The translations under genes were made by a program, and so were the position numbers. Below the pieces are notes generated by a model, which saw only the letters and a program-made list of their open reading frames with translations, made no database searches and was not told the DNA's origin. A stretch of 64,000 bases of DNA from positions 3,537,001 through 3,601,000 of the forward strand of contig NZ_CP132910.1 in assembly GCF_030846775.1 (NCBI RefSeq). Reading direction: 5' to 3'. How positions within the stretch are numbered: the stretch's first letter is position 1; each line of letters starts with the position of its first letter. The stretch comes from Geothrix sp. 21YS21S-2 (GTDB lineage: Bacteria > Acidobacteriota > Holophagae > Holophagales > Holophagaceae). Positions 1 to 64,000 of the stretch are shown one piece after another.

Positions 1-241
1 CGGGACGGGGGGCGTGTCTGCCCAGGGCCCAGGCGATGAGGCGGTTCCGGCTCCTGAACCAGAAATGCCGGGCTTCCTGGCCGGCCAGATCCTGGAAGGC
101 CGCCTTGGAGAACCCCTCTCCGTCGGGGACCTCCCCGTAGAGGATGGGGATGCCCTCCCGCACCTCCGCGGCCCAGCCGCAGGCGGCGCAGCGCCAGGCC
201 GGCTCGGCGAGGGGAGCGGAGCATCTCACGCAGCGCCTCAT
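1..241 (-). CDS. SAM-dependent methyltransferase, N-terminal part (runs off the window edge)
   Basis: Only the first 80 residues are in the window. They begin with a zinc-ribbon (CVRC at residues 4-7, CAAC at 18-21) and a short linker, a layout common at the N-terminus of class I methyltransferases acting in sugar or glycan modification. The segment after it (EARHFWFRSRNRL) is typical of the stretch just before the SAM-binding fold, which lies outside the window. The ATG overlaps the stop of the upstream aminotransferase gene in an ATGA, so the two are probably translationally coupled and share a glycan role. The methyltransferase call is inference from this N-terminus, since the catalytic domain cannot be seen. 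Confidence 0.65.
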   Translation of the reverse strand, partial: MRRCVRCSAPLAEPAWRCAACGWAAEVREGIPILYGEVPDGEGFSKAAFQDLAGQEARHFWFRSRNRLIAWALGRHAPRP

Positions 242-1365
242 GCGCCGAAGAACCCCGCGACGGCCCCGATGATCGCGTCCTGGTCCGCGGGGCCCAGGTC
301 CGGCCAGAGCGGCAGCCGAAGAAGGCAGTCGCTGTAGCGGTCGGAGTTGGGGAGCGGCCCCCCGTGGTGGCGGGGGGCGAAATAGGGGCTGCGGTGGAGG
401 GACTGGTAGTGGAATACGGCATTGACCCCGTGGGCCTTCAGGTGCTCGATCAGCCGGGTGCGGGTCGCGAGGCTGTCCAGGACGAGGTAGTAGATGTGCC
501 CGTTGTGGACACAATGGGCGGGAATGCGGGGAAGCAAGGCATGGCCCGCCGCTTCCAGAGGGGCCAGCGCGGCGTGGTAGCGGTTCCACACCTCCATCCT
601 CCGGACCTGGATGGCGTCCAGGTCCACCAGCTGGGCCCAGAGCACGGCGGCCGTGATTTCCGGCGGGGAGAAGCTGCTCCCCAGGTCGACCCAGGTGTAC
701 TTGTCCACCTCGCCCCGGAAGAACGCGGCCCGGTTGGTCCCCTTCTCCCACATGATCTCCGCGCGGGCGGCGAGTTCCGCGGCGTTGATCATCAGGAGGC
801 CGCCCTCGCCGCACTGGATGTTCTTGGTCTCATGGAAGGAGAGGGCGCCCAGGTGCCCCAGGCTGCCCAGCGGCCTTCCCTTGTACGTGGCCTCGACCCC
901 CTGGGCGGCGTCCTCGATCACCCGGATGCCCCGGACATCTGCCAGGGCGAGCAGGGGGTCCATGTCCACGGCGACGCCCGCGTAGTGCGTCACTACGATG
1001 GCGCGGGTGGCTTCCGTCACCCGGTCGGCGATGCTGGCGACGGCCATGTTGGGATGGTCCGGACCGGAATCGGCGAAGATCAGGCGGGCGCCTCTCAGGG
1101 CGAAGGCGTTGGCGGTGGACACGAAGCCGTACGACGCGAGGATGACTTCGTCCCCGGGGTCGATGCCGCAGGCCAGGGCGGCGAGTTCCAGGGCATCCGT
1201 GCAGGACGTGGTCAGGAGCGCCTTCCGCAGACCGTAGCGCTGCTCAAAAAAGGCCTGGCACCGCCGCGTGAACGCAAAATTGCCTGAAGTCCTGCCGCTT
1301 TCGAAAACTTGCTGGATTAACTCCACTTCCCTACCCGTGAAGTGGGGCCGATTGAAGGGGATCAT
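238..1365 (-). CDS. rffA: dTDP-4-amino-4,6-dideoxygalactose transaminase (WecE/RffA type, DegT/DnrJ/EryC1 family)
   Basis: This PLP-dependent sugar aminotransferase would convert dTDP-4-keto-6-deoxyglucose to the 4-amino sugar used in surface glycans. The 375-residue length and the start MIPFNRP closely match E. coli WecE. The GSGRTSG-like N-terminal segment, the FVSTANAFALRGA motif and the PLP lysine in SFHETKN (K181) are present. The ATG at 1365 has an AGGAG upstream and fits the family start; a longer open frame upstream only shadows the TPR gene. It lies 34 bp after the TPR gene and overlaps the methyltransferase gene, so the three look like one operon. Family assignment is strong; the exact nucleotide sugar is inferred from similarity to WecE. 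Confidence 0.9.
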   Translation of the reverse strand: MIPFNRPHFTGREVELIQQVFESGRTSGNFAFTRRCQAFFEQRYGLRKALLTTSCTDALELAALACGIDPGDEVILASYGFVSTANAFALRGARLIFADSGPDHPNMAVASIADRVTEATRAIVVTHYAGVAVDMDPLLALADVRGIRVIEDAAQGVEATYKGRPLGSLGHLGALSFHETKNIQCGEGGLLMINAAELAARAEIMWEKGTNRAAFFRGEVDKYTWVDLGSSFSPPEITAAVLWAQLVDLDAIQVRRMEVWNRYHAALAPLEAAGHALLPRIPAHCVHNGHIYYLVLDSLATRTRLIEHLKAHGVNAVFHYQSLHRSPYFAPRHHGGPLPNSDRYSDCLLRLPLWPDLGPADQDAIIGAVAGFFGA

Positions 1366-1399
1366 CGAATCTCCTGGGGAATGGCGGCGGGAAGCGAAC

Positions 1400-2479
1400 C
1401 TAGCGTAGTTCCTCCAGAAGCCTGGACGCCTTGGCGTCCTTGGGGTCGAGGGCCAGGGCGGCCCTGGCCGCGGCCTGGGCTTCGTTCTTGCGGCCCAGGT
1501 TCTTGAGGATCTGCCCTCGCCGCCAGTGGGCCGTTCCGTAGCCGCCGGACCCGCCCTCCAGGGGCGCCTTGAGGACCTGGTCCAGGAAGGCCAACCCCTG
1601 GTCGGCGTGGACGCCGGTCCGGGCAGAGATCTTGCCGAGCTCAAGCTGGATGAGGCTGGGCGCGTCCACCGCCGGCAGGGCGGCAAGGGCCGCGTTCCAG
1701 GCCTCCTCGCCCATGCCCGCGTCGATCAGCGCGTCGCAGACCGAGCACAGGGCACGGGCGCTGCCCCTGGCACCGGGCAGGAGCCTGCGGGCCTCCCGGG
1801 CCAGGCGCCGCTTCTGTTCCTCTTCACCGAGGTCCTTGCGGGTCTCCCGGCTGCCCAGGGCGTCCAGGTAGGCCATGGTGACTTCCGGATCCTTCGGAGA
1901 AATGGCGAGGGCCGTCCCGAAGGCGGCCTCGGCCTGCGGCCACTCCCCTTCCATGGACAGGATCGTGCCCTTGAGGGCCGAACCCTTGCCTGGGTCCAAT
2001 TTACGGACGACTTCGGCGCACTCCAGGGCCCGGCGAGTGGAGCCGCCCAGGATGCCCGGCAGCTGCTCGTAGCCGAGCCCCAGCGCCATCCAGGCCGCCA
2101 CCAGGCCGGGTTCAGCCTTCACCGCCCCGCGGAGGTCGTCCATGGCGGCGGACACGCCCCGGAGACTGCCCAGGTTCTTCTGCTGGATGGCGGTGCCGGC
2201 CCTGGCCAGGGCCCGGGCCAGAAGAGCCTCCCCCAGGCGGGGGTTGAGCTCGGCGGCCCTGCGGCCCGCGGCAAGGGCCTCGGGCAGGCGCATCATGGCG
2301 GTGAGGGCCTGGGACCGGGCCGCCAGGGCCAACGCGTTGGCGGGGTCGGCCTTCAGTTCTGCGTCAGCGGCGGCCAAGGCCTTGAGGTAGTGCCCGGCGT
2401 CCAGGTCGGGGCGCGGGGAATAGCCCCCGGCCGCCAGGGCGAGGGTGAGGATGGAAAAGGGTACGGCCCGCAGAATCAT
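1400..2479 (-). CDS. Exported tetratricopeptide-repeat protein
   Basis: This 359-residue protein starts with a hydrophobic export signal (MILRAVPFSILTLALAAGG) followed by Ala/Leu-rich helical repeats with TPR spacing, for example around ALAAADAELKADPANALALAA and the final EAQAAARAALALDPKDAKA. TPRs mediate protein-protein contacts; no catalytic motif is seen. An in-frame GTG at 2509 would add ten residues, but ATG 2479 places the signal peptide at the very start. A TATACT element lies just upstream of 2479 and could be a -10 box with a very short leader. It heads the probable operon with the sugar aminotransferase. Its partner and role are unknown. Confidence 0.75.
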   Translation of the reverse strand: MILRAVPFSILTLALAAGGYSPRPDLDAGHYLKALAAADAELKADPANALALAARSQALTAMMRLPEALAAGRRAAELNPRLGEALLARALARAGTAIQQKNLGSLRGVSAAMDDLRGAVKAEPGLVAAWMALGLGYEQLPGILGGSTRRALECAEVVRKLDPGKGSALKGTILSMEGEWPQAEAAFGTALAISPKDPEVTMAYLDALGSRETRKDLGEEEQKRRLAREARRLLPGARGSARALCSVCDALIDAGMGEEAWNAALAALPAVDAPSLIQLELGKISARTGVHADQGLAFLDQVLKAPLEGGSGGYGTAHWRRGQILKNLGRKNEAQAAARAALALDPKDAKASRLLEELR

Positions 2480-2566
2480 GGTCCGAGTATAGGACACGGT
2501 GGCGGTCACGCGCCGTTTGGGCTAATTTGAGAGGTTGTCGCAGATTTCGACAGAAGGGGGGTGGCC

Positions 2567-3331
2567 ATGCTCATGAAGGGCAAACGCGGGCTGGTGGTGG
2601 GGGTAGCCAACAAGTGGTCCATCGCCTGGGGCATCTCCCAGCGGCTCCTGGCGGAGGGGGCCGAGGTGGCCTTCACCTACCAGAACGACCGCCTGGGCAA
2701 GAACGTCAGGGAACTCACGGCCGACCTAAAGGATCCCATCCTCATCCCCATGGACGTGACCTCGGACAAGCAGATCCTAATGACCTTCGAGCTGCTCAAG
2801 CGGGTCTGGGGGCACCTGGACTTCATCGTCCACGCGGTCGCCTATGCCCCCCGGGCGGCCCTGGAAGGCCAGTTCCTGGCCACGAGCCGGGAGGACTTCC
2901 GCATCGCCCACGACATCAGCGCATACTCCCTGGCGGCCCTGTGCCAGAGCGCGGCGCCCATCATGGGCGAAGGGGGCTCGGTCGTGGCCATGTCCTACCT
3001 GGGCGGCACCCGCGTTGTGCCCAACTACAACGTCATGGGCGTGGCCAAGGCCTCCCTCGAGGCCAGCGTGCGCTACCTCGCAGCGGACATGGGGCCCATG
3101 GGGATCCGGGTGAACGCCATCTCGGCAGGCCCCATCAAGACCCTGGCGGCCTCCGGCATCGCCGGCTTCGGCGGAATGCAGCGCCACCACCGGAACCGGG
3201 CCCCCCTGCGCAAGGACACGGACGCCGCCGAGGTGGGGGACGCAACCCTCTTCATGCTGAGCGACATGGCCCGCGGCATCACGGGGCAGGTTCTCTACGT
3301 GGACGGCGGCTTCAGCATCATGGGCGATTAG
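2567..3331 (+). CDS. fabI: Enoyl-[acyl-carrier-protein] reductase (NADH), FabI type
   Basis: FabI reduces the trans-2 double bond of enoyl-ACP in the last step of each fatty-acid elongation cycle. This is an atypical short-chain dehydrogenase with the FabI-specific nucleotide motif GVANKWSIAWG near the N-terminus. The catalytic Tyr-x6-Lys pair sits in PNYNVMGVAKAS (Y154, K161) with the substrate tyrosine at Y144, and the C-terminal VDGGFSIMG is present. The length of 254 residues is normal. GTG 2561, ATG 2567 and ATG 2573 are all in frame; 2567 is preferred because the purine run AAGGGGGG lies about six bases upstream. It appears monocistronic, convergent with the next gene. Confidence 0.93.
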   Translation: MLMKGKRGLVVGVANKWSIAWGISQRLLAEGAEVAFTYQNDRLGKNVRELTADLKDPILIPMDVTSDKQILMTFELLKRVWGHLDFIVHAVAYAPRAALEGQFLATSREDFRIAHDISAYSLAALCQSAAPIMGEGGSVVAMSYLGGTRVVPNYNVMGVAKASLEASVRYLAADMGPMGIRVNAISAGPIKTLAASGIAGFGGMQRHHRNRAPLRKDTDAAEVGDATLFMLSDMARGITGQVLYVDGGFSIMGD

Positions 3332-3380
3332 GGGCCGTGCCCAGGCAGACAGGGCACCTCGCCGTCTGACCTGCGGCCCC
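3331..3380. terminator. Nested inverted repeat between convergent genes
   Basis: GGGGCCG (3331-3337, starting on the last base of the fabI stop) pairs with CGGCCCC (3374-3380). Inside it, TGCCC (3338-3342) pairs with GGGCA (3352-3356). It sits between the fabI stop and the convergent glycosyltransferase stop at 3427, where a bidirectional terminator would be expected, but there is no clear T-run on either side. It could also be a structured 3' UTR. Confidence 0.3.
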
Positions 3381-3426
3381 TCATGCGTTGTGGGCCGTAG
3401 ATTCAAGCCGTTCCGTGAACAATGGT

Positions 3427-5109
3427 CTAGAACCCCCCAGGCACGGGGCAGAGGGAGGGCGCGCCGTCGTTGCCCGGAACAGGGACGCGCTGGACGGTGG
3501 GCCCCACCCAGGACAGGGCGCTGGGCGAGGCGGGGTCCATGGCCAGCTGGTGTGTCCCCTTGGCGATCCAGGTGATGCCCTGAGGGATGATCTGCCCGTC
3601 CAGGGTGACGGGGCCGGGATCGGGCTTGAGGGGGATCAGCGCGTACCTGCCGGACCGGAGGCAGGTCCAGGTTCCCGGCTCCGCGCTCGTCCTGGGCGAG
3701 GCCCCGAGGACCCAGAAGTCCTTGTGCAGGAGGAGGTAGTTGGCGGCCAGGAAGGCCCGGTCGGCGGGGGGCAGGTAGTTGAGCCGGTAGCTGGGCAGCA
3801 CGACGGGGGGAACCCGGTCACCCAGGTTCGCGAAAAGGGGGCGCTCATGGAACTGGCCCTGGTTGGCCCAATTGATGACCCATTCATAGGTCGGGGCCTT
3901 CCGGGTCGGCACCATCCCGATGCCGTCGTACACCGGGTCGTCCGGGCCCGTGAATGCCTCGGTCATGGCCATGATCTCCTCCTGCCGGTCGTTGGGCATG
4001 GAGAACAGCTCGGCCACGCGCATGGCCCAGGGCGTCAGGTGCAGGAGGAGACCCAGGGAGACGAGGAAAGGAAGGCCCCGGGCCTCCCGGAAGGCCCCGG
4101 GCTCGAGCCAGGGGCGGCCCAGGGCCAGGATGGCGACCAGGGCTCCGGCGCTGAGCGTGGCGAGGTTGTATGGGAAGGGCGTGGGGTTGGCGAGGAAGGC
4201 GAAGGCGCACAAGACGAAGAGCAGCACCTCCGGGAACCCGGCCTCCTCCTCCCAGGCCTTGCGCAGCCCCCGGCGGCGGAGCTGCGCGGCCCCGAGAAGG
4301 ACGAGCCCTCCCATGGCCGCGACCAGAAGGGGCGACGTCCCGAGGAGCATCTGCAAGGTATGCCAGGGCGCGAACCGCTCCGAGGACACGGCCACACGAA
4401 GGGCGTTCTGACCGTTGGCGCCCAGGGACTGGATGCCCGCGTGGGCTTTGAACGCCCAGCAGGCCAGGTAGCACCCGGCGGCTCCCAGGAGCCACCACCC
4501 GGCCCGTCGCGCCCGGGTTGCCCAGCCGCCGGGCTCCAGGCCCACCAGCAGGGCGGTCAAGGGCGCCCAGACGGCGATGGACTTGAACAGGCAGGCATGG
4601 AGCAGGAGGGAGACAAACCCCAGGGACAGGAAGACCAGGTCCCTCGGCAAGCGGGTGCGCCGCGCGAGGATCCACAGGACCAGGAGACCGGTGATCAGGA
4701 TGTTGTCGTGGCGGCATTCGAGGGCGTAAGCCCACCATGTGGCCAGGGTTCCCGCCAGGACCAGGCCCTTCGCTCCATGAAGGCTGCGGACCCGCATGCC
4801 GGAGGCCCGCACCGCCAGGGCCGCGTTCACCCAGAACAGGGCCCAGAAGCAGGCCCGGAAGACCAGGAAGGTGGTCGCCGAGGTGGAGCCGATGTGGGCC
4901 AGGAGCGAAAGCGGATGGAGATGGAGCTGGCCGCTGGTGAAAAGGGACCCCGTCCAGCCCTTGGCAAGCACCGTGGCCATGTACACGGTCTGGGCCTCGT
5001 CGACCTGGTAGACCCGCGTCATGGCCAGGGCGAAGGACAGGGCCATGAGGCCGCAAAGAACGGCCAACCAGAAACGGAGCGGGCCCTTCTGGGAGGGCGC
5101 CCCTAGCAT
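3427..5109 (-). CDS. Polytopic membrane glycosyltransferase-like protein (GT39/ArnT-like fold)
   Basis: This 560-residue protein has about ten to twelve hydrophobic segments over its first ~400 residues, then a soluble C-terminal domain. After the first membrane segment comes RVYQVDEAQTVYMA, an acidic DE in the first extracytoplasmic loop. That is where GT-C enzymes such as ArnT and protein O-mannosyltransferases carry their catalytic Asp. Such enzymes move a sugar from a polyprenyl-phosphate donor onto lipid, glycan or protein outside the membrane. Its ATG overlaps the end of the bcp gene by seven bases, so it is likely co-transcribed. Donor and acceptor cannot be told from the sequence. Confidence 0.7.
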   Translation of the reverse strand: MLGAPSQKGPLRFWLAVLCGLMALSFALAMTRVYQVDEAQTVYMATVLAKGWTGSLFTSGQLHLHPLSLLAHIGSTSATTFLVFRACFWALFWVNAALAVRASGMRVRSLHGAKGLVLAGTLATWWAYALECRHDNILITGLLVLWILARRTRLPRDLVFLSLGFVSLLLHACLFKSIAVWAPLTALLVGLEPGGWATRARRAGWWLLGAAGCYLACWAFKAHAGIQSLGANGQNALRVAVSSERFAPWHTLQMLLGTSPLLVAAMGGLVLLGAAQLRRRGLRKAWEEEAGFPEVLLFVLCAFAFLANPTPFPYNLATLSAGALVAILALGRPWLEPGAFREARGLPFLVSLGLLLHLTPWAMRVAELFSMPNDRQEEIMAMTEAFTGPDDPVYDGIGMVPTRKAPTYEWVINWANQGQFHERPLFANLGDRVPPVVLPSYRLNYLPPADRAFLAANYLLLHKDFWVLGASPRTSAEPGTWTCLRSGRYALIPLKPDPGPVTLDGQIIPQGITWIAKGTHQLAMDPASPSALSWVGPTVQRVPVPGNDGAPSLCPVPGGF

Positions 5110-5570
5110 CCCAGGGCTTCCAGCGCCGCCAGGACCTCCTGAACGTGCCCCTTCACGCTGACCTTGGGCCAGGCCTTGCGCACGACGCCCTTGGGGTCCA
5201 CGAGCAGGGTGGACCGGATGATGCCTTCCATCTCCTTGCCGTACATGACCTTCTTGCCGAAGGCTCCCATGGGGGCGAGGAGCAGCTTGTCCGGGTCGGA
5301 GAGGAGGGGGAAGGGCAGTTCGAATTTCCCGGCGAACTTCGCATGGGAGGCGAGGGAGTCCCGGGAGATTCCATACACGAGGGCGCCTGCAGCCTGCAGG
5401 CGGGTCCAGCTGTCCCGGAAATCGCAGGCCTCGGTGGTGCAGCCCGGCGTGGAATCCTTCGGATAGGCATAGATCACCGCCCAGTGACCGGCGAGGGTCG
5501 CGTTGGTGACGGTATTTCCCAGGTGATCCACAAGGGAGAACGGGGGGAGGGGTTTGCCGACAGGACTCAA
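5103..5570 (-). CDS. bcp: Thioredoxin-dependent peroxiredoxin, Bcp/PrxQ type
   Basis: This enzyme reduces hydrogen and organic peroxides in the cytoplasm, recycled by thioredoxin. The peroxidatic motif KDSTPGCTTEAC gives Cys44 and a second cysteine at 49, the five-residue spacing typical of Bcp. FPLLSD and the C-terminal TLLVDPKG stretch also fit. The start chosen is TTG 5570, five bases after a perfect GGAGG, giving 155 residues, close to the family norm. GTG 5582 is a weaker alternative. The stop overlaps the glycosyltransferase start, and a divergent ABC transporter gene begins 60 bp away. Confidence 0.88.
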   Translation of the reverse strand: MSPVGKPLPPFSLVDHLGNTVTNATLAGHWAVIYAYPKDSTPGCTTEACDFRDSWTRLQAAGALVYGISRDSLASHAKFAGKFELPFPLLSDPDKLLLAPMGAFGKKVMYGKEMEGIIRSTLLVDPKGVVRKAWPKVSVKGHVQEVLAALEALGC

Positions 5571-5630
5571 GGATGCCTCCACGCAGATGGAAAAGGCTAG
5601 CACCCTGGTAGGATTCTGTCTGGAGGCGCT

Positions 5631-7388
5631 TTGGACCGATCCCCCCGACATTGGAAGCCCTGGTGGTGGAAGCTGGTGGCACCCCACCGCAAGATCCTGT
5701 TCCTGGGCCTGTCGGCCTCGGTGCTTTGCAGCCTCGCCGCGGCCTGGGTCCCCTTCTGGTCGGGCCGGGCCGTGCACGCCCTGGAACTGCGCCAGTGGCA
5801 CGCCAGCCGCCAGGACCTCCTCTGGATGCTGGGCTTCACCGTCTTCGCCGGCCTGGGGCGCTACCTCATGCGCAACACGCTGATCGGCCTGAGCCGCGAA
5901 GTGGAGAAGCGCCAGCGGGAGGAGCTCTACGACTCGCTCCTGGCGCGGCCTTTCTCCTTCTATGAGCAGAGCCGGATCGGCGACCTCATGAGCCGCATGG
6001 GCGACGACGTGAACACCGTGCGCATGGCTACGGGTCCCGGCCTCATGAGCCTCCTGCAGACCGCCAGCCTGCTGCCCATGACCCTCGTCCTCATGCTCCA
6101 CGCCAGCCCGCGCCTGGCCATGGCCGTGATCATGCCCTTCACCCTCCTGGCCGCGGGGTTCTACCTCATCGGGAAGTGGAGCCACCGGATCCAGCAGAAG
6201 ATCCAGGTGGTCACTTCCCAGCTCAACACCTTCAGCCACGAGACCATTTCCGGCGAGAAGGTGGTCCAGGCCTTCGGCCTGGAGGACCTGCGGGTGGCCG
6301 AATTCGAGGGCCTGAGCCGCACCCAGGCCCGCATGAGCATCCAGCAGACCATCCTCTTCGGCGCCTACATGCCGCTGTCGGCCTTCACAGCCGGTCTGGC
6401 GGCCCTGGTGCTGGTGGCCTACGGCGGAAGCCTGGTGCTCCGCGGCAACCTGACCCTGGGCGACCTCACGGCGTTCACGGGCTACCTGGCCACCCTGGCC
6501 TGGCCCATCATGAGCCTGGGCTGGTCCGCCAACCTCTTCCAGCGGGGCAAGGCCGGGCAGGAGCGCATCGACCAGGTCCTGCAGGATCCCGGCGGTGTCC
6601 TGCCGGAGCACGCGCCCCTGACCCCCCTTTCCGGCCCCGCGGCCATGGAGCTGCGGGCCGCCGCCCACCGCTTCGACTCGGGCCGGGGCATCGGCCCCCT
6701 CGACCTGGAACTGCCGCCCGGCTCGCGCCTGGCCGTGGTGGGCGGCATCGGCTCGGGCAAGACCATCCTCCTGCAGGTGCTGGCCGGTCTGAGGGGGATC
6801 CAGGAGGGCACCCTGACCCTCGACGGCAGGGTCCTGGACCAGGGCCTCCTGCGGGAGCACTGGGCCGGCATCGGCTGGGTGCCCCAGGAGGCCTTCCTGT
6901 TCAGCCTGTCCCTGCGGGAGAACCTCGCCCTGGGCCGTCCCGGCGCCTCCGAGGAGGAGCTGTGGGAGGTGGCCCGGGTGGTGTGCCTGGACGACCTCAT
7001 CCGGCGCCTGCCCATGGGCCTGGACACCGTGGTGGGCGAGCGGGGCGTTGTCCTCTCCGGCGGCGAGCGCCAGCGCACGGCCCTGGCCCGCGCCCTCCTG
7101 CGCAAGCCCCGCCTGCTGCTCCTGGATGACGCCCTGAGCGCCGTGGATTCCGAGACCGAGAGCCGGATCCTGGAGAACCTGCGCACCTTCCTGGTGGACA
7201 CCACCCTGGTGCTGGCCACCCACCGCGTCTTCGTGGCCGAATTGTGCGACCACGTGCTGGTGCTGGAGGACGGCCATGCCGTTCAGCGCGGAACCGCCCA
7301 GGAGCTGGCCCAGGAGCCCGGCCACTACAGCCGGATCAAGCGCCTCCAGAGCCTGGAGCGGGAGATCCTGGGCGAAGCGGCTTCCTAG
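5631..7388 (+). CDS. ABC exporter half-transporter, MdlA-like (six-TM domain fused to ATPase)
   Basis: This 585-residue type I ABC exporter subunit has a transmembrane domain at about residues 15-310 and a nucleotide-binding domain at about 335-575. Walker A is GGIGSGKT (about 371-378), the Q-loop is VPQE, the signature is LSGGERQR, and the H-loop is LATHR. Walker B reads LLLLDDALSAVD, with Asp in place of the usual catalytic Glu, as in E. coli MdlA. This hints at one half of a heterodimer with unequal ATP sites, yet no partner gene is adjacent. The start is TTG 5631 just after GGAGG. Substrate is unknown; lipid, drug or peptide export are all possible. Confidence 0.87.
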   Translation: MDRSPRHWKPWWWKLVAPHRKILFLGLSASVLCSLAAAWVPFWSGRAVHALELRQWHASRQDLLWMLGFTVFAGLGRYLMRNTLIGLSREVEKRQREELYDSLLARPFSFYEQSRIGDLMSRMGDDVNTVRMATGPGLMSLLQTASLLPMTLVLMLHASPRLAMAVIMPFTLLAAGFYLIGKWSHRIQQKIQVVTSQLNTFSHETISGEKVVQAFGLEDLRVAEFEGLSRTQARMSIQQTILFGAYMPLSAFTAGLAALVLVAYGGSLVLRGNLTLGDLTAFTGYLATLAWPIMSLGWSANLFQRGKAGQERIDQVLQDPGGVLPEHAPLTPLSGPAAMELRAAAHRFDSGRGIGPLDLELPPGSRLAVVGGIGSGKTILLQVLAGLRGIQEGTLTLDGRVLDQGLLREHWAGIGWVPQEAFLFSLSLRENLALGRPGASEEELWEVARVVCLDDLIRRLPMGLDTVVGERGVVLSGGERQRTALARALLRKPRLLLLDDALSAVDSETESRILENLRTFLVDTTLVLATHRVFVAELCDHVLVLEDGHAVQRGTAQELAQEPGHYSRIKRLQSLEREILGEAAS

Positions 7389-7412
7389 AGGGCCTTCTAT
7401 TTCTAAAACACC

Positions 7413-9812
7413 CTAGACCTCCGGCCAGTGGTGCTTGGGGTACCTGCGGGCCAGCCCCGGCCTCATCTCCTTGTAGACCCGCTGCCAGAACCCCGCCAGG
7501 TCCGTCGTGACCTGCACGGCGCGGTTGTTGGGGGCCAGGAGGTGGAGCACCAGGGGAACCTCGCCCCCGCCGATGGCGGGACCCTTCTTGAGGCCGACGA
7601 AGTCCTGGAGCCGGGACGCCACCCAGGGGGCGCCGTCCCCGTAGTTCACGCGCAGGCGGCGCCGGGGGATCTGGATCCATTCCGGTGCCCAGGCGTCCAG
7701 GAGCCGCGCGGTCTCGGCCCCCAGGGCACGGCGCACGGCGCCGGGCCAGTCCGCGGCCTCCAGTTCCTTCAGGCTGGCGAGGCCCTCGCAGGCGCCGGTG
7801 AGCAGCACCTCGCGCAGACCGGTCTCGTCCGGGATGGCCAGGTCGGGGCGCAGCCTCGCCAGGAAGGCCAGGCGGGGCAGAAGGCCTTCCAGGGGGGCCG
7901 CGCCCGTGGCGGCCCGGGCCAGCACCTGGGCCGCGCCGGGGTGGCCGGGAGGCGCGGGGCGCCGGCTCTCCATGAGGAGCAGGTCCTCGAACCAGAGGCG
8001 GGAATAGAGGTCAACGCGGCCCGTGCCCCCGTTGAAGGCCAGTTCCTCGGTGTCGCGGATGGCGTCCGGGAACGCGTCCAGGAGCCAGTCCGGCTCCAGG
8101 CGCGAGGCGGCCTGGACCTGGATCTGCCCGCCCACGCCGTCGGCCTCCAGGGCCAGGATCCACCCCGCCCGGCGCACCCGGCACTGGGGCGCGAGGCGCG
8201 CGCCGCCCCCGCCCACCAGGGTGCAGGTGCCGTTGCCGCCCACCCGGGCGATGCGGTCGGGGTAGGCCGCAACCATGGCGCGCAGGAGCCCCTCCTCGTC
8301 CTCCTCCAGGGCGCCGCCGCCCAGGGCCCTGAAGGCCAGCCGCGCCTGGCGCAGGGCCGCAGGATCCGTGCCCGCAGGCTCCAGGTAATGGTCGATGCGG
8401 GCGAGGACATCGGAATCCAGCGCATGGCCCTGGGGGGCGCCTCGGGGGGCCAGGTCCTTGCGGGCGACCAGGTCCCCGGTTTCCAGGAGCACGGCCGCGA
8501 GCCTTGCGAGGTTGGGGATGCCGGCGTCCTCGCCGGCGGTCACCAGGCGCGCCAGGCGGGGGTGGAGGGGCAACCGCGCCATGCGCCGGCCCAGGGCCGA
8601 GATCCGACCGTCCTCCATGGCCCCCAGGCTCTCCAGGAGCTTGCCGCCGGCCTCCAGGGCCTTTGCCGGGGGCGCCTGGAACCACTCCAGGCCGGCGCCG
8701 ATGTCCAGGTCGGCCAGGGCCAGAAGCGGTTCGGCCAGATCCGTGCGAAGGAGCTCGGCGGCATCGAAGGGAGGCCGGGCATTGAACTCGGCCAGGGAGA
8801 AGAGCCGCAGGCAGACCCCGGGCCCGGTGCGCCCGGCCCGCCCCGCGCGCTGCACGCAGCGGGCCTGGCTGATGCGGACGGTGCGCAGCCCCGGCAGGCC
8901 CGACCAGGGGGAGTGGAAGGCCTCCCGCCCCAGGCCCGAGTCCACCACGGCACCCACCCCCTCCAAGGTCACGGAGCTTTCGGCCACGTTGGTGCTGAGG
9001 ATGACCTTGAATCGCTCGCTGGGGGACACCGCCTCCTGCTGCGCATCGAACGGGAGGCTCCCGTGCAGGGGCAGAAGCCGCAGCCCGTGGGTCTCGGCGG
9101 TCCGGGCGCAGCTGCGCAGGCAGCGGCGGATTTCGCCGGCGCCGGGGAGGAACACCAGGGTGTGGCCCTTGAGGCCCTCCCGGTAGAGCCGGTCCACGGC
9201 ACCCGCCACCTGGTCCTCCAGGGGGGCGGACTCGGGCCGCTGCTGGTGCCGGATCTCCACGGGCCACTGGCGCCCGGGGCAGGCCAGGGCGGGGGCCTCC
9301 AGGAAGGCCGAGATGGGCCCGGGGTCCAGGGTGGCGCTCATCACCCCCAGCCGCAGGTCCGGGCGCGCCCCCTTCCGCAGCCGGCGCAGGAGGGTGATGG
9401 CCAGGTCCGTCTGCAGGTGGCGTTCGTGGAACTCGTCCAGGAGGACCGTGGAGATGCCGCGCAGGGCGGGGTCGTCCTGGAGCCTGCGCAGCAGCAGCCC
9501 CTCGGTGACGAAGCGCACGCGGGTGGCGCGGGAGACCTTCTGCTCGAAGCGCACCGCGTAGCCCACGGCGCCGCCCAGCGGCTCCCCCAGTTCCGCGGCC
9601 ACCCGGGCCGCGGCGAGGCGCGCCGCCAGGCGCCTTGGCTCCAGCACCCAGCACTCGCCTTCGGCGAGCATCCCCGCATCAAGCAGGGCCCGGGGCACGC
9701 GCGTGGTCTTGCCCGCGCCGGGCTCCGCCCCAAGAACCAGGCAGCCCCGGTCGCGCAGCGCCTCGACGATCGCCGGGAGGAAGGGGTCGATGGGCAGGGG
9801 GGAAAGGGTCAA
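7413..9812 (-). CDS. hrpB: ATP-dependent helicase HrpB
   Basis: This is a DEAH-box RNA helicase-family protein of 799 residues, matching the HrpB length of about 810. The N-terminal helicase core has Walker A GAEPGAGKTTRVP, the DEFH box in LLDEFHERHLQTDL, and the helicase C motif RAGRTGPG. The C-terminal HrpB-specific domain is present (LRVNYGDGAPWVASRLQDF, and HHWPEV at the end). HrpB's substrate is not well defined in any bacterium. The TTG start at 9812 overlaps the TGA of the upstream amidotransferase-like gene in a TTGA and has GGAGCGG upstream. It is convergent with the ABC transporter. Confidence 0.9.
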   Translation of the reverse strand: MTLSPLPIDPFLPAIVEALRDRGCLVLGAEPGAGKTTRVPRALLDAGMLAEGECWVLEPRRLAARLAAARVAAELGEPLGGAVGYAVRFEQKVSRATRVRFVTEGLLLRRLQDDPALRGISTVLLDEFHERHLQTDLAITLLRRLRKGARPDLRLGVMSATLDPGPISAFLEAPALACPGRQWPVEIRHQQRPESAPLEDQVAGAVDRLYREGLKGHTLVFLPGAGEIRRCLRSCARTAETHGLRLLPLHGSLPFDAQQEAVSPSERFKVILSTNVAESSVTLEGVGAVVDSGLGREAFHSPWSGLPGLRTVRISQARCVQRAGRAGRTGPGVCLRLFSLAEFNARPPFDAAELLRTDLAEPLLALADLDIGAGLEWFQAPPAKALEAGGKLLESLGAMEDGRISALGRRMARLPLHPRLARLVTAGEDAGIPNLARLAAVLLETGDLVARKDLAPRGAPQGHALDSDVLARIDHYLEPAGTDPAALRQARLAFRALGGGALEEDEEGLLRAMVAAYPDRIARVGGNGTCTLVGGGGARLAPQCRVRRAGWILALEADGVGGQIQVQAASRLEPDWLLDAFPDAIRDTEELAFNGGTGRVDLYSRLWFEDLLLMESRRPAPPGHPGAAQVLARAATGAAPLEGLLPRLAFLARLRPDLAIPDETGLREVLLTGACEGLASLKELEAADWPGAVRRALGAETARLLDAWAPEWIQIPRRRLRVNYGDGAPWVASRLQDFVGLKKGPAIGGGEVPLVLHLLAPNNRAVQVTTDLAGFWQRVYKEMRPGLARRYPKHHWPEV

Positions 9813-10537
9813 GACCGCTCCCGGAGCGCCTCGGCGAAGCCCCGGAAGATCCCCAGGGCGCTCAGTGCCGCCGGATGGTCCATGGCAACCAGGTTCTCGG
9901 GATGCCACTGGACCGCCACCACCCACCGGGAGGTGTCGGCGGCCTCGAGGCCCTCAACCAGGGGCCGCCCGTCCCTGGCGGTGCCGTGCCAGGCCACCGC
10001 CCGAAGGCCCGGGGCCAGGCGGCCCACGGCCTGATGGTGCCGGCTGTTGACCTCCACCGCTTCGGCCCCCACCAGCGCGCGCAGCCGGGAGGCGGGGTCC
10101 ACGATCACCCAGTGGGCGAGTTCGGGAGGGAGGCTGGAGGAACCCAGGCAGTGACGCTCCGGCCCGCAGCCGTAGTGATCCGGGATGTCCTGCACGAGGC
10201 TGCCCCCCAGGGCCACGTTGAGCAGCTGCTCCCCTCGGCAGATGCCCAGGATGGGCAGGCCCAGGTCCCAGGCCCGGCGGGCCAGGGGGATCTCCAGGGC
10301 GTCCCGTTCAGGGTCCGGCTCGGCCTCGGGGTGCACGGCCTCCTCCGGATCCCAGTTGGCGGGGTGGATGTCGTCCCCGCCGGTGAGGAGCACCCCCCGG
10401 AAGCCCTCCAGGGGGGGGACCGGGTCCCCGGGGCCCACAAGGAGGATCTCCCCCTCCCAGCCCCCCGCCCGGACCGCCGGAACGTAATGTCGGCCCGCGG
10501 ATGACTTGTCTCGGCAGGTTATGAGAAGGCTTGACAC
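9809..10537 (-). CDS. Gamma-glutamyl-GABA hydrolase-like class I glutamine amidotransferase (peptidase C26)
   Basis: This 242-residue protein has the C26/PuuD layout: LLTGGDDIHPANW near residue 50, the nucleophile elbow GICRGEQLLN with the catalytic Cys, and the His-Glu pair in VQWHPEN. Family members hydrolyse gamma-glutamyl amides, for example gamma-glutamyl-GABA in putrescine breakdown; no other putrescine gene is nearby, so the substrate is uncertain. The start chosen is GTG 10537 with GGGAG five bases upstream. In-frame codons up to 10564 are less well placed. It is coupled to hrpB by a four-base overlap and diverges from ssb. Confidence 0.82.
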   Translation of the reverse strand: MSSLLITCRDKSSAGRHYVPAVRAGGWEGEILLVGPGDPVPPLEGFRGVLLTGGDDIHPANWDPEEAVHPEAEPDPERDALEIPLARRAWDLGLPILGICRGEQLLNVALGGSLVQDIPDHYGCGPERHCLGSSSLPPELAHWVIVDPASRLRALVGAEAVEVNSRHHQAVGRLAPGLRAVAWHGTARDGRPLVEGLEAADTSRWVVAVQWHPENLVAMDHPAALSALGIFRGFAEALRERS

Positions 10538-10559
10538 GAAAACTCCCGCTATCATCATT
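10531..10559 (+). promoter_or_regulatory. Possible promoter of ssb
   Basis: A perfect TTGACA (10531-10536) stands about 100 bp upstream of ssb. Candidate -10 boxes are TATCAT (10550-10555, spacing 13, too short) and ATCATT (10554-10559, spacing 17). It overlaps the start of the divergent hydrolase gene. Only the -35 part is convincing. Confidence 0.25.
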
Positions 10560-10636
10560 GTCACCCTACCACCAGCTCAGACGGACTGAGGCATTCGGTG
10601 AGGCGGAGAGCTCCGCCACCTACAAGGAGGAAGAAC

Positions 10637-11086
10637 ATGTCCGGATCGTTGAACAAAGTGATGCTGATCGGAAACCTGGGCCGGGATCCCGAGCTCAAGA
10701 TGACCCCGTCGGGCCAGGCCCTGGCGCGCTTCTCCGTGGCCACCACCGAGACCTGGAAGAACCCCCAGGGTGAGAAGCAGACCAAGACGGAGTGGCACAA
10801 CATCGTGGTTTGGGGCAAGCAGGCGGAGATCGCCGAGAAGTACCTGCGCAAGGGCAAGCAGGTCCTCATCGAGGGCCGCATCCAGTACCGTGAGTACACC
10901 GACCAGGCGGGCGTCAAGAAGACGGCCTGCGACATCCGTTGCGACAACTTCGTGATGCTCGGCCGGCTTGAGGAAGGCGGCGGCCGGCCCTCCGGCGGCG
11001 GCGGCGCCGACGAGTACGAGCCCACCGGTGCGCCCGCTCCCGCTTCGGGCGGCGGTCAGGTCTACGACGACGACATCCCGTTCTGA
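10637..11086 (+). CDS. ssb: Single-stranded DNA-binding protein
   Basis: SSB coats single-stranded DNA in replication, repair and recombination and recruits partners through its tail. The 149-residue protein has an N-terminal OB fold (LNKVMLIGNLGRDPELK, then TEWHNIVVWGKQAE), a flexible Gly/Pro-rich linker from about residue 112, and the partner-binding tip DDDIPF. ATG 10637 is six bases after a perfect AAGGAGG; an open frame from 10598 adds non-family sequence. The gene is monocistronic, with a strong terminator 35 bp after its stop. Confidence 0.96.
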   Translation: MSGSLNKVMLIGNLGRDPELKMTPSGQALARFSVATTETWKNPQGEKQTKTEWHNIVVWGKQAEIAEKYLRKGKQVLIEGRIQYREYTDQAGVKKTACDIRCDNFVMLGRLEEGGGRPSGGGGADEYEPTGAPAPASGGGQVYDDDIPF

Positions 11087-11120
11087 GGGGTGCCGGAGCC
11101 GACCGTGTAGCTTGATTTGA

Positions 11121-11148
11121 AAAAAGCCCATAGGAATATGGGCTTTTT
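11121..11148 (+). terminator. Intrinsic terminator of ssb
   Basis: A perfect 12-bp inverted repeat, AAAAAGCCCATA (11121-11132) and TATGGGCTTTTT (11137-11148), is separated by the loop GGAA and followed by further T. The flanking A and T runs make it look able to terminate in either direction, although no minus-strand gene ends here. Confidence 0.88.
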
Positions 11149-11243
11149 TCATGATTGAAGCCTCGAGTCCAGGCTGGGGTCGCCCTACCATCCCGGGAAC
11201 CATCGGGCACTCCCGGACATTGGGTAACGATGGAAGTGCCCCG

Positions 11244-12644
11244 ATGATGCGGTCGTTCTTTCTCTTGATGGCGCTCCTGGCGGCGGCGGGCCTCCACGCC
11301 CAGACGCAGGGGGCTGCCCCAGCTTCGGTGGCGCCAGGTGCAGGGATGGAGTTCTGGACCGGCCGGCCCCGGTGTGGTGCCAATTGCATGAACGGAAGCC
11401 CTCCATCCAGGGCCTATTTCAAGGAAGCCCGCAGGCAGGGCATCCAATGGCTCCGCTTGGCCTACGACAAATGGAAACCAGCCAGACGTGATTTCCTGCT
11501 GGGAGACGCCAGCCGGTACGAGGGACTGGTGGCGGCCGATCTGAAAACGCTCAAAGCCACCCTCGATCGCGCCCATGCGGAAGGGATCAAGGTCGTGGTG
11601 GTGCCCCTCTCCCTGCCCGGGATGCGCTGGAGCCAGAACAACGGCGCCCGATTCGACGGACGGATCTGGCGGGACAAGGAAGGGTGGAGACAATCGGCGA
11701 GGTTCTGGGGCGACCTCGCCAAGGAGCTGAAGGGCCACCCGGCCGTGGCAGGGTACAACCTGGTCAACGAACCCGCCCCTGAACGGGAGGGCGGCGCAGC
11801 GGAAGATGCTTCGCCGGAGGAACTGAAAGCGTGGTACGCCACCGTGAAAGGGTCCGCCTGCGATCTTCCCGGGTTCTACAAGCTGGTCCTGGCCGCCGTC
11901 CGGAGGGTTGACCCTGACATGCCTGTGCTGCTGGATTCGGGGTGGTACGCACGGGCCACGGGTTTCACGTACTGGCCGGATCCGGTGGGTGATCAAAAGA
12001 CGCTCTACGCCTTCCACATGTATGAACCCTACCCTTGGTCCAGTCCGGCGAATTTCCGGCGGGCCGAACCGTGGGTATACCCCGGCCCGGTTCCTTCCGT
12101 TTCCGGGCGGGAGCAGGAATGGGATCGGGCGGCGATAGCCCGTTTTCTGCAGCCGGCCTACGACTGGGCCAGGGAACAGGGGATCCCGGCCCATCGCATT
12201 GTGGTCGGCGAATTCGGTTGCCACCGGCTCTCGCCGGGGTGCGCCACCTATCTGGAGGACGTGCTCTCGGTGGTGGAAGGGCAGGGGTCCCACTGGGCCT
12301 TCTACGCGTTCCGGGAAGACACGTATGACGGTTTCGGCTACGAATTGGGCACCTGGAAGGCCCCTTGGGCCTTCTGGCAGGCCCAGAAAAAAGGCCGGCC
12401 CTGGAAATGGGAGCGGACCACGACGTCTCTCTATGAACCCATCGCCCGCCGCCTCAAGGCCGAAAGGGAAAGGCCCTCGCGCCCGGCACCTTCCTGCAGT
12501 AGAAACGGATCGTGTTCCCCATGGGCAGCGCCAGGCTCATCGCGGACACCAGGAAGGCCAGGGGACCAAGAAGCGTCCCCAGGAGGAGGTGCAGCCAGGT
12601 CCAGGGGCTTCGGCGCAGGGAGATGCCCGCGGGGTTGCCCATGA
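11244..12644 (+). CDS. Secreted glycoside hydrolase family 5 enzyme (cellulase-like) with an antisense-overlapping C-terminal tail
   Basis: This is a signal-peptide-bearing (MMRSFFLLMALLAAAGLHA) retaining beta-glycosidase of clan GH-A. The acid/base Glu lies in YNLVNEPAP (about residue 176) and the nucleophile Glu in VVGEFGCHR (about 323). WLRLAYDKW near the start and HWAFYAFRE near the end of the barrel also fit GH5. The recognisable domain ends near SLYEPIARRLKAE (about residue 403). The frame then runs 63 codons further, antisense to the last 191 bp of the convergent methyltransferase gene, giving a Ser/Gly/Pro/Arg-rich tail unlike any GH5 domain. The start at 11244 or 11247 puts the signal peptide first. 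The polysaccharide substrate is unknown. Confidence 0.82.
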   Translation: MMRSFFLLMALLAAAGLHAQTQGAAPASVAPGAGMEFWTGRPRCGANCMNGSPPSRAYFKEARRQGIQWLRLAYDKWKPARRDFLLGDASRYEGLVAADLKTLKATLDRAHAEGIKVVVVPLSLPGMRWSQNNGARFDGRIWRDKEGWRQSARFWGDLAKELKGHPAVAGYNLVNEPAPEREGGAAEDASPEELKAWYATVKGSACDLPGFYKLVLAAVRRVDPDMPVLLDSGWYARATGFTYWPDPVGDQKTLYAFHMYEPYPWSSPANFRRAEPWVYPGPVPSVSGREQEWDRAAIARFLQPAYDWAREQGIPAHRIVVGEFGCHRLSPGCATYLEDVLSVVEGQGSHWAFYAFREDTYDGFGYELGTWKAPWAFWQAQKKGRPWKWERTTTSLYEPIARRLKAERERPSRPAPSCSRNGSCSPWAAPGSSRTPGRPGDQEASPGGGAARSRGFGAGRCPRGCP

Positions 12645-13413
12645 GGGCCCGGTACAGCCGGCTGGGTTCGCCCGGGAGGAGGTTGAGCCAGTTCTGGAGG
12701 GTCGTGAACGCCGAATATTCCAGGGAATACCAGGTCCGCTCCTCGACCCTGAAGCCGCAATGCTCCACCAGTCCGGCCAGGGCCGCAGGCGTGAGGAAAT
12801 GGAGGTGGTGTGGGTAGTCGAAGCACAGGTTGCGGCGTCCCAGGAGCCTGAATCCCCAGGTGCGGAAGTTGGGGACCTCCACCACCAGGAGTCCCCCGTC
12901 GGCAAGGAGATCCCGGGCACAGGCCAGGTAGGCCCTGGGGTTCGCGAGGTGCTCGAGCACATGGAAGAACGTGATCACATTGAAGGAGGCCGGTTCCAGG
13001 CCAAGGTCCGGCAGCTCCCCCACGGCGACATCAATGTTCCTGAGGCGCCGCGCCGCCTCGGCCGCGGTGCGGGACACCTGGGTGCCCTTCACCGTCCAGC
13101 CTTTCGCCTTGAAGAGGGCCAGCAGGTCCCCGCGGCCGCAGCCCACGTCCAGGATGGAGTTCCCGCCCCCGCACCTTGCCGCGACGGCCCGGTACCTTGA
13201 GGACTTCAGGCCCACCACCAGGGCCTCCGCCAGACCCAGGAACCGGCCGCCGGAGTCCTCCTGGTAGTAGTCCTCCTGGTAGAGTTCCGCCTGCGCCGCG
13301 GGTTCGGGCAGGGGATCCAGGCTGGCGCCACCACAGGCCCGGCACCGGACCACGGCGGGCTCGCCGGGCCTCCACGGTTCCAGGGGTCCTCCTCCACAGA
13401 ATGCGCAGGCCAC
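12454..13413 (-). CDS. Zinc-ribbon class I SAM-dependent methyltransferase
   Basis: This 319-residue protein starts with a four-cysteine zinc-ribbon (CAFC, then CRAC), a layout seen in O-antigen and sugar C-methyltransferases. The SAM motif is ILDVGCGRGDLLALF (about residues 87-101), followed by ITFFHVLEHL and GGLLVVEVPNF. A C-terminal hydrophobic stretch (WLHLLLGTLLGPLAFLVSA) could contact the membrane. The GTG start at 13413 lies eight bases after the glgC stop. Its 3' end overlaps the convergent GH5 frame by 191 bp. It resembles the partial methyltransferase at the window's left edge, so both may act in glycan synthesis. Confidence 0.83.
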   Translation of the reverse strand: MACAFCGGGPLEPWRPGEPAVVRCRACGGASLDPLPEPAAQAELYQEDYYQEDSGGRFLGLAEALVVGLKSSRYRAVAARCGGGNSILDVGCGRGDLLALFKAKGWTVKGTQVSRTAAEAARRLRNIDVAVGELPDLGLEPASFNVITFFHVLEHLANPRAYLACARDLLADGGLLVVEVPNFRTWGFRLLGRRNLCFDYPHHLHFLTPAALAGLVEHCGFRVEERTWYSLEYSAFTTLQNWLNLLPGEPSRLYRALMGNPAGISLRRSPWTWLHLLLGTLLGPLAFLVSAMSLALPMGNTIRFYCRKVPGARAFPFRP

Positions 13414-13421
13414 GGCTCGTC

Positions 13422-14678
13422 TCAGGCCTCCGGCCCGATGCGCGTCCCCGCGCACAGGACGGTGTTCTTGGGCACCACGACGATGCCGTCCTGGACCACG
13501 TAGTCGCCCGCGTCCAGCTCCGTGCCGCGGGGGAAGGGCCTGATGACCACGCCCGCGCCGATGCTCACGTTCTTGTCCAGGATGGCGCCCTCGATGTGGC
13601 AGTCGGGGCCGATGCCCAGGGGCACCTCCTTGTGGAGGCGCTGGTAGTAGTCGGCGCCCATGACGATGCTGTCCAGGATGCGGGTGCCGGGGCCGATCTG
13701 GCTGCGCACGCCGATGATGGAGTGGGTGATCTCGCCGCCGCCCTCGATGACGCAGCCCTCGCAGAGCAGCACGTCCTTGAGCTTGGTGTCCGAGCAGATG
13801 GAGCCGGGCAGGAACCGGGAGTGGGTGTAGATGGGGTGGTGGGCGTCGTAGAGGTTGAACTCGGGGTTGGGGCGGGTCAGCTCGAGGTTGACGTCGTAGA
13901 AGGAGCGGATGGTCCCGATGTCCTGCCAGTAGCCGTCGAAGTCGAAGCCGGAGACGTTCATGCGGCTGATGGCGAAGGGGATGACGTGGTGGCCGAAGTC
14001 GTCGAAGTCCGGGTGGCTGGTGAGGAGGTCCACCAGCACCTCGGTCTTGAAGAGGTAGATGCCCATGGAGCCCAGGAAGGGGCGCTCCGGGTCGTCCCGG
14101 CTGACCATGGCCTCCTGGGCCTCGGGCGTCTTGGGCTTCTCCACGAAGTTGACGATCCTGCCGTCCGGGGTGCGCTTGAGGAGCCCGAAGCGGTCCGCCT
14201 CGTCCTTGGCCACGGGCTGCACGGCCACGGTGATGTCGGCGCCCTTGGCGATGTGGTGGGCCACCATGGGGGCGTAGTCCATGCGGTAGAGGTGGTCCCC
14301 GGCGAGGATGAGCACGTGCTCGGTGCCCACCACCTGGATCTGGAACAGCTGCTTGCGGATGGCGTCGGCGGTGCCCTGGTACCAGCCTTCGCTGGTGGGG
14401 GTCTGCTCCGCGGCCAGCACCTGCACCCAGCCGGTGTGGAACACGTCGAACTTGTAGCTCTCGGAGATGTGCCGGTGCAGCGAGACCGAATTGAACTGGG
14501 TCAGCACGTGCATGCGGAAGATGCCGGAGTTGATGCAGTTGCTCAGCGGGATGTCGATGAGGCGGTACTTGCCGGCGATGGGGACGGCGGGCTTGGAGCG
14601 CATCTTGGTGAGCGGATAGAGCCGCGCGCCGCGGCCCCCTCCGAGAATCACGGCGAGGACGTTGTTCAGCTTGGGCAT
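13422..14678 (-). CDS. glgC: Glucose-1-phosphate adenylyltransferase (ADP-glucose pyrophosphorylase)
   Basis: GlgC makes ADP-glucose from glucose-1-phosphate and ATP, the committed step of bacterial glycogen synthesis. The 418-residue protein has the nucleotidyltransferase signature ILGGGRGARLYPLT, the allosteric/ATP segment KPAVPIAGKYRLIDIPLSN, and a C-terminal left-handed beta-helix (ITHSIIGVRSQIGPGTRI and following). ATG 14678 has AGGAG seven bases upstream. The methyltransferase gene follows eight bases downstream and may be co-transcribed. No other glycogen gene is visible here. Confidence 0.95.
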   Translation of the reverse strand: MPKLNNVLAVILGGGRGARLYPLTKMRSKPAVPIAGKYRLIDIPLSNCINSGIFRMHVLTQFNSVSLHRHISESYKFDVFHTGWVQVLAAEQTPTSEGWYQGTADAIRKQLFQIQVVGTEHVLILAGDHLYRMDYAPMVAHHIAKGADITVAVQPVAKDEADRFGLLKRTPDGRIVNFVEKPKTPEAQEAMVSRDDPERPFLGSMGIYLFKTEVLVDLLTSHPDFDDFGHHVIPFAISRMNVSGFDFDGYWQDIGTIRSFYDVNLELTRPNPEFNLYDAHHPIYTHSRFLPGSICSDTKLKDVLLCEGCVIEGGGEITHSIIGVRSQIGPGTRILDSIVMGADYYQRLHKEVPLGIGPDCHIEGAILDKNVSIGAGVVIRPFPRGTELDAGDYVVQDGIVVVPKNTVLCAGTRIGPEA

Positions 14679-14742
14679 GGGTGCTCCTGTCTAAGGCCGG
14701 AGGCAAGGCGAACTGGATCGGTATATCCAAAGTAAGCCCAAA

Positions 14743-14762
14743 CCGGCCCCCTGGGGGGCCGG
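14743..14762 (-). terminator. Probable terminator of the FHA-RDD gene
   Basis: CCGGCCCC (14743-14750) and GGGGCCGG (14755-14762) form an 8-bp GC stem with a four-base loop, 27 bases after the FHA-RDD stop on the minus strand. It is followed on that strand by TTTGGGCTTACTTT. The imperfect T-tract lowers confidence. Confidence 0.45.
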
Positions 14763-14788
14763 AATGAGCCATTGTGATGAAAAGCGTC

Positions 14789-15757
14789 CTAGCGGTCCAC
14801 CTTGATCACGATGGAGTTCGAGAACATGTCCTGGAACCCCTTCCGGTCCGCGCCCAGGATGAGGAGGTAGGGCAGGCATGCCAGCATGCCGCTGACCCAG
14901 TGGCCCACGAGGCGGAGGATGGCCTGGCCCCAGTCGATGTTGCCGGCGGGGTTCATCTCGGGGACGACGCGGAGCTTCATGATCTTCTTGCCGATGGTGG
15001 CCCTGAATTTGACCATGCTCCAGAGCATGAAGACCATGTAGCCCAGCCCCAGGAACGGGTACAGGAGGCAGCTGAAGAGGACCGTGATGCCGTGGGAGAC
15101 CGCGCCCAGAACCGCCGAGGCGACGATGAACACGACGAACAGGAGCAGCCAGATGCCCACGTCGATGAGGTAGGCCACGAACCGCGTGCCGAAATCCCCC
15201 CGCTCGATGGCGCCGCCGTAGATCAGGGGCTGGGCGTCGTCCGGGACGCCGGGCAGGTAGGGCTGCAGGAAGGCGGGGGCGGGGTTGTCGCCCTGGGGGG
15301 CCATGGGACGGGGGGCCGGGGGCGGGGGAGGAGCGGGCGGGGGCGCCTGGGGCGCCGGTGGCACCGGGGGCTCCAGGGCGATGGGGGCCGGCTCGGGCGC
15401 TCCACCCTGGATCTTGGCCATCTCGTCCAGGTTCATGCGGACGGTGCCCAGGGGGTTCACGTCCTCCACGGGCCGGGGGTCCACGAAGGTGAGCTGCATC
15501 TGGCCGAGGGTGATGCGGTCCCCGTCCTTCAGGGATCCGGTCTCCACCTTGATCCCGTTGATGAGGACGCCGTTGCTGCTGCCGAGGTCCTGGACCTCGT
15601 AGCCCGTGGCGGTCCTGCGGAGCACGGCGTGGTGACGGGAGATGCTGGGGTCGGCCAGGCGGAGGGTGTTGTCCAGCTCCCGCCCGATGCTCACCTCATT
15701 GTCGACCAATTCAAATTCGCGGGCTCCATTACTCTCTTGAACGAGCAGTTTTGCCAT
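14789..15757 (-). CDS. FHA domain - proline-rich linker - RDD membrane protein
   Basis: This 322-residue protein joins three parts. An N-terminal forkhead-associated domain (about 1-100) carries the phosphothreonine-binding residues in EVSIGRELDN, SISRHHAVL and GSSNGVLING. A linker at about 120-170 is mostly Pro and Ala. A C-terminal RDD domain (about 185-320) has three hydrophobic segments and RATIGKKIMKLRVV. FHA domains bind threonine-phosphorylated partners, usually products of Hanks-type kinases; a kinase gene lies at 37.9-39.1 kb. RDD function is poorly known, with transport or ion roles proposed. ATG 15757 has GGGGAG upstream; an upstream in-frame start is unlikely. Confidence 0.85.
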   Translation of the reverse strand: MAKLLVQESNGAREFELVDNEVSIGRELDNTLRLADPSISRHHAVLRRTATGYEVQDLGSSNGVLINGIKVETGSLKDGDRITLGQMQLTFVDPRPVEDVNPLGTVRMNLDEMAKIQGGAPEPAPIALEPPVPPAPQAPPPAPPPPPAPRPMAPQGDNPAPAFLQPYLPGVPDDAQPLIYGGAIERGDFGTRFVAYLIDVGIWLLLFVVFIVASAVLGAVSHGITVLFSCLLYPFLGLGYMVFMLWSMVKFRATIGKKIMKLRVVPEMNPAGNIDWGQAILRLVGHWVSGMLACLPYLLILGADRKGFQDMFSNSIVIKVDR

Positions 15758-15926
15758 GGTCTCCCCTTTATTTTCTGGATCTCTTGAGCAGTCTAGTGGT
15801 GTCCTATGGGTTATGCAAACAGTCAACCCCCCCGGGCCCGGCTAATTTGCCCCGGACGGGCTTCAACCTTGACCTGACCCCCTGGATTCAGCCAATCTGG
15901 CATCCCTTCTCCCCCGTGGAGGCCGC

Positions 15927-16799
15927 ATGGTCCTTTTCAACGCAGCTACCAAAGAGCTGACCGCCAAGATCGTCTATTACGGCCCCGGCCTCTGTGGCAA
16001 GACCACCAACCTTCAGCATGTCTATGATTCCCTTCCCCAGGACGGCCGGGGGAAGATGCTCAGCCTTGCCACCCAGACGGACCGGACCCTCTTCTTCGAC
16101 TTCCTGCCCATCGAGCTGGGGACGATCCGGGGCATGAAGACCCGGATCCAGCTCTACACCGTGCCCGGCCAGGTGTTCTACGACGCCACCCGCAAGCTCG
16201 TGCTCAGGGGGGCCGACGCCGTGGTCTTCGTGGCCGATTCCCAGGCCCAGGCCCTGGAGGGCAACAAGGAGAGCTTCCAGAACCTTATCGACAACCTGCG
16301 GGAGCAGGGGTCGGAGCTGGAGAAACTCCCCCATGTCATCCAGTTCAACAAGCGGGACACGCCCAACGCCCTGCCCACGGACGTGCTGAACCGGGAGATC
16401 AACCGGTTCGGGGTCCCCACCTTCGAGGCCTGCGCCACCCGGGGGCAGGGGGTCCGGGAGACCCTGTCCGGGGTCGCCAGGCTGGTCCTCAAGCACCTCA
16501 CAGAGAAATACGGCGGGGGCGCCCCCGCGGAGCCCCAGCGCGACATGTTCCCCGCCCGCCCCAGCGCCCGCGCCGAGGCGGCCAAGGAACGTATGCCTTT
16601 GGAAGTAGAGGAGTTGGGCGCAGGCGAGATGCTCGAGGAGATCGACGAGCTGCCCGTGACGGAAGCCGGCGGGATGCCCACCGGGGAACCCGGGGCCCAC
16701 CCCAGCACCAGCGTCGTGGAAGTGCCCGTGGTCCTGGACCGCAGCCTCTTCAGCAGCTCCGGCCCCGTGGAGATCCGCCTGAAGCTGTACCTCAAGTAG
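15927..16799 (+). CDS. mglA: MglA-type small Ras-like GTPase with a C-terminal extension
   Basis: MglA proteins are bacterial Ras-like GTPases that set cell polarity and control motility or type IV pili. Residues 1-195 match the family closely: P-loop GPGLCGKTTN (19-28), the conserved TDRTLFFDFLP, the switch region RIQLYTVPGQVFYDA, VVFVADSQ, and NKRD for guanine binding. Residues from about 196 to 290 form an extra acidic, Ala/Glu/Pro-rich tail ending in EIRLKLYLK that canonical MglA lacks. GGAGG precedes ATG 15927. No mglB/roadblock gene is adjacent, so its GAP partner must be elsewhere or absent. Confidence 0.87.
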   Translation: MVLFNAATKELTAKIVYYGPGLCGKTTNLQHVYDSLPQDGRGKMLSLATQTDRTLFFDFLPIELGTIRGMKTRIQLYTVPGQVFYDATRKLVLRGADAVVFVADSQAQALEGNKESFQNLIDNLREQGSELEKLPHVIQFNKRDTPNALPTDVLNREINRFGVPTFEACATRGQGVRETLSGVARLVLKHLTEKYGGGAPAEPQRDMFPARPSARAEAAKERMPLEVEELGAGEMLEEIDELPVTEAGGMPTGEPGAHPSTSVVEVPVVLDRSLFSSSGPVEIRLKLYLK

Positions 16800-16855
16800 G
16801 ATTTGGGGGTTCGGGCCGCATCGGGCAGACTATAAGGTTCAGGCCCGAGGTCTAG

Positions 16856-18307
16856 ATGCAAAAACCCGTCGTAACCCGCTTCGCCCCCAGCCCCACCGGC
16901 ATGCTCCACATCGGGGGGGTCCGCACCGCCCTGTTCTGCTGGCTCTATGCCCGGCGGCACCATGGGACGTTCATCCTGAGGGTGGAGGACACCGATCTCA
17001 CCCGCAGCACCGACGACAACATCCGGATCATCGAGGAGGGGATGGAGTGGGTGGGCCTGGACTGGGACGAGGGTCCCGTCCCCGGGGACCCCAACGCCTA
17101 CCGCGGTCCCCACGGCCCCTACCGCCAGATGCTGCGCATGGACCTCTACCGGGCCAAGATCGCCGAACTGCTGGACAAGGGCCTCGCCTACCGCTGCGAG
17201 TGCAGCCGGGAGGACCTGGACGCCCGCCGCAAGCAGGCCGATGCCGAGGGCCGCCCCTTCATGTATGACGGGCGCTGCCGGGACAAGCACCTGGACGCCT
17301 CCGTGCCCAGCGCCATCCGCCTGCGCATGCCCGACGAGGGCGAGATCGTGCTGGAGGACCTGGTGAAGGGCCGCATCGCCGTTCCCGCCTCGAGCCTGGA
17401 CGACTGGATCATCGCCCGCCAGGACGGGACCCCCACCTACAACTTCTGCGTGGTGGTGGACGACGTGGACATGGGCGTCACCCACGTGGTGCGCGGCGAC
17501 GACCACGTGGCCAACACCCCCAAGCAGATCGTCCTCTACCGGGCCCTGGGCTACGACCTGCCCGGGTTCGCCCACGTGCCCATGATCCTGGGCAAGGACA
17601 AGCAGAAGCTCAGCAAGCGCCACGGAGCCGCCAGCATCACCGAGTTCCGGGACGAGGGCTACCTGCCCGTGGCGGTGCGCCTGTGCCTGGCCAAGCTGGG
17701 GTGGACGCCCAAGGTGGACGGCAAGGCCGCCGAGAGCGTCGAGGAGGAGCTGCTCACCGACCAGCAGCTCATGGACAACTTCGACCTGGGCGAGATCCAG
17801 AAGGCCGCCGCGGTCTTCGATATCGACAAGCTCAAGTGGATCAACCAGAAGTTCATCCAGCGCCTGGACTGGACGGAGATCGCGCCGCACCTGCGCTGGC
17901 AGTGGCAGATGCGGGGCCTGGAGGCCGCCTGGGACGCCCGGTCCGACGAATGGAAGGCCCTGGCCATCGGCTGCAACAAGAACCGGGCCACCCTCGTCGA
18001 GATGGCCGACACCCTCGCGTTCCTCTTTTCCGGGGCCGCCGAGCCGGCCGAGGCGGACGTGGCCAAGTACCTGACCTCCGCCGTGCGTCCAGCCCTCCGG
18101 GAGGTCCTGGCCCTGGAAAACTACGAGCACGACGCCCTGAAGGCGGACGTGGATGCCATCCTGGCCCGGCACGGCCTCAAGCTCAAGGACCTGGCGCAGG
18201 CCCTGCGCCTGGCCTTCACCGGCAGGCTGGTGAGCCCCCCCATCTTCGACACCATGGCCCTCCTGGGCCGCGGGGACGTGTGCGCCCGCCTGGAAAAATG
18301 GATCTGA
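16856..18307 (+). CDS. gltX: Glutamate--tRNA ligase
   Basis: This class I aminoacyl-tRNA synthetase charges tRNA-Glu. The 483-residue protein has the HIGH box as MLHIGGVRTALF near the N-terminus, the Cys-containing insert YRCECSREDLDARR, and the KMSKS equivalent KQKLSKRHGA. The C-terminal anticodon-binding helical domain follows. Length is normal. GAGG is a few bases upstream of ATG 16856. It ends one base before glnS, so the two synthetases are co-transcribed. Confidence 0.95.
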   Translation: MQKPVVTRFAPSPTGMLHIGGVRTALFCWLYARRHHGTFILRVEDTDLTRSTDDNIRIIEEGMEWVGLDWDEGPVPGDPNAYRGPHGPYRQMLRMDLYRAKIAELLDKGLAYRCECSREDLDARRKQADAEGRPFMYDGRCRDKHLDASVPSAIRLRMPDEGEIVLEDLVKGRIAVPASSLDDWIIARQDGTPTYNFCVVVDDVDMGVTHVVRGDDHVANTPKQIVLYRALGYDLPGFAHVPMILGKDKQKLSKRHGAASITEFRDEGYLPVAVRLCLAKLGWTPKVDGKAAESVEEELLTDQQLMDNFDLGEIQKAAAVFDIDKLKWINQKFIQRLDWTEIAPHLRWQWQMRGLEAAWDARSDEWKALAIGCNKNRATLVEMADTLAFLFSGAAEPAEADVAKYLTSAVRPALREVLALENYEHDALKADVDAILARHGLKLKDLAQALRLAFTGRLVSPPIFDTMALLGRGDVCARLEKWI

Positions 18308-18308
18308 C

Positions 18309-20015
18309 ATGACCAACGAGACCCCCGCCCCCGAGACCCGCAGCCTCAACTTCATCGAGGAGATCATGGAGGCCGACGGGGCTTCCGGCAAGCACGGGGG
18401 CCGCATCTGCACCCGCTTCCCCCCCGAGCCCAACGGCTACCTCCACATCGGCCACGCCAAGTCGATCTGCATCAACTTCGGCCTCGCCGGGAAGTACGGC
18501 GGCACCACGAACCTGCGGTTCGACGACACCAACCCGGTCAAGGAGGACGTCGAGTACGTGGACTCCATCCGCGACGACGTGCGCTGGCTGGGCTTCGACT
18601 GGGCCGGGGAGCACTACGCCTCGGACTACTTCCCGTTCCTGTACGACTACGCGGAGTACCTGATCGGCCAGGGCAGGGCCTATGTGTGCGACCTGGGCGA
18701 AGAGGAGATCAAGGACTACCGGGGCAACTTCTTCAAGCCGGGGCGAAACAGCCCGTTCCGCGACCGGAGCCCCGAGGAGAACCTGGACCTCTTCCGGCGC
18801 ATGCGCGCCGGGGAGTTCGCGGACGGCGCCAAGGTCCTGCGCGCGAAGATCGACATGCAGAGCCCCAACATGAACATGCGGGATCCCCTCATGTACCGCA
18901 TCAAGCGCGCCCACCATCACCGCACCGGCGACGCCTGGCTCATCTACCCCATGTACGACTACGCCCACGGCATCTCGGACGCCATCGAGCGCATCACCCA
19001 CTCCATCTGCACCCTGGAGTTCGAGGACCACCGCCCCCTCTACGACTGGTTCCTGGCCCAGGACACGGAGGGGAAGTTCTTCTCGAGGCCCCACCCCCGC
19101 CAGATCGAGTTCGCCCGGCTCAACCTCACCTACACCGTCATGAGCAAGCGCCGCCTCCTGGAGCTGGTGAAGGAAGGCTTCGTCAGCGGCTGGGACGACC
19201 CCCGCATGCCCACCATCACCGGCCTGCGCAGGAGGGGCTACACCGCCGCCAGCATCCGGGCCTTCGCGGACAAGGTGGGCGTGGCCAAGCGGGACATGGT
19301 GGCCGACGTGGGCCTCCTGGAGCACTGCGTGCGCGAGGACCTGGCCGGGAGCGCCCCGCGCGCCATGGCCGTACTGCGCCCCCTTAAGCTTGTCATCGAG
19401 AACCTGGCCGAGGGCGAGGTGCACTGGCTGGACGTGCCCAACCACCCCGAGAACGAGGCCCTGGGCCGCCGCAAGGTCCCCTTCTCCCGGGAAGTCTTCG
19501 TGGAGCGGGAGGACTTCCAGATGGAGGCCCCCAAGAAATGGTTCCGCCTGGCCCCCGGGGCCGAAGTGCGCCTGAAGAACGCATGCCTCGTGCGCTGCAC
19601 GGGCGTGGTGCAGGATGCCGCGGGCGAGGTCACCGAGCTCCGCTGCACCTGGGATCCCGCCTCCCTGGGCGGGGACGCCCCCGACGGCCGCAAGGTCAAG
19701 GGAACCCTCCACTGGGTGTCGGCGGCCCACGCCCTGGCCTGCGAAGTGCGGCTCTACGACCGGCTCTTCACCGCCAAGGACCCCATGGACGTGCCCGAAG
19801 GCGAGGACTGGCGGCACTTCCTGAACCCCGGGAGCAGGGAGATCCTGGCATCGGCCCAGGTGGAGACCTCCCTGGCCAAGGCGAAGCCCGGCCAGGCCTT
19901 CCAGTTCGAGCGGCTGGGCTACTTCGTGGCCGACCCGGACGGACGGGAGGGGAACCCGGTCTTCAACCGCACGGTGAGCCTCAAGGATTCCTGGGCCAAG
20001 GCGGAAGCCAAGTAG
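18309..20015 (+). CDS. glnS: Glutamine--tRNA ligase
   Basis: GlnS charges tRNA-Gln directly with glutamine. The 568-residue protein has RFPPEPNGYLHIGHAK (HIGH box), the GlnRS-specific RFDDTNP, HHHRTGDAWLIYPMYD(Y)A and the KMSKS variant VMSKRR. Two beta-barrel anticodon-binding domains occupy the C-terminal third. Length matches E. coli GlnRS (554). It begins one base after the gltX stop without a strong ribosome binding site, suggesting translational coupling. Its presence means tRNA-Gln need not rely only on the transamidation route in this organism. Confidence 0.95.
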   Translation: MTNETPAPETRSLNFIEEIMEADGASGKHGGRICTRFPPEPNGYLHIGHAKSICINFGLAGKYGGTTNLRFDDTNPVKEDVEYVDSIRDDVRWLGFDWAGEHYASDYFPFLYDYAEYLIGQGRAYVCDLGEEEIKDYRGNFFKPGRNSPFRDRSPEENLDLFRRMRAGEFADGAKVLRAKIDMQSPNMNMRDPLMYRIKRAHHHRTGDAWLIYPMYDYAHGISDAIERITHSICTLEFEDHRPLYDWFLAQDTEGKFFSRPHPRQIEFARLNLTYTVMSKRRLLELVKEGFVSGWDDPRMPTITGLRRRGYTAASIRAFADKVGVAKRDMVADVGLLEHCVREDLAGSAPRAMAVLRPLKLVIENLAEGEVHWLDVPNHPENEALGRRKVPFSREVFVEREDFQMEAPKKWFRLAPGAEVRLKNACLVRCTGVVQDAAGEVTELRCTWDPASLGGDAPDGRKVKGTLHWVSAAHALACEVRLYDRLFTAKDPMDVPEGEDWRHFLNPGSREILASAQVETSLAKAKPGQAFQFERLGYFVADPDGREGNPVFNRTVSLKDSWAKAEAK

Positions 20016-20071
20016 CCAGGTATTTCCGCTATCCTGGTGCCACGTTCACACGGGACAACGGGAGCAGGACC

Positions 20072-21034
20072 ATGAAACTCCGAGTCGCACTGATGCTTGG
20101 GCTGGTCGTGGGGCTGGGCCTCGGCACCGGCTGCCGCCGGAAGAAGGCCGCGCCCCCCGTCACCGCCTGGCTGAACCTGGACCGGCAGCCCCCCGAGGAG
20201 GGCGCCATGGGCGTCCTGGACGGCCCCGGCAAGGGCCAGCAGGACTTCACCGTCTACTGGGTCAAGGCCCGCGGGGGGACCACCCTTCCCGGCCTGGAGT
20301 TCCTGGACTGGTTCAAGGGCCCCAAGCCCGAGAAGGTCATGGCCGTGGAATGCCTCAGCCTCTCCGGGCCCCTGGTCACGGGCGAGCCCAGCGAACACCC
20401 CGCCGTCTTCGCCCTGGACAAGGGGCGTGCCCTGGTGTGGGGCGGCCCCCTGGGCTGGGGCTGGGTGGACCTGGCCGCGAGCCGGGCCCAGGTGACGACC
20501 CTGGAGAGCCACCTGGAGGCCATCCTCGCCAACTCCCGCGTCTGTGTGAAGGAGCGCACCAGCCACGAGGGATGGACCCTGCACAACCGCCTCATGCTCA
20601 GCCTGGCCCTGCAGCCCGTGCGCACGGAACCCCGGGACGACGCTCCCTACGCCTCCAGCGGCTTCCCCGACGGGCGCATGGTGGGCGAGGCCCTGTGGCG
20701 CACCTCCGCCCCCCGGGAGTTCGCCCCCGGCCGCAACACCCCCCCCCACAGCCAGGAGGACCTGGACGTCCAGCGCACCCCCCGCAAGGTGCGGGACATC
20801 GTGGTCTCGCCCCTGGAGCGGCGCGGCGACTGGATCCAGGTGGCCTTCCCCGAGCCCGGCTACCCCACCTATCTCGTCGACGCCTCCGGCCTGGGGGAGA
20901 ACGCCGACAACCAGGCCCTCCTGGTGAAATGGAGCGCGCAGCCGGCGGGCTGGATCCGGCTCTACCAGCGGGGGCCGGTGGAGGGGACCTCGATCCGGCT
21001 GTGGTCGTGGACCTATTACGGAAGCCGGGACTGA
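20072..21034 (+). CDS. Lipoprotein of unknown function
   Basis: This 320-residue protein starts with a lipoprotein signal: MKLRVALMLGLVVGLGLGTGC ends in a cysteine (Cys21) with small residues before it, a slightly non-standard lipobox. The mature part is Trp-rich and globular with no recognised catalytic motif. The C-terminal third (VRDIVVSPLERRGDWIQVAFPEPG) is reminiscent of SH3-like domains that bind cell-wall peptides, a weak inference. ATG 20072 has GGAGCAGG upstream. It lies 56 bp after glnS and its end overlaps the convergent transglutaminase-like gene by 19 bp. Confidence 0.75.
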   Translation: MKLRVALMLGLVVGLGLGTGCRRKKAAPPVTAWLNLDRQPPEEGAMGVLDGPGKGQQDFTVYWVKARGGTTLPGLEFLDWFKGPKPEKVMAVECLSLSGPLVTGEPSEHPAVFALDKGRALVWGGPLGWGWVDLAASRAQVTTLESHLEAILANSRVCVKERTSHEGWTLHNRLMLSLALQPVRTEPRDDAPYASSGFPDGRMVGEALWRTSAPREFAPGRNTPPHSQEDLDVQRTPRKVRDIVVSPLERRGDWIQVAFPEPGYPTYLVDASGLGENADNQALLVKWSAQPAGWIRLYQRGPVEGTSIRLWSWTYYGSRD

Positions 21035-21792
21035 ATCCGGACCGCCTTCAGCGGCCACAGCTGCGGCAGCGGCCCGGCGCCGCAGTCCGGGTAGTCCATC
21101 CCGAGGAACAGCCTGATGTGGTCCGGCGCGAGCCCCAGGCTTCCGGCCTGGGGGTCCGCGCCAAGCCAGCCGTGGCCCGGCAGGTAGCACTCGGCCCAGG
21201 CATGGACGAAGTCCGCGTCATTCTCCGGCGCGTAGAGGAGGCCCACGACGTACCGCGCCGGGATCCCCCGGCTCCGCATCAGGGCCACGAAGAGGCTCGC
21301 GTATTCGCTGCAGGTCCCGGTGCCCTCCCGCAGCACCGCGAGCGCGTCCTTCGGGGACGCCGTCCCTTCCGAGATGGCCTTGGCCAGGACCGGATCGTAG
21401 GTCACCGACCGCGACACGAGGGCCAGGCCCGCCCGGATGACCTCGAGGGTGCGGGTCCCGGGCAGGGCGGCCGCGAGTCTCGCGATCCCCGGGTCGCCGC
21501 ACTGGATCCGGTCCGTGGGAAGGAGGAACCGGGCCACGGCCGGGTCGTATCGGAAGCGCGGGTCGAGGACCCCGTCGCCGGGCGGCCCCTCCCGGGTGTC
21601 GGGGACGACCACCACCGCGACCGATGACTTCCCCCGTTCTTCCAGGCTCCGCAGCTCCTGGGGGGGTGTCGCCAGGGCCTCCCTGGAAAGCCTCCGGGCC
21701 GTGATCCGGTAGGTCCGGGGGGACTCGGCGAAGGTCGGCAGGGAACCCAGGAGGAGGAGGCCCAGAAATCCTGCTCGGGCGATGGGTGGCAC
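21016..21792 (-). CDS. Secreted transglutaminase-like cysteine peptidase
   Basis: This 258-residue protein has a signal peptide (MPPIARAGFLGLLLLGSLPTFA) and a bacterial transglutaminase-like fold. The catalytic triad is visible: Cys161 in GTGTCSEYASL, His197 in FVHAWAE and Asp213 in WLGADPQ. Such proteins hydrolyse or transfer amide bonds in the periplasm or outside the cell; the substrate is unknown. GTG 21792 is five bases after a perfect GGAGG, while the upstream open frame is not signal-peptide-like. Its 3' end overlaps the convergent lipoprotein gene. Confidence 0.82.
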   Translation of the reverse strand: MPPIARAGFLGLLLLGSLPTFAESPRTYRITARRLSREALATPPQELRSLEERGKSSVAVVVVPDTREGPPGDGVLDPRFRYDPAVARFLLPTDRIQCGDPGIARLAAALPGTRTLEVIRAGLALVSRSVTYDPVLAKAISEGTASPKDALAVLREGTGTCSEYASLFVALMRSRGIPARYVVGLLYAPENDADFVHAWAECYLPGHGWLGADPQAGSLGLAPDHIRLFLGMDYPDCGAGPLPQLWPLKAVRIQSRLP

Positions 21793-21888
21793 GAGGACCT
21801 CCGTGGGCTGTGCCTGAAGGATATCGCGGTACCCGGAAAGGGAAACGGCCCGCCCCGGAGGGCAGGCCGTTTCGGGCATGCAGGGGTT

Positions 21889-24051
21889 CTAGGCCTTGCG
21901 CCACTTCCAGGCGGCGACCACGGCCTTGACCGTGAACGCCGTCACCGCCAGGGCGCCGATGCCGAACAGCACGTCCCCGGGCAGCCGCAGCCAGGTGAAG
22001 GCCCGCATGAGGGGGCTCTGCACCACTTCGGCGCTGCGGGCGTACCATGTGCCGTGCTGCAGGCTCTGGACGATCTGGTGGAGGCCGCTGGGGATGAGGC
22101 TCATGACGAGCATCAGCACCAGGCCGAGGTTGAGGCCCCAGAAGCCGACCTTCAGCAGCCTGCCGTCCCAGGCGCGGTCGGGGGTCATGCCACGCAGCGC
22201 GAAGAGCATCAGGGCGATGGCGAGGAAGCCGTAGACCCCGAAGAGGGCCGCGTGGCTGTGGATGGGCGTGGTGTTGAGGCCCTGGCCGAAGTAGAGGATG
22301 GACGGGGGGTTGATCAGCATGCCGAAGACGCCGGCGCCGATGAGGTTCCAGAAGCAGACGGCGGCGAAATACTTGAAGGGCCACTCGTAGCCGCTGCCGA
22401 GAGCGCGGCCGGCCCGCAGGCTCTGGGCCAGCTCGAAGCCGACGATGGTGAGCGGGACGATCTCCAGGGCGCTGAACATGGAGCCCAGGGCCGAGATGAA
22501 GGCCGGGGAACCCGTGAAATAGAGGTGGTGGAAGGTGCCGATGATGCCGCTGCCCAGGAAGAGCACCATGCTGAGGTTCACGGTGCGCAGGGCGGTCTTC
22601 TCGCGCAGGAGGCCCAGGCGGGTGGAGAGCAGGGCGATGGCGACGGTGGCGAACACCTCGAAGAAGCCCTCGACCCAGAGATGGACCACCCACCAGCGCC
22701 AGTACTCGGCCAGGGCGAGGTTGGTCTCGCGGTTGTACATGAAGCCCGCGGAGTAGAAGAGGGGGATGGCGACGGCGGCCAGGAGGAAGAGCTTCAGGAG
22801 GCCCAGGCGGCCCTTCTCCTCGGCGAGCGCGGGGCGCAGGGCCCGCACGACCAGCACGAGCCAGCCCACCATGCCCACGGTGAGAAGGATCTGCCAGAGG
22901 CGGCCCAGCTCCACGTACTCGTAGCCCTGGTGACCCAGCATGAACGAGCCGCTGAGCTTGCCCAGGATGGCCTGCTGGCTGCCGGCGAGGGCGCCCACGA
23001 CCACCACGACCAGGGCCAGGAGGAGGCCCGCGACGCCCAGGTACTGGCCCTTGGGCTCACGGCCGGCGAGCTTGGGGCCCAGGTAGAGGCCCGTGGCCAG
23101 CCAGCAGGTCGCGATCCAGAACACGGCGAGCTGCAGGTGCCAGGTGCGGGTGGCGGCGTAGGGCAGGATGCGGGAGAGGTCCACGCCGTAGACGGCGTTG
23201 GACTCGATGCCGAAGTGGACGGTGAGGACGCCCATGAAGATCTGGACGAGGAAGAGGGCCATGGCCACGGCGAAGTAGATCGCCGACCAGCGCTGGCTGG
23301 GGGTGGCGGGGGCGGGGACCATGGGCTTGGGGTCCGGGAAGGCCTCCTCGGGCTGCGAGGCCTGGAACCAGACCATGAGGCCCACGCCCAGGATCAGCAG
23401 GACGATGGAGAGGATGCTCCACAGGTGGCTGATGGGGGTGATCTGGTTGCCCACCAGGGATTCCTGGGGCCAGTTCTGGGTGTAGGAATGGTCCTCCCCC
23501 GGCCTGCGGGCCGCGGCGGTCCAGGCGGTCCAGAGGAAGAAATCGGCCACCCGCTCCCCTTCGGCCTTCGTGGGGATCCACCGGGCGGGGATCGAAGCGT
23601 CCTTGTCGCCCTCGGAGACCGTGCGGGCCAGCTCCTGCCGGGTGGCCACGTAGGCCGAGGCGCGGGCGGCGTCCAGCGTCAGGACCCCGTCCTTGAACGT
23701 GTTGGTCTGGAAGGCGGCCTGGGTGCGGGCCCGGGCCTCGGCGTCGGAGAGGCCGGCGGCCCGGGCCTGGGCCAGCGTCAGCTCGGCCCAGCGGTGAAGG
23801 GCCTTGGCCGTCCAGTCGGGGGCCAGGTAGGCCCCATGGCCCCACACGGACCCGATGTGCTGACCGCCGTGGCCCAGGTAACTCTTCTGGCCAGCCAGGA
23901 TCTGCCCGGCGCCCACCAGTTCGCCCCCGTCGGGGCCCACCACGCTGGCGGGGATGGGCGGGGCGTTCAGGGCGATCTGCCTGCCCCCGATGCCCAGCAC
24001 CCCGAAGCTGGCGATGAGCACCAGAAGAAGAATGAGCCAACGTTGTTTCAT
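21889..24051 (-). CDS. norB: Quinol-dependent nitric oxide reductase (qNOR)
   Basis: qNOR reduces two NO to N2O with electrons from the quinol pool, for denitrification or NO detoxification. The 720-residue membrane protein has the N-terminal extracytoplasmic domain of qNOR (about 30-210) without a CxxCH haem c site, then about twelve membrane helices. Haem and non-haem iron ligands are seen in VVHLWVEGFFEVFA (about residue 456), GTFHHLYFTG (about 501-510) and NTTPIHSHAALFG. A GGAGG precedes ATG 24051; the longer open frame upstream is non-coding. An FNR/Dnr-like palindrome lies 46 bp upstream. It is divergent from the nuoH-N operon. Confidence 0.93.
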   Translation of the reverse strand: MKQRWLILLLVLIASFGVLGIGGRQIALNAPPIPASVVGPDGGELVGAGQILAGQKSYLGHGGQHIGSVWGHGAYLAPDWTAKALHRWAELTLAQARAAGLSDAEARARTQAAFQTNTFKDGVLTLDAARASAYVATRQELARTVSEGDKDASIPARWIPTKAEGERVADFFLWTAWTAAARRPGEDHSYTQNWPQESLVGNQITPISHLWSILSIVLLILGVGLMVWFQASQPEEAFPDPKPMVPAPATPSQRWSAIYFAVAMALFLVQIFMGVLTVHFGIESNAVYGVDLSRILPYAATRTWHLQLAVFWIATCWLATGLYLGPKLAGREPKGQYLGVAGLLLALVVVVVGALAGSQQAILGKLSGSFMLGHQGYEYVELGRLWQILLTVGMVGWLVLVVRALRPALAEEKGRLGLLKLFLLAAVAIPLFYSAGFMYNRETNLALAEYWRWWVVHLWVEGFFEVFATVAIALLSTRLGLLREKTALRTVNLSMVLFLGSGIIGTFHHLYFTGSPAFISALGSMFSALEIVPLTIVGFELAQSLRAGRALGSGYEWPFKYFAAVCFWNLIGAGVFGMLINPPSILYFGQGLNTTPIHSHAALFGVYGFLAIALMLFALRGMTPDRAWDGRLLKVGFWGLNLGLVLMLVMSLIPSGLHQIVQSLQHGTWYARSAEVVQSPLMRAFTWLRLPGDVLFGIGALAVTAFTVKAVVAAWKWRKA

Positions 24052-24096
24052 GACTACCTCCAGCGACCAGCCTGGAGGACGCGGCCCGCCCCCGCC

Positions 24097-24110
24097 TTGA
24101 TCCGGGTCAA
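24097..24110. promoter_or_regulatory. FNR/Dnr-type operator upstream of norB
   Basis: TTGAT-CCGG-GTCAA is a near-perfect match to the FNR/Dnr family consensus TTGAT-N4-ATCAA. It sits 46 bp upstream of the norB ATG in the 184-bp divergent region. FNR, Dnr and NnrR regulators control NO-reductase genes in many bacteria, so regulation by low oxygen or NO is likely. A centre at -41.5 would put the norB transcript start near 24062, just before the ribosome binding site. It could also influence nuoH. Call rests on the motif and its position. Confidence 0.55.
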
Positions 24111-24235
24111 GGGACCCTCTTTTTCCTCGCCCGGAACCCGGTATGCTAACAACCACGCCGTTTGTTCTTATATGATCCCCCTGGTAATTTGGAAGAGCCG
24201 GGCTTCCCAGTGGAAGCCTGCCGGAAAGCTGCCCG

Positions 24236-25288
24236 ATGGAATTCCTAGCCCGACTCCTGCACCTCCAGCCCCAGACCTTCTGGATGATCGCCAAGGTGAT
24301 CATCGTCTTCGCGGGTCCCCTGACCCTGGCCGCCATCCTCACCTGGGTGGAGCGCCGGGGCAGCGCCATGATCCAGGACCGCATCGGCCCCAACCGGGCC
24401 CTGCTCTTCGGACGCTGGCGCCTCCTGGGCCTGCCCCAGCTGGCCGCGGACGGCATCAAGTTCTTCCTGAAGGAGGACCTGGTCACCACCGACGCCAACA
24501 AGCTCCTCTTCTGGCTGGCCCCCTTCATGGCCTTCGTGCCGGCCATGATGGGCTTCGCGGTCATCCCCTTCGGCCGGGCCCTGGTGTCGGGCGGCCAGAC
24601 CTACCACATGAGCCTCCTGGAGCCCGGCAACGGCATGGGGATGCTCTACCCCCTGGCCATCGGCTCCGTGGCGGTGTACGGCATCCTCACCGCCGCCTGG
24701 TCCAGCAACAACAAGTGGTCGATCCTGGGCGGCATGCGCGCCTCGGCCCAGATGGTCAGCTACGAGCTCGCCATGAGCCTGGCGGTGGTGGCCATCTTCC
24801 TGCGCACCGGGGGCTACGATCCCCACGAGATCATCAATCACCAGGCCGTCATCTGGAACGTGGTGCCGCAGTTCTTCGGCTTCCTGGTGTTCTTCGTGTG
24901 CATGTTCGCCGAGACCAACCGGCTCCCCTTCGACTTCGCCGAGGGCGAGAGCGAGATCGTCGCCGGCTTCCACACCGAGTACGGCTCCATGAAGTTCGCG
25001 CTGCTCCAGCTCTCGGAGTACGTGCACATCGTCACGGCCGCCGCCCTCATCGTCACGCTCTACTTCGGCGGCTGGCAGGTGCCCTTCGTGGCCGCGCCTT
25101 CCGTCTCGCTCTCCATCGCCGCCTTCGTCCTCAAGCTGGTCTTCTTCTGCTGGGTCTTCATCTGGATCCGGTGGACCGTGCCCCGCTTCCGGTTCGACCA
25201 GCTGATGTTCATGGGCTGGAAGGTGATGCTCCCCTTGAGTCTGGGCAATCTCATGGTGCAGGCGTTCCTCATGTACAGGCGGGGTTGA
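24236..25288 (+). CDS. nuoH: NADH-quinone oxidoreductase subunit H
   Basis: NuoH is the membrane subunit joining the peripheral arm to the membrane arm and lining the quinone site. The 350-residue protein has about eight helices and family motifs ERRGSAMIQDRIGPNRA, LPQLAADGIKFFLKED and AETNRLPFDFAEGESEIVAGFHTEYG. It heads a seven-gene nuoHIJKLMN operon that lacks nuoA-G, so complex I genes are split. GGAAAG lies upstream of ATG 24236. The promoter is not clear; TATGCT (24142-24147) and TATGAT (24171-24176) in the divergent region are possible -10 boxes. Confidence 0.96.
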   Translation: MEFLARLLHLQPQTFWMIAKVIIVFAGPLTLAAILTWVERRGSAMIQDRIGPNRALLFGRWRLLGLPQLAADGIKFFLKEDLVTTDANKLLFWLAPFMAFVPAMMGFAVIPFGRALVSGGQTYHMSLLEPGNGMGMLYPLAIGSVAVYGILTAAWSSNNKWSILGGMRASAQMVSYELAMSLAVVAIFLRTGGYDPHEIINHQAVIWNVVPQFFGFLVFFVCMFAETNRLPFDFAEGESEIVAGFHTEYGSMKFALLQLSEYVHIVTAAALIVTLYFGGWQVPFVAAPSVSLSIAAFVLKLVFFCWVFIWIRWTVPRFRFDQLMFMGWKVMLPLSLGNLMVQAFLMYRRG

Positions 25289-25291
25289 ACC

Positions 25292-25855
25292 ATGGCAGTC
25301 ATCGTCAAGAAGGTCGAACTCACCTGGGTGGACCGCACCTACGTGATCCCCGTGCTCCAGGGCATGGCGATCACCATGAAGCACTTCCTCAAGCAGATCT
25401 TCACCCGGAGCCGGGACCGGTTCACGGTCCAGTACCCCGACTGGAAGCGCGAAGTGGGCCCGGGCTACCGCGGCCTCCACGAGCTCAAGCGCTTCGAGGA
25501 CGGGTCCATCAAGTGTGTGGCCTGCTTCATGTGCGCCGAGGCCTGCCCGGCCCGGTGCATCACCATCGAGGCCGACGCCTACGGCGACCTCAACAAGTCC
25601 CAGGGCTTCGACGAGAAGCGTCCCGCGGTCTTCAAGATCGACATGCTCCGGTGCATCTACTGCGGCATGTGCGAGGAGGCCTGCCCCAAGGACGCCATCT
25701 GGCTGCGCGGCGACTACGAACAGGCGTCCTACGACCGGCTTTCCATGCAGTTCGGCAAGTGGGACCTCATGAACACCTATGCGGACAAGGACGGCAAGGC
25801 CAGGATCACCCAGGATCCCACGCCCTCGGTCCCCCGTAATCCGACCTCGCTGTAG
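25292..25855 (+). CDS. nuoI: NADH-quinone oxidoreductase subunit I
   Basis: NuoI carries clusters N6a and N6b that pass electrons to N2 in the peripheral arm. The 187-residue protein has two 4Fe-4S motifs, CVACFMCAEACPARC and CIYCGMCEEACPK. The stretch between them (SQGFDEKRPAVFKIDMLR) fits the family. It starts three bases after nuoH, in the standard nuo order. Confidence 0.96.
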   Translation: MAVIVKKVELTWVDRTYVIPVLQGMAITMKHFLKQIFTRSRDRFTVQYPDWKREVGPGYRGLHELKRFEDGSIKCVACFMCAEACPARCITIEADAYGDLNKSQGFDEKRPAVFKIDMLRCIYCGMCEEACPKDAIWLRGDYEQASYDRLSMQFGKWDLMNTYADKDGKARITQDPTPSVPRNPTSL

Positions 25856-25864
25856 GACCCGCCC

Positions 25865-26353
25865 ATGTTCCTGATATTCGCCCTCATCACCCTGCTCGGC
25901 GGGCTCTCCCTGGCCTTCCAGAAGAACCTCGTCGTGGCCGGGCTCTGCATGGTGCTCACCTTCTTCGGGGTGGCGGGCCTGTTCCTGCTGCTGGCCAACC
26001 CCGTGGCCGCGGCCCTGCAGGTCATCGTCTACTCCGGCGCCATCGTCGTCCTGCTCCTGTTCGTCATCATGCTCCTGAGCGCCCACGAGGAGGAGGAGGC
26101 CCTGAAGGCCCATCCCATCCAGCGCTGGGGCTCGGTCGTGGCCGCCCTGGCCCTGGCGGGCGGGGCCGTGAAGGTGGTGCTGGCCTCCGGCATCCTCCGG
26201 TCGCCCCGGCCCGTGGGCGTGCCGCCCCCCATGAACCTCGACGCCCTGGGCAACGCCCTGTTCAACAACCACCTCGCCGCCTTCGAGATCGTCGGGCTGC
26301 TGCTCCTGGCGACCATGGTCGGGGCCGTGGTCCTGGTGAAGAGGGACCTGTGA
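25865..26353 (+). CDS. nuoJ: NADH-quinone oxidoreductase subunit J
   Basis: NuoJ is a small five-helix membrane subunit of complex I. The 162-residue protein has the family stretch NPVAAALQVIVYSGAIVVLLLFVIMLL. Its stop overlaps the nuoK start in TGATG, indicating coupled translation. Confidence 0.93.
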   Translation: MFLIFALITLLGGLSLAFQKNLVVAGLCMVLTFFGVAGLFLLLANPVAAALQVIVYSGAIVVLLLFVIMLLSAHEEEEALKAHPIQRWGSVVAALALAGGAVKVVLASGILRSPRPVGVPPPMNLDALGNALFNNHLAAFEIVGLLLLATMVGAVVLVKRDL

Positions 26354-26685
26354 TGGAGCCGACCGTGACCACCCTCCTTCAAGGCAGCCTCCAGGGGTAC
26401 GTCCTGGTGGCCCTGCTGCTCTTCGTCATCGGCTTCTTCATCGTGCTGAGCCGGCGCACCGTCCTGGTCCAGTTCATGGGCGTCGAGCTCATGCTCAACG
26501 CCGCCAACATCGCGCTCCTGGCCTTCGCCCGGGCGAGGGGCGGGGACGTGCAGGGCACGGTCTTCTACCTCTTCATCATCGCGGTGGCCGCGTGCGAGGC
26601 CGCCGTGGGCCTGGCGCTGGTGGTGGGCCTGTTCCGCCACCGCACCACCACCGACACCGACCGCGCCGACGCGCTCAAGCTGTGA
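26353..26685 (+). CDS. nuoK: NADH-quinone oxidoreductase subunit K
   Basis: NuoK is a three-helix antiporter-like subunit with two membrane glutamates used in proton transfer. In this 110-residue protein they lie in MGVELMLNAAN and AACEAAVGLAL, as in the family. ATG 26353 overlaps the nuoJ stop; GTG 26350 is in frame but less likely. Confidence 0.95.
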   Translation: MEPTVTTLLQGSLQGYVLVALLLFVIGFFIVLSRRTVLVQFMGVELMLNAANIALLAFARARGGDVQGTVFYLFIIAVAACEAAVGLALVVGLFRHRTTTDTDRADALKL

Positions 26686-26689
26686 GGGC

Positions 26690-28606
26690 ATGATGCAGAG
26701 AATCGCCTGGCTCATCCCCGTCCTGCCCCTCCTGGGCTCCGCCTTCCACGGCCTCCTCGGGAAGAGGGCGGGCAAGGCCGCCGTCACCGCCGTGGCCCTG
26801 GGCACCGTGGGCGCCTCCTTCGCCCTGGCCCTGGCCCTCTTCTTCGCCGCCAAGGCCGCCCCCGGGCACCGCCTCGACCTGGCCTACTTCGACTGGATGG
26901 CCGTGGGCGACCTGCGGGTTCCCTTCGGCCTCGTCTTCGACCCCCTCAGCTCCGTCATGGCCCTGGTCGTGGCGGGCATCGGCCTGCTGATCCACCTCTA
27001 CTCCGTGGGCTACATGTGGGAGGAGGAGGGCTACGCCCGGTATTTCTGCTACCTGAACCTGTTCGTCTTCTTCATGCTCACCCTGGTGCTGGGCTCCTCC
27101 CTGCCGCTCCTGTTCGTGGGCTGGGAAGGGGTGGGCCTCTGCAGCTACCTGCTCATCGGCTACTACTTCGAGACCGAGCTCGCCTCGGCGGCGGGCCTGA
27201 AGGCCTTCCTGTTCAACCGCGTGGGCGACCTGGGCATGATCGTGGGCATGATGGCGCTCTTCGCGGCCTTCGGCACGCTGACCGTGGGCGACATCCTGGG
27301 CAGGGCCGGGCACCTGGCCCCCGAGGCCTCCTTCGGCGTGATCACCTTCGCCACGCTGATGATGTTCGTGGGCGCCACCGGCAAGAGCGCCCAGATACCG
27401 CTGTACCTTTGGCTGCCCGACGCCATGGCGGGCCCCACCCCCGTCAGCGCCCTCATCCACGCCGCCACCATGGTCACCTCCGGCATCTACCTCATCTGCC
27501 GGCTGGCGCCCCTCTACGAGCTGGCCCCCACGACGATGACCATCGTGGCCTGGACGGGCGGCATCACGGCGCTGTTCGCCGCGACCATCGGCCTCTTCCA
27601 GCGCGACATCAAGAAGGTGCTGGCCTACTCCACCGTGAGCCAGCTGGGCTACATGTTCCTGGGCCTGGGCGCCGCGGGCTTCGCCGCCGGGTTCTTCCAC
27701 GTGTTCACCCACGCCTGGTTCAAGGCCCTCCTCTTCCTGGGCGCCGGCAGCGTCATCCACGGCCTGCACCACCAGCAGGACCTCTTCAGGATGGGCGGCC
27801 TGAAGGACAGGATGCCCGTGACCTTCTGGACCATGCTCATCGCGACGCTCTGCATCATGGGCTTCCCGGGCACCTCGGGCTTCTTCAGCAAGGACGAGAT
27901 CCTCTACCTGGCCTTCCTCAAGAGCCCCGCGCTCTACGTCGTCGGCCTCCTGGGCGCCGTGTGCACCGCCTTCTACATGTGGCGCCTCATGGCCTTGACC
28001 TTCTGGGGCAAGCCCCGGGACCACCACGCCCATGAGCATGCCCACGAGAGCCCCTGGACCATGACCCTGCCCCTGGCGCTGCTCGCCGCGGGCGCGCTCC
28101 TGGCGGGCCTGCTGGGCCTCCCGAAGATCTGGGGCGGGACCTTCGCCATCGAGGGCTGGCTGGAGCCCGCCCTGGCCTTCGGCAAGGCCGAGGCGCCCGG
28201 GGCCGCCGAGCACGGCAGCCACGCGCTGGCGTGGGGCCTCATGGCGCTGAGCACCACCCTGGCGCTCGCCAGCGGCCTGGCGGGCTTCCTCATCTACCGC
28301 AAGGGCACCGCCTCCGAGGAGGCCTTCGCCGAGCGGAACCCGGCCCTGTACCGCGTGCTCGCCAACAAGTACTTCGTGGACGAGGGCGTGGAGGCGGGCC
28401 TCCTCGCCCCGGTGCGCTGGATCGCCAACCTCGCCTGGAAATTCTTCGACGTCATCCTCATCGACGGCGTCGGCGTGAACCTTCCCGGGGCCCTGGCCCG
28501 CATCGCCGGCGACTTCACCGCTCGGACCCAGACGGGCCGGGTGCGCAACTACGCTCTGGGCATGGCCTTCGGGACCGTGCTCCTGCTCTGGATCTTCTTG
28601 AGGTAG
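26690..28606 (+). CDS. nuoL: NADH-quinone oxidoreductase subunit L
   Basis: NuoL is the distal antiporter-like proton-pumping subunit with the lateral amphipathic helix. The 638-residue protein has FVGWEGVGLCSYLLIGYYF (Glu of the proton path), LFNRVGDLGMI, LPDAMAGPTPVSALIHAATMV and KKVLAYSTVSQLGYM. A His-rich loop (HHAHEHAHES) near residue 445 and the C-terminal helices follow. Two ATGs lie at 26690 and 26693; GAGGG is closer to ideal spacing for the second. Confidence 0.96.
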   Translation: MMQRIAWLIPVLPLLGSAFHGLLGKRAGKAAVTAVALGTVGASFALALALFFAAKAAPGHRLDLAYFDWMAVGDLRVPFGLVFDPLSSVMALVVAGIGLLIHLYSVGYMWEEEGYARYFCYLNLFVFFMLTLVLGSSLPLLFVGWEGVGLCSYLLIGYYFETELASAAGLKAFLFNRVGDLGMIVGMMALFAAFGTLTVGDILGRAGHLAPEASFGVITFATLMMFVGATGKSAQIPLYLWLPDAMAGPTPVSALIHAATMVTSGIYLICRLAPLYELAPTTMTIVAWTGGITALFAATIGLFQRDIKKVLAYSTVSQLGYMFLGLGAAGFAAGFFHVFTHAWFKALLFLGAGSVIHGLHHQQDLFRMGGLKDRMPVTFWTMLIATLCIMGFPGTSGFFSKDEILYLAFLKSPALYVVGLLGAVCTAFYMWRLMALTFWGKPRDHHAHEHAHESPWTMTLPLALLAAGALLAGLLGLPKIWGGTFAIEGWLEPALAFGKAEAPGAAEHGSHALAWGLMALSTTLALASGLAGFLIYRKGTASEEAFAERNPALYRVLANKYFVDEGVEAGLLAPVRWIANLAWKFFDVILIDGVGVNLPGALARIAGDFTARTQTGRVRNYALGMAFGTVLLLWIFLR

Positions 28607-28613
28607 CCGCCCC

Positions 28614-30143
28614 GTGATCACGCCCTGGATGAACTCCCACCTGCTGACCTTCCTGGTCTTCGCCCCCTTCGCCTGGGGCGCCCTCCTGCTGCTCTTCCCG
28701 GAGCGCCAGGCGCCCCTGGTCAAGCTCCTGGCCGTGCTGGGCGCCGCGGGCGTCCTGGCCGTGGCCGCCGCGCAGCTCCTTCGGGGCCAGCCCGACGCCC
28801 TGGGGCAGGTGGCCGTCGAACGCTTCCACTGGTTCTCGGCCGTGGGCATCCCGGTGGAGTACCACCTCTCGGCGGACGGCCTCAACCTCTGGCTGGTGAT
28901 CCTCACCGTCTTCCTGGTGCCGCTGACCATGCTCGGCACCTGGAACAGCCTCCCGAACCGCCCCGGAACCGCCTTCGCGCTGCTGCTGATGCTGGAGTCC
29001 GGCATGCTGGGGGCCCTGGTGGCCCAGGACCTGCTGCTGTTCTACCTGTTCTGGGAGGCCATGCTGCTCCCGATGTACTTCCTCATCGGCGTGTGGGGCG
29101 GCGCGGAGCGGCGCTACGCGGCCACCAAGTTCCTGCTCTTCACCCTCTCGGGCTCCCTGCTCTGGCTGGTGGCCCTGCTCTACACCGCCGGCAAGGCCGG
29201 CAGCTTCGCCCCGGGCGTCATGGCCCAGGCCGTGCAGGCCCTGCCCGGGAAGACCCAGGGCACGCTCTTCATCGCCTTCGCGCTGGCCTTCGCCATCAAG
29301 GTTCCGCTCTTCCCCCTCCACACCTGGCTTCCCGACGCCCACACCGAGGCGCCCACGGCGGGCTCGGTGATCCTGGCCGGCGTTCTGCTGAAGCTGGGCT
29401 CCTACGGGTTCCTCCGCTTCGCCTTCCCGATCTTCCCGGACGCGGCGCGCCACTTCTCGCTGCTGCTGGCGGGCCTGTCGGTGGCCGCCATCATCTACGG
29501 CGCCCTGGTGGCCATGGTGCAGACCGACATCAAGAAACTGGTGGCCTACTCCTCCGTCAGCCACATGGGCTTCGTGATGCTGGGCATCGCCTCCATGACC
29601 GTCATCGGCACCCAGGGGGCCATGCTCCAGATGCTCAACCACGGCATCTCCACGGGCGCCCTCTTCATCCTGGTGGGCATGCTCTACGACCGGGCCCATA
29701 CCCGGCGCATCGCCGACTTCGGCGGAGTTGCGCTGAAGATGCCCGTCTTCACGGCGTTCTTCATGATCGTGACGCTCAGCAGCATCGGCCTCCCGCTCAC
29801 CAACGGCTTCGCCGGGGAGTTCCTCATCCTCAACGGCACGTACCTGTCGGGCTTCCACTGGGGCAAGGCCGCGGCCGTGGTCGCGACCCTGGGCGTGCTG
29901 CTCAGCGCGGCCTACATGCTCTGGATGGTCAAGCGCGTCTTCTGGGGACCGGCCAACCCGGATCCCGAAAGCGGCACGGCCCACCTCCACGCGGACCTGA
30001 ACCTGCGCGAGGTGGCGGTCCTGCTGCCGCTGGTGGTCCTGATCTTCTGGATGGGCATCCATCCCGAGACCTTCCTCGGCCAGTCCGAAGCCCACGTGTC
30101 CCGGGCCCTCCTCCAGACCGCCGGTGGCGAGGTGAAGCGATGA
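28614..30143 (+). CDS. nuoM: NADH-quinone oxidoreductase subunit M
   Basis: NuoM is an antiporter-like proton-pumping membrane subunit. The 509-residue protein has LFYLFWEAMLLPMYFLIGVWG with the key Glu, FPLHTWLPDAHTEAPTAGSV, and KKLVAYSSVSHMGFVMLG. GTG 28614 follows nuoL by seven bases; ATG 28629 is an alternative start. The stop overlaps the nuoN ATG. Confidence 0.95.
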   Translation: MITPWMNSHLLTFLVFAPFAWGALLLLFPERQAPLVKLLAVLGAAGVLAVAAAQLLRGQPDALGQVAVERFHWFSAVGIPVEYHLSADGLNLWLVILTVFLVPLTMLGTWNSLPNRPGTAFALLLMLESGMLGALVAQDLLLFYLFWEAMLLPMYFLIGVWGGAERRYAATKFLLFTLSGSLLWLVALLYTAGKAGSFAPGVMAQAVQALPGKTQGTLFIAFALAFAIKVPLFPLHTWLPDAHTEAPTAGSVILAGVLLKLGSYGFLRFAFPIFPDAARHFSLLLAGLSVAAIIYGALVAMVQTDIKKLVAYSSVSHMGFVMLGIASMTVIGTQGAMLQMLNHGISTGALFILVGMLYDRAHTRRIADFGGVALKMPVFTAFFMIVTLSSIGLPLTNGFAGEFLILNGTYLSGFHWGKAAAVVATLGVLLSAAYMLWMVKRVFWGPANPDPESGTAHLHADLNLREVAVLLPLVVLIFWMGIHPETFLGQSEAHVSRALLQTAGGEVKR

Positions 30144-31627
30144 TGATCACCGCGAGCGAACTCTCCGCCATCCTGCCGCTCCTCATCCCGGCCCTGGGGG
30201 CGTGCCTCCTGCCGCTGGCCGCGCTGGACAAGGACCAGGCCACGGTCAAGTGGGTCCGGGGCGCCATGTTCTTCATGGCCCTTTTCTGCCTGGCCGGGGG
30301 TTTCTTCTACATCACCCGCCTGTGGGCCACCGGGGCGCAGCCGGCCTACGGCGCCATCCACATGGACCGCCTGGCGCAGTTCGCCGGGATCTTCGTGCTG
30401 GTGGCCGCGGCCCTGGCCGTGCTCCAGCTGTGGGACCACCTCCACCAGGAGGGCTGGGTGAAGGGGGAGACCCTGAGCCTGCTCCTCTTCTCCGCGGTGG
30501 GCATGATCCTCTTCGTGGCCGCCTCGAACCTCATCCTGCTGTTCCTGGGACTGGAACTGCTCTCCCTGCCCCTGTACGCCCTCACCGCCACGGTGCGGAC
30601 CCGCGCCAAGGCCTTCGAGGGAGGCATGAAGTACTTCATCACCGGGGCCGTGGCCGCCTCCAGCTTCCTCATGGGCTCGGTGCTCCTGTACGGCGTCACG
30701 GGCTCCCTGGAGATCGTCGCCGTGGGCCAGGCCCTGGCCTCCCGCACCCCCGACGCCATCGCCCTGACCGGGGCCGCCCTCCTCATGATGGGCTTCCTCT
30801 TCAAGGTCAGCTCCGTGCCCTTCCACCAGTGGACGCCGGACGTGTACGAGGCCGCTCCCCATCCCATCTCCGGCTTCATGTCCGTGGCCACCAAGGGCGT
30901 GGCCATCCTGGCCCTCCTGCGGGTGCTGGGCGCCGGCATCCCGGCGCCCGGTTCCCTGCGCATCCAGGCCGCCCTGGCCGTGGTGGCCATCCTCACCCTC
31001 GTGGTGGGCAACCTGGCCGCCCTGGCCCAGAACAACATCAAGCGGATGCTGGCCTATTCCAGCATCAGCCACGCCGGCTACATCCTCCTGGGCCTGGTGG
31101 CCGGCACCCCCGCCGCCTATGGCGGAATCATCTTCTACCTCGTGTCCTACCTCGTCATGAACATGGGCGCCTTCGGCATCCTCACCTGCCTGGGCCTGGT
31201 GGGCGACAAGACCACCTTCGACGACGTGAAGGGGATGGGCTGGAAGCGGCCCGACCTGGCCATCGCGGCGAGCCTGTGCCTCTTCGGTCTGGCGGGCATC
31301 CCCCCCATGGCCGGCTTCTACGGCAAGTACATGATTTTCAAGGAATTGATTCTCCAGGGGCATGTCGCCATGGCGGTGACCGGCGTCCTGGCCAGCCTGG
31401 TGTCCGTGTACTACTACTTCCGCCTTCCCGTGGCCCTGTTCCTGGAAAAGCCCACCGAGAAGGCCGAACGGGAGGCCTCGGAGCGCCCAGCCCTGCGGGC
31501 CCCCCTGGCCGGGGCCGCGGTGCTGGTGTGCGGGATCCTGGTGGTGGTCATCGGACTCTTCCCCGGGACCCTCTACACGGCCTTCGCATGGCGGGTGGTG
31601 ACGGACACATTCCCCTTCCTGCGCTGA
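30140..31627 (+). CDS. nuoN: NADH-quinone oxidoreductase subunit N
   Basis: NuoN is the third antiporter-like subunit of complex I. The 495-residue protein has LILLFLGLELLSLPLYAL, FKVSSVPFHQWTPDVYEAAP and NIKRMLAYSSISHAGYILLG. The ATG at 30140 overlaps the nuoM stop in ATGA. It is the last gene of the operon; the next 129 bp hold no clear terminator. Confidence 0.95.
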   Translation: MMITASELSAILPLLIPALGACLLPLAALDKDQATVKWVRGAMFFMALFCLAGGFFYITRLWATGAQPAYGAIHMDRLAQFAGIFVLVAAALAVLQLWDHLHQEGWVKGETLSLLLFSAVGMILFVAASNLILLFLGLELLSLPLYALTATVRTRAKAFEGGMKYFITGAVAASSFLMGSVLLYGVTGSLEIVAVGQALASRTPDAIALTGAALLMMGFLFKVSSVPFHQWTPDVYEAAPHPISGFMSVATKGVAILALLRVLGAGIPAPGSLRIQAALAVVAILTLVVGNLAALAQNNIKRMLAYSSISHAGYILLGLVAGTPAAYGGIIFYLVSYLVMNMGAFGILTCLGLVGDKTTFDDVKGMGWKRPDLAIAASLCLFGLAGIPPMAGFYGKYMIFKELILQGHVAMAVTGVLASLVSVYYYFRLPVALFLEKPTEKAEREASERPALRAPLAGAAVLVCGILVVVIGLFPGTLYTAFAWRVVTDTFPFLR

Positions 31628-31756
31628 GAGGGCCTCCCCTTTTGCAGACACCCTCTGAGATCCGGTCACAATTCGGCCTTCGGGCTCAACCTTTTTGCCG
31701 ATCCGTGCCTCACATGGCAAGGTAGAGGTATCTGAACCCTTGGCTTCGAGGTAATT

Positions 31757-33250
31757 ATGAGTCGAAAAGTCTGGATCGTCACCGCTGTGGCCGTGGTCCT
31801 GGTGGGCGCCGGCGCCGCCTACCTCATCAAGGGCCCCAAGGAAGAGATCAAGTGGCGCACGGCCAAGGTCGACAAGGGCGGCATCACGGCCCGCATCAGC
31901 GCCACCGGGACCCTGAACGCCCTCATCCAGGTGCCGGTGGGCACCCAGGTCTCGGGCGTCGTCACGGGCATCTACGCCGACTTCAACAGCCTCGTCAAGA
32001 AGGGCCAGGTCATCGGGAAGATCGACGAGACGCCCTGGCTCACCCAGATCCAGGACGCCCAGGCCACCCTGGACCGCTGCAAGGCCTCGCTCCTCAACGC
32101 CCAGATCGACTACAAGCGCAACAAGCAGCTCCACGAGCAGAAGCTCCTGTCGGACGCCGACCTGGACGCCAAGGAGCTGGTCCTGAAGACCGCCCAGGGC
32201 AACCTGGATTCCGCCAAGGCCGGCGTGGTCCGCGCCAAGACGAACCTGGACTACTGCACCCTCCGGGCGCCGGTGGACGGCGTCGTGGTGAACCGCCTGG
32301 TGGACGTGGGCCAGACCGTGGCGGCCAGCTTCAGCACCCCCAACATGTTCACCATCGCCCAGGACCTGTCCAAGATGAAGGTCCAGGCCGCCATCGACGA
32401 GGCCGACATCGGCCAGGTGCAGGTCGGGCAGCGGGCCTTCTTCACCGTGGACAGCTATCCCGACAAGCAGTTCCGGGGGGTGGTGAGCCAGGTGCAGCTC
32501 AATCCCGTGGTCAACCAGAACGTGGTCACCTACCTGGTGGTCATGGAAGTGAACAACGAACCCCGCAACGCGGCCCCCGAGGGGCTCAAGCGGGAAGGCG
32601 GGGATAGGGCGGGCGGCCAGCAGGGCCCGCGTGGGGGCGCTCCCTCCCCTGCTGGCTGGCATGGCGCCGAGGGGCGTCCCGGCGGCATGCGCCAGGAAGG
32701 CGGCCATGCTCGTCCTGCCGGCAAGCCGGTCCTCATGGGCAAACCCCAGACGGCCGACCTCGAATCCAGCACGGCCCGCTACATCCTGCCGGGCAGCCCG
32801 GTCTACCGGGGCGATCTGGCCCTGTTCCCGGGCATGACGGCCAACTGCACCATCGTCACCAAGGAGCGGGACCAGGTCCTGCGGGTGCCCAGCGCGGCCC
32901 TGCGGTTCAACCCCGCGGCCTTCCTCAAGGACGCGGCGCCCAAGACCCCGGGCGCCGGCCCGGCAGCCGGTCAGCAGGCCGGTGGCCAGCAGCGCCCCGG
33001 CGGCGGTGGCGCCCGTCCGGGCGGTTCCGGCAAGGGCATGGTGTCCCGCCGGGAGGACCGGGTCTGGATCCTGGTGGACGGCAAGCCCAAGGCCCTGCCC
33101 GTGAAGGTGGGGGCCAGCGACGGCATGTTCACCGAGGTCAGCGGCGAAGGCGTCACGGAGGGGATCGTGGTGCTCACCGGCGTCGAGGACCTGAAGAAGT
33201 CGGCGCAGACCGCCGCTCCCATCGGCGCTCCCGGCGGCATGCGCCGCTGA
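31757..33250 (+). CDS. MacA-like periplasmic adaptor (membrane-fusion) protein
   Basis: Membrane-fusion proteins link an inner-membrane pump to an outer-membrane channel. This 497-residue protein has an N-terminal signal anchor (VWIVTAVAVVLVGAGAAYLI). The split lipoyl/barrel-sandwich domain includes VPVGTQVSGVVTGIYADFNSLVKKG and LRAPVDGVVVNRLVDVGQTV, with a coiled-coil hairpin between. It is over 100 residues longer than MacA because of two Gly/Gln/Pro/Arg-rich inserts at about 275-330 and 390-425. GAGG precedes the ATG. It is followed after 34 bp by a MacB-like permease, with no ATPase gene between. Confidence 0.88.
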   Translation: MSRKVWIVTAVAVVLVGAGAAYLIKGPKEEIKWRTAKVDKGGITARISATGTLNALIQVPVGTQVSGVVTGIYADFNSLVKKGQVIGKIDETPWLTQIQDAQATLDRCKASLLNAQIDYKRNKQLHEQKLLSDADLDAKELVLKTAQGNLDSAKAGVVRAKTNLDYCTLRAPVDGVVVNRLVDVGQTVAASFSTPNMFTIAQDLSKMKVQAAIDEADIGQVQVGQRAFFTVDSYPDKQFRGVVSQVQLNPVVNQNVVTYLVVMEVNNEPRNAAPEGLKREGGDRAGGQQGPRGGAPSPAGWHGAEGRPGGMRQEGGHARPAGKPVLMGKPQTADLESSTARYILPGSPVYRGDLALFPGMTANCTIVTKERDQVLRVPSAALRFNPAAFLKDAAPKTPGAGPAAGQQAGGQQRPGGGGARPGGSGKGMVSRREDRVWILVDGKPKALPVKVGASDGMFTEVSGEGVTEGIVVLTGVEDLKKSAQTAAPIGAPGGMRR

Positions 33251-33284
33251 TGCGGCGCAGCCCCATCCTTCCGGAGACCCGGTC

Positions 33285-34511
33285 ATGAACGTTCTCGACT
33301 TCATCAAGCTGGCGCTGTTCGCCATCACCCGGAACAAGACCCGGGCCTTCCTCACCATGCTCGGCATCATCATCGGCGTGGGCGCGGTCATCGCCATGAT
33401 CGGCATCGGCCAGGGGTCCAAGAAGGCCTCCATCGACATCATCCAGAACATGGGCTCCAACATGCTGACCATCTTCAACGGCGGCGGCAGCTCCAACAGC
33501 GCCCGGGGCCCCATGGGCATGGGCTCGGTCCCGATCCTCCTGGAGGAGGACGCCGGGCTCATCGAGCGGGACCTCTCCGGTTCGACCGTGGTCGCGGCCA
33601 CGCCGCAGGTGCGGGCCAACCGCGCCATCATCTACCAGAACAACAACACGGTCTCCACCGTGCAGGGATCGGGCGTCCAGTTCATCCAGATCCGGGGCTG
33701 GGAGGTGCAGCAGGGGCGGTTCTTCACGGAACAGGAAACCAAGGGGCAGGCCAAGGTCTGCGTCCTGGGCACCACCGTGCGCGACACGCTCTTCCCCAAC
33801 GGCGAGGAGCCCATCGGCAAGATCATCCGCATCGCCGCGCTGCCTTTCGAGGTCGTCGGCATCCTGGAGTCCAAGGGCGCCGGCATGATGGGCGACCAGG
33901 ACGACATCGTGGTCGCCCCCTACACGACGGTCATGCACAAGATCGTCGGGACCGACCGCATCCAGAACATCCTCGTGAGTGCGCAGGAGGGCAAGGCGGA
34001 CCTGGCCGAGATGGAGATCACCGCGCTCCTGCGCCAGCGCCTGCGCCTGACGCCCAAGGACGAGAACCCCTTCATGATCCGCAAGCAGGACGACTGGGTG
34101 AAGATGCAGGACCAGCAGGCCAGCGTCCTCACCACCTTCCTGGCCATGGCCGCGAGCATCTCCCTCATCGTGGGCGGCATCGGCATCTCGAACATCATGC
34201 TCGTGAGCGTCACCGAGCGCACGCGGGAGATCGGCGTGCGCCGGGCCCTGGGCGCGACCCGCCACAGCGTGCTCATGCAGTTCCTCACCGAGGCCGTGGT
34301 GCTGTCCATCCTGGGCGGCCTCCTGGGGGTGGCCATCGCCTACCTGATCATCTGGATCCTCAAGTTCACCGCGGTCCTCCCGGCCGTGGCCGAGCCCTGG
34401 GCCGTGGCCCTGGGCCTGGGCTTCTCGGGGGTGGTGGGCATCGTCGCCGGGTTCCTCCCGGCGCTGAAGGCCGCGAACCTGAACGTGATCGACGCGCTCA
34501 GATATGAGTAG
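33285..34511 (+). CDS. MacB-like ABC permease (FtsX-family), ATPase not fused
   Basis: This 408-residue protein has the four-helix MacB/LolCE topology. A first membrane helix contains FLTMLGIIIGVGAVIAMIGIG, a periplasmic MacB core domain spans about 55-270, and three C-terminal helices include IVGGIGISNIMLVSVTERTREIG(VRRALGA). These permeases move substrates by transmembrane mechanotransmission driven by a partner ATPase. E. coli MacB carries that ATPase at its own N-terminus; here it is absent and no ATPase gene adjoins. The stop overlaps the MFS gene start by eight bases, so both are probably in one operon. Substrate unknown. Confidence 0.87.
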   Translation: MNVLDFIKLALFAITRNKTRAFLTMLGIIIGVGAVIAMIGIGQGSKKASIDIIQNMGSNMLTIFNGGGSSNSARGPMGMGSVPILLEEDAGLIERDLSGSTVVAATPQVRANRAIIYQNNNTVSTVQGSGVQFIQIRGWEVQQGRFFTEQETKGQAKVCVLGTTVRDTLFPNGEEPIGKIIRIAALPFEVVGILESKGAGMMGDQDDIVVAPYTTVMHKIVGTDRIQNILVSAQEGKADLAEMEITALLRQRLRLTPKDENPFMIRKQDDWVKMQDQQASVLTTFLAMAASISLIVGGIGISNIMLVSVTERTREIGVRRALGATRHSVLMQFLTEAVVLSILGGLLGVAIAYLIIWILKFTAVLPAVAEPWAVALGLGFSGVVGIVAGFLPALKAANLNVIDALRYE

Positions 34512-35733
34512 TGATCCGGGCCATGATGCCTACCAGTCCCTGCGGTACCCCGAGTACCGCTGGTTCCTGGGGGGGATCTTCGCGTTCACGGTGGCCACGC
34601 AGATCCAGACCCTGGCCATGGCCTGGCAGGTGTACCACATCACCCACGACCCCCTGTCCCTGGGCCTCATCGGCCTGGCGGAGGCGATCCCCTTCCTGAC
34701 CCTCACCCTGGTGGGCGGCTGGGCCGCGGACCGCAGGGACCGGAGGACGCTTTCCCTCCTGTCCATGGCCGTCATGCTCACGGGAGGGCTCCTGCTCCTG
34801 GCCATGAACACGGGCAGGGTCCCCCAGGCTGCCTGGCCCTTCTATGCCATCCAGGCCCTGGCCGGCCTGGGCCGCGCCTTCTTCCGGCCCGCCTCCCAGG
34901 CGCTGGCGACGGAACTGGTGCCCCGGGAGGCCTACCAGAACGCCGCGACCTGGCGCAGCTCCTCCTTCCAGCTCGCGCAGGTCACGGGGCCCGCGTTCGG
35001 CGGGCTCCTGTACAGCTTCGGGAGCGCCGCGCTGGCCTACCAGGTGGAGGTCCTGCTGATGGGCCTGGCCCTCGTCATGATCCTCCAGGTGCTGCCCCAC
35101 CCCCGCACGCCGTCCAAGACGCCCATCCTCCAGAACCTGGGCGAAGGGGTGACGTTCGTGTTCACCCACAACCTCGTGCTGGGCGCCCTGAGCCTGGACC
35201 TCTTCGCGGTGCTCTTCGGCGGCGCCGTGGCCATGCTGCCGGTCTTCGCGGCCGAAATCCTCCGGGTCGGCCCCCAGGGCCTGGGGGTCCTCCGGGCCGC
35301 GCCCGCCGTGGGTTCCGTGGCCATGGGCTTCTGGCAGGCCCACCATCCGCCCCGCAACCACGCCGGCACGATCCTGCTCATCTGCGTGGGCTGCTTCGGG
35401 TTGTGCTGGATCGGCTTCGCGCTCTCCAGCGTGTTCTGGGTCTCCCTGATCCTCCTGGCCGCCAGCGGCGCCATGGACAGCGTGAGCATGGTGCTTCGCG
35501 GAACCCTGGTGCAGACCCGCACCCCGCCCGAGATGATGGGCCGGGTCCAGGCCGTCAACGGCTTCTTCATCGGCTCCAGCAACGAACTGGGCAGCTTCGA
35601 GTCCGGCCTCGCCGCGCGCCTCTTGGGCGTGGTGCCCTCCGTGGTGTTCGGGGGCCTGATGACCCTGGGCGTCGTGGGGGCCATCGCCTGGAGGGTTCCC
35701 GAGCTCCGCCGCCTCAAGCGCATCGCCGGCTGA
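34504..35733 (+). CDS. MFS transporter (MFS_3/EntS-like exporter)
   Basis: This 409-residue major facilitator superfamily protein has about twelve membrane helices. The loop 2-3 motif GGWAADRRDRRTL is present, with a family-typical segment RAFFRPASQALATELVPRE. The MFS_3 group exports siderophores such as enterobactin, or drugs; no siderophore gene is nearby, so the substrate is open. ATG 34504 overlaps the upstream permease stop, suggesting co-expression with the MacA/MacB-like proteins. Confidence 0.85.
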   Translation: MSSDPGHDAYQSLRYPEYRWFLGGIFAFTVATQIQTLAMAWQVYHITHDPLSLGLIGLAEAIPFLTLTLVGGWAADRRDRRTLSLLSMAVMLTGGLLLLAMNTGRVPQAAWPFYAIQALAGLGRAFFRPASQALATELVPREAYQNAATWRSSSFQLAQVTGPAFGGLLYSFGSAALAYQVEVLLMGLALVMILQVLPHPRTPSKTPILQNLGEGVTFVFTHNLVLGALSLDLFAVLFGGAVAMLPVFAAEILRVGPQGLGVLRAAPAVGSVAMGFWQAHHPPRNHAGTILLICVGCFGLCWIGFALSSVFWVSLILLAASGAMDSVSMVLRGTLVQTRTPPEMMGRVQAVNGFFIGSSNELGSFESGLAARLLGVVPSVVFGGLMTLGVVGAIAWRVPELRRLKRIAG

Positions 35734-35793
35734 AGGGATTGATCGCGCCGGCTCCCGCGGCCACCATGGGGTAGTCCCCTTCCCGGAGCCCGC

Positions 35794-36078
35794 ATGAACG
35801 AGTACGCCCCCCAGGGCCCCAGGCCGCACCGCGGCGGCATGATCCTCGCCTTCGGCATCGTCGGCTTCCTCTGCTGCTTCGTCTTCGCCATCCTCGCCTG
35901 GGTCATGGGCGGTTCCGACCTCAAGGAGATGGCCGCGGGCCGCATGGACCGCTCCGGAGAGGGACAGACCAGGGCCGGGTGGATCCTGGGCATCATCGCG
36001 ACCATCCTCGGCATCCTCGGGCTCCTGGGCGTGATCGCCGCCATCGCAATCCCGTTCCTCCTCAGTCACCGGATGTGA
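35794..36078 (+). CDS. Small DUF4190-like membrane protein
   Basis: This 94-residue protein has two hydrophobic helices (about 15-38 and 64-88) flanking a polar loop with the stretch GSDLKEMAAGRMDRSGEG. The pattern resembles the DUF4190 family of small bacterial membrane proteins, which have no known function. CCCGGAGCCCGC precedes ATG 35794. Its TGA overlaps a GTG start of the next gene, so the two are likely coupled. Confidence 0.72.
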   Translation: MNEYAPQGPRPHRGGMILAFGIVGFLCCFVFAILAWVMGGSDLKEMAAGRMDRSGEGQTRAGWILGIIATILGILGLLGVIAAIAIPFLLSHRM

Positions 36079-36479
36079 GGCTCGAGCCCGCCCCCAGGTT
36101 CCCCCGGGTCCCGGTCTGGGCCCTGGCCGCGGCCCTGGCATTCTCCGCCCTGGCCGGGGTCGAGGCGCTCCTGGAACGGCATTGGGGGGTGGAGGTGGCC
36201 ACCTGCATGTTCAAGCGCCTCACGGGCCATCCGTGCCCCACCTGCGGCGCCACCCGGGGGGCGCTGGCGCTGCTGAACGGGCATCCCTGGCGGGCCTTCC
36301 TCTGGAACCCCCTGCTGATGACCGCGGGTTTGGCCGCGGTGGCGTGGTTCGCCTTCAGGGCCGCCACGGGCCTGACCCCGCGCTTCGAATGGACCCGGAC
36401 GGAGCGCAGGCTGGCCTTGTGCGGCCTCGCCGCCGCCGTCCTGGCCAACTGGGCCTACCTGATCCACAGGGGAATCTGA
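36075..36479 (+). CDS. DUF2752 membrane protein
   Basis: This 134-residue protein carries the DUF2752 hallmark CPTCGATRGALALLNGHPWRAF after a first membrane helix, followed by two more hydrophobic segments. The family is of unknown function and widespread in bacteria. The GTG at 36075 overlaps the upstream stop in GTGA, and the predicted first residues lead directly into the membrane segment. Confidence 0.8.
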   Translation: MRLEPAPRFPRVPVWALAAALAFSALAGVEALLERHWGVEVATCMFKRLTGHPCPTCGATRGALALLNGHPWRAFLWNPLLMTAGLAAVAWFAFRAATGLTPRFEWTRTERRLALCGLAAAVLANWAYLIHRGI

Positions 36480-36510
36480 CAAGCCCTCTTTCCTCGGGGA
36501 ACCTCGGCCC

Positions 36511-37011
36511 CTAGTTCAGCACCTTGAGCGCGGCCTCGTAGTTGGGCTCCTGGGCGATCTCGGGGACCAGTTCCGTGTGGACCACCTTCCCCGTCTCGTC
36601 CAGCACCACCACGGCGCGGGCCAGCAGACCGCGCAGGGGGCCGTCGATGAGGGTCACGCCGTACGCCTTGCCGAATTCGGGGGTCCGGAAGGCGGAGGCG
36701 GGGACGACGTTGTCCAGGCCTTCCGCGGCGCAGAAGCGGCCGGCGGCGAAGGGCAGGTCCACGGACACGCACAGGACCACCGTGTTGGCGGCCTTGGAGG
36801 CCTGGGCGTTGAAGGTGCGGACCGAGGTGGCGCAGGTGGGCGTGTCGATGCTCGGGAAGATGTTCAGGACCACCCGCTGGCCCTTGAAGTCCGCCAGGGA
36901 GACCTCGGAGAGGTCCTTGCGCGTCAGCGTGAAGGTCGGGGCGGGGTTGCCGGCCTTGGGCAGGTCGCCGACGGTGTGGATGGGGTTCCCTTTGAGGGTG
37001 ATCTGGGCCAT
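36511..37011 (-). CDS. tpx: Thiol peroxidase, atypical 2-Cys peroxiredoxin
   Basis: Tpx reduces peroxides using thioredoxin as donor. The 166-residue protein has the Tpx N-terminus [18 protein letters not shown], the peroxidatic Cys60 in [15 protein letters not shown] and the resolving Cys94 in GRFCAAEGL, with spacing normal for the family. AAGGAGA precedes ATG 37011. A TGATAAT upstream may be its promoter -10. It is the second peroxiredoxin in the window after Bcp. Confidence 0.94.
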
Positions 37012-37045
37012 GGTGTCTCCTTGCGGGCCGAAAAGCCCATGCCCC

Positions 37046-37052
37046 ATTATCA
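37046..37052 (-). promoter_or_regulatory. Possible -10 element of tpx
   Basis: TGATAAT on the minus strand lies about 35 bp upstream of the tpx ATG, in a short AT-rich stretch within an otherwise GC-rich region. A TTGGGA about 14 bp upstream is a poor -35 at poor spacing, so this may be an extended -10-type promoter. Confidence 0.3.
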
Positions 37053-37059
37053 CTCCTTT

Positions 37060-37407
37060 TTAATATCCCAACCCCATCGGATATATTCTCTGGGCGACAT
37101 TCCCCCCGGATCGGATGGTGTTCGTGTCCATCCAGGGGGCCGCCGGGATGTCGGCGGGGTTGGGCATCTTCACGCTGAAAAGGCGCATCCTCCCCTCCAG
37201 GATCCGGATGCCGGTGGACACCCTGGGCAGGGGGAGGGCGTATTCCCCCTCCACCACCACCACCGCCTGGCCCACCTCGGCCAGGGACCACTTCACGAAC
37301 GCCGCCACGTCCGCGGCCACGGGCAGGGGCTTGCGCAGGCCCTGGACGGCGGGGAGGGTGGGCCCGGGGGAGGGGGTCAGGGCAAGGGCGAGGAGCACGG
37401 GGAGCAT
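37060..37407 (-). CDS. Small secreted protein of unknown function
   Basis: This 115-residue protein begins with a short hydrophobic signal (MLPVLLALALTPSPGP) and has an amphipathic body, including VGQAVVVVEGEYALPLPRV. No domain is recognised. It is on the same strand as tpx and ends 48 bp before it, so it might share a transcript. No good ribosome binding site precedes the ATG, which lowers confidence that the start is right. Confidence 0.55.
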   Translation of the reverse strand: MLPVLLALALTPSPGPTLPAVQGLRKPLPVAADVAAFVKWSLAEVGQAVVVVEGEYALPLPRVSTGIRILEGRMRLFSVKMPNPADIPAAPWMDTNTIRSGGNVAQRIYPMGLGY

Positions 37408-37464
37408 GTATCCAGAATGCGGCCGCGGGCCTCCGGGTTCCCGTAAACTGGGTCAGGAGGCACT

Positions 37465-37872
37465 ATGCAAATTCTTCGCATCAACCACCTGGGCATCGCG
37501 TCCCCCACCCTGGACGAGGCCATGGGCCGCATGGGCAGGCTCTTCGGCATGGAGGCCGACCACGTGGAGGAGGTCGCCGAACAGCGCGTGCGCACCGCCT
37601 TCTTCCCCGTGGGCCCCAGCACGCTGGAGTACCTGGAGTCCACCGACCCCGAGGGGCCCGTGGGCAAGTTCCTCGAGAAGAAGGGGCCCGGCATCCACCA
37701 TGTGGCTTTCGAGGTGGACGATGTGGAGGCTGCCGTGAAGGAACTCCTGGCCAAGGGGGTGCGCATGATCGACAAGGAGCCCCGGGCCGGAGCCCACGGC
37801 TGCAGGATCGCCTTCATCCACCCGGCGGAGACGGGGGGGGTCCTCATGGAGCTCTGCCAATCGCCTAGGTAG
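37465..37872 (+). CDS. mce: Methylmalonyl-CoA epimerase
   Basis: This vicinal-oxygen-chelate enzyme interconverts the (R) and (S) epimers of methylmalonyl-CoA in propionate metabolism. The 135-residue protein has the family start RINHLGIASPTLDEA, the metal ligand segment GIHHVAFEVDD and the C-terminal GVLMELCQ. A CAGGAGG precedes ATG 37465. No mutase gene is adjacent. Its stop overlaps the convergent kinase gene by eight bases. Confidence 0.9.
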   Translation: MQILRINHLGIASPTLDEAMGRMGRLFGMEADHVEEVAEQRVRTAFFPVGPSTLEYLESTDPEGPVGKFLEKKGPGIHHVAFEVDDVEAAVKELLAKGVRMIDKEPRAGAHGCRIAFIHPAETGGVLMELCQSPR

Positions 37873-39073
37873 GGGGCGCCGAGCTGTTCACGAGGCGGTA
37901 GAGCCACCAGATCAGCTGGCCCGCCACCAGGATGGCGATGAACCACTTGACCATGGTCAGGGGCGTCACCTCGTCTGCGCCCTGCCGGCGGTCCGGGCCC
38001 TGCCCGTGGCCGGGGGGGCGCGTGCTCGTGGGAGATTCGGTCTCCAGCTCGATCTTGACGGGGCTGGGGAGCGTGTAGGAGGGGATGGGGCGCACCGGGG
38101 TGGCCCGCACGCCGCCCAGGCCCGCGGTGGTCCTGCCGGTGGAGGTGGCGCTCGAAGGGGGCTCGGGGGGGATGGCGGACGAGGGGCGCAGGCGCCGGAG
38201 AGGCACGATGTCCCCGGCGTGGTCGTCGTGGCGGAACAGCTCGTTGACCCGGGCGCGGCAATTGGAATCCAGGGGGTAGGCGTCCACGAGGGGCAGCAGG
38301 AAGTCCATGAGGGAGCCGGGGCGCTCCTCGGGGTCCTGGGACAGCGCCTGGCGGAAGACCTTGGTCATGTCGCCGGACATTCCGGCGGGGAAGACCGGCG
38401 GCTCCGTCAGGATGTGGGTGATGACCGCGGCCACGTTGGTGCCCGGGTGCGGCAACTGGCCCGTGAGCAGCTCGAACGAGGTCACGGCGAACGCGTACCG
38501 GTCCGAGCTGGGGGTGGGGTCGCCGCCCCGCAGCAATTCGGGGGCGCTGTAGGCCGGCGAGCCCAGGAACTCGCCGGCGTTGGTGAGGCGCGGGGCCATG
38601 GTCTTGGCGATGCCGAAGTCCATGAGCTTGACCCGGCCGTCCTCGGCCACGAGGATGTTGTCGGGCTTGACGTCCCGGTGGACGATGGCGTGGCGGTGGG
38701 CCGCGCGCAGGGCCCGCATGGCCTGGATGAGGATCCCGAACTTGGTCTCGAGTTCCAGCGAATTGTCCCGGATGAACTTGCCCAGGCTGTTGCCCTCGAC
38801 GTACTCCATGGCGATGAAGGGGCCCATGGCGGGCTCGTCGCCCACGTCGTACACCGTGACGATGTTGGGGTGGTTCAGCTGGGCGGAGATCTCGGCCTCG
38901 CGCTTGAAGCGCTCCAGGGCCTGCTCCCGCTCCTCGCCGGCGGCGCGGACCACCTTCAGGGCCAGGCGGCGCTTCAGGAGGGGGTCCTCCGCGAGGTAGA
39001 CCACGCCCATGGCGCCCTGGCCAATGGCCCGTTTGACCAGATACCGGCCTATGCTCTTTGGAAGATCCGCCAT
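37865..39073 (-). CDS. Hanks-type serine/threonine protein kinase with C-terminal membrane anchor
   Basis: This 402-residue kinase has all core motifs: Gly-rich loop GQGAMGVVY (18-26), ATP lysine K40 in LALKVV, catalytic loop HRDVKPDN (132-139), DFG (152-154) and the activation segment ending SPAYSAPE. A Ser/Thr/Pro-rich juxtamembrane stretch precedes a single membrane helix (WFIAILVAGQLIWWLYRLV) near the C-terminus. No extracellular sensor domain follows, so the signal input is unclear. ATG 39073 is preferred over 39094 because of AGGA upstream. The FHA protein encoded at 14.8 kb is a possible reader of its products, by inference only. Confidence 0.92.
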   Translation of the reverse strand: MADLPKSIGRYLVKRAIGQGAMGVVYLAEDPLLKRRLALKVVRAAGEEREQALERFKREAEISAQLNHPNIVTVYDVGDEPAMGPFIAMEYVEGNSLGKFIRDNSLELETKFGILIQAMRALRAAHRHAIVHRDVKPDNILVAEDGRVKLMDFGIAKTMAPRLTNAGEFLGSPAYSAPELLRGGDPTPSSDRYAFAVTSFELLTGQLPHPGTNVAAVITHILTEPPVFPAGMSGDMTKVFRQALSQDPEERPGSLMDFLLPLVDAYPLDSNCRARVNELFRHDDHAGDIVPLRRLRPSSAIPPEPPSSATSTGRTTAGLGGVRATPVRPIPSYTLPSPVKIELETESPTSTRPPGHGQGPDRRQGADEVTPLTMVKWFIAILVAGQLIWWLYRLVNSSAPPT

Positions 39074-39209
39074 TACGTTGTTCCTGCCCCCCATGATACA
39101 GGAATTGGGGGTTTTGCCCGGATCATGGCACTATTTCCCCTTGAGCGGTCTCCGGGACGGGTCTGTCGACGGGGGCGCCAATGTGAAATTCTTTATCCCC
39201 GAGGAAGCC

Positions 39210-39785
39210 ATGGCCAGCCTGATCGAAGCGATCGCCGTAAAACGAAAGATGTTCTTCGAATTCGAGGACACCCCCTTCCACTGCCTGGACGTGGAGATCT
39301 CCACCCCCACGGCCCGCGGCGGCCAGACCCTGGTGCGCCTCAAGATGCGCAACCTCCTCACCCGCGCGGTCTTCGACAAGACCTTCAAGGCCGGCGACAA
39401 GTTCAAGGAGCCCGACCTCCAGATGGTGCAGGCCTCCTACCTCTACTCCGACGGGGACGGATCCCACTTCATGGACCAGGAGTCCTTCGAGACCCTGACC
39501 CTGGATGACGAGATGCGGGGCGACGCCCTGGACTTCCTGGTGGAGGGCGCCATCATCCAGATCCAGAAGTACAACGGCAATCCCATCGGCCTCCAGATGC
39601 CCACCCACGTGGAGCTTTCGGTCACCTACACCGAGCCCGGCGCCCGGGGGGACACGGCCAGCGGCAACGTCCTCAAGCCCGCCAAGCTGGAGACGGGCAT
39701 CGAGATCAAGGTGCCCCTCTTCATCAAGGAGGGCGAGAAGGTCAAGGTGGCCGTGGAGACCCGGGAGTTCGCGGGGCGGGCCTGA
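39210..39785 (+). CDS. efp: Elongation factor P, with an EfpL/YeiP-type tip loop
   Basis: EF-P enters the ribosomal E site and relieves stalling at polyproline. The 191-residue protein has the three-domain layout and ends with KLETGIEIKVPLFIKEGEKV, with the EF-P motif around GDTASGNVLKPAKL. The domain I tip loop reads TPTARGGQT (about 32-40, Arg36), very like the SPTARGAAT loop of E. coli EfpL/YeiP and unlike the KPGKG of canonical EF-P. No modification gene (epmA/B, earP, ymfI) is in the window. ATG 39210 has GAGGAAG upstream; the longer open frame from 39009 adds non-family sequence. It overlaps rsgA in TGATG. Confidence 0.88.
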   Translation: MASLIEAIAVKRKMFFEFEDTPFHCLDVEISTPTARGGQTLVRLKMRNLLTRAVFDKTFKAGDKFKEPDLQMVQASYLYSDGDGSHFMDQESFETLTLDDEMRGDALDFLVEGAIIQIQKYNGNPIGLQMPTHVELSVTYTEPGARGDTASGNVLKPAKLETGIEIKVPLFIKEGEKVKVAVETREFAGRA

Positions 39786-40876
39786 TGGGACGCAAGTACC
39801 GCCTGGGCCAGAGCCGGGACGCCCACGACCTGGACAGCCCCGACGCCTACGCGCGGGAGGGCAAGGCCCAGAGCAAGCGCCGCCAGCAGTCCGCCGAGCG
39901 CCTGACCACCGAGGCGGAATCCCACGATTCCGACTCCATGCTCCTGCTGCCCGACGCGGCCCCCTGGGCCCACCTGGAGGCCGCCACGCTGGTGTGGCGC
40001 CACAGCCAGATCGTGGACCTGGAGCTGGACGACCGCACGCCCATCCGCGCCACCCTGGCCGGCAAGCTCAAGGGGGTGAAGCTGGTGGTGGGCGACCGGG
40101 TGCGCTTCTCCCCGGTGCCCCTGGAGGCCCAGGACCCGGACCTCCCCCAGGTGCAGGTGGTGGCCGTGCTGCCCCGGCGCACGCTCCTCAAGCGCGGCGG
40201 CATCGACGACCGGGAGCCCTGGCAGCTCATCTGCGCCAACGCGGAGGAGCTCTGGGTGTGCGCGGCGGTGGTCGATCCGCCCCTGCGCCCGGGCCTCCTG
40301 GAGCGGGCCCAGACGCTGGCCCTGGCCTCGGGCCTGGGCTTCCGCATCATCGTCACCAAGCGGGACCGGGCCTCCAGCAAGGACACCCTCCCCGAACTGG
40401 ACCCCCTGCGGGCCCAGAACCTGCCCATTATCGAGACCAGCGCCGTGACGGGCGCGGGCCTCCCGGAACTGGCCGGGCTCCTCAAGGGCCGCACGGTGGC
40501 CCTGGTGGGCCACAGCGGCGTGGGCAAGAGCACCCTCATCAACGCCCTGGCCCCCGGCCTCAACCAGCGCACGGGGGACATGAGCCGCTACGGCACCGGC
40601 CGCCAGACCACCACCGGCGCGCGGTGGCTGCCCTGCGCCACCGGCGGCACCCTCATCGACACCCCGGGCATCCGGAACCTGAGCGTGCGCGGCTTCCCGC
40701 GCACCCTGCTCCCGGCCATCTTTCCCGAATTCCCCCCGGAGTGGATCGAGGATCCCATGGCCCTGGACCCCGAGGACGAGGCCCTCGGCCTGGACTACCC
40801 GGAGCGGCTCCTGAGCATGCAGCGGCTGTGGCTGGAGATGGACGAGCGCAACCCGAACCAGAACGTCTTCAGGTGA
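39785..40876 (+). CDS. rsgA: Ribosome small-subunit-dependent GTPase A (RsgA), atypical
   Basis: RsgA is a circularly permuted GTPase that helps mature the 30S subunit. The 363-residue protein has an OB-fold region (about 65-130), then the permuted G motifs: G4-like VTKRD (about 189), G1 GHSGVGKST (about 242-250) and G3 DTPG (about 292). Two features are odd. G4 has Thr for the usual Asn, and the C-terminal Cys/His zinc knuckle (normally after FPEF) is replaced by a Cys-free acidic segment. There is also a charged 50-residue N-terminal extension. The TGATG overlap with efp suggests a translation-factor operon. Confidence 0.87.
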   Translation: MGRKYRLGQSRDAHDLDSPDAYAREGKAQSKRRQQSAERLTTEAESHDSDSMLLLPDAAPWAHLEAATLVWRHSQIVDLELDDRTPIRATLAGKLKGVKLVVGDRVRFSPVPLEAQDPDLPQVQVVAVLPRRTLLKRGGIDDREPWQLICANAEELWVCAAVVDPPLRPGLLERAQTLALASGLGFRIIVTKRDRASSKDTLPELDPLRAQNLPIIETSAVTGAGLPELAGLLKGRTVALVGHSGVGKSTLINALAPGLNQRTGDMSRYGTGRQTTTGARWLPCATGGTLIDTPGIRNLSVRGFPRTLLPAIFPEFPPEWIEDPMALDPEDEALGLDYPERLLSMQRLWLEMDERNPNQNVFR

Positions 40877-41624
40877 GGTCCCAGGGGGCCGCGGTCTCCA
40901 GCAGGGGCCGCGGGGGCCCGAACTTGAGGATCTGGAAGTTGGCCGACAGGTCGAAGTCCCGGGGCATGATGTAGCTGGGGTGGCGGACCTGGGGCCCCGC
41001 GCCTTCGCCCAGGGGCGGCTGGATGGTGATGCCGGCGCGGTAGAAGGCCTTGGCGATGAGCGCCGAGCAGATCACCTCGCGGCTGCTGGAGCTGCCCAGG
41101 TAGAGGCTGCGCGGCCGGAAGCGCCGGGGCACGAGATGGAAGGGGAAGAGGTACCGGGCCAGGTCGAAGATGTTGCGCTGGTCGTAGCGCACGCCCAGGT
41201 GTGTCAGCAGCTCCATCATCACGCGGTCCAGGCTCCCGGGACGCAGTCCCTGGGGCCGGCAGACGCGGAGGTTGCAGTCCAGGTACATGGCCAGGGGCAC
41301 GACCCGCACGCCGTCCTTCAGGTCGCTCTCGATGAGGAGGCGCGCGGCCTCCGGGCCGTACCGGTCCAGGGCCCGGTCCGCCTCGGGTCCGCCCCAGCGC
41401 AGGAGGGCGTCCCCGATGTACATCGTGGCGTGGCTCCAGGAGCTCTGGGTGAGGTACTTGATGATCTGGCTGATGCGGGTGTCGCCCTCCACCAGGATCA
41501 CGTCCCCGGGCCGCAGCACGGCGCGCAGCAGCTCCGGGTCGTTGGGGACCCGGCGCTGGTAGCTGGACACGGTGCCCGTGAGGTACTCGACCAGGGCGCG
41601 GGACAGGGAGTCCTGGAGGAGCAT
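40869..41624 (-). CDS. YiiX-like permuted NlpC/P60 cysteine amidase
   Basis: This 251-residue protein fits the permuted papain-like NlpC/P60 (YiiX/DUF830) fold. The histidine comes first (SSWSHATMYIG, His65) and the catalytic Cys late (SREVICSALIAKAFYRAG, Cys186). RPGDVILVEGD upstream is the standard first strand. Family members are thought to cleave amide bonds in peptidoglycan or lipids; the substrate here is unknown. No signal peptide is seen. The ATG overlaps the murI stop in TGATG, suggesting a link to cell-wall metabolism. Its 3' end overlaps rsgA by eight bases. Confidence 0.75.
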   Translation of the reverse strand: MLLQDSLSRALVEYLTGTVSSYQRRVPNDPELLRAVLRPGDVILVEGDTRISQIIKYLTQSSWSHATMYIGDALLRWGGPEADRALDRYGPEAARLLIESDLKDGVRVVPLAMYLDCNLRVCRPQGLRPGSLDRVMMELLTHLGVRYDQRNIFDLARYLFPFHLVPRRFRPRSLYLGSSSSREVICSALIAKAFYRAGITIQPPLGEGAGPQVRHPSYIMPRDFDLSANFQILKFGPPRPLLETAAPWDLT

Positions 41625-42415
41625 CAGAGCTCCACGAGCTCCACGGAGTCCAGAGGCTCGCCCAGGAAGCGCTCACCGACCTCCTGGAGGCGGGTGCCGG
41701 CGTCCGTGAGCAGGATCCTCAGGTCGCCCCGGGCGCTGGCGGTGCGGAAGCCCAGGGAGCCCCGCAGGAGGTCCTCGACCGCCTTCGCCGCGAGCTCGCC
41801 GCTGTCCAGCCAGGTGGTGTCCGGGCGGGTGCGGTTCAGGCTGGGCAGCAGGGTGGGGTAGTGGGTGCAGCCCAGGACGATGGTGCGCACCTCGAAGGGT
41901 ATCTGGTTCAGGTAGCGGCGGCAGATGGCGTCGGTGATGGGGTCGTCCAGCCAGCCCTCCTCCGCGAAGCCCACCAGGAGGGGGCAGGGCAGGCTGTGGA
42001 TGACGGCCTGGGGGTTCCGTCGGCGGATGGCGTCGTCGTAGGCGCCGGACTGGATCGTGGCCAGGGTGCCGATGACGCCCACGGGCCCCTTGGCCAGGCT
42101 CGCGGCCTCCGCCCCCGGCTCGATCACGCCGATGACGGGGCAGGGCGCGGCGGCCTGCAGCGCCCCGAGGCCGTGGGCCGAGGCGGTGTTGCAGGCGATG
42201 ACCATGAGCTTGGGCTTGTGGCGGCCCAGGATCGTCCCGGCCTGCAGGGCATAGCGCTCGATGGTGGCGTGGGACTTGTTGCCGTACGGCACCCGGGCGG
42301 TGTCGCCCAGGTACACGATGGACTCCTCGGGCAGGAGCCTGCGCAGCGCGCGCACCACCGTCAGCCCCCCGATGCCGGAGTCGAAGACCCCGATGGGCTG
42401 GTCCTGACGGTTCAT
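41624..42415 (-). CDS. murI: Glutamate racemase
   Basis: MurI makes D-glutamate for peptidoglycan. The 263-residue protein has PIGVFDSGIGGLTV at the start and the two catalytic cysteines in IACNTASA (Cys75) and LGCTHYPTL (Cys183). ATG 42415 overlaps the prmA stop in ATGA. It is the third gene of the overlapping operon downstream of the sigma-54 activator. Confidence 0.94.
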   Translation of the reverse strand: MNRQDQPIGVFDSGIGGLTVVRALRRLLPEESIVYLGDTARVPYGNKSHATIERYALQAGTILGRHKPKLMVIACNTASAHGLGALQAAAPCPVIGVIEPGAEAASLAKGPVGVIGTLATIQSGAYDDAIRRRNPQAVIHSLPCPLLVGFAEEGWLDDPITDAICRRYLNQIPFEVRTIVLGCTHYPTLLPSLNRTRPDTTWLDSGELAAKAVEDLLRGSLGFRTASARGDLRILLTDAGTRLQEVGERFLGEPLDSVELVEL

Positions 42416-43278
42416 GGGAGCTTCTCCGCCAGGATGGCCACCCAGGCGCCCTCGGTGGTCACCTTCAGGGGCCGGAAGCCGTAGGCCGCGAGGCTGATGA
42501 GGGCCTCGTCCTGGCGCTCGGCCAGGATGCCCGAGGCCACCAGCAGGGCTCCCGGCGCGGCGATGGAGGCCATGCGGGGCAGCAGGTCCTGGATGGTCTC
42601 CAGGAGGATGTTGGCGAGGAGGGTGTTCCAGGGGCCGTCGGCCCTGGGGTCGTCCAGGAGGCCCACGTAGTGGGTGAAGGGGCGCGCGCCGCCCAGGACG
42701 GCCTCGTTCAGGACCATGAACTCGTCCATGGCCGGGCCGCAGTCGGGGTCGTTGTCCAGGGCCGCGATGCGCCGGGCCCCGCAGAGCCAGGCGGTCAGCG
42801 CCAGGATGCCCGTGCCCGCGCCGATGTCCAGCACCGGGTCCTGGAGCCGGCCCGCCGCGGCCAGCTCCTCGAGGTGGGCCATGCACAGGCGGGTGGTCTC
42901 GTGGCCGCCGGTGCCGAAGGCGAGGCCCGGGTTCACGACGATGGGGGTGCGGCCGCCGGGAGCCGGGCTGGCGTCCCAAAGCGGGCGGATGTAGAAGCCC
43001 TGGCCGACCTCGATGGGGCCGAAGCCCTCCCGGCTCTTGGCCAGCCAGTCCTCGTCCTCGAAGCGCTCCTCGCGGAGCAGGCGCGCGCCGAAGGCGGCCA
43101 GGCCTCCGGCGTCGGGAGGGGTCAGGCCCGGAGGGAAATAGGCGAAGAAGGTGTGGGGGGGGTCCGCCTCGCGGTAGGTGGCGGTGGCGCCCCCTTCGGT
43201 GAGCCAGTCGCCCAGGCGGTCCTCCGCGGCCCCCGGTACCTCGAGCAGCCAGCGGGTGTGGGGAGATGCATGATCCAT
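42412..43278 (-). CDS. prmA: Ribosomal protein L11 methyltransferase
   Basis: PrmA trimethylates ribosomal protein L11. The 288-residue protein has an N-terminal substrate-recognition domain, the family motif NPGLAFGTGGHETT, the SAM motif VLDIGAGTGILAL and LLANILLETI (the NILxx motif). It starts 12 bases after the sigma-54 activator gene and overlaps murI. Confidence is high because the GTGGHETT segment is diagnostic. Confidence 0.92.
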   Translation of the reverse strand: MDHASPHTRWLLEVPGAAEDRLGDWLTEGGATATYREADPPHTFFAYFPPGLTPPDAGGLAAFGARLLREERFEDEDWLAKSREGFGPIEVGQGFYIRPLWDASPAPGGRTPIVVNPGLAFGTGGHETTRLCMAHLEELAAAGRLQDPVLDIGAGTGILALTAWLCGARRIAALDNDPDCGPAMDEFMVLNEAVLGGARPFTHYVGLLDDPRADGPWNTLLANILLETIQDLLPRMASIAAPGALLVASGILAERQDEALISLAAYGFRPLKVTTEGAWVAILAEKLP

Positions 43279-43290
43279 CCGACTAGGTTA

Positions 43291-44712
43291 TCAGGCCTCG
43301 GCACCGTCCGGCGCGACGTCCTCCAGGTCCAGCCGCTTCATCTTTTCCAGGAACGTGGTCCGCTTGAGGCCCAGGAGCTCGGCCGCGCGCTTCTTGTTGC
43401 CCCGCGTCACCTGGAGGCTCTGGAGCATGAGCTTCTTCTCCACGTCCGAGACCACCTGGTTGAGGTCGACCCCCTCGGCGGGCAGGTCCATGGACTGCGC
43501 GGCCGACACCACGCCGGAAGGCGCGTAGGACTCCATGGGGGGCAGGGACTGGACGATCTCCCGGCCTTCGGGGATGCGGTCCGCCAGGAACGTGAAGTCC
43601 TCCCGCGTGAGCACGGGGCGCCCCGCGGAGAGCACGATGGCCCGCTCCACGGCGTTCTCAAGCTGGCGCACGTTGCCGCTCCAGGGCATGGCCATGAGCA
43701 GGGAATCCACCGAAGGGTGGATGGCCTTGGGATAGAGGCCGTGCTCCCGGGCCTTGCGGTTGAGGAAATGCTGGGCGAGGAAGGGGATCTCCTCCCGGCG
43801 CGCGCGCAGCGGGGGCAGGGTGATGGGCACCACTTCCAGGCGGTAGAAGAGGTCCTCCCGGAAGGAGCCCTCCTGCACCCGCTGCCACAGGTCGGAGTTG
43901 GTGGCCGCCACCACGCGCACGTCCACCTTCACGGGGCCTCCGCCGCCCAGGGGCTGCACTTCCCGTTCCTGGAGGACCCGCAGCAGGCGCACCTGGGCGC
44001 CCAGGGGCATGGTGCTCACCTCGTCCAGGAAGATGGTGCCGCCCGTGGCTTCCCGGAACTTGCCGGGGGCGTCCTTGCGGGCGTCGGTGAAGGCGCCCTT
44101 GGTGTAGCCGAAGAGCTCGGACTCGATGAGGTTGTCCGGGATGGCGCCGCAGTGCACGGGCACGAAGGGCAGGTCGGCCTGCGCGCTCATGGAGTGGATG
44201 GCCCGGGCGATGATCTCCTTGCCGGTGCCGCTCTCCCCTTGGAGGAGCACCGTGGCGCGGGTGGCCGAGGCGGCCTTGGCCTTGGCCAGCACCTCCTGCA
44301 TGGCCGCGCCGATGCCCACCAGGCCGAGCGCGAGGGCCTGGGTGACCGTGAGGTTGAGCGGAGGCAGGGTGGCCGGGCGCAGCCCCGGCACCGGAGGAAG
44401 GTCCTGCATGGGCCCCCAGCGCACCGAGCCCAGGGCGCTCCAATGGAACAGCGAAGGGGCTTGCACGCCGTCGGTCCCGGGCGGGAGCAGGAGGAGGATG
44501 GGCAGCGCCCCCGCCTCCGCGCCGGCCCTCACCAGGGCGGGCGGCGGTTCCGGGGCGGAGGCCGTGATGACCCACAGATCGGTCTCCCGGGGCGGCAGGG
44601 CCGGCGCGCCTGCGCGGTCCAGCGTGATTTCCCATGCGCCGGCCCAGCGGTTCTCGAGCCCCAGGGTGGGCTCGCCGAGCGTGGACCAGTGGAGGCGGGG
44701 GAGTGGGGTCAT
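43291..44712 (-). CDS. Sigma-54-dependent transcriptional activator without a receiver domain
   Basis: This 473-residue bacterial enhancer-binding protein has a central AAA+ domain (about 125-360) and a C-terminal Fis-type HTH ([23 protein letters not shown]). Walker A is GESGTGKE (159-166) and Walker B is GGTIFLDE. The sigma-54 contact loop is GAFTDA (206-211) instead of GAFTGA. The N-terminal 120 residues lack a recognisable receiver, GAF or PAS domain, so the activating signal is unknown. It heads the prmA-murI-amidase cluster and diverges from an outer-membrane protein gene. Confidence 0.9.
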
Positions 44713-44857
44713 CAGGACTTTCTGAGTTGTAAATAGCCTAGATGGTGTGGGAAAAGGGTCAAGTCAAAAACATGACACCCTTTCATGCGAATTGTTCAAG
44801 AAACTTCCAGCCCCACCCCCTTTGCTGCATCCTAGGGAAGCGTTTCCGGAGGCCCCC

Positions 44858-45508
44858 ATGCACCTGACCCAGACCCTGGCCCTGACCCTCCTGGCCCTCC
44901 CCCTTTCCGCCCAGGCCTGGGATCTGCGCCTGGACGTGCCCTTCCCCCAGGGCCAGAACCTCCCCCAGACCCTCATCCAGGGCACCGGCACCCTGATCCG
45001 CCAGAAGAGCCTGGACACCGGCAGCGGCTTCACCTTCACCGCCAGCCACCGTATCGTCCGGGTGGGCCCCGTCCTGAAGCTGGAGTGGGGCGCCGAGTTC
45101 TCCCAGTGGAAGGCCAACGGCCAGGTCCAGCAGGGCGCCGCCACCGTGGACAGCCGCCTGAAGCAGTCGGGCCTGGGCCTGGGCCTCAACGCCCAGTTCT
45201 GGGTGCCCTTCACGGGTCTCGCCGGGGAGCTGGGCGTCATGGAGCGCTTCCAGAACTACAAGCTGACCCTCGCCGGCGCGGAGCAGACGAAGAACCTCGC
45301 CCGCCCCTGGCTGCGCGTGGGCATCCGCTACAGCCTGCCGCTGCCGGTGATCAATCCCTACTTCGCGGCCAGCTACCAGCAGCCCATCACGAAGGACAAG
45401 CCGGTGAACATCAATTCCGTGGGCGACGTCGCCGGCTACCTGGGCGCCCAGGGGTCGGGACAGGAATTCCAGCGCATGTGGACGTTCGGGGTGGGCGTCG
45501 CCTTCTAG
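44858..45508 (+). CDS. Outer-membrane beta-barrel-like protein
   Basis: This 216-residue protein has a signal peptide (MHLTQTLALTLLALPLSAQA) and alternating hydrophobic/polar strands. It ends with FQRMWTFGVGVAF, whose terminal Phe is typical of outer-membrane barrels. No specific family is recognised. ATG 44858 is preceded by CCGGAGG; an open frame from 44747 is not signal-peptide-like. It diverges from the sigma-54 activator, which may regulate it, but no sigma-54 promoter was found in the 145 bp between them. Confidence 0.75.
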   Translation: MHLTQTLALTLLALPLSAQAWDLRLDVPFPQGQNLPQTLIQGTGTLIRQKSLDTGSGFTFTASHRIVRVGPVLKLEWGAEFSQWKANGQVQQGAATVDSRLKQSGLGLGLNAQFWVPFTGLAGELGVMERFQNYKLTLAGAEQTKNLARPWLRVGIRYSLPLPVINPYFAASYQQPITKDKPVNINSVGDVAGYLGAQGSGQEFQRMWTFGVGVAF

Positions 45509-45581
45509 GGGGGGCTGGATCAGGGGCTGGCTGTGTTTCCCCAGATATAGCCTGGTCGGGCGCCCGTTTTTCCCGTTCATC

Positions 45582-45604
45582 AAAAACCCATCAACCGGTT
45601 TTTT
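45582..45604 (+). terminator. Weak terminator-like hairpin
   Basis: AAAAACC (45582-45588) pairs with GGTTTTT (45597-45603) around an eight-base loop, followed by one more T. It lies 74 bp after the outer-membrane protein gene. The stem has only two GC pairs. Confidence 0.3.
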
Positions 45605-45610
45605 GCGCCC

Positions 45611-45651
45611 TTGACAGGCAGGCGGGCGAAGCCAATCTTTGCAGGTATAAA
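45611..45651 (+). promoter_or_regulatory. Promoter-like elements before the HTH gene
   Basis: A perfect TTGACA (45611-45616) and a TATAAA (45646-45651) lie upstream of the HTH gene, but they are 29 bp apart and cannot form one standard promoter. Each may belong to a different weak promoter. Confidence 0.2.
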
Positions 45652-45694
45652 AGCAATGCAGCATTTATTGCAATGGCCCTTCCGAGGAGGCCCG

Positions 45695-45967
45695 ATGCCC
45701 CCCGAAACGCAGGCAGCGCTCGTCGTGAAAGCGCGGCACCCTGGCGATTGCCTGGATTCCTGGAAGGGGATCGCCAGTTACGTCCGTGTCAGCGTCGCCA
45801 CCGCCCAGCGGTGGGAAAAGAGCGAGAACCTCCCGGTGCACCGCCACATGCACCGGAAACAGGGATCGGTCTACGCATATGCCGTCGAGATCGACCGGTG
45901 GCTGGAGAGCCGGGAGGTTCCTCCTGACCTGCGGGAGCCTATTTCGCCGGAAGGACGTTGTTTATGA
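45695..45967 (+). CDS. Small helix-turn-helix protein of a type common in Acidobacteriota
   Basis: This 90-residue protein is almost all one DNA-binding-like domain: LDSWKGIASYVRVSVATAQRWE, then a wing-like LPVHRHMHRKQGSVYAYAVE(I)DRWL. I know this domain as the N-terminus of larger acidobacterial regulators with TPR or other output domains; here it stands alone with only a short tail. GAGGAGG precedes ATG 45695. Its end overlaps the convergent secreted-protein gene by 29 bp. It may be a complete small regulator or the remnant of a longer one. Confidence 0.72.
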   Translation: MPPETQAALVVKARHPGDCLDSWKGIASYVRVSVATAQRWEKSENLPVHRHMHRKQGSVYAYAVEIDRWLESREVPPDLREPISPEGRCL

Positions 45968-46493
45968 ACCCTGTGTATTCAGGGGAGAAGTAGCCCACCT
46001 CCACGGTCCCGCCGGCGGCGGGGCCCCAGACGTAGGTGCCGCTGACCGCGATCATCCCCTTGGCGTGCTTGAAGCGCCCGGTGCCGGAGACGATGTGGTG
46101 GGGGCCCTGGTAGGTTCCGAAGCCCATGAGGCCCGGAGGGAGGGAGAAGGTCGCGATGGGGATGTGCGCGACGAAGGTGTCCGCGTAGGTCCCGTCGGGG
46201 AGCTTGTTGAAGGCGTAGGTATAGACGCCGTTCTTCCCGGTTCCGAAGGCTTCGCCGGGCCCGGCCCAGGTGTCCGTGCCGTCCTGCCCGGACCAGACGC
46301 CTTCCAGGAACTCCTTCCCGTCCAGCGTGAGCCAGATCGAACCGCCCCAGTAGTCGCCGTCGTTGAGCACGATGTCGCAGGGGCACTTGCCCCAGCCCAT
46401 CCCCTTCACCTGGAGGGTGCTGGGGGGCTGGGTCGCCGAGGCGGCGAAAAGCGCCGCGAAGGCGAGGAAGACCACGATGAACAACCTCCGCAT
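45939..46493 (-). CDS. Secreted protein of unknown function
   Basis: This 184-residue protein has a clear signal peptide (MRRLFIVVFLAFAALFAASA) and a beta-rich, Gly-rich body with two cysteines in WGKCPCDIVL. The segment GTGRFKHAKGMIAVSGTY is reminiscent of the small beta-barrel allene-oxide-cyclase/dirigent type, a weak inference. A good AAAGGAGG precedes ATG 46493. It overlaps the HTH gene tail to tail. Confidence 0.7.
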   Translation of the reverse strand: MRRLFIVVFLAFAALFAASATQPPSTLQVKGMGWGKCPCDIVLNDGDYWGGSIWLTLDGKEFLEGVWSGQDGTDTWAGPGEAFGTGKNGVYTYAFNKLPDGTYADTFVAHIPIATFSLPPGLMGFGTYQGPHHIVSGTGRFKHAKGMIAVSGTYVWGPAAGGTVEVGYFSPEYTGFINNVLPAK

Positions 46494-46611
46494 GGGAGTC
46501 CTCCTTTCTGAGGTAAAAATGATTGCGGACAGGGCCGGTCAGCCGTTTTTTTGGAACACGCCCACTCTTCCAGGGAAGGCCCCGGGACGGCAAACGGCAA
46601 AGTGCCACAAA

Positions 46612-46625
46612 GCGCCTCAAGGCGC
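46612..46625 (-). terminator. Hairpin after the ferredoxin-NADP reductase gene
   Basis: GCGCC (46612-46616) and GGCGC (46621-46625) form a tight stem with a four-base loop, 22 bases past the reductase stop on the minus strand, followed there by TTTG. The T-tract is too short for a strong call. Confidence 0.35.
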
Positions 46626-46647
46626 CGCATCCGCCCCTTGGGCGATG

Positions 46648-47439
46648 TCACCAGTACTTTTCGAAATGGACCTGTCCCGGCTCTTTCTTCGTGTGCTCCC
46701 GGAAGCCCTCCGCCTGCAGGATGCCCAGCATGGCCTCCACCATCCCCGGGTTCCCGCAGAGGAAGAAGTCCGTGTCCCCGGGCGCGGGCCTGAGCCCCCA
46801 GCCCTTCTCCAGGTCGCCGCCGGCCCAGAAGTCCTGCAGGTGGCCCCTGAAGCCCTGCCATCCGGACTCCGGGCGGGAGAGGACCGGCAGGTAGGTGAAG
46901 TTCGCGTGGTCCCGCTCCAGGTGGAACAGCTCGTTCCGGTAGCCCAGGTCGCTGGCGTAGCGGGCGCCGTGGACCACGGCGAACTTCCGGTCCGGCTCGG
47001 AGGCGAGGTGCGTGCGCAGCATGGACATGTAGGGGGCGAGGCCCGTGCCGGTGGCGATGAAGGCCAGGTTCCGCCCGGGGGCCACCTGGTCCAGGGTGAA
47101 CAGCCCGGTGAGCTTGGGCCCCAGCCAAAGGCGGTCGCCCTCCTGGAGCGCGAAGAGCCTCGGCGTCAGCGCGCCGCCGGGCACCTCCACGATGTAGAAC
47201 TCCAGGAAGTCCCGGTCCAGGGAGGAGGACGCGATGGAATAGGCGCGCCGCGGGAAGGCGTCCCTGCCCTCCTCGGGGAGGGCGCCCGGGCTCCGGGGGG
47301 CCTCGGCGGGCAGGCCCAGCACCGCGAACTGGCCGGGCTTGAAGGGGGGCAGCTCCCAGCCGTCGGGCTTCACCCGGATGATCATCAGGCCCGGCGCCAG
47401 ATCCTTGCGTTGGGTGACCTTGGCGTTGAGGTCCGGCAT
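46648..47439 (-). CDS. fpr: Ferredoxin--NADP+ reductase
   Basis: This FAD-dependent enzyme moves electrons between NADPH and ferredoxin or flavodoxin. The 263-residue protein has the FAD motif RRAYSIASSS, the pyridine-nucleotide motif GTGLAPYMSML and the C-terminal CGNPGMVEAM and HFEKYW of bacterial Fpr. ATG 47439 has AAAGG upstream; an in-frame GTG at 47454 is possible. It lies 50 bp after the DCC-like gene and close to nuoG, in a redox-related cluster. Confidence 0.88.
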   Translation of the reverse strand: MPDLNAKVTQRKDLAPGLMIIRVKPDGWELPPFKPGQFAVLGLPAEAPRSPGALPEEGRDAFPRRAYSIASSSLDRDFLEFYIVEVPGGALTPRLFALQEGDRLWLGPKLTGLFTLDQVAPGRNLAFIATGTGLAPYMSMLRTHLASEPDRKFAVVHGARYASDLGYRNELFHLERDHANFTYLPVLSRPESGWQGFRGHLQDFWAGGDLEKGWGLRPAPGDTDFFLCGNPGMVEAMLGILQAEGFREHTKKEPGQVHFEKYW

Positions 47440-47489
47440 GGCGAAGCCTTTCACGAGGGTGAAAGGATATCCAATTTATCGCCTCGCCG

Positions 47490-47813
47490 TCAGCGGCGAA
47501 TGATCCCGATGATCAGCCGGGCCACCCAGGGAATCCGCGCGGGCCCCTGGGCCCAGGACCATCCCGGAAGGCGCCGGAGCAGGTCCGGCGCCATGGCGGC
47601 GCCTCCGCGCACCACACGGCTGTCCAGGTCCAGGGTGTAGACCTCCCCGGGGAACTCCAGGCCGGCCAGTTCGGGGGCCACCCGCACCAGCTCGCCGTTC
47701 TGGTAGGGGAAGGTCACCACCAGGCCGTCCCGGTCATGCCGCCCCACCCAGTCCACCATGCGGCGGCACCGGTGGTCCTCGGCGTCATAGACCATCAATA
47801 GAATGCCGGACAC
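47490..47813 (-). CDS. Degenerate DCC-family (DUF393) thiol-disulfide oxidoreductase-like protein
   Basis: This 107-residue protein follows the DUF393 pattern: a first strand ending in YDAEDHRCRRMVDWV, then PELAG and EVYTLDLDSRVVRGGAA, and a C-terminal hydrophobic helix (IPWVARLIIGIIRR). The usual first Cys of the DxxCxxC motif is missing, leaving one Cys, so redox activity is doubtful. The GTG start follows the nuoG stop directly, so it is translated with nuoG. Family call is moderate. Confidence 0.6.
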   Translation of the reverse strand: MSGILLMVYDAEDHRCRRMVDWVGRHDRDGLVVTFPYQNGELVRVAPELAGLEFPGEVYTLDLDSRVVRGGAAMAPDLLRRLPGWSWAQGPARIPWVARLIIGIIRR

Positions 47814-49241
47814 TTAGACGTTGACTCCGTGGATCGCGCCGGCCAGTTCCCGGGCCCAGGCGGGGAGGGTCTTGACGCCCCTGGGAGGTTCCAGGGCCTT
47901 CTGGTAGCGGCGCAGTTCGCCCTCGTGGTTGATCACGAAGTCGCTCTCCTCCAGGTAGGTGGCCACCGGAAGGCGCGCGGAGCCGTGCAGGTCGGAAGGG
48001 ATGGGCTCCAGGAGGAGGCTGAAGGGCACGGCCTCCAGGATCTCGGCTAGCTTCGCGGTCTCGGCGCGGCTGGAGAACTCGGCGTCGTGGAGCAGGACCA
48101 CGGCCTTCACCTCGCCGCTCCTCACCCGGGCCAGGAGCTCGTCCAGGTGACCGAAGCGGAAGCCCCGCTCGGAGAACCCGCGGCGATTGAAGATGCCGTC
48201 GCCGCTGAGCTGCAGGGCGGGGAACTGCACCTGCTCCAGGCGGTCGCCGGTGCCGTAGCGCAGGTCGGGGCTGGAGGCGAGGTCGCCCAGGCGCTGGGCG
48301 GCGTCGCAGCCGAAGGTGCCCTGGCCGGCCACGGCCACCGAGCCCGCCTCGCGAAGGCGCGCAGCGATGGCCTCGGCCGGGGCGGGCGCGCCGCCCAGGA
48401 GCGGCGTGACGAGGCGGGTCGCGGGATCCAGGTCGTAGCGGTGCCAGGCGAGGCGCTCGGCGTCGAGCATGAACTGGGTGGAGAGTTTCGTCCCCTGGGG
48501 GCGGGGACGGAAGCGCCAGAGGCGGTTCTGGTCCACGTCGGCCCAGATGGGGTTGGCCATGGGGGAGTGGCGGCTGATGGTGGGCACCGGCTTGAGGTAC
48601 CACACGCGCTTGTTGAAGCGGAAGTCGCGGCTGGTGAGCGCCCCCACGGGGCACAGGTCCACGACGTTGCCCGCCAGGGGGTTCTCGTCCATGGTGCGCC
48701 CGGAGTAGGTGGTGACCTCCAGCTCCGAGCCCCGGTTGGCCACGATGAGCTCGCCCGTGCCCGAGATCTCCTTGGTGAAGCGCACGCAACGGGTGCAGTG
48801 GATGCACCGGTTCTTGTCGATGACGATCTTGGCGCCCAGGTCCTCGTAGCGGTAGCGGCGCTTTGGCTCGACCATGCGGCTGTCGCCGCTGCCGTACTGG
48901 TAGCTGTAGTCCTGGAGCTTGCATTCCCCGGCCTGGTCGCAGATGGGGCAGTCCAGGGGGTGGTTGATGAGCAGGAACTCCATCACTCCGGCCCTGCCGT
49001 CGGCCACGGCCTTGGAGTTGGTGAAGACCTCCTGGCCGTCCCCGGCCACGGTGGTGCAGGATGTGGCGAGCTTGGGCTGCCCCTTGATCTCCACCAGGCA
49101 CATGCGGCAGGTGGCCACGGGCGTCAGGGCGGAGTGGTAGCAGTAGCTGGGCACCGGGTATCCGGCCTGGGCGCACGCGTCCAGGAGCAGGGTCCCGGGC
49201 TCGACCTTCACCTCGATGTCGTTGATTTTAAGTGTCGGCAT
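47814..49241 (-). CDS. nuoG: NADH-quinone oxidoreductase subunit G, short form
   Basis: NuoG carries several iron-sulfur clusters in the peripheral arm of complex I. The 475-residue protein has the 2Fe-2S N1b ligands (CYHSALTPVATCRMC and later LATSC), the N3 site HPLDCPICDQAGEC and the N4 site CIHCTRC with CPVGAL further on. It is much shorter than the roughly 900-residue E. coli NuoG, lacking most of the molybdopterin-oxidoreductase-like C-terminus. It stands apart from nuoH-N, which are 17 kb away on the other strand, and no nuoE or nuoF adjoins it. It is followed by the DCC-like and fpr genes. Confidence 0.9.
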   Translation of the reverse strand: MPTLKINDIEVKVEPGTLLLDACAQAGYPVPSYCYHSALTPVATCRMCLVEIKGQPKLATSCTTVAGDGQEVFTNSKAVADGRAGVMEFLLINHPLDCPICDQAGECKLQDYSYQYGSGDSRMVEPKRRYRYEDLGAKIVIDKNRCIHCTRCVRFTKEISGTGELIVANRGSELEVTTYSGRTMDENPLAGNVVDLCPVGALTSRDFRFNKRVWYLKPVPTISRHSPMANPIWADVDQNRLWRFRPRPQGTKLSTQFMLDAERLAWHRYDLDPATRLVTPLLGGAPAPAEAIAARLREAGSVAVAGQGTFGCDAAQRLGDLASSPDLRYGTGDRLEQVQFPALQLSGDGIFNRRGFSERGFRFGHLDELLARVRSGEVKAVVLLHDAEFSSRAETAKLAEILEAVPFSLLLEPIPSDLHGSARLPVATYLEESDFVINHEGELRRYQKALEPPRGVKTLPAWARELAGAIHGVNV

Positions 49242-49302
49242 GGCTTTTCCCGAGTCAGGCCTTCAAGCATGAGGCAAAGGGGTGGAACGGACCAGGGGTG
49301 CT

Positions 49303-49641
49303 TTAGGGCGCGCCCGGGGTGGCGATCAGGCAATTTCGGCAGAAGTTGAGGAATTCCACCAAGTTCGGGATGTCGATCGTCACCCCTGAAGGCACCACAT
49401 TACGGATGTGGACCCGCTTGCGCAGTTCCCCGCAGGCCTCCAGGCTGAACACGAACCAGGCCCGCCGGTCCTCCTCCGAGGACAGGTTGAACGAGACGAT
49501 GCGGGTCTCGAAAAAGAGCTGGGGCCGGGTCTCCGCGTCGATGACGTGCCAGTCGGGGATGTGCCCGCGGCGGACGAACTGGTCCTTCAGCTCCTCCATG
49601 GTGTGCTGGATCGTGAACTGGACCTCCACCTGAACGTCCAC
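49303..49641 (-). CDS. Protein of unknown function
   Basis: This 112-residue soluble protein shows no recognised domain. Its body alternates strands and helices (VQVEVQFTIQHTMEELKDQF, RAWFVFSLEACGELRKRV) and ends with NLVEFLNFCRNCLIATPG, which has a CxxC-like pair. The start chosen is GTG 49641, five bases after AAGGAGG, better than the ATGs at 49704 or 49773. It is divergent from purH, with 130 bp between them. Confidence 0.65.
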   Translation of the reverse strand: MDVQVEVQFTIQHTMEELKDQFVRRGHIPDWHVIDAETRPQLFFETRIVSFNLSSEEDRRAWFVFSLEACGELRKRVHIRNVVPSGVTIDIPNLVEFLNFCRNCLIATPGAP

Positions 49642-49771
49642 GGGGACCTCCTTTTTTGATCCTGATCGGCCGGATTGGCTAATTCCGTTAACTCTGCCCT
49701 GCATCCTATCGCCCTTCCGGGGTTTTCCCCTTCGCTTCTCCGTGAAAGAATGGATCTTTCCGGGGAATGCC

Positions 49772-51307
49772 ATGGCTACGGCTCTGATTTCGGTCTACGA
49801 CAAGACGGGTCTCCTGCCCCTGGCCAAGGGCCTCGTGAACCAGGGCTGGGACCTCCTGGCCACCGGGGGCACCCTCAAGGCCCTCGCCGACGCCGGCGTG
49901 CCGGTGCGGGAGGTGGCCGACTACACCGGCGCTCCCGAGGCCTTCGGGGGCCGGGTGAAGACCCTCCACCCCAGGATCCACGGGGGCCTCCTGTTCCGCC
50001 GGGACGACCCGGCCCACGCGGCCGACGCGGAGCGCCTGGGCATCGGCCCCATCGACCTGGTGGTGGTGAACCTCTACCCCTTCGAGGCCACCGTGGCCCG
50101 GGCCGGGGCCACGGCGGAGGAGTGCATCGAGCAGATCGACATCGGCGGCCCCAGCATGCTCCGGTCCGCCTCCAAGAACCACGCCACCGTCACCGTCCTC
50201 ACCGATCCCGCCCAGTACGGGACCTTCCTGGCGAAGCTGGCCGAAGGCACCTGGTCCCTGGAGGACCGCCGGGCCTGCGCCCTGGCCGCCTTCCAGCGCA
50301 CCGCGGCCTACGATGCCGCCATCAGCGCCTGGATGGCCTCCGGCGCCCTCGGGGAGGGCCTGCCCGAGCGCCTCAGCATCGGCCTGGAGGCCAAGCAGAC
50401 CCTCCGCTACGGCGAGAACCCCCACCAGCCCGCCGCCTTCTACGTGCGCCCCGGGGCCCCGGAGGAGGGCATCGCCGCCTGCCGCCAGCTCCAGGGCAAG
50501 GAGCTGAGCTTCAACAACCTCCTGGACTCGGACGCCGCGGCCCGCACCGTCTTCCAGTTCGCGGCCCCCTCCTGCGTCATCGTCAAGCACAACAACCCCT
50601 GCGGCGTGGGCCGCGGGCCCCACGTGCTCGAGGCCTTCCTGAAGGCCCAGGCGGGGGACCCCGTCTCCTCCTTCGGGGGCATCGCCGCCTTCAACCGCCC
50701 CGTGGGCGTGGAGGTGGCCCAGGCCATGGTCCAGAGCTTCTGGGAAGTGGTCATGGCCCCGGCCTTCTCCCCGGAGGCCCTCGGCCTCTTCGCCGCCAAG
50801 AAGCAGCTGCGGCTCCTGGAAACCCCCGCCACCTGGCCCCTTTCGGCCCACGGCCTGGACCTGCGCAGCATCGGCGGCGGCTTCCTGGTGCAGCGCCCCG
50901 ACGACGCCTTCACCCCCGTCGAGCAGTGGCAGGTCAAGGCCACCGGCAGGGGCCCCAAGCCCCTGGTGGAGGACATGATCCTGGCCCAGACCGTGGCCAA
51001 GGCCGTCAAGTCCAACGCCATCGTCCTGGTGCGGGACGGAGGCACCGTGGGCATCGGCGCGGGCCAGATGAGCCGGGTGGACTCCGTGGAGATCGCCTGC
51101 CGCAAGGCCGGCGACCGCGCCAGGGGCTCCATCCTGGGCTCCGACGCCTTCTTCCCCTTCGCCGACGGCCTGGAACTGGCCGCCTCGCACGGGGTCTCCG
51201 CCATCATCGAACCCGGCGGCTCCCTGCGCGACAAGGACGTCATCGAGGCCGCCCAGCGCCTGGGGGTATGGCTCTTCTTCACCGGCACCCGGCATTTCCG
51301 TCACTAG
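49772..51307 (+). CDS. purH: Bifunctional AICAR transformylase / IMP cyclohydrolase
   Basis: PurH performs the last two steps of de novo IMP synthesis. The 511-residue protein has the N-terminal cyclohydrolase domain (ISVYDKTGLLPLAKGL, VKTLHPRIHGGLL, NLYPFE) and the C-terminal transformylase domain (RYGENPHQPAAFY, KHNNPCGVG, SFGGIAAFN, and DAFFPFADG near the end). GGGGAA is just upstream of ATG 49772. It is followed after 11 bp by alaS. Confidence 0.95.
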   Translation: MATALISVYDKTGLLPLAKGLVNQGWDLLATGGTLKALADAGVPVREVADYTGAPEAFGGRVKTLHPRIHGGLLFRRDDPAHAADAERLGIGPIDLVVVNLYPFEATVARAGATAEECIEQIDIGGPSMLRSASKNHATVTVLTDPAQYGTFLAKLAEGTWSLEDRRACALAAFQRTAAYDAAISAWMASGALGEGLPERLSIGLEAKQTLRYGENPHQPAAFYVRPGAPEEGIAACRQLQGKELSFNNLLDSDAAARTVFQFAAPSCVIVKHNNPCGVGRGPHVLEAFLKAQAGDPVSSFGGIAAFNRPVGVEVAQAMVQSFWEVVMAPAFSPEALGLFAAKKQLRLLETPATWPLSAHGLDLRSIGGGFLVQRPDDAFTPVEQWQVKATGRGPKPLVEDMILAQTVAKAVKSNAIVLVRDGGTVGIGAGQMSRVDSVEIACRKAGDRARGSILGSDAFFPFADGLELAASHGVSAIIEPGGSLRDKDVIEAAQRLGVWLFFTGTRHFRH

Positions 51308-51318
51308 AAAGTGGGATC

Positions 51319-53955
51319 ATGAAAACCTCCGAACTCCGACAGCGCTTCCTGGACTATTTCGCCTCCCGCGGCCACCGCGTGGTCGCCTCCAGTTCCGTGG
51401 TGGGCCCCGCCGACGATCCCACCGTGATGTGGACCAACGCCGGCATGGTCCAGTTCAAGGACCTCTTCCTGGGCAAGGAGAAGCGCGACTACACCCGGGC
51501 CGCCACCTCCCAGAAGTGCCTGCGGGCCGGGGGCAAGCACAACGACCTGGACCAGGTGGGCTTCACCGCCCGCCACCACACGTTCTTCGAGATGCTCGGC
51601 AACTTCAGCTTCGGCGACTACTTCAAGGCCGACGCCATCGCCTACGCCTGGGAACTGGTCACGGGGCCCGTCGACAAGGGCTGCCTGGGCCTGGACGCCT
51701 CGCGCCTCTGGGTATCCGTCTTCGAAGGCGCCGACGGCGTCCCCGCCGACGACGAGGCCCGGGAGATGTGGGCCAAGGCGGGCGTGCCCCGCGACCACAT
51801 CCTGGCCTTCGGCAAGAAGGACAACTTCTGGCAGATGGGCGACACCGGCCCTTGCGGCCCGTGCAGCGAGATCCACTACGACCGCGGACCCCAGTACGCC
51901 GGCGACGACCTCCCCAACGGCGAGGGCGACCGGGTCATGGAGATCTGGAACCTCGTCTTCATGCAGTACGACCGCGACGCCCAGGGCAACCTCAAGCCCC
52001 TGCCGCGGCCCAGCATCGACACGGGCATGGGCCTCGAGCGCGTGGCCTCCATCCTCCAGGGCGTGGACAGCAACTACGAGATCGACCTGTTCAGGCCCAT
52101 CTTCGAGGCCATCTGGAAGCGCGCCAAGGTCGATCCCGCCCAGCGCGCCGAGACCACCAACCGCACCGCGAGCCAGGTCATCGCCGACCACATCCGCGCC
52201 GCCACCTTCATGGTCTACGACGGCGTGGTGCCCAGCAACGAGGGCCGCGGCTACGTGCTGCGCAAGATCATCCGCCGGGCGCTGCGCTTCGGCCGCAAGC
52301 TGGGCATCGAGGGCCGCTTTTTCGCCGAACTCGCGCCTTCCGTCTTCGCCGCCATGGGCGACGCCTACCCCGAGCTGGAAGGGGAGCTGAGCCGCATCGC
52401 CAAGACCCTCGCCCGCGAGGAGAACCAGTTCAGCCTCACCCTCACCACCGGCCTCAAGCAGCTGGAATCGCTCAACACCGCCTCCGGCGCCATCCCCGGC
52501 ACCGAGATCTTCAAGCTCTACGACACCTTCGGCTTCCCGGTGGACCTGGTGGAGGACTGGTGCCGGGAGCGGGGGCTGGCCTGCGACCTGGAAGGCTTCA
52601 ACGCCGCCCTGCGCGAGCAGAAGGCCAAGGGCCGCGCGGCCATGAAGGTGCATGACATCCGCCTGGGCGGGGACCTCGCCGCCCTGGCCGACCTGCGCGC
52701 CACGGCCTTCCTGGGCTACGACGTCACCGAGGCCCAGGGCAAGGTGGTGGCCCTCTTCGACGCCGGGAGCCGGCGCGTGAAGGAGCTCACCGGCACGGGC
52801 TTCGTCCTGCTGGACCACACCCCCTTCTACGCCATGAGCGGCGGGCAGGTGGGGGACACCGGCGTCCTGCGGGCCGACGGAGTCACCTGCCAGGTCACCG
52901 ATACCACGGCGCCGGCCCCCCGCCGCCACCTCCACCACGTGGCGGTCTCCGGCAGCCGGGCCCTGCGCGAGGGCGAGACGGTCCTGGCCACCGTGGACGC
53001 CGAGCGCCGCGCCCGCATCCGGGCCCACCACACCGCCACGCACCTGCTCCACGCCGCCCTGCGCGACGTGCTGGGCACCCACGTGAAGCAGGCCGGTTCC
53101 GTGGTGGACGCCGATCGCCTCCGCTTCGACTTCAACCACTTCGCCCCCCTGGAGCCCGACCAGGTGCTGGAGATCGAGCGCCTCGTCAACGAGCAGACCC
53201 TGGGCGCCTACCGCACCACCAGCCAGGTCATGCCCATCGAGGAGGCCCTGGCCGCCGGCGCCATGGCGCTGTTCGGCGAGAAGTACGGCGACACCGTGCG
53301 GGTCGTCTCGGTGCCCGGGTTCTCCCGGGAGCTGTGCGGCGGCACCCACGTCGCCAACACCGGCGAGATCGGCCTGGTGAAGATCGTCAGCGAAGGCGCC
53401 GTTGCCGCCGGCGTGCGCCGCCTGGAGGCCGTGGCCGGCGCCGCGGCCCTGCACCGCCTCCAGGAGGACGAGCACCTCCTGGGCGCCCTGGCCCGCCAGG
53501 TGAACACCCCCCGCGAGGCCCTGGGCGGCGTCATCGCCGCCAAGGAGGCCCGCATCCACGAGCTGGAGCGGGAGCTGAAGGAAGCCAAGCTCAAGGCCGC
53601 CGGCTCCGGCGGCGCCGCCGAGCAGGTGGAGCAGGTGGGAGGCCGCACCGTGGTCACCCTTTCCGTGGAGGGCATCGACGGTCCCGCCCTGCGCGAGATG
53701 ATGGACCAGGTGCGCACCCGCCACCGCAGCGCCGTCATCGCCCTGGCGTCCAGGCTCGCCGAGGACAAGCTGGCCATCCTGGTGAGCGTGTCCCTGGACC
53801 TGGTGGGCGGCGCCGACGCCGGCGCCCTCCTGAAGGCCATGGCCCCCTTCGTGGACGGCCGCGGCGGCGGCAAGAAGGAACTGGCCCAGGGCGGCGGCAC
53901 GAAGCCCCAGGGCCTGCCCGAAGCCTTCGCCGCCCTCAGGGCCGCCCTGGCCTAG
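51319..53955 (+). CDS. alaS: Alanine--tRNA ligase
   Basis: AlaS charges tRNA-Ala and edits mischarged Ser and Gly. The 878-residue protein has the class II core (MWTNAGMVQFKDLFLG, RHHTFFEMLGNFSFGDYFK), the editing domain with HTATHLLHAAL and the zinc ligand segment ELCGGTHVANTGEIG, and the C-Ala domain (KELAQGGG near the end). ATG 51319 has GTGGGA upstream. Length is standard. The next gene starts at the base after its stop codon. Confidence 0.97.
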   Translation: MKTSELRQRFLDYFASRGHRVVASSSVVGPADDPTVMWTNAGMVQFKDLFLGKEKRDYTRAATSQKCLRAGGKHNDLDQVGFTARHHTFFEMLGNFSFGDYFKADAIAYAWELVTGPVDKGCLGLDASRLWVSVFEGADGVPADDEAREMWAKAGVPRDHILAFGKKDNFWQMGDTGPCGPCSEIHYDRGPQYAGDDLPNGEGDRVMEIWNLVFMQYDRDAQGNLKPLPRPSIDTGMGLERVASILQGVDSNYEIDLFRPIFEAIWKRAKVDPAQRAETTNRTASQVIADHIRAATFMVYDGVVPSNEGRGYVLRKIIRRALRFGRKLGIEGRFFAELAPSVFAAMGDAYPELEGELSRIAKTLAREENQFSLTLTTGLKQLESLNTASGAIPGTEIFKLYDTFGFPVDLVEDWCRERGLACDLEGFNAALREQKAKGRAAMKVHDIRLGGDLAALADLRATAFLGYDVTEAQGKVVALFDAGSRRVKELTGTGFVLLDHTPFYAMSGGQVGDTGVLRADGVTCQVTDTTAPAPRRHLHHVAVSGSRALREGETVLATVDAERRARIRAHHTATHLLHAALRDVLGTHVKQAGSVVDADRLRFDFNHFAPLEPDQVLEIERLVNEQTLGAYRTTSQVMPIEEALAAGAMALFGEKYGDTVRVVSVPGFSRELCGGTHVANTGEIGLVKIVSEGAVAAGVRRLEAVAGAAALHRLQEDEHLLGALARQVNTPREALGGVIAAKEARIHELERELKEAKLKAAGSGGAAEQVEQVGGRTVVTLSVEGIDGPALREMMDQVRTRHRSAVIALASRLAEDKLAILVSVSLDLVGGADAGALLKAMAPFVDGRGGGKKELAQGGGTKPQGLPEAFAALRAALA

Positions 53956-54417
53956 ATGCGCCTCCTTCCCGCCCTCCTCCTCGCCACGGCCCTGGCCGCC
54001 CAGGCGCCCTCCCTGCCGCGCCTGGCGTGGCTGGAGGGCGCCTGGGTGGGCGAGGCGGACGGCGTCCTCCAGGAGGAGACCTGGAGCGCCCCGGCGCAGG
54101 GCAACCTCCAGGGCATGTACCGGGAGCTCAAGGGCGGCCGGATCCTGGTCATGGAGCTCCTCTCCTTCTCGGAGGAGGCCGACGGCCCCTGGCTCACCAT
54201 GCGCCACTTCGGACCGGGCCTGAAGCCCCGGGAGGAAACCCCCCTGCGCTGGCGCGTGGCCGAGGCCGCCCCCGGCCGGGCGCGCTTCGTGAACGAACCC
54301 GGCGGCGCGACCCTGGACTACGTCCGGGACGGCGATACGATGCGGGTCCGGCTGGAGATCCCCCGCAAGGAGGGGAGCCGGGTGGAGACGTTCGTCTTCC
54401 GGCGGAAGCAAAGCTAG
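53956..54417 (+). CDS. Small secreted DUF6265-like protein
   Basis: This 153-residue protein has a signal peptide (MRLLPALLLATALAAQA) and the pattern LAWLEGAWVGE...EETWSAP...LQGMYRELKGG that I associate with the DUF6265 lipocalin-like family of unknown function. It starts immediately after the alaS stop, so it is probably read through from that transcript. No specific ligand can be named. Confidence 0.75.
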   Translation: MRLLPALLLATALAAQAPSLPRLAWLEGAWVGEADGVLQEETWSAPAQGNLQGMYRELKGGRILVMELLSFSEEADGPWLTMRHFGPGLKPREETPLRWRVAEAAPGRARFVNEPGGATLDYVRDGDTMRVRLEIPRKEGSRVETFVFRRKQS

Positions 54418-54597
54418 CGCGCCGCGGATTTCCTTGGGGACCCAGGGTCAAGGGTCCTCGCGAGGGTGCCGGGCTCCTGCGGCACGTTTCCGCATCGACA
54501 AGGTGCAACGGTGATCGAACCAGATCGCCGATAACCCCTTGCCAAAGGTTTGGAGGGAGCTAGACTGGTTTGTGAAAAACACGCACTGGATTTTAGA

Positions 54598-56937
54598 ATG
54601 AACAAATATTTAATAGACTTATTTTCTTTCTATATGCTTCTAACAACGGGAAATCTGGTCGCCCAGGTGTCCGCCAACGGCATCATGCCGGCCGAAGTCG
54701 ACCTTCGGGCAAGCGGGTGGAGGACCACGCTCCAGAATGGGAATCTGACGTTCGCAATGCCCATCTCCGCCGTTCCAGGGGAGGTGCCGATTCCTGTAAG
54801 CTTCGGGTTCGACGCGACGTGGCAGGCCAGGCTGTGGGGGCACACGGAAAACGAAGGGGAACGCTGCGCCGCCCGGGTCGTCCGGTGCCGGATGGATTGG
54901 CCGATTTCCGCGGGAATCCATTTCGGCTATCTGACCGACAATCTCTACGGCGACGCTCCGGTTTCGTCCATGCCCGGGGCCCCTTCCGGCCGGGGGATGG
55001 TCGTTCTGGAGACCGGGAAGCAGATCCCGGATCCCCGATGGACGGCCCTTGCGGGCGACCCCGGCCTGGGCGCCGCGTTGAACCTGCCCGAGGCCTTCGG
55101 GTTTGCGTCGGCCGCCCTCCAAGGCGTCCGAGTGGATTCCACCGCGACCTGTCTACAATGCACGACCAGCGAGGCCGGACTCGGAGCGCAGTGCCAGAAC
55201 CTGATGCCAGGGCTGGCCCCCTCGGGATTCGGCGGGCAGGGTGAGCATCTGGGATCCTTCCGTATCGTGCTGGATGAGCGTCTCGCCCGTGTCTATTGCT
55301 ACGCGGCGGAAAAGGGGGCATGGTTGCCGGTGATTTGGACAGACCGGTCCGGCCATTGCGTCACCTTCAAATGGGAGCGCTCCACGACCGGCATACCGCC
55401 CGGCTTCAAGTCCATCACCAAGGTCACCGCGTTGAATCAGCATTCCCAGGGCGTGGTCGTGAGGTGGGCCGACCCCGGGAGCATCACCTTCCTTTCGGAC
55501 CTCTGCCGCGTGGATTTCGTTGGGGTTCATGCCCCCTCGGCCTTGATCCAGGGTTACGGGGGGCCGCCTTCCCGCGGTCCTGCAGGATTTTCGCTCCCCG
55601 CCCATGATCGCCTTTTCATTGTCGGCCAGATGGATGCGGGCCTTCTATGCACGCCGGGTTCCCTGGCAATCGGAAGCTGCGCTGCGTTGCCCCAGCCAAG
55701 CTGGGCGGATTCCGGATGCTCGCCATCCGTGACCCCAACTGTTTCTCCGGAGGCTTGGATCACCGACTCCCCCAACCGTACATGGCGTTTCACCTACGAT
55801 GACAACGCAGCCGAACTGAAGTCGATCACCGACCCGATGGGAGTCGTTACTTCCTTCTTGTATTCCACGTATTACAGCGCCGCCACGAATTACGTAAGGG
55901 GGGTTTCCGAAGTCCGCGCGGTGGACACCGACTCGAATCACCGATCCATACGCTGGATGCGGGCTTTTCCGGATGGTTCAGTCCCCATGACCATCAAGGT
56001 GGAGAACCGGTGGGATTTGGACACGGGGCACCCAGATTGTTTTCATCTGATCACCCTTCCGGCGGACGCCTTGAATTTCGGCAACGGGGTTCCTCAACAG
56101 GATGTCTTGGAGGACGGTTCGGGGAAGACCTTGATTTCGACGTCCATCCAGTGGAGTCCCGAAGGAAGCGGGGTGAATGCAACCCTTTCGAGGGTACAGA
56201 AGATCACGATCGCCTCGGAGGGAGCGCAGGCCTGGACGACGACGTTCGCCTCCGACCCATCGGCCAGCGCAGAGGGCCACCGACTTCTCCAGGGGGATTC
56301 CATTCGATTTGCTCCCGGTGGGTTCTGGGTATACAAGATCGTCTGTCGGGGCCAAGTCACCATGGCCACCACAAATGAAGCCGAGGCTCAATCGGAGCTT
56401 GAACGGCGGCGTGAGCACGGAACCGAAAGTGCCGGCACAGGCGTAAGGTGTGAGATCGTCCGAACGTGGGTGAGTGGCGTTGATCCCATGGGGAACCACG
56501 GTGGCTTGAACGACGGTTCGGGTCAGGTGGACGCGCAGGCGCAAGCAAATAGGCAGATCATCAATAACTTGGCGATTGCCAATGATGCTGGCAAGAACAA
56601 GGCTGACTGTGAAGCACTTAACCGCTATCTGAAGTCGATTGGGGCAGCGGTACTGATAGGTGCAGGGGGTGGTGCCGTGAAGGGGGGAGAAATCCTTGGG
56701 ACTCTTGGGACATTGTTTGGGGGCCCGGTGGGGGCCACGACGGCCTTGGGCGCAGGTGCACTCGGCGGAGCGGTCATTGGGGGATTTGCAGGGCTCGTGC
56801 CGACTTCCGTGGCTGGAGGGGTATCACTTAGGGACGCTTTTCGGAAAAACGAAGAAAATTGGAAAACAAACCACCGCGCGATTCAAAATTATTCAGACAT
56901 TTCCTGCGTAGGTGCAAAACCCGAAGTCAGGTATTAG
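54598..56937 (+). CDS. Exported Rhs/YD-like protein with C-terminal glycine-zipper domain (candidate polymorphic toxin)
   Basis: This 779-residue protein starts with a signal peptide (MNKYLIDLFSFYMLLTTGN(LVAQ)). Its body resembles Rhs/YD proteins: an N-terminal NGNLTFAMPISAVPGE segment, then RTWRFTYDDNAAELKSITDP with MGVVTSFLY (about 393-422), similar to a YD repeat; full Rhs repeats are not seen. Residues about 680-742 form a long Gly/Ala zipper (GAGGGAVKGG, LGAGALGGAVIGGFAGL) able to make a membrane hairpin, followed by a charged tail. Base composition is AT-richer than the neighbours. Two small paralogous membrane genes follow. I infer a membrane-active effector with immunity genes; this is not proven. 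The ribosome binding site is weak. Confidence 0.65.
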   Translation: MNKYLIDLFSFYMLLTTGNLVAQVSANGIMPAEVDLRASGWRTTLQNGNLTFAMPISAVPGEVPIPVSFGFDATWQARLWGHTENEGERCAARVVRCRMDWPISAGIHFGYLTDNLYGDAPVSSMPGAPSGRGMVVLETGKQIPDPRWTALAGDPGLGAALNLPEAFGFASAALQGVRVDSTATCLQCTTSEAGLGAQCQNLMPGLAPSGFGGQGEHLGSFRIVLDERLARVYCYAAEKGAWLPVIWTDRSGHCVTFKWERSTTGIPPGFKSITKVTALNQHSQGVVVRWADPGSITFLSDLCRVDFVGVHAPSALIQGYGGPPSRGPAGFSLPAHDRLFIVGQMDAGLLCTPGSLAIGSCAALPQPSWADSGCSPSVTPTVSPEAWITDSPNRTWRFTYDDNAAELKSITDPMGVVTSFLYSTYYSAATNYVRGVSEVRAVDTDSNHRSIRWMRAFPDGSVPMTIKVENRWDLDTGHPDCFHLITLPADALNFGNGVPQQDVLEDGSGKTLISTSIQWSPEGSGVNATLSRVQKITIASEGAQAWTTTFASDPSASAEGHRLLQGDSIRFAPGGFWVYKIVCRGQVTMATTNEAEAQSELERRREHGTESAGTGVRCEIVRTWVSGVDPMGNHGGLNDGSGQVDAQAQANRQIINNLAIANDAGKNKADCEALNRYLKSIGAAVLIGAGGGAVKGGEILGTLGTLFGGPVGATTALGAGALGGAVIGGFAGLVPTSVAGGVSLRDAFRKNEENWKTNHRAIQNYSDISCVGAKPEVRY

Positions 56938-57077
56938 GCTCCGTGTCGAAATATCATGAACACATCGCCATCTAAAATATTTCATTTATGCCTTTTTGAA
57001 ACGAATTGCCCATGGTTTTTTTGCGCAATGGTCTAGTGCCAACCAGGCATGGGAAATCAAATGGTTTGGAGTGTCGA

Positions 57078-57314
57078 ATGGCCATAAGTCGATCACGTAT
57101 TTTACAGCTTGCAATCATAGCAATAGCTGCAGGCGGTTACCAAGCCTACATGGGTGCTCTAGGCTTGGCCCATTGTTATCTTGTTCTTCCATTGTATAAG
57201 CAGGTAATTCTAGGTATTACGATTGTGTGTGGGCTTTGTGATCTTTTGGAGTGTATAGTTAAAATGATTTTGAAATTAATTTCACAAAATTATAATAATG
57301 AACAAGGCGGGTAG
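57078..57314 (+). CDS. Small two-helix membrane protein, copy 1 (candidate immunity protein)
   Basis: This 78-residue protein has two hydrophobic segments (LQLAIIAIAAGGYQAYMGAL, then QVILGITIVCGLCDLLECIV) and a short polar tail. ATG 57078 has GGAG seven bases upstream and also aligns with the start of the second copy. It lies 140 bp after the Rhs-like gene, and its composition is AT-rich. It is paralogous to the small ORF at 57371: both begin M-x-ISRSRI-x-QL and share a later GG, G-x-x-HC and CG. The role is unknown; an immunity role is suggested only by position and by the toxin-like neighbour. Confidence 0.65.
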   Translation: MAISRSRILQLAIIAIAAGGYQAYMGALGLAHCYLVLPLYKQVILGITIVCGLCDLLECIVKMILKLISQNYNNEQGG

Positions 57315-57370
57315 CGGCCGCGGGTCGGCACGGCCGGAAGTGATAAATTACCCGATCGGGAAGGAATGAC

Positions 57371-57541
57371 GTGTCCATAAGCAGGTCAAGAATCAAGCAA
57401 TTGACAATTATCTCTATCGTTACGGGCGGTGGGTTTCCATTCATTAATTGTATTGGTATGGGGCATTGTTTTTGGGGACTTCCATTCTTCGCGCAGTCGT
57501 TATTGGTCATTTCAATTGAGTGCGGCTTTTATCTTATTTAA
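57371..57541 (+). CDS. Small membrane protein, copy 2, short and possibly frameshifted
   Basis: This 56-residue GTG-initiated ORF has GGAAGGA five bases before its start. Its start MSISRSRIKQLTIISIVTGG aligns with copy 1. Further matches are GMGHCFWGLPF and SIECG. The frame then stops at FYLI, about 20 residues short of copy 1. Shifting frame near 57523 continues FILFNVGLLDQSLG, a hydrophobic stretch like the second helix of copy 1, so a small deletion may have truncated this copy. It could be a decayed duplicate, or a functional short variant. Confidence 0.55.
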   Translation: MSISRSRIKQLTIISIVTGGGFPFINCIGMGHCFWGLPFFAQSLLVISIECGFYLI

Positions 57542-57580
57542 TGTTGGGTTGTTGGATCAATCTCTAGGCTCGTTTGCCCA

Positions 57581-57600
57581 TCGTTCTTTCTCCAGAACGA
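57581..57600. repeat. Perfect inverted repeat at the cassette end
   Basis: TCGTTCT (57581-57587) and AGAACGA (57594-57600) form a 7-bp stem with a six-base loop, 40 bp after the second small membrane gene and close to where GC content rises again. It lacks a T-run on the plus strand, so it is at best a weak terminator or a boundary repeat. The rest of 57542-57766 holds no gene I can support. Confidence 0.3.
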
Positions 57601-57766
57601 CAAATAACAGGGCAGGTAACGGGCCGCCCGTGGAGAATGGACAATTCGATGCGGCGAGCCCCGCCCCTTCTACCCCAGGCCTACAGCCCTGGGACCACAA
57701 GCGGATCGAGCATCGCGGCCGGGGTGTCGCGCTGGAAGCAGGGTTGCCTCGCCGGATGCTGCACAG

Positions 57767-58681
57767 CTAGCGCACCATCCCCATGTAGGCCATCCACAGC
57801 GCCGGTCCGTAGAACACCACCACCGGCGTCGCCAGCGCCAGCCCGCAGCCGAAGGGCAGCATCGTCTGGGCCTTGGCCTTTTTCATCAGCAGCAGCGGCA
57901 CCCCGACGGCGCTCCCCAGGAGTGCCCCCCCGAACAGGATCCCCAGCATCGGCGCCCAGCCCCAGAAGGCCCCCAGCCACGCCAGCATCTTGAAGTCGCC
58001 CATGCCGATGCCGTCGGTCCTGCGGATGAGGCGGTAGACGAGGTTGAGGGCCCAGGGCACGCCGTACCCGATGGCCAGGCCCAGCAGGCTGTCCTGCCAC
58101 GTCACGCGCTGGCCCATGAGGCTCCAGCAGGGGGCGGCCTGGAGGGCGTTGGCGAAGGTGTCCACGCGGAGGATGGTGAGCCCGGGGGCCCAGACGGAGG
58201 TGAGGTGCAGGGGCCAGATCAGCTGGGGGATCGTGAAGAGGATCCCCAGGACCATCAGCGGGAACTGGACCGCGTCGGGCAGGATGAACTCGGTGATGTC
58301 GGTGAAGAAGAGCACCAGGAGCGCGAAGCCGCACACGATCCCCTTGAGCCAGATGAGGGTGCCGAAGGGGAACACCCACACCGATCCGGCCAGGATGATT
58401 CCGCCCAGGAGCTCCACCAGAGGGTAGCGCACCGGGATCCGCCAGCCGCAGCTGGCGCAGCGGCCCCGCAGCCACAGCCAGCCCAGGAGGGGGATGTTGT
58501 GCCAGGGGCGGATGCGGGCCTTGCAACTGGGGCAGTGGCTGGGGCGCCTGACCACGTCCCGGTCGGCCTCGGCCTCCTGGGGCAGGCGGTGGATGAGCAC
58601 GTTGGCGAAGGAACCCAGCACCAGCCCGAAGGGGGCCAGCATCGCCGAAAGGAACCACGTGGGGAAATCGAAGGTCGGCAT
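57767..58681 (-). CDS. pilD: Type IV prepilin peptidase / N-methyltransferase
   Basis: PilD cleaves and N-methylates prepilins and pseudopilins in the inner membrane. The 304-residue protein has the N-terminal zinc-binding tetracysteine (CPSC 50-53 and CASC 75-78). The two catalytic aspartates are in FFTDITEFILPD (Asp128) and GIGMGDFKML (Asp229), with about eight membrane helices. An insert between the two aspartates makes it slightly longer than average. It is divergent from ppiA and not next to other pilus genes. The MglA-type GTPase in this window also fits a type IV pilus lifestyle. Confidence 0.93.
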   Translation of the reverse strand: MPTFDFPTWFLSAMLAPFGLVLGSFANVLIHRLPQEAEADRDVVRRPSHCPSCKARIRPWHNIPLLGWLWLRGRCASCGWRIPVRYPLVELLGGIILAGSVWVFPFGTLIWLKGIVCGFALLVLFFTDITEFILPDAVQFPLMVLGILFTIPQLIWPLHLTSVWAPGLTILRVDTFANALQAAPCWSLMGQRVTWQDSLLGLAIGYGVPWALNLVYRLIRRTDGIGMGDFKMLAWLGAFWGWAPMLGILFGGALLGSAVGVPLLLMKKAKAQTMLPFGCGLALATPVVVFYGPALWMAYMGMVR

Positions 58682-58720
58682 GCGAAAAGCATAGCAAGAT
58701 GGGGAACCTGGGACCCTTCG

Positions 58721-58752
58721 TTGACATCCATAACGAATAAATCACTTAGAAT
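58721..58752 (+). promoter_or_regulatory. Possible promoter of ppiA
   Basis: A perfect TTGACA (58721-58726) and a TAGAAT (58747-58752) lie in an AT-rich stretch upstream of the cyclophilin gene. The 20-bp spacing is longer than standard, so the pairing is doubtful. Confidence 0.25.
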
Positions 58753-58769
58753 ATCCACTGGAGTCGACC

Positions 58770-59360
58770 ATGAAAGCCTTCCTCCTCGCCGCCCTTCTCT
58801 GCGCCTTCCCGGCCCTGGCCCAGGCCCCGGACGCGCCGGCCAAGCCCCGCGTCCGGATCGTCACCAGCTACGGTCCTCTCGTGGTGGAGCTCGAGCCCGC
58901 CCTGGCGCCCAAGACCGTCGCCAATTTCCTCCGGTACGTCCAGGAGGGCCACTTCGCCGGCACCGTCTTCCACCGGGTGATCCCCGGGTTCATGATCCAG
59001 GGCGGCGGCATGCTGCCGGACCTGACGGAAAAGCCCGTCCACGAGCCCATCCCCAACGAGGCGGCCGCGACCCTCCAGGGCGGCCTCAAGAACACACGGG
59101 GCACCATCGCCATGGCCCGCACCGAGGACCCGGGCTCGGCCACCGCGCAGTTCTACATCAACACCGCCGACAACGCCATGCTGGACTACAAGGACGCCAC
59201 GGCGGCCGGCGCGGGCTACTGCGCCTTCGGGCGGGTGGTCGCGGGCATGGAGGCGGTGGACAAGATCGAGAAGGTGAACACCATCATGCGCAAGGGCATG
59301 CAGAACGTCCCTGAATACGCGGTGAGGATCAAGTCGGCCGAGGTGGTCGCCGCGCCATGA
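58770..59360 (+). CDS. Secreted peptidyl-prolyl cis-trans isomerase, cyclophilin type
   Basis: Cyclophilins speed proline isomerisation during folding. The 196-residue protein has a signal peptide (MKAFLLAALLCAFPALAQA), placing it in the periplasm. Catalytic-core motifs FHRVIPGFMIQGGG, NTRGTIAMART and SATAQFYIN are present. Its stop overlaps the plsC ATG in ATGA, so the two are co-translated. Confidence 0.92.
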   Translation: MKAFLLAALLCAFPALAQAPDAPAKPRVRIVTSYGPLVVELEPALAPKTVANFLRYVQEGHFAGTVFHRVIPGFMIQGGGMLPDLTEKPVHEPIPNEAAATLQGGLKNTRGTIAMARTEDPGSATAQFYINTADNAMLDYKDATAAGAGYCAFGRVVAGMEAVDKIEKVNTIMRKGMQNVPEYAVRIKSAEVVAAP

Positions 59361-60082
59361 AAAGGCCTTTCCTCAAGCCCTTCCTGGTGCTGATGTACGC
59401 CTTCCTGATGCTCTTCGTTTTCACGGTGGCGGGCTTCCTGATGGCGGCCTTCATGGGCGGCCGCCGGGCCATGGGCAGGGTGGCCCAGATCTACTTCGCC
59501 CACATGGGCCGGATCTGGGGGGTGCGCCACGAGGTCGACGGGTGGGAGGACCTGCCCGAGGACATCCGGGAGGGGCGCCAGCCGGTGATCTACATCGCCA
59601 ACCACACGTCCTACCTGGACGCCATGATGCTGACCTGCAACCTGCCGAACCATCCGGTGTACCTCGCCAAGATCGAGATGCTGCTCATCCCTGTGCTGGG
59701 CCCGGCCTGCTGGATGGGCGGGTGCATCTTCATCAACCGCCGCAACCGGCCCAAGGCCATCGCGTCCCTCAAGCGCGCCGCGCGCCTCATCCACGACGGG
59801 GCCACCGTCGCCGCCTTCCCCGAGGGCACCCGCACCCGGGACGGGGAGCTGCTGCCCTTCAAGAAGGGAGTCTTCAACCTCGCCCAGGACGCCGACGTCC
59901 CCCTGGTGCCCCTGGGCCTCACGGGCGGCTTCGGGATGCTCCCCGCGGGCGGATGGCGGGTGACCCCGGGCACCTTCCGCATCCACGTGGGCCGGCCCAT
60001 CCATCCCTCCGCTTTTGAGGACCTGGACCTCCTCAGGGAGACGGCCCGGGAAGCCGTGAAAGCGCTGGTGGCCAAAGGGTAG
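59357..60082 (+). CDS. plsC: 1-acyl-sn-glycerol-3-phosphate acyltransferase
   Basis: PlsC acylates lysophosphatidic acid to phosphatidic acid at the inner membrane. The 241-residue protein has an N-terminal membrane helix (LVLMYAFLMLFVFTVAGFLM), the HX4D catalytic motif NHTSYLD (His83, Asp88) and the glycerol-phosphate-binding motif FPEGTRTRDG (about 154). It overlaps the cyclophilin gene and precedes lpdA by 52 bp. Confidence 0.9.
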   Translation: MKRPFLKPFLVLMYAFLMLFVFTVAGFLMAAFMGGRRAMGRVAQIYFAHMGRIWGVRHEVDGWEDLPEDIREGRQPVIYIANHTSYLDAMMLTCNLPNHPVYLAKIEMLLIPVLGPACWMGGCIFINRRNRPKAIASLKRAARLIHDGATVAAFPEGTRTRDGELLPFKKGVFNLAQDADVPLVPLGLTGGFGMLPAGGWRVTPGTFRIHVGRPIHPSAFEDLDLLRETAREAVKALVAKG

Positions 60083-60134
60083 CGAGGGTGGGAACATGGG
60101 GGTTGGATCTTTCTGACCTTCCAGGAGTGCGGCA

Positions 60135-61541
60135 ATGGCCCAATTCGACCTCATCGTCATCGGTTCCGGCCCCGGAGGCTACATCGCGGCCATCCGCGGC
60201 GCCCAGCTCGGGCTGGCCACCGCCATCGTGGAAAAGGATCCCGCGGGCCTGGGGGGCACCTGCCTGCGCCGGGGCTGCATTCCCGCAAAGACCTGGCTGG
60301 AGACGGCCCACCGGTACGACCAGATGTCCGACCTCGCCGAGTACGGCATCGGCGGCGTGGACGTCTCGGCCCTCAGGGCCGACCTTGCCGCCATCGTGAA
60401 GCGCAAGAACCGCATCGTCATGAAGAACGGCAAGGGCGTCGAGTTCCTCATGAAGAAGAACAAGGTCACCGTGCTCAAGGGCGCCGGCAGGCTCCTGGGC
60501 GGCGGGAAGGTGGACGTGGCGGGGGAGACGCACGAGGCCCGGAAGATCATCCTGGCCACGGGCTCCGTGCCCAAGGAACTCCCCGGCATGGAGACCGACG
60601 GCGTGCGCGTGGTGAACAGCGACCACCTCATGGACATGACCGAGCTGCCCAGCCACCTCGTGATCCTGGGCGCGGGCGCCATCGGCGTGGAGTTCGCCTC
60701 GGTCTTCGCGCGGCTGGGCTCCAAGGTGACGCTGGTGGAGTTCATGGACCGGATCCTGCCCATCGAGGACGCCGCCATGGGCGAGGAGCTGGCGAAGATC
60801 CTGGCCAAGAAGGACAAGATCGACGTTCGGGTGAAGACGAAGATCGCCTCCATCGAGCGCTTCCCCGACAAGGTCGTCTGCCGCCTGGAGGGCGACAAGG
60901 GCGGCGTGGTGGAATGCAGCCACCTGCTGGTGGCCGTGGGCCGCGGCCCGGTCACCGCCGGCGTGGGCCTCGAAGCCACCAAGGCCGTGGTGGACCGCGG
61001 CTTCGTGGAGGTGGACGCCTTCCTCGCCACCGCCGAGCCCGGCCTCTACGCCATCGGCGACATCGTGCGCACCCCCATGCTGGCCCACGTGGCCTCCGAC
61101 GAGGGCATCGTCGCCGCCGAGCACGCCGCGAAGGAACTGGGCAGGGACGCGCACCCCCACCCCATCAACTACGACCGGGTGCCCAGCGTCACCTACTGCG
61201 ACCCCGAGGTGGGCTGCATCGGCCTCACCGAGGCCCAGGCCCGGGACAAGGGCTACGACGTCCAGGTGGGCTCCTTCCCCTTCATGCCTCTGGCCAAGGC
61301 CAACATCATCGGCGAGCCCCACGGCTTCGTGAAGATCGTGGCCGATAAGACGTACGGCGAGATCCTCGGCATCCACATCGTCGGCCCCAAGGCCACGGAA
61401 CTGGTGGCCTCGAGCCTCGCGCTGCTGGGCGGCGAATTCACCGTGGACGAGCTCATCAACACGATGTACCCCCACCCCACCCTCAACGAGGCCTTCCCCG
61501 AGGCGGCCCGCGCCGTGTACGGCCGGGCCCTGAACGCCTAG
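60135..61541 (+). CDS. lpdA: Dihydrolipoyl dehydrogenase
   Basis: This FAD enzyme is the E3 component that reoxidises dihydrolipoamide in 2-oxoacid dehydrogenase or glycine cleavage complexes. The 468-residue protein has the FAD motif IGSGPGGYIAA, the redox disulfide GGTCLRRGCIP (Cys43, Cys48), the NAD motif ILGAGAIGVEFASVFARLG, YAIGDI, and the C-terminal HPTLNEAFPEA with the catalytic His. AGGAG precedes ATG 60135. No E1 or E2 gene is adjacent. It overlaps the convergent NHL gene by four bases. Confidence 0.94.
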   Translation: MAQFDLIVIGSGPGGYIAAIRGAQLGLATAIVEKDPAGLGGTCLRRGCIPAKTWLETAHRYDQMSDLAEYGIGGVDVSALRADLAAIVKRKNRIVMKNGKGVEFLMKKNKVTVLKGAGRLLGGGKVDVAGETHEARKIILATGSVPKELPGMETDGVRVVNSDHLMDMTELPSHLVILGAGAIGVEFASVFARLGSKVTLVEFMDRILPIEDAAMGEELAKILAKKDKIDVRVKTKIASIERFPDKVVCRLEGDKGGVVECSHLLVAVGRGPVTAGVGLEATKAVVDRGFVEVDAFLATAEPGLYAIGDIVRTPMLAHVASDEGIVAAEHAAKELGRDAHPHPINYDRVPSVTYCDPEVGCIGLTEAQARDKGYDVQVGSFPFMPLAKANIIGEPHGFVKIVADKTYGEILGIHIVGPKATELVASSLALLGGEFTVDELINTMYPHPTLNEAFPEAARAVYGRALNA

Positions 61542-63415
61542 GGAATCACCACATCGGCCTTCGCCCCCGCGGAGCGGCCCTGATGGGTCACGCAGCGCAC
61601 CACGACGGTTCCGGTACCGGACTGGGCGAAAACGCCATCGGCCTTGATGGGCTGCCAGGTGAAGCCGTCGCCGGTGCGCCGTTCGGCCAGGGTGCCGTCG
61701 GGCTCCAGGAAGTCGGCCGTATAGGCGACGGGCAGGATATCGTTCGGGCCGCCCTGCATCGTGAAGCGGGCCTGGCAGGTTCCGCCCCGGGGGTCCACGT
61801 TGCCGCGGTCGGCGATCAGGTAGCCGGGGTGGCACGCCTTGATGTCCCAGGGGTCGTTCAGGCAGGGAACGAGACGGGATTCCGGGGCCGGGCCGAAGTC
61901 CCGGAAGCCCGGGGCATCCACCTGTCCGAGGCGTGTGGTCACCCTGCCGTTTCCCAGGTTGATCTCCCGCACCGCGTGGCCGTCCAGCACATAGAGCCTG
62001 GTCCGGTCGGCCAAACGACGAGGAAGCACGATCCCCTTGAGGTTGGTGAACTGGGCCGTGCGGGGCAGGCCGTCCCGGGTGCCCGGGTTGCCGGGCTGGC
62101 CGGCGAAGGTGGAGACCCGGCCGGACAGGTCCAGCCTGCGCACCGCCGCGTTGCCCTGGTCCGCGATGTACAGAGTCGCGTCCAGCCGGTTCCAGGCCAG
62201 GCCCAGCGGCGTGCTGAAGCGGGCCAGGCCCGGGTCGTCGGCGGCATTGGCATGTCCCGCTTCGCCGGGCATGCCCGCGAGGGTTCCGACGGTGCCGTCG
62301 GCCGCCACGGTCCGGATGACGTGGTTGCCGCTGTCGGCCACCAGCAGGCGCCAGGGCATGTCCCCCCAGGCCATCCGGGCCAGGGTCAGGAAGGTGGGCC
62401 GGTTGAACCGGACGGGACCCTTCCGGGCCCCCGTCAGGAAGGCCAGCGCGCGGCCCAGGCAGCTCCGGGCCACGGGCGAGTCCAGGTGGCCCGGCTGGCC
62501 CGGTTCCCCGCACCAGGTCCGAACCTCGCCCTCCCCGTCCAGGACCCGCAGGACATGGTCCCCGGCATCGGCCACCAGGGCGGCGCCCTGGGGGCCGTGA
62601 CCCGGCTTCAGGGCGGCCAGGCCGGAGGGCTCGCTGAACCCGGCCGAGGGGGTTTCAGGGCGGCCCGGCCAGGGGAACAGGCCCCGGGGAAGGAGGGGCC
62701 GGGTTTCCACGCAGCTGGCCCAGGCCGTGTCCGGGTCCGGGACGAGCGACTCCACCCGGCACAGGTCGGCCCAGGCGTTCAGGGTGAGGACCGCCCGGTC
62801 CTGCCCGGAGACGTCGCGCCGCACGGTCTCCGCGCCCTGCCGGCAGGTGAGCAGCGTGCCGGCAGAAACCGGGCGGGGCTTCCACGTGAGCTGCGCGGGC
62901 AGGCCATAGCCCACCTCCAGGGGCTGGGCCCGGATGGTGTCCCGCATGGGAAGCGCCGCGCCGGGACGCCGGCGGGTGTCCCAGTCCATGAAGGGCAGGG
63001 CGGCGGTGTAGGGGGACGCCCAGTCGGGGCCGAGCACCTGCCCCACAAGGTCCACGGGGACTTCGGGCAGGGGGAGGGACGTCACCACGGCCTCCCCCCA
63101 GATGTCCGGGCAGCCCGCGAGGGTGGCGCGGACCCGCGTGCGGTGGGGCCGCCCCTCGGCCGGCGCCATGAAGACGCCCCGCCCGTCGAGGGTGCCCCGG
63201 CCCCCGTCCGGGAGCGTCCAGCGCCACTGGGAGGGATCCTGGGCCGCCCGGGCCCAGGACGGGGACCTGGTTGGCACGGCGCCGGGGGCCTGGGCCAAGG
63301 TGGCCCGGAAGGCGCAGGTCTGGCCGGATCCCAGCACCACCGCCGGCGGGGTCACCTGCACCTGGGCCAGGCCCGGAACCCCGGCCAGGACCGCGCTTGC
63401 GAGCGAACGCCTCAA
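61538..63415 (-). CDS. Secreted NHL-repeat beta-propeller protein
   Basis: This 625-residue protein has a short signal peptide (MRRSLASAVLAGVPGLAQV) and an N-terminal Ig-like region (about 20-120). A run of NHL-type propeller blades follows, at about 255-500: ALVADAGDHVLRVLDGEG, LLVADSGNHVIRTVAADG, LYIADQGNAAVRRLDLSG. NHL propellers usually bind other macromolecules. No enzymatic motif is recognised. The TTG start at 63415 follows GGAGGTGGGCC. It is 47 bp downstream of the partial outer-membrane gene and probably in the same transcript. Confidence 0.8.
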   Translation of the reverse strand: MRRSLASAVLAGVPGLAQVQVTPPAVVLGSGQTCAFRATLAQAPGAVPTRSPSWARAAQDPSQWRWTLPDGGRGTLDGRGVFMAPAEGRPHRTRVRATLAGCPDIWGEAVVTSLPLPEVPVDLVGQVLGPDWASPYTAALPFMDWDTRRRPGAALPMRDTIRAQPLEVGYGLPAQLTWKPRPVSAGTLLTCRQGAETVRRDVSGQDRAVLTLNAWADLCRVESLVPDPDTAWASCVETRPLLPRGLFPWPGRPETPSAGFSEPSGLAALKPGHGPQGAALVADAGDHVLRVLDGEGEVRTWCGEPGQPGHLDSPVARSCLGRALAFLTGARKGPVRFNRPTFLTLARMAWGDMPWRLLVADSGNHVIRTVAADGTVGTLAGMPGEAGHANAADDPGLARFSTPLGLAWNRLDATLYIADQGNAAVRRLDLSGRVSTFAGQPGNPGTRDGLPRTAQFTNLKGIVLPRRLADRTRLYVLDGHAVREINLGNGRVTTRLGQVDAPGFRDFGPAPESRLVPCLNDPWDIKACHPGYLIADRGNVDPRGGTCQARFTMQGGPNDILPVAYTADFLEPDGTLAERRTGDGFTWQPIKADGVFAQSGTGTVVVRCVTHQGRSAGAKADVVIP

Positions 63416-63462
63416 GGCCCACCTCCGTGCCGTCTAGGTGTGGCCTCCGGGATGCGGGTTCC

Positions 63463-64000
63463 CTACGGCCTGAAGGTGACGAACCCCGTGATCTCCGGGG
63501 TGGCGAAGGTCCCTCCCTTTTCCGTGAAGCCGAAGCGCCAGCGGGGCAGCCGCTCGTGGCTGAAGACCCAGGTCTGCTGCAGCCCGTACTTGTCCACCCG
63601 CGTGAGGTGGGTGCGGTAGGGGGTCTCGTTGTACGCGAAGGAGAGGTCCAGGCCGAAGCCCTTCCAGAAGGAGCCGCCCGGGCCCTGCCAGGCCAGGCCG
63701 GCCCACGCCCGCCAGAACTGGCCGCGGGTCACCACCGTGCGCAGGGGGCTGTGCCGCGGGAGGCTGATCCAGATCTCCTCGCCCTGGGCCCAGGCGCGGA
63801 AGGGACCGAAGGACGTCCAGGCGGCAGCGCCGGCCAGGAAGTTGGTGCCGCCGCTGCTCTGCAACTCGGAGGCGTGCCCGGTGGGCACCTGGGCGGTGAG
63901 GCCGGCGCGTCCGCCCCGGCGGCGGTCCCCCCAGGGCAGCACGTAGCCCAGGTCCACGCCCTGCACCTGCAGCCGGGGCCTTTCCAGGTCGAAGACCGTG
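63463..64000 (-). CDS. Outer-membrane beta-barrel-like protein, C-terminal part
   Basis: The frame is open to the window edge, so the N-terminus is missing. The visible 178 residues show alternating aromatic/polar strands (GQFWRAWAGLAWQGP, RWRFGFTEKGG) and end in ITGFVTFRP. The pattern looks like a transmembrane beta-barrel, possibly of the DUF3187 type, but this is weak. It precedes the NHL-repeat gene. Confidence 0.6.
   Translation of the reverse strand, partial: TVFDLERPRLQVQGVDLGYVLPWGDRRRGGRAGLTAQVPTGHASELQSSGGTNFLAGAAAWTSFGPFRAWAQGEEIWISLPRHSPLRTVVTRGQFWRAWAGLAWQGPGGSFWKGFGLDLSFAYNETPYRTHLTRVDKYGLQQTWVFSHERLPRWRFGFTEKGGTFATPEITGFVTFRP

Follow-up and report, generated by a model that had tools for sequence, protein, structure and literature searches.

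The window analysed here, a stretch of 64,000 nt corresponding to positions 3537001–3601000 of a 5.25 Mb single-contig genome, harbours a locus best read, with a probability of about 0.74, as a horizontally acquired, Rhs-derived polymorphic-toxin cassette, in which a predicted pore-forming tail is followed by putative immunity proteins with two transmembrane (TM) segments, the whole working in a mode similar to that of Tse5/Tsi5. The tail and its immunity proteins most likely constitute a family not represented in Pfam, NCBIfam or PHROGs. Our verdict is that they form a new family within a known type of weapon, borne on an unusual chassis devoid of the Rhs shell.

The N-terminal chassis and the missing Rhs shell

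The first gene of the cassette (54598–56937, + strand) is open across 779 codons and encodes a predicted exported protein of Rhs derivation. In keeping with the original prediction of a signal-peptide protein of this length, its N-terminus is signal-peptide-like, with residues 1–22 (54598–54663, + strand) displaying a suitable hydropathy and an A↓Q pattern that is common to relatives in the alignment; the plausible cleavage site, LVA↓Q, was judged by eye. Residues ~35–550 (54700–56247, + strand) match, in BLAST searches, the N-terminal parts of Rhs proteins of 1100–1700 aa from the same family, with E-values extending to 7e-52. Structural superposition was performed with an AF2 model that derives from an 11-row alignment and has a mean pLDDT of only 54, in which the N-terminal part best fits residues 360–663 of the Salmonella bongori Rhs protein (Z 11.8), followed by residues 305–583 of RhsA and 48–336 of Tse5 (Z 10.2 in both cases). 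By comparison, in both sequence and fold, this portion of the 779-aa protein is shown to be the start of a chassis of the Rhs/YD polymorphic-toxin type, with its model covering only the first third of known Rhs shells. The YD-like segments that had been claimed for the protein are discernible, yet weak: RHS_repeat aligns with residues 407–422 (E=0.1) and TIGR01643 with residues 389–420 (E=0.06), both under the curated cut-offs.

Beyond the chassis, residues ~569–640 (56302–56517, + strand) appear to form a post-core linker or pretoxin segment. Within it, residues 575–626 match residues 940–991 of a 1166-aa Rhs ORF in the congener G002, and there the matched segment sits directly behind the core end and a DPSG at position 932; hence, the N-terminal part of the window protein is joined in frame to post-core sequence. 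Absent from the 779-aa protein are the Rhs repeats, the core end and the DPxG pair of the autoprotease motif. In place of a core-end motif and paired DPxG...DPxG before the tail, there is only DPMG at residues 412 and 629, far apart, and the core of its relatives is missing, leaving no complete Rhs/YD-repeat shell. As an Rhs toxin the protein is incomplete, being the first third of the shell fused to post-core sequence; the idea of a complete Rhs effector had to be abandoned on these grounds, and the same absences render delivery of the protein doubtful.

A collapse of the same type, out of frame, is found at two other loci. The G002 copy runs from residues 1–99 straight into 607–779, and L005, a second locus in the source genome, from approximately residues 1–48 into ~705–779. 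Within the genus, Rhs genes are frequently disrupted, examples being L024 (4410–9363, G002), which is split by a frameshift, and L028 (G001), which carries an in-frame TAG. The source genome also has two open frames with above-cut-off Rhs repeats, at ~3.81 Mb and ~2.65 Mb (L069 and L070; 1845 and 1673 aa, respectively), and a 112-aa hydrophobic ORF lies behind the second of these.

The same kind of N-terminal part bears unrelated tails at L024, L030 and L007, where a hydrophobic ORF of 110–113 aa is situated 9–14 bases behind the Rhs stop, and in most cases related N-terminal parts with other tails have other small membrane genes behind them. Variable C-terminal tails on a shared chassis are evident both from these three loci and from the presence of a window-type tail on an Rhs core in G009, a genome from another genus of the same family as the source genome. 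The three genes of the cassette are not, as such, a conserved trio with an unvarying C-terminus, since the tail attached to the N-terminal part varies.

The tail module and its small membrane genes

The toxin tail proper (residues 641–779; 56518–56934, + strand) is a module found at five loci and is predicted to comprise a helix, a glycine-zipper hairpin and a further helix, with AF2 placing the helices at residues 641–691 and 719–767. The zipper itself, as delimited by overlapping [GAS]xxxGxxx[GAST] matches, extends over residues ~684–736 (56647–56805, + strand). The Gly/Ala zipper of the original prediction is real, but it is not the literal end of the protein, as a conserved block of ~40 residues ending NW..N.RAIQNYSD..C.G..PEVRY lies behind it; AF2 returns the helices but models the zipper region poorly, with low confidence.

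Comparison shows the tail (residues ~607–779) to be a separable module. Amongst 77 genomes of the family, a profile of the tail identifies five places in three genomes, these being the window, L005 and L006 in the source genome, one locus in G002 and one in G009. In G009, the tail comes after a genuine Rhs core end, and forms a displaced tip behind another Rhs gene with a different tail. Over their last 75 residues the five tails are 40–80% identical, with invariant positions that include N754, W755, R760, Q763, S766, D767 and C770, and the full-length tails (n=3) display the hydropathy and GxxxG patterns of hydrophobic glycine-zipper helices. Nothing convincing beyond these five was found in 396 genomes from the phylum, the one marginal match having an E-value of 0.009 over 56 residues, and a scan of genome contigs with a single peptide pattern, which distant kin could escape, returned G009 as the sole match. 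Searches of the tail against Pfam, NCBIfam and PHROGs gave nothing above cut-offs, those against plasmids, phages and viral contigs gave no match, and the tail profile retrieved nothing of weight from the PDB; none of the families searched identified the C-terminal region as a non-toxin domain. A DUF6861 match on the G009 tail (E 0.0018) was sub-threshold, matches to FOXO_KIX and TIC20 were taken as chance, and helical matches to MakA and AhlB (Z 6–7) are within the noise for long helices and were set aside.

Glycine-zipper hairpins are known in ordinary membrane proteins too, and this, along with the lack of a matching toxin family, could be taken to mean that the tail is a membrane anchor or surface-presentation domain, with the small membrane proteins as its assembly partners. 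This is improbable, as chassis of the same kind carry this tail or other tails interchangeably, and the tail occurs as a displaced tip in G009. In addition, the small genes retain open frames at loci with a broken tail, and diverge faster than the tail does, unlike the partners in a housekeeping complex.

Two small genes follow the tail in the window. Copy 1 (57078–57314, + strand), which begins with ATG behind a Shine–Dalgarno (SD)-like GGAG (57068–57071, + strand), encodes a 78-aa protein that is predicted to be a two-TM immunity protein from its family, leave-one-out searches and hydropathy. Copy 2 (57371–57541, + strand), which begins with GTG behind an SD-like AAGGA (57361–57365, + strand), encodes 56 aa and is a paralogue of copy 1 by homology and hydropathy, the two being ~45% identical (tblastn E ~5e-12). 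Two tandem paralogous small membrane genes had been predicted, and are indeed present. Copy 2 is C-terminally shortened, because the resemblance to copy 1 carries on, in the same frame, past its own TAA; even so, it retains two hydrophobic segments. The proposal of duplicated immunity agrees with the presence of two homologous copies of a putative immunity gene directly after the tail, the second of them truncated. All small proteins of this type identified here (8/8) have two hydrophobic segments, and it is this hydropathy that suggests their membrane nature. A Pfam search of the eight returned nothing above cut-offs, and an Rfam search of the window gave no match.

With regard to the pairing of tail and small gene, a profile of the small proteins detects eight genes in the 77 family genomes, and 8/8 lie directly behind the five tails (two each in the window, L006 and G002; one each in L005 and G009), none being found away from a tail; the next candidate has an E-value of 0.067. 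The profile was built from the neighbours of tails, an objection that the leave-one-locus-out test alone answers: in every instance the small genes of the omitted locus rank at the top of 2,389 ORFs, with copies 1 and 2 of the window recovered at E=2e-8 and E=0.0089, respectively. Comparison thereby shows that behind every copy of the tail module there stand one or two genes, all of one family, for small membrane proteins with two helices, a pairing seen at five loci only, all from one bacterial family and representing few independent events. Position and exclusive co-occurrence both point to an immunity-type gene directly downstream, for which neutralisation is predicted, and the combination of toxin tail and membrane immunity is well supported by comparison across related genomes. 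These results point to the existence, within one family of Acidobacteriota, of a toxin-tail family as yet unnamed and of an immunity family that matches it.

The failure of tail and small genes to match any family would also be expected if an unrelated cell-surface protein had come to lie beside two unrelated small ORFs by chance. Such a neighbourhood is effectively excluded, because the arrangement recurs at four other loci, in different surroundings, and the leave-one-out ranking agrees. Equally, the small proteins are short, hydrophobic, tandemly duplicated and AT-rich, as might be anticipated of separate membrane-active peptides (holin-like, or a second toxin component) with no role in immunity. 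This is very unlikely given that the small genes sit directly behind every tail, and that open frames beside broken toxin genes are expected of immunity genes, and not of the partners of a lost toxin.

The small-gene tree separates both window copies and L005 from the genes of G009, L006 and G002, a main split that is also suggested by the tails. Tandem pairs arose at least twice, once in the window lineage and once before the divergence of L006 and G002, with modest supports (81–93). Between these last two loci, dN is 0.11 for the tail and 0.63–0.73 for the small genes, given as dN and not dN/dS because synonymous sites are saturated in most pairs; in this one locus pair, the immunity genes are thus ~6 times more different than the tail at amino-acid-changing sites. 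Immunity proteins more variable than their toxins have likewise been described for contact-dependent inhibition (CDI) ionophores (PMC11630599). The divergence of the immunity genes, and their repeated pairing in tandem, make natural variants available for the question of specificity.

Genomic setting and the state of the window copy

The cassette is flanked at one end by alaS and a 153-aa gene, and at the other by a prepilin-peptidase-like gene in convergent orientation. For G002, ~330 bp without any match to cassette sequence separate alaS from the prepilin-peptidase-like gene; in the congeners G001 and G004 the alaS interval is longer, containing a cysteine-synthase-like gene in the former and several genes in the latter. 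The insertion site is variable. When window positions 53955–57767 were compared with L065, L066 and L067, the interval differed in every congener examined. The base composition of the cassette is foreign and AT-rich, with GC contents of 0.62 for the N-terminal part, 0.55 for the tail and 0.38–0.41 for the small genes, as against 0.69 for the window; small genes at the other loci have values of 0.28–0.37. The GC content at third codon positions (GC3) is 0.94–0.97 for neighbouring genes, and in the N-terminal part has been raised to 0.74. At L006, an ORF judged by eye to be IS91-type-transposase-like (11131–11961, minus strand) is located ~450 bases beyond the tandem small genes, and possibly bears on the movement of the cassette.

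Two accounts may be given of the present state of the toxin gene in the window copy. One account, to which we give close to an even chance and which is a sub-case of the cassette reading, such that their probabilities overlap, holds that the gene is a dead remnant, created by an in-frame internal deletion of the Rhs core, and that the orphan immunity genes alone are working. Of the four sister toxin genes, three have broken frames, in two cases through the same N-to-tail collapse, and their small genes are intact in 5/5 cases. Shuffles reach open frames of this kind in 0.0005–0.005 of cases for each of the five, a surprise that is overstated for hydrophobic proteins, as the shuffles keep base composition alone. 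The loss of repeats, core end and DPxG pair from the window protein argues in the same direction, as does the retention of orphan immunity genes in other glycine-zipper systems, namely ExiC/ExiD (PMC12744356). Tse5, moreover, needs its shell and protease motif, and does not kill without the latter (PMC10684867). Set against this, all 779 codons are open, the join is at or near domain boundaries, GC3 of the N-terminal part is raised as described, and the part that is visibly cut short is copy 2 and not the toxin ORF.

The contrary account, of a working shell-less Rhs effector, is rather unlikely. Such a protein would be Sec-exported, possess neither cocoon nor autoprotease, and nonetheless present its zipper pore module, which the diverged two-TM immunity proteins would hold in check. 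If true, it would mean that encapsulation is dispensable for a pore toxin of the Rhs type, and the shell-less form in any case raises the question of whether the cocoon is necessary to an Rhs membrane toxin. Having lost the Rhs repeat shell in frame, the window copy may be either such an effector or, with a slightly higher probability, a toxin gene in the course of being lost, with an immunity gene that would be kept against relatives with an intact toxin; we lean slightly towards a remnant with live immunity. A literature search on Acidobacteria, signal peptides and Rhs found nothing but a 2012 survey.

Proposed mode of action and related systems

For the cassette as a polymorphic-toxin locus, we infer that the glycine-zipper hairpin of the tail would insert into the inner membrane of the target cell, where inserted tails could oligomerise via the zipper into an ion-conducting pore and depolarise it. 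The small proteins, residing in the producer's inner membrane, would attach to the helices of the zipper, thereby preventing insertion or assembly. Membrane activity of the tail is a prediction from its sequence, and the membrane-active effector originally proposed is to this extent in agreement with zipper and hydropathy; a complete Rhs form of that effector is not.

Tse5/Tsi5 and EsxX provide precedents for this proposed pore/immunity mechanism. As in the window, Tse5 of Pseudomonas aeruginosa is an Rhs-derived protein with a membrane-acting C-terminal part (PMC9637101, PMC10684867), and Tsi5 a small immunity protein with two predicted TM regions. In Tse5, however, the shell is complete and is accompanied by an autoprotease and a PAAR-like T6SS end, whereas the window protein starts with a signal-peptide-like segment and is devoid of a shell; the source genome has no T6SS sheath gene, as PF05591 (VipA/TssB sheath) was without a match and the E. 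coli control positive. Profile and phmmer searches of the PDB revealed no chain of the Tse5-CT/Tsi5 type, and a PDB sequence search returned no Rhs chain.

EsxX is membrane-depolarising, has a C-terminal glycine zipper and is accompanied by more than one immunity gene; one immunity pair binds the zipper, and a membrane pair stops action from outside (PMC12744356). EsxX/ExiAB/ExiCD of Staphylococcus aureus and TelE (PMC12744356, PMC10434224) resemble the window cassette in having a zipper toxin, multiple immunity genes and orphan immunity genes in relatives, but employ a T7SS LXG chassis rather than Rhs, with six TM helices in ExiC and ExiD and soluble ExiA and ExiB. The CDI ionophore toxins and their CdiI proteins (PMC11630599) share depolarising polymorphic tails, a putative glycine zipper and variable immunity, and differ in their CdiA two-partner secretion and five-helix bundle. 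For EsxX and the CDI ionophores alike, the similarity noted here to the window cassette is one of features.

Orphan Rhs tips of Salmonella and other enterobacteria (PMC3967940, PMC7043789) consist of displaced tails and immunity genes with no delivery part. The G009 copy resembles these, whilst three of the loci described here instead retain an N-terminal piece fused to the tail, the intervening part being lost. The Rhs gene upstream of the G009 tail (L025, contig 24, ~7700–8400, minus strand) has another tail and a 97-aa membrane ORF of its own. Among sequences outside the immunity family, this ORF scores best in the leave-one-out searches (E 0.02–0.1), and it is possibly a distant relative of the immunity family.
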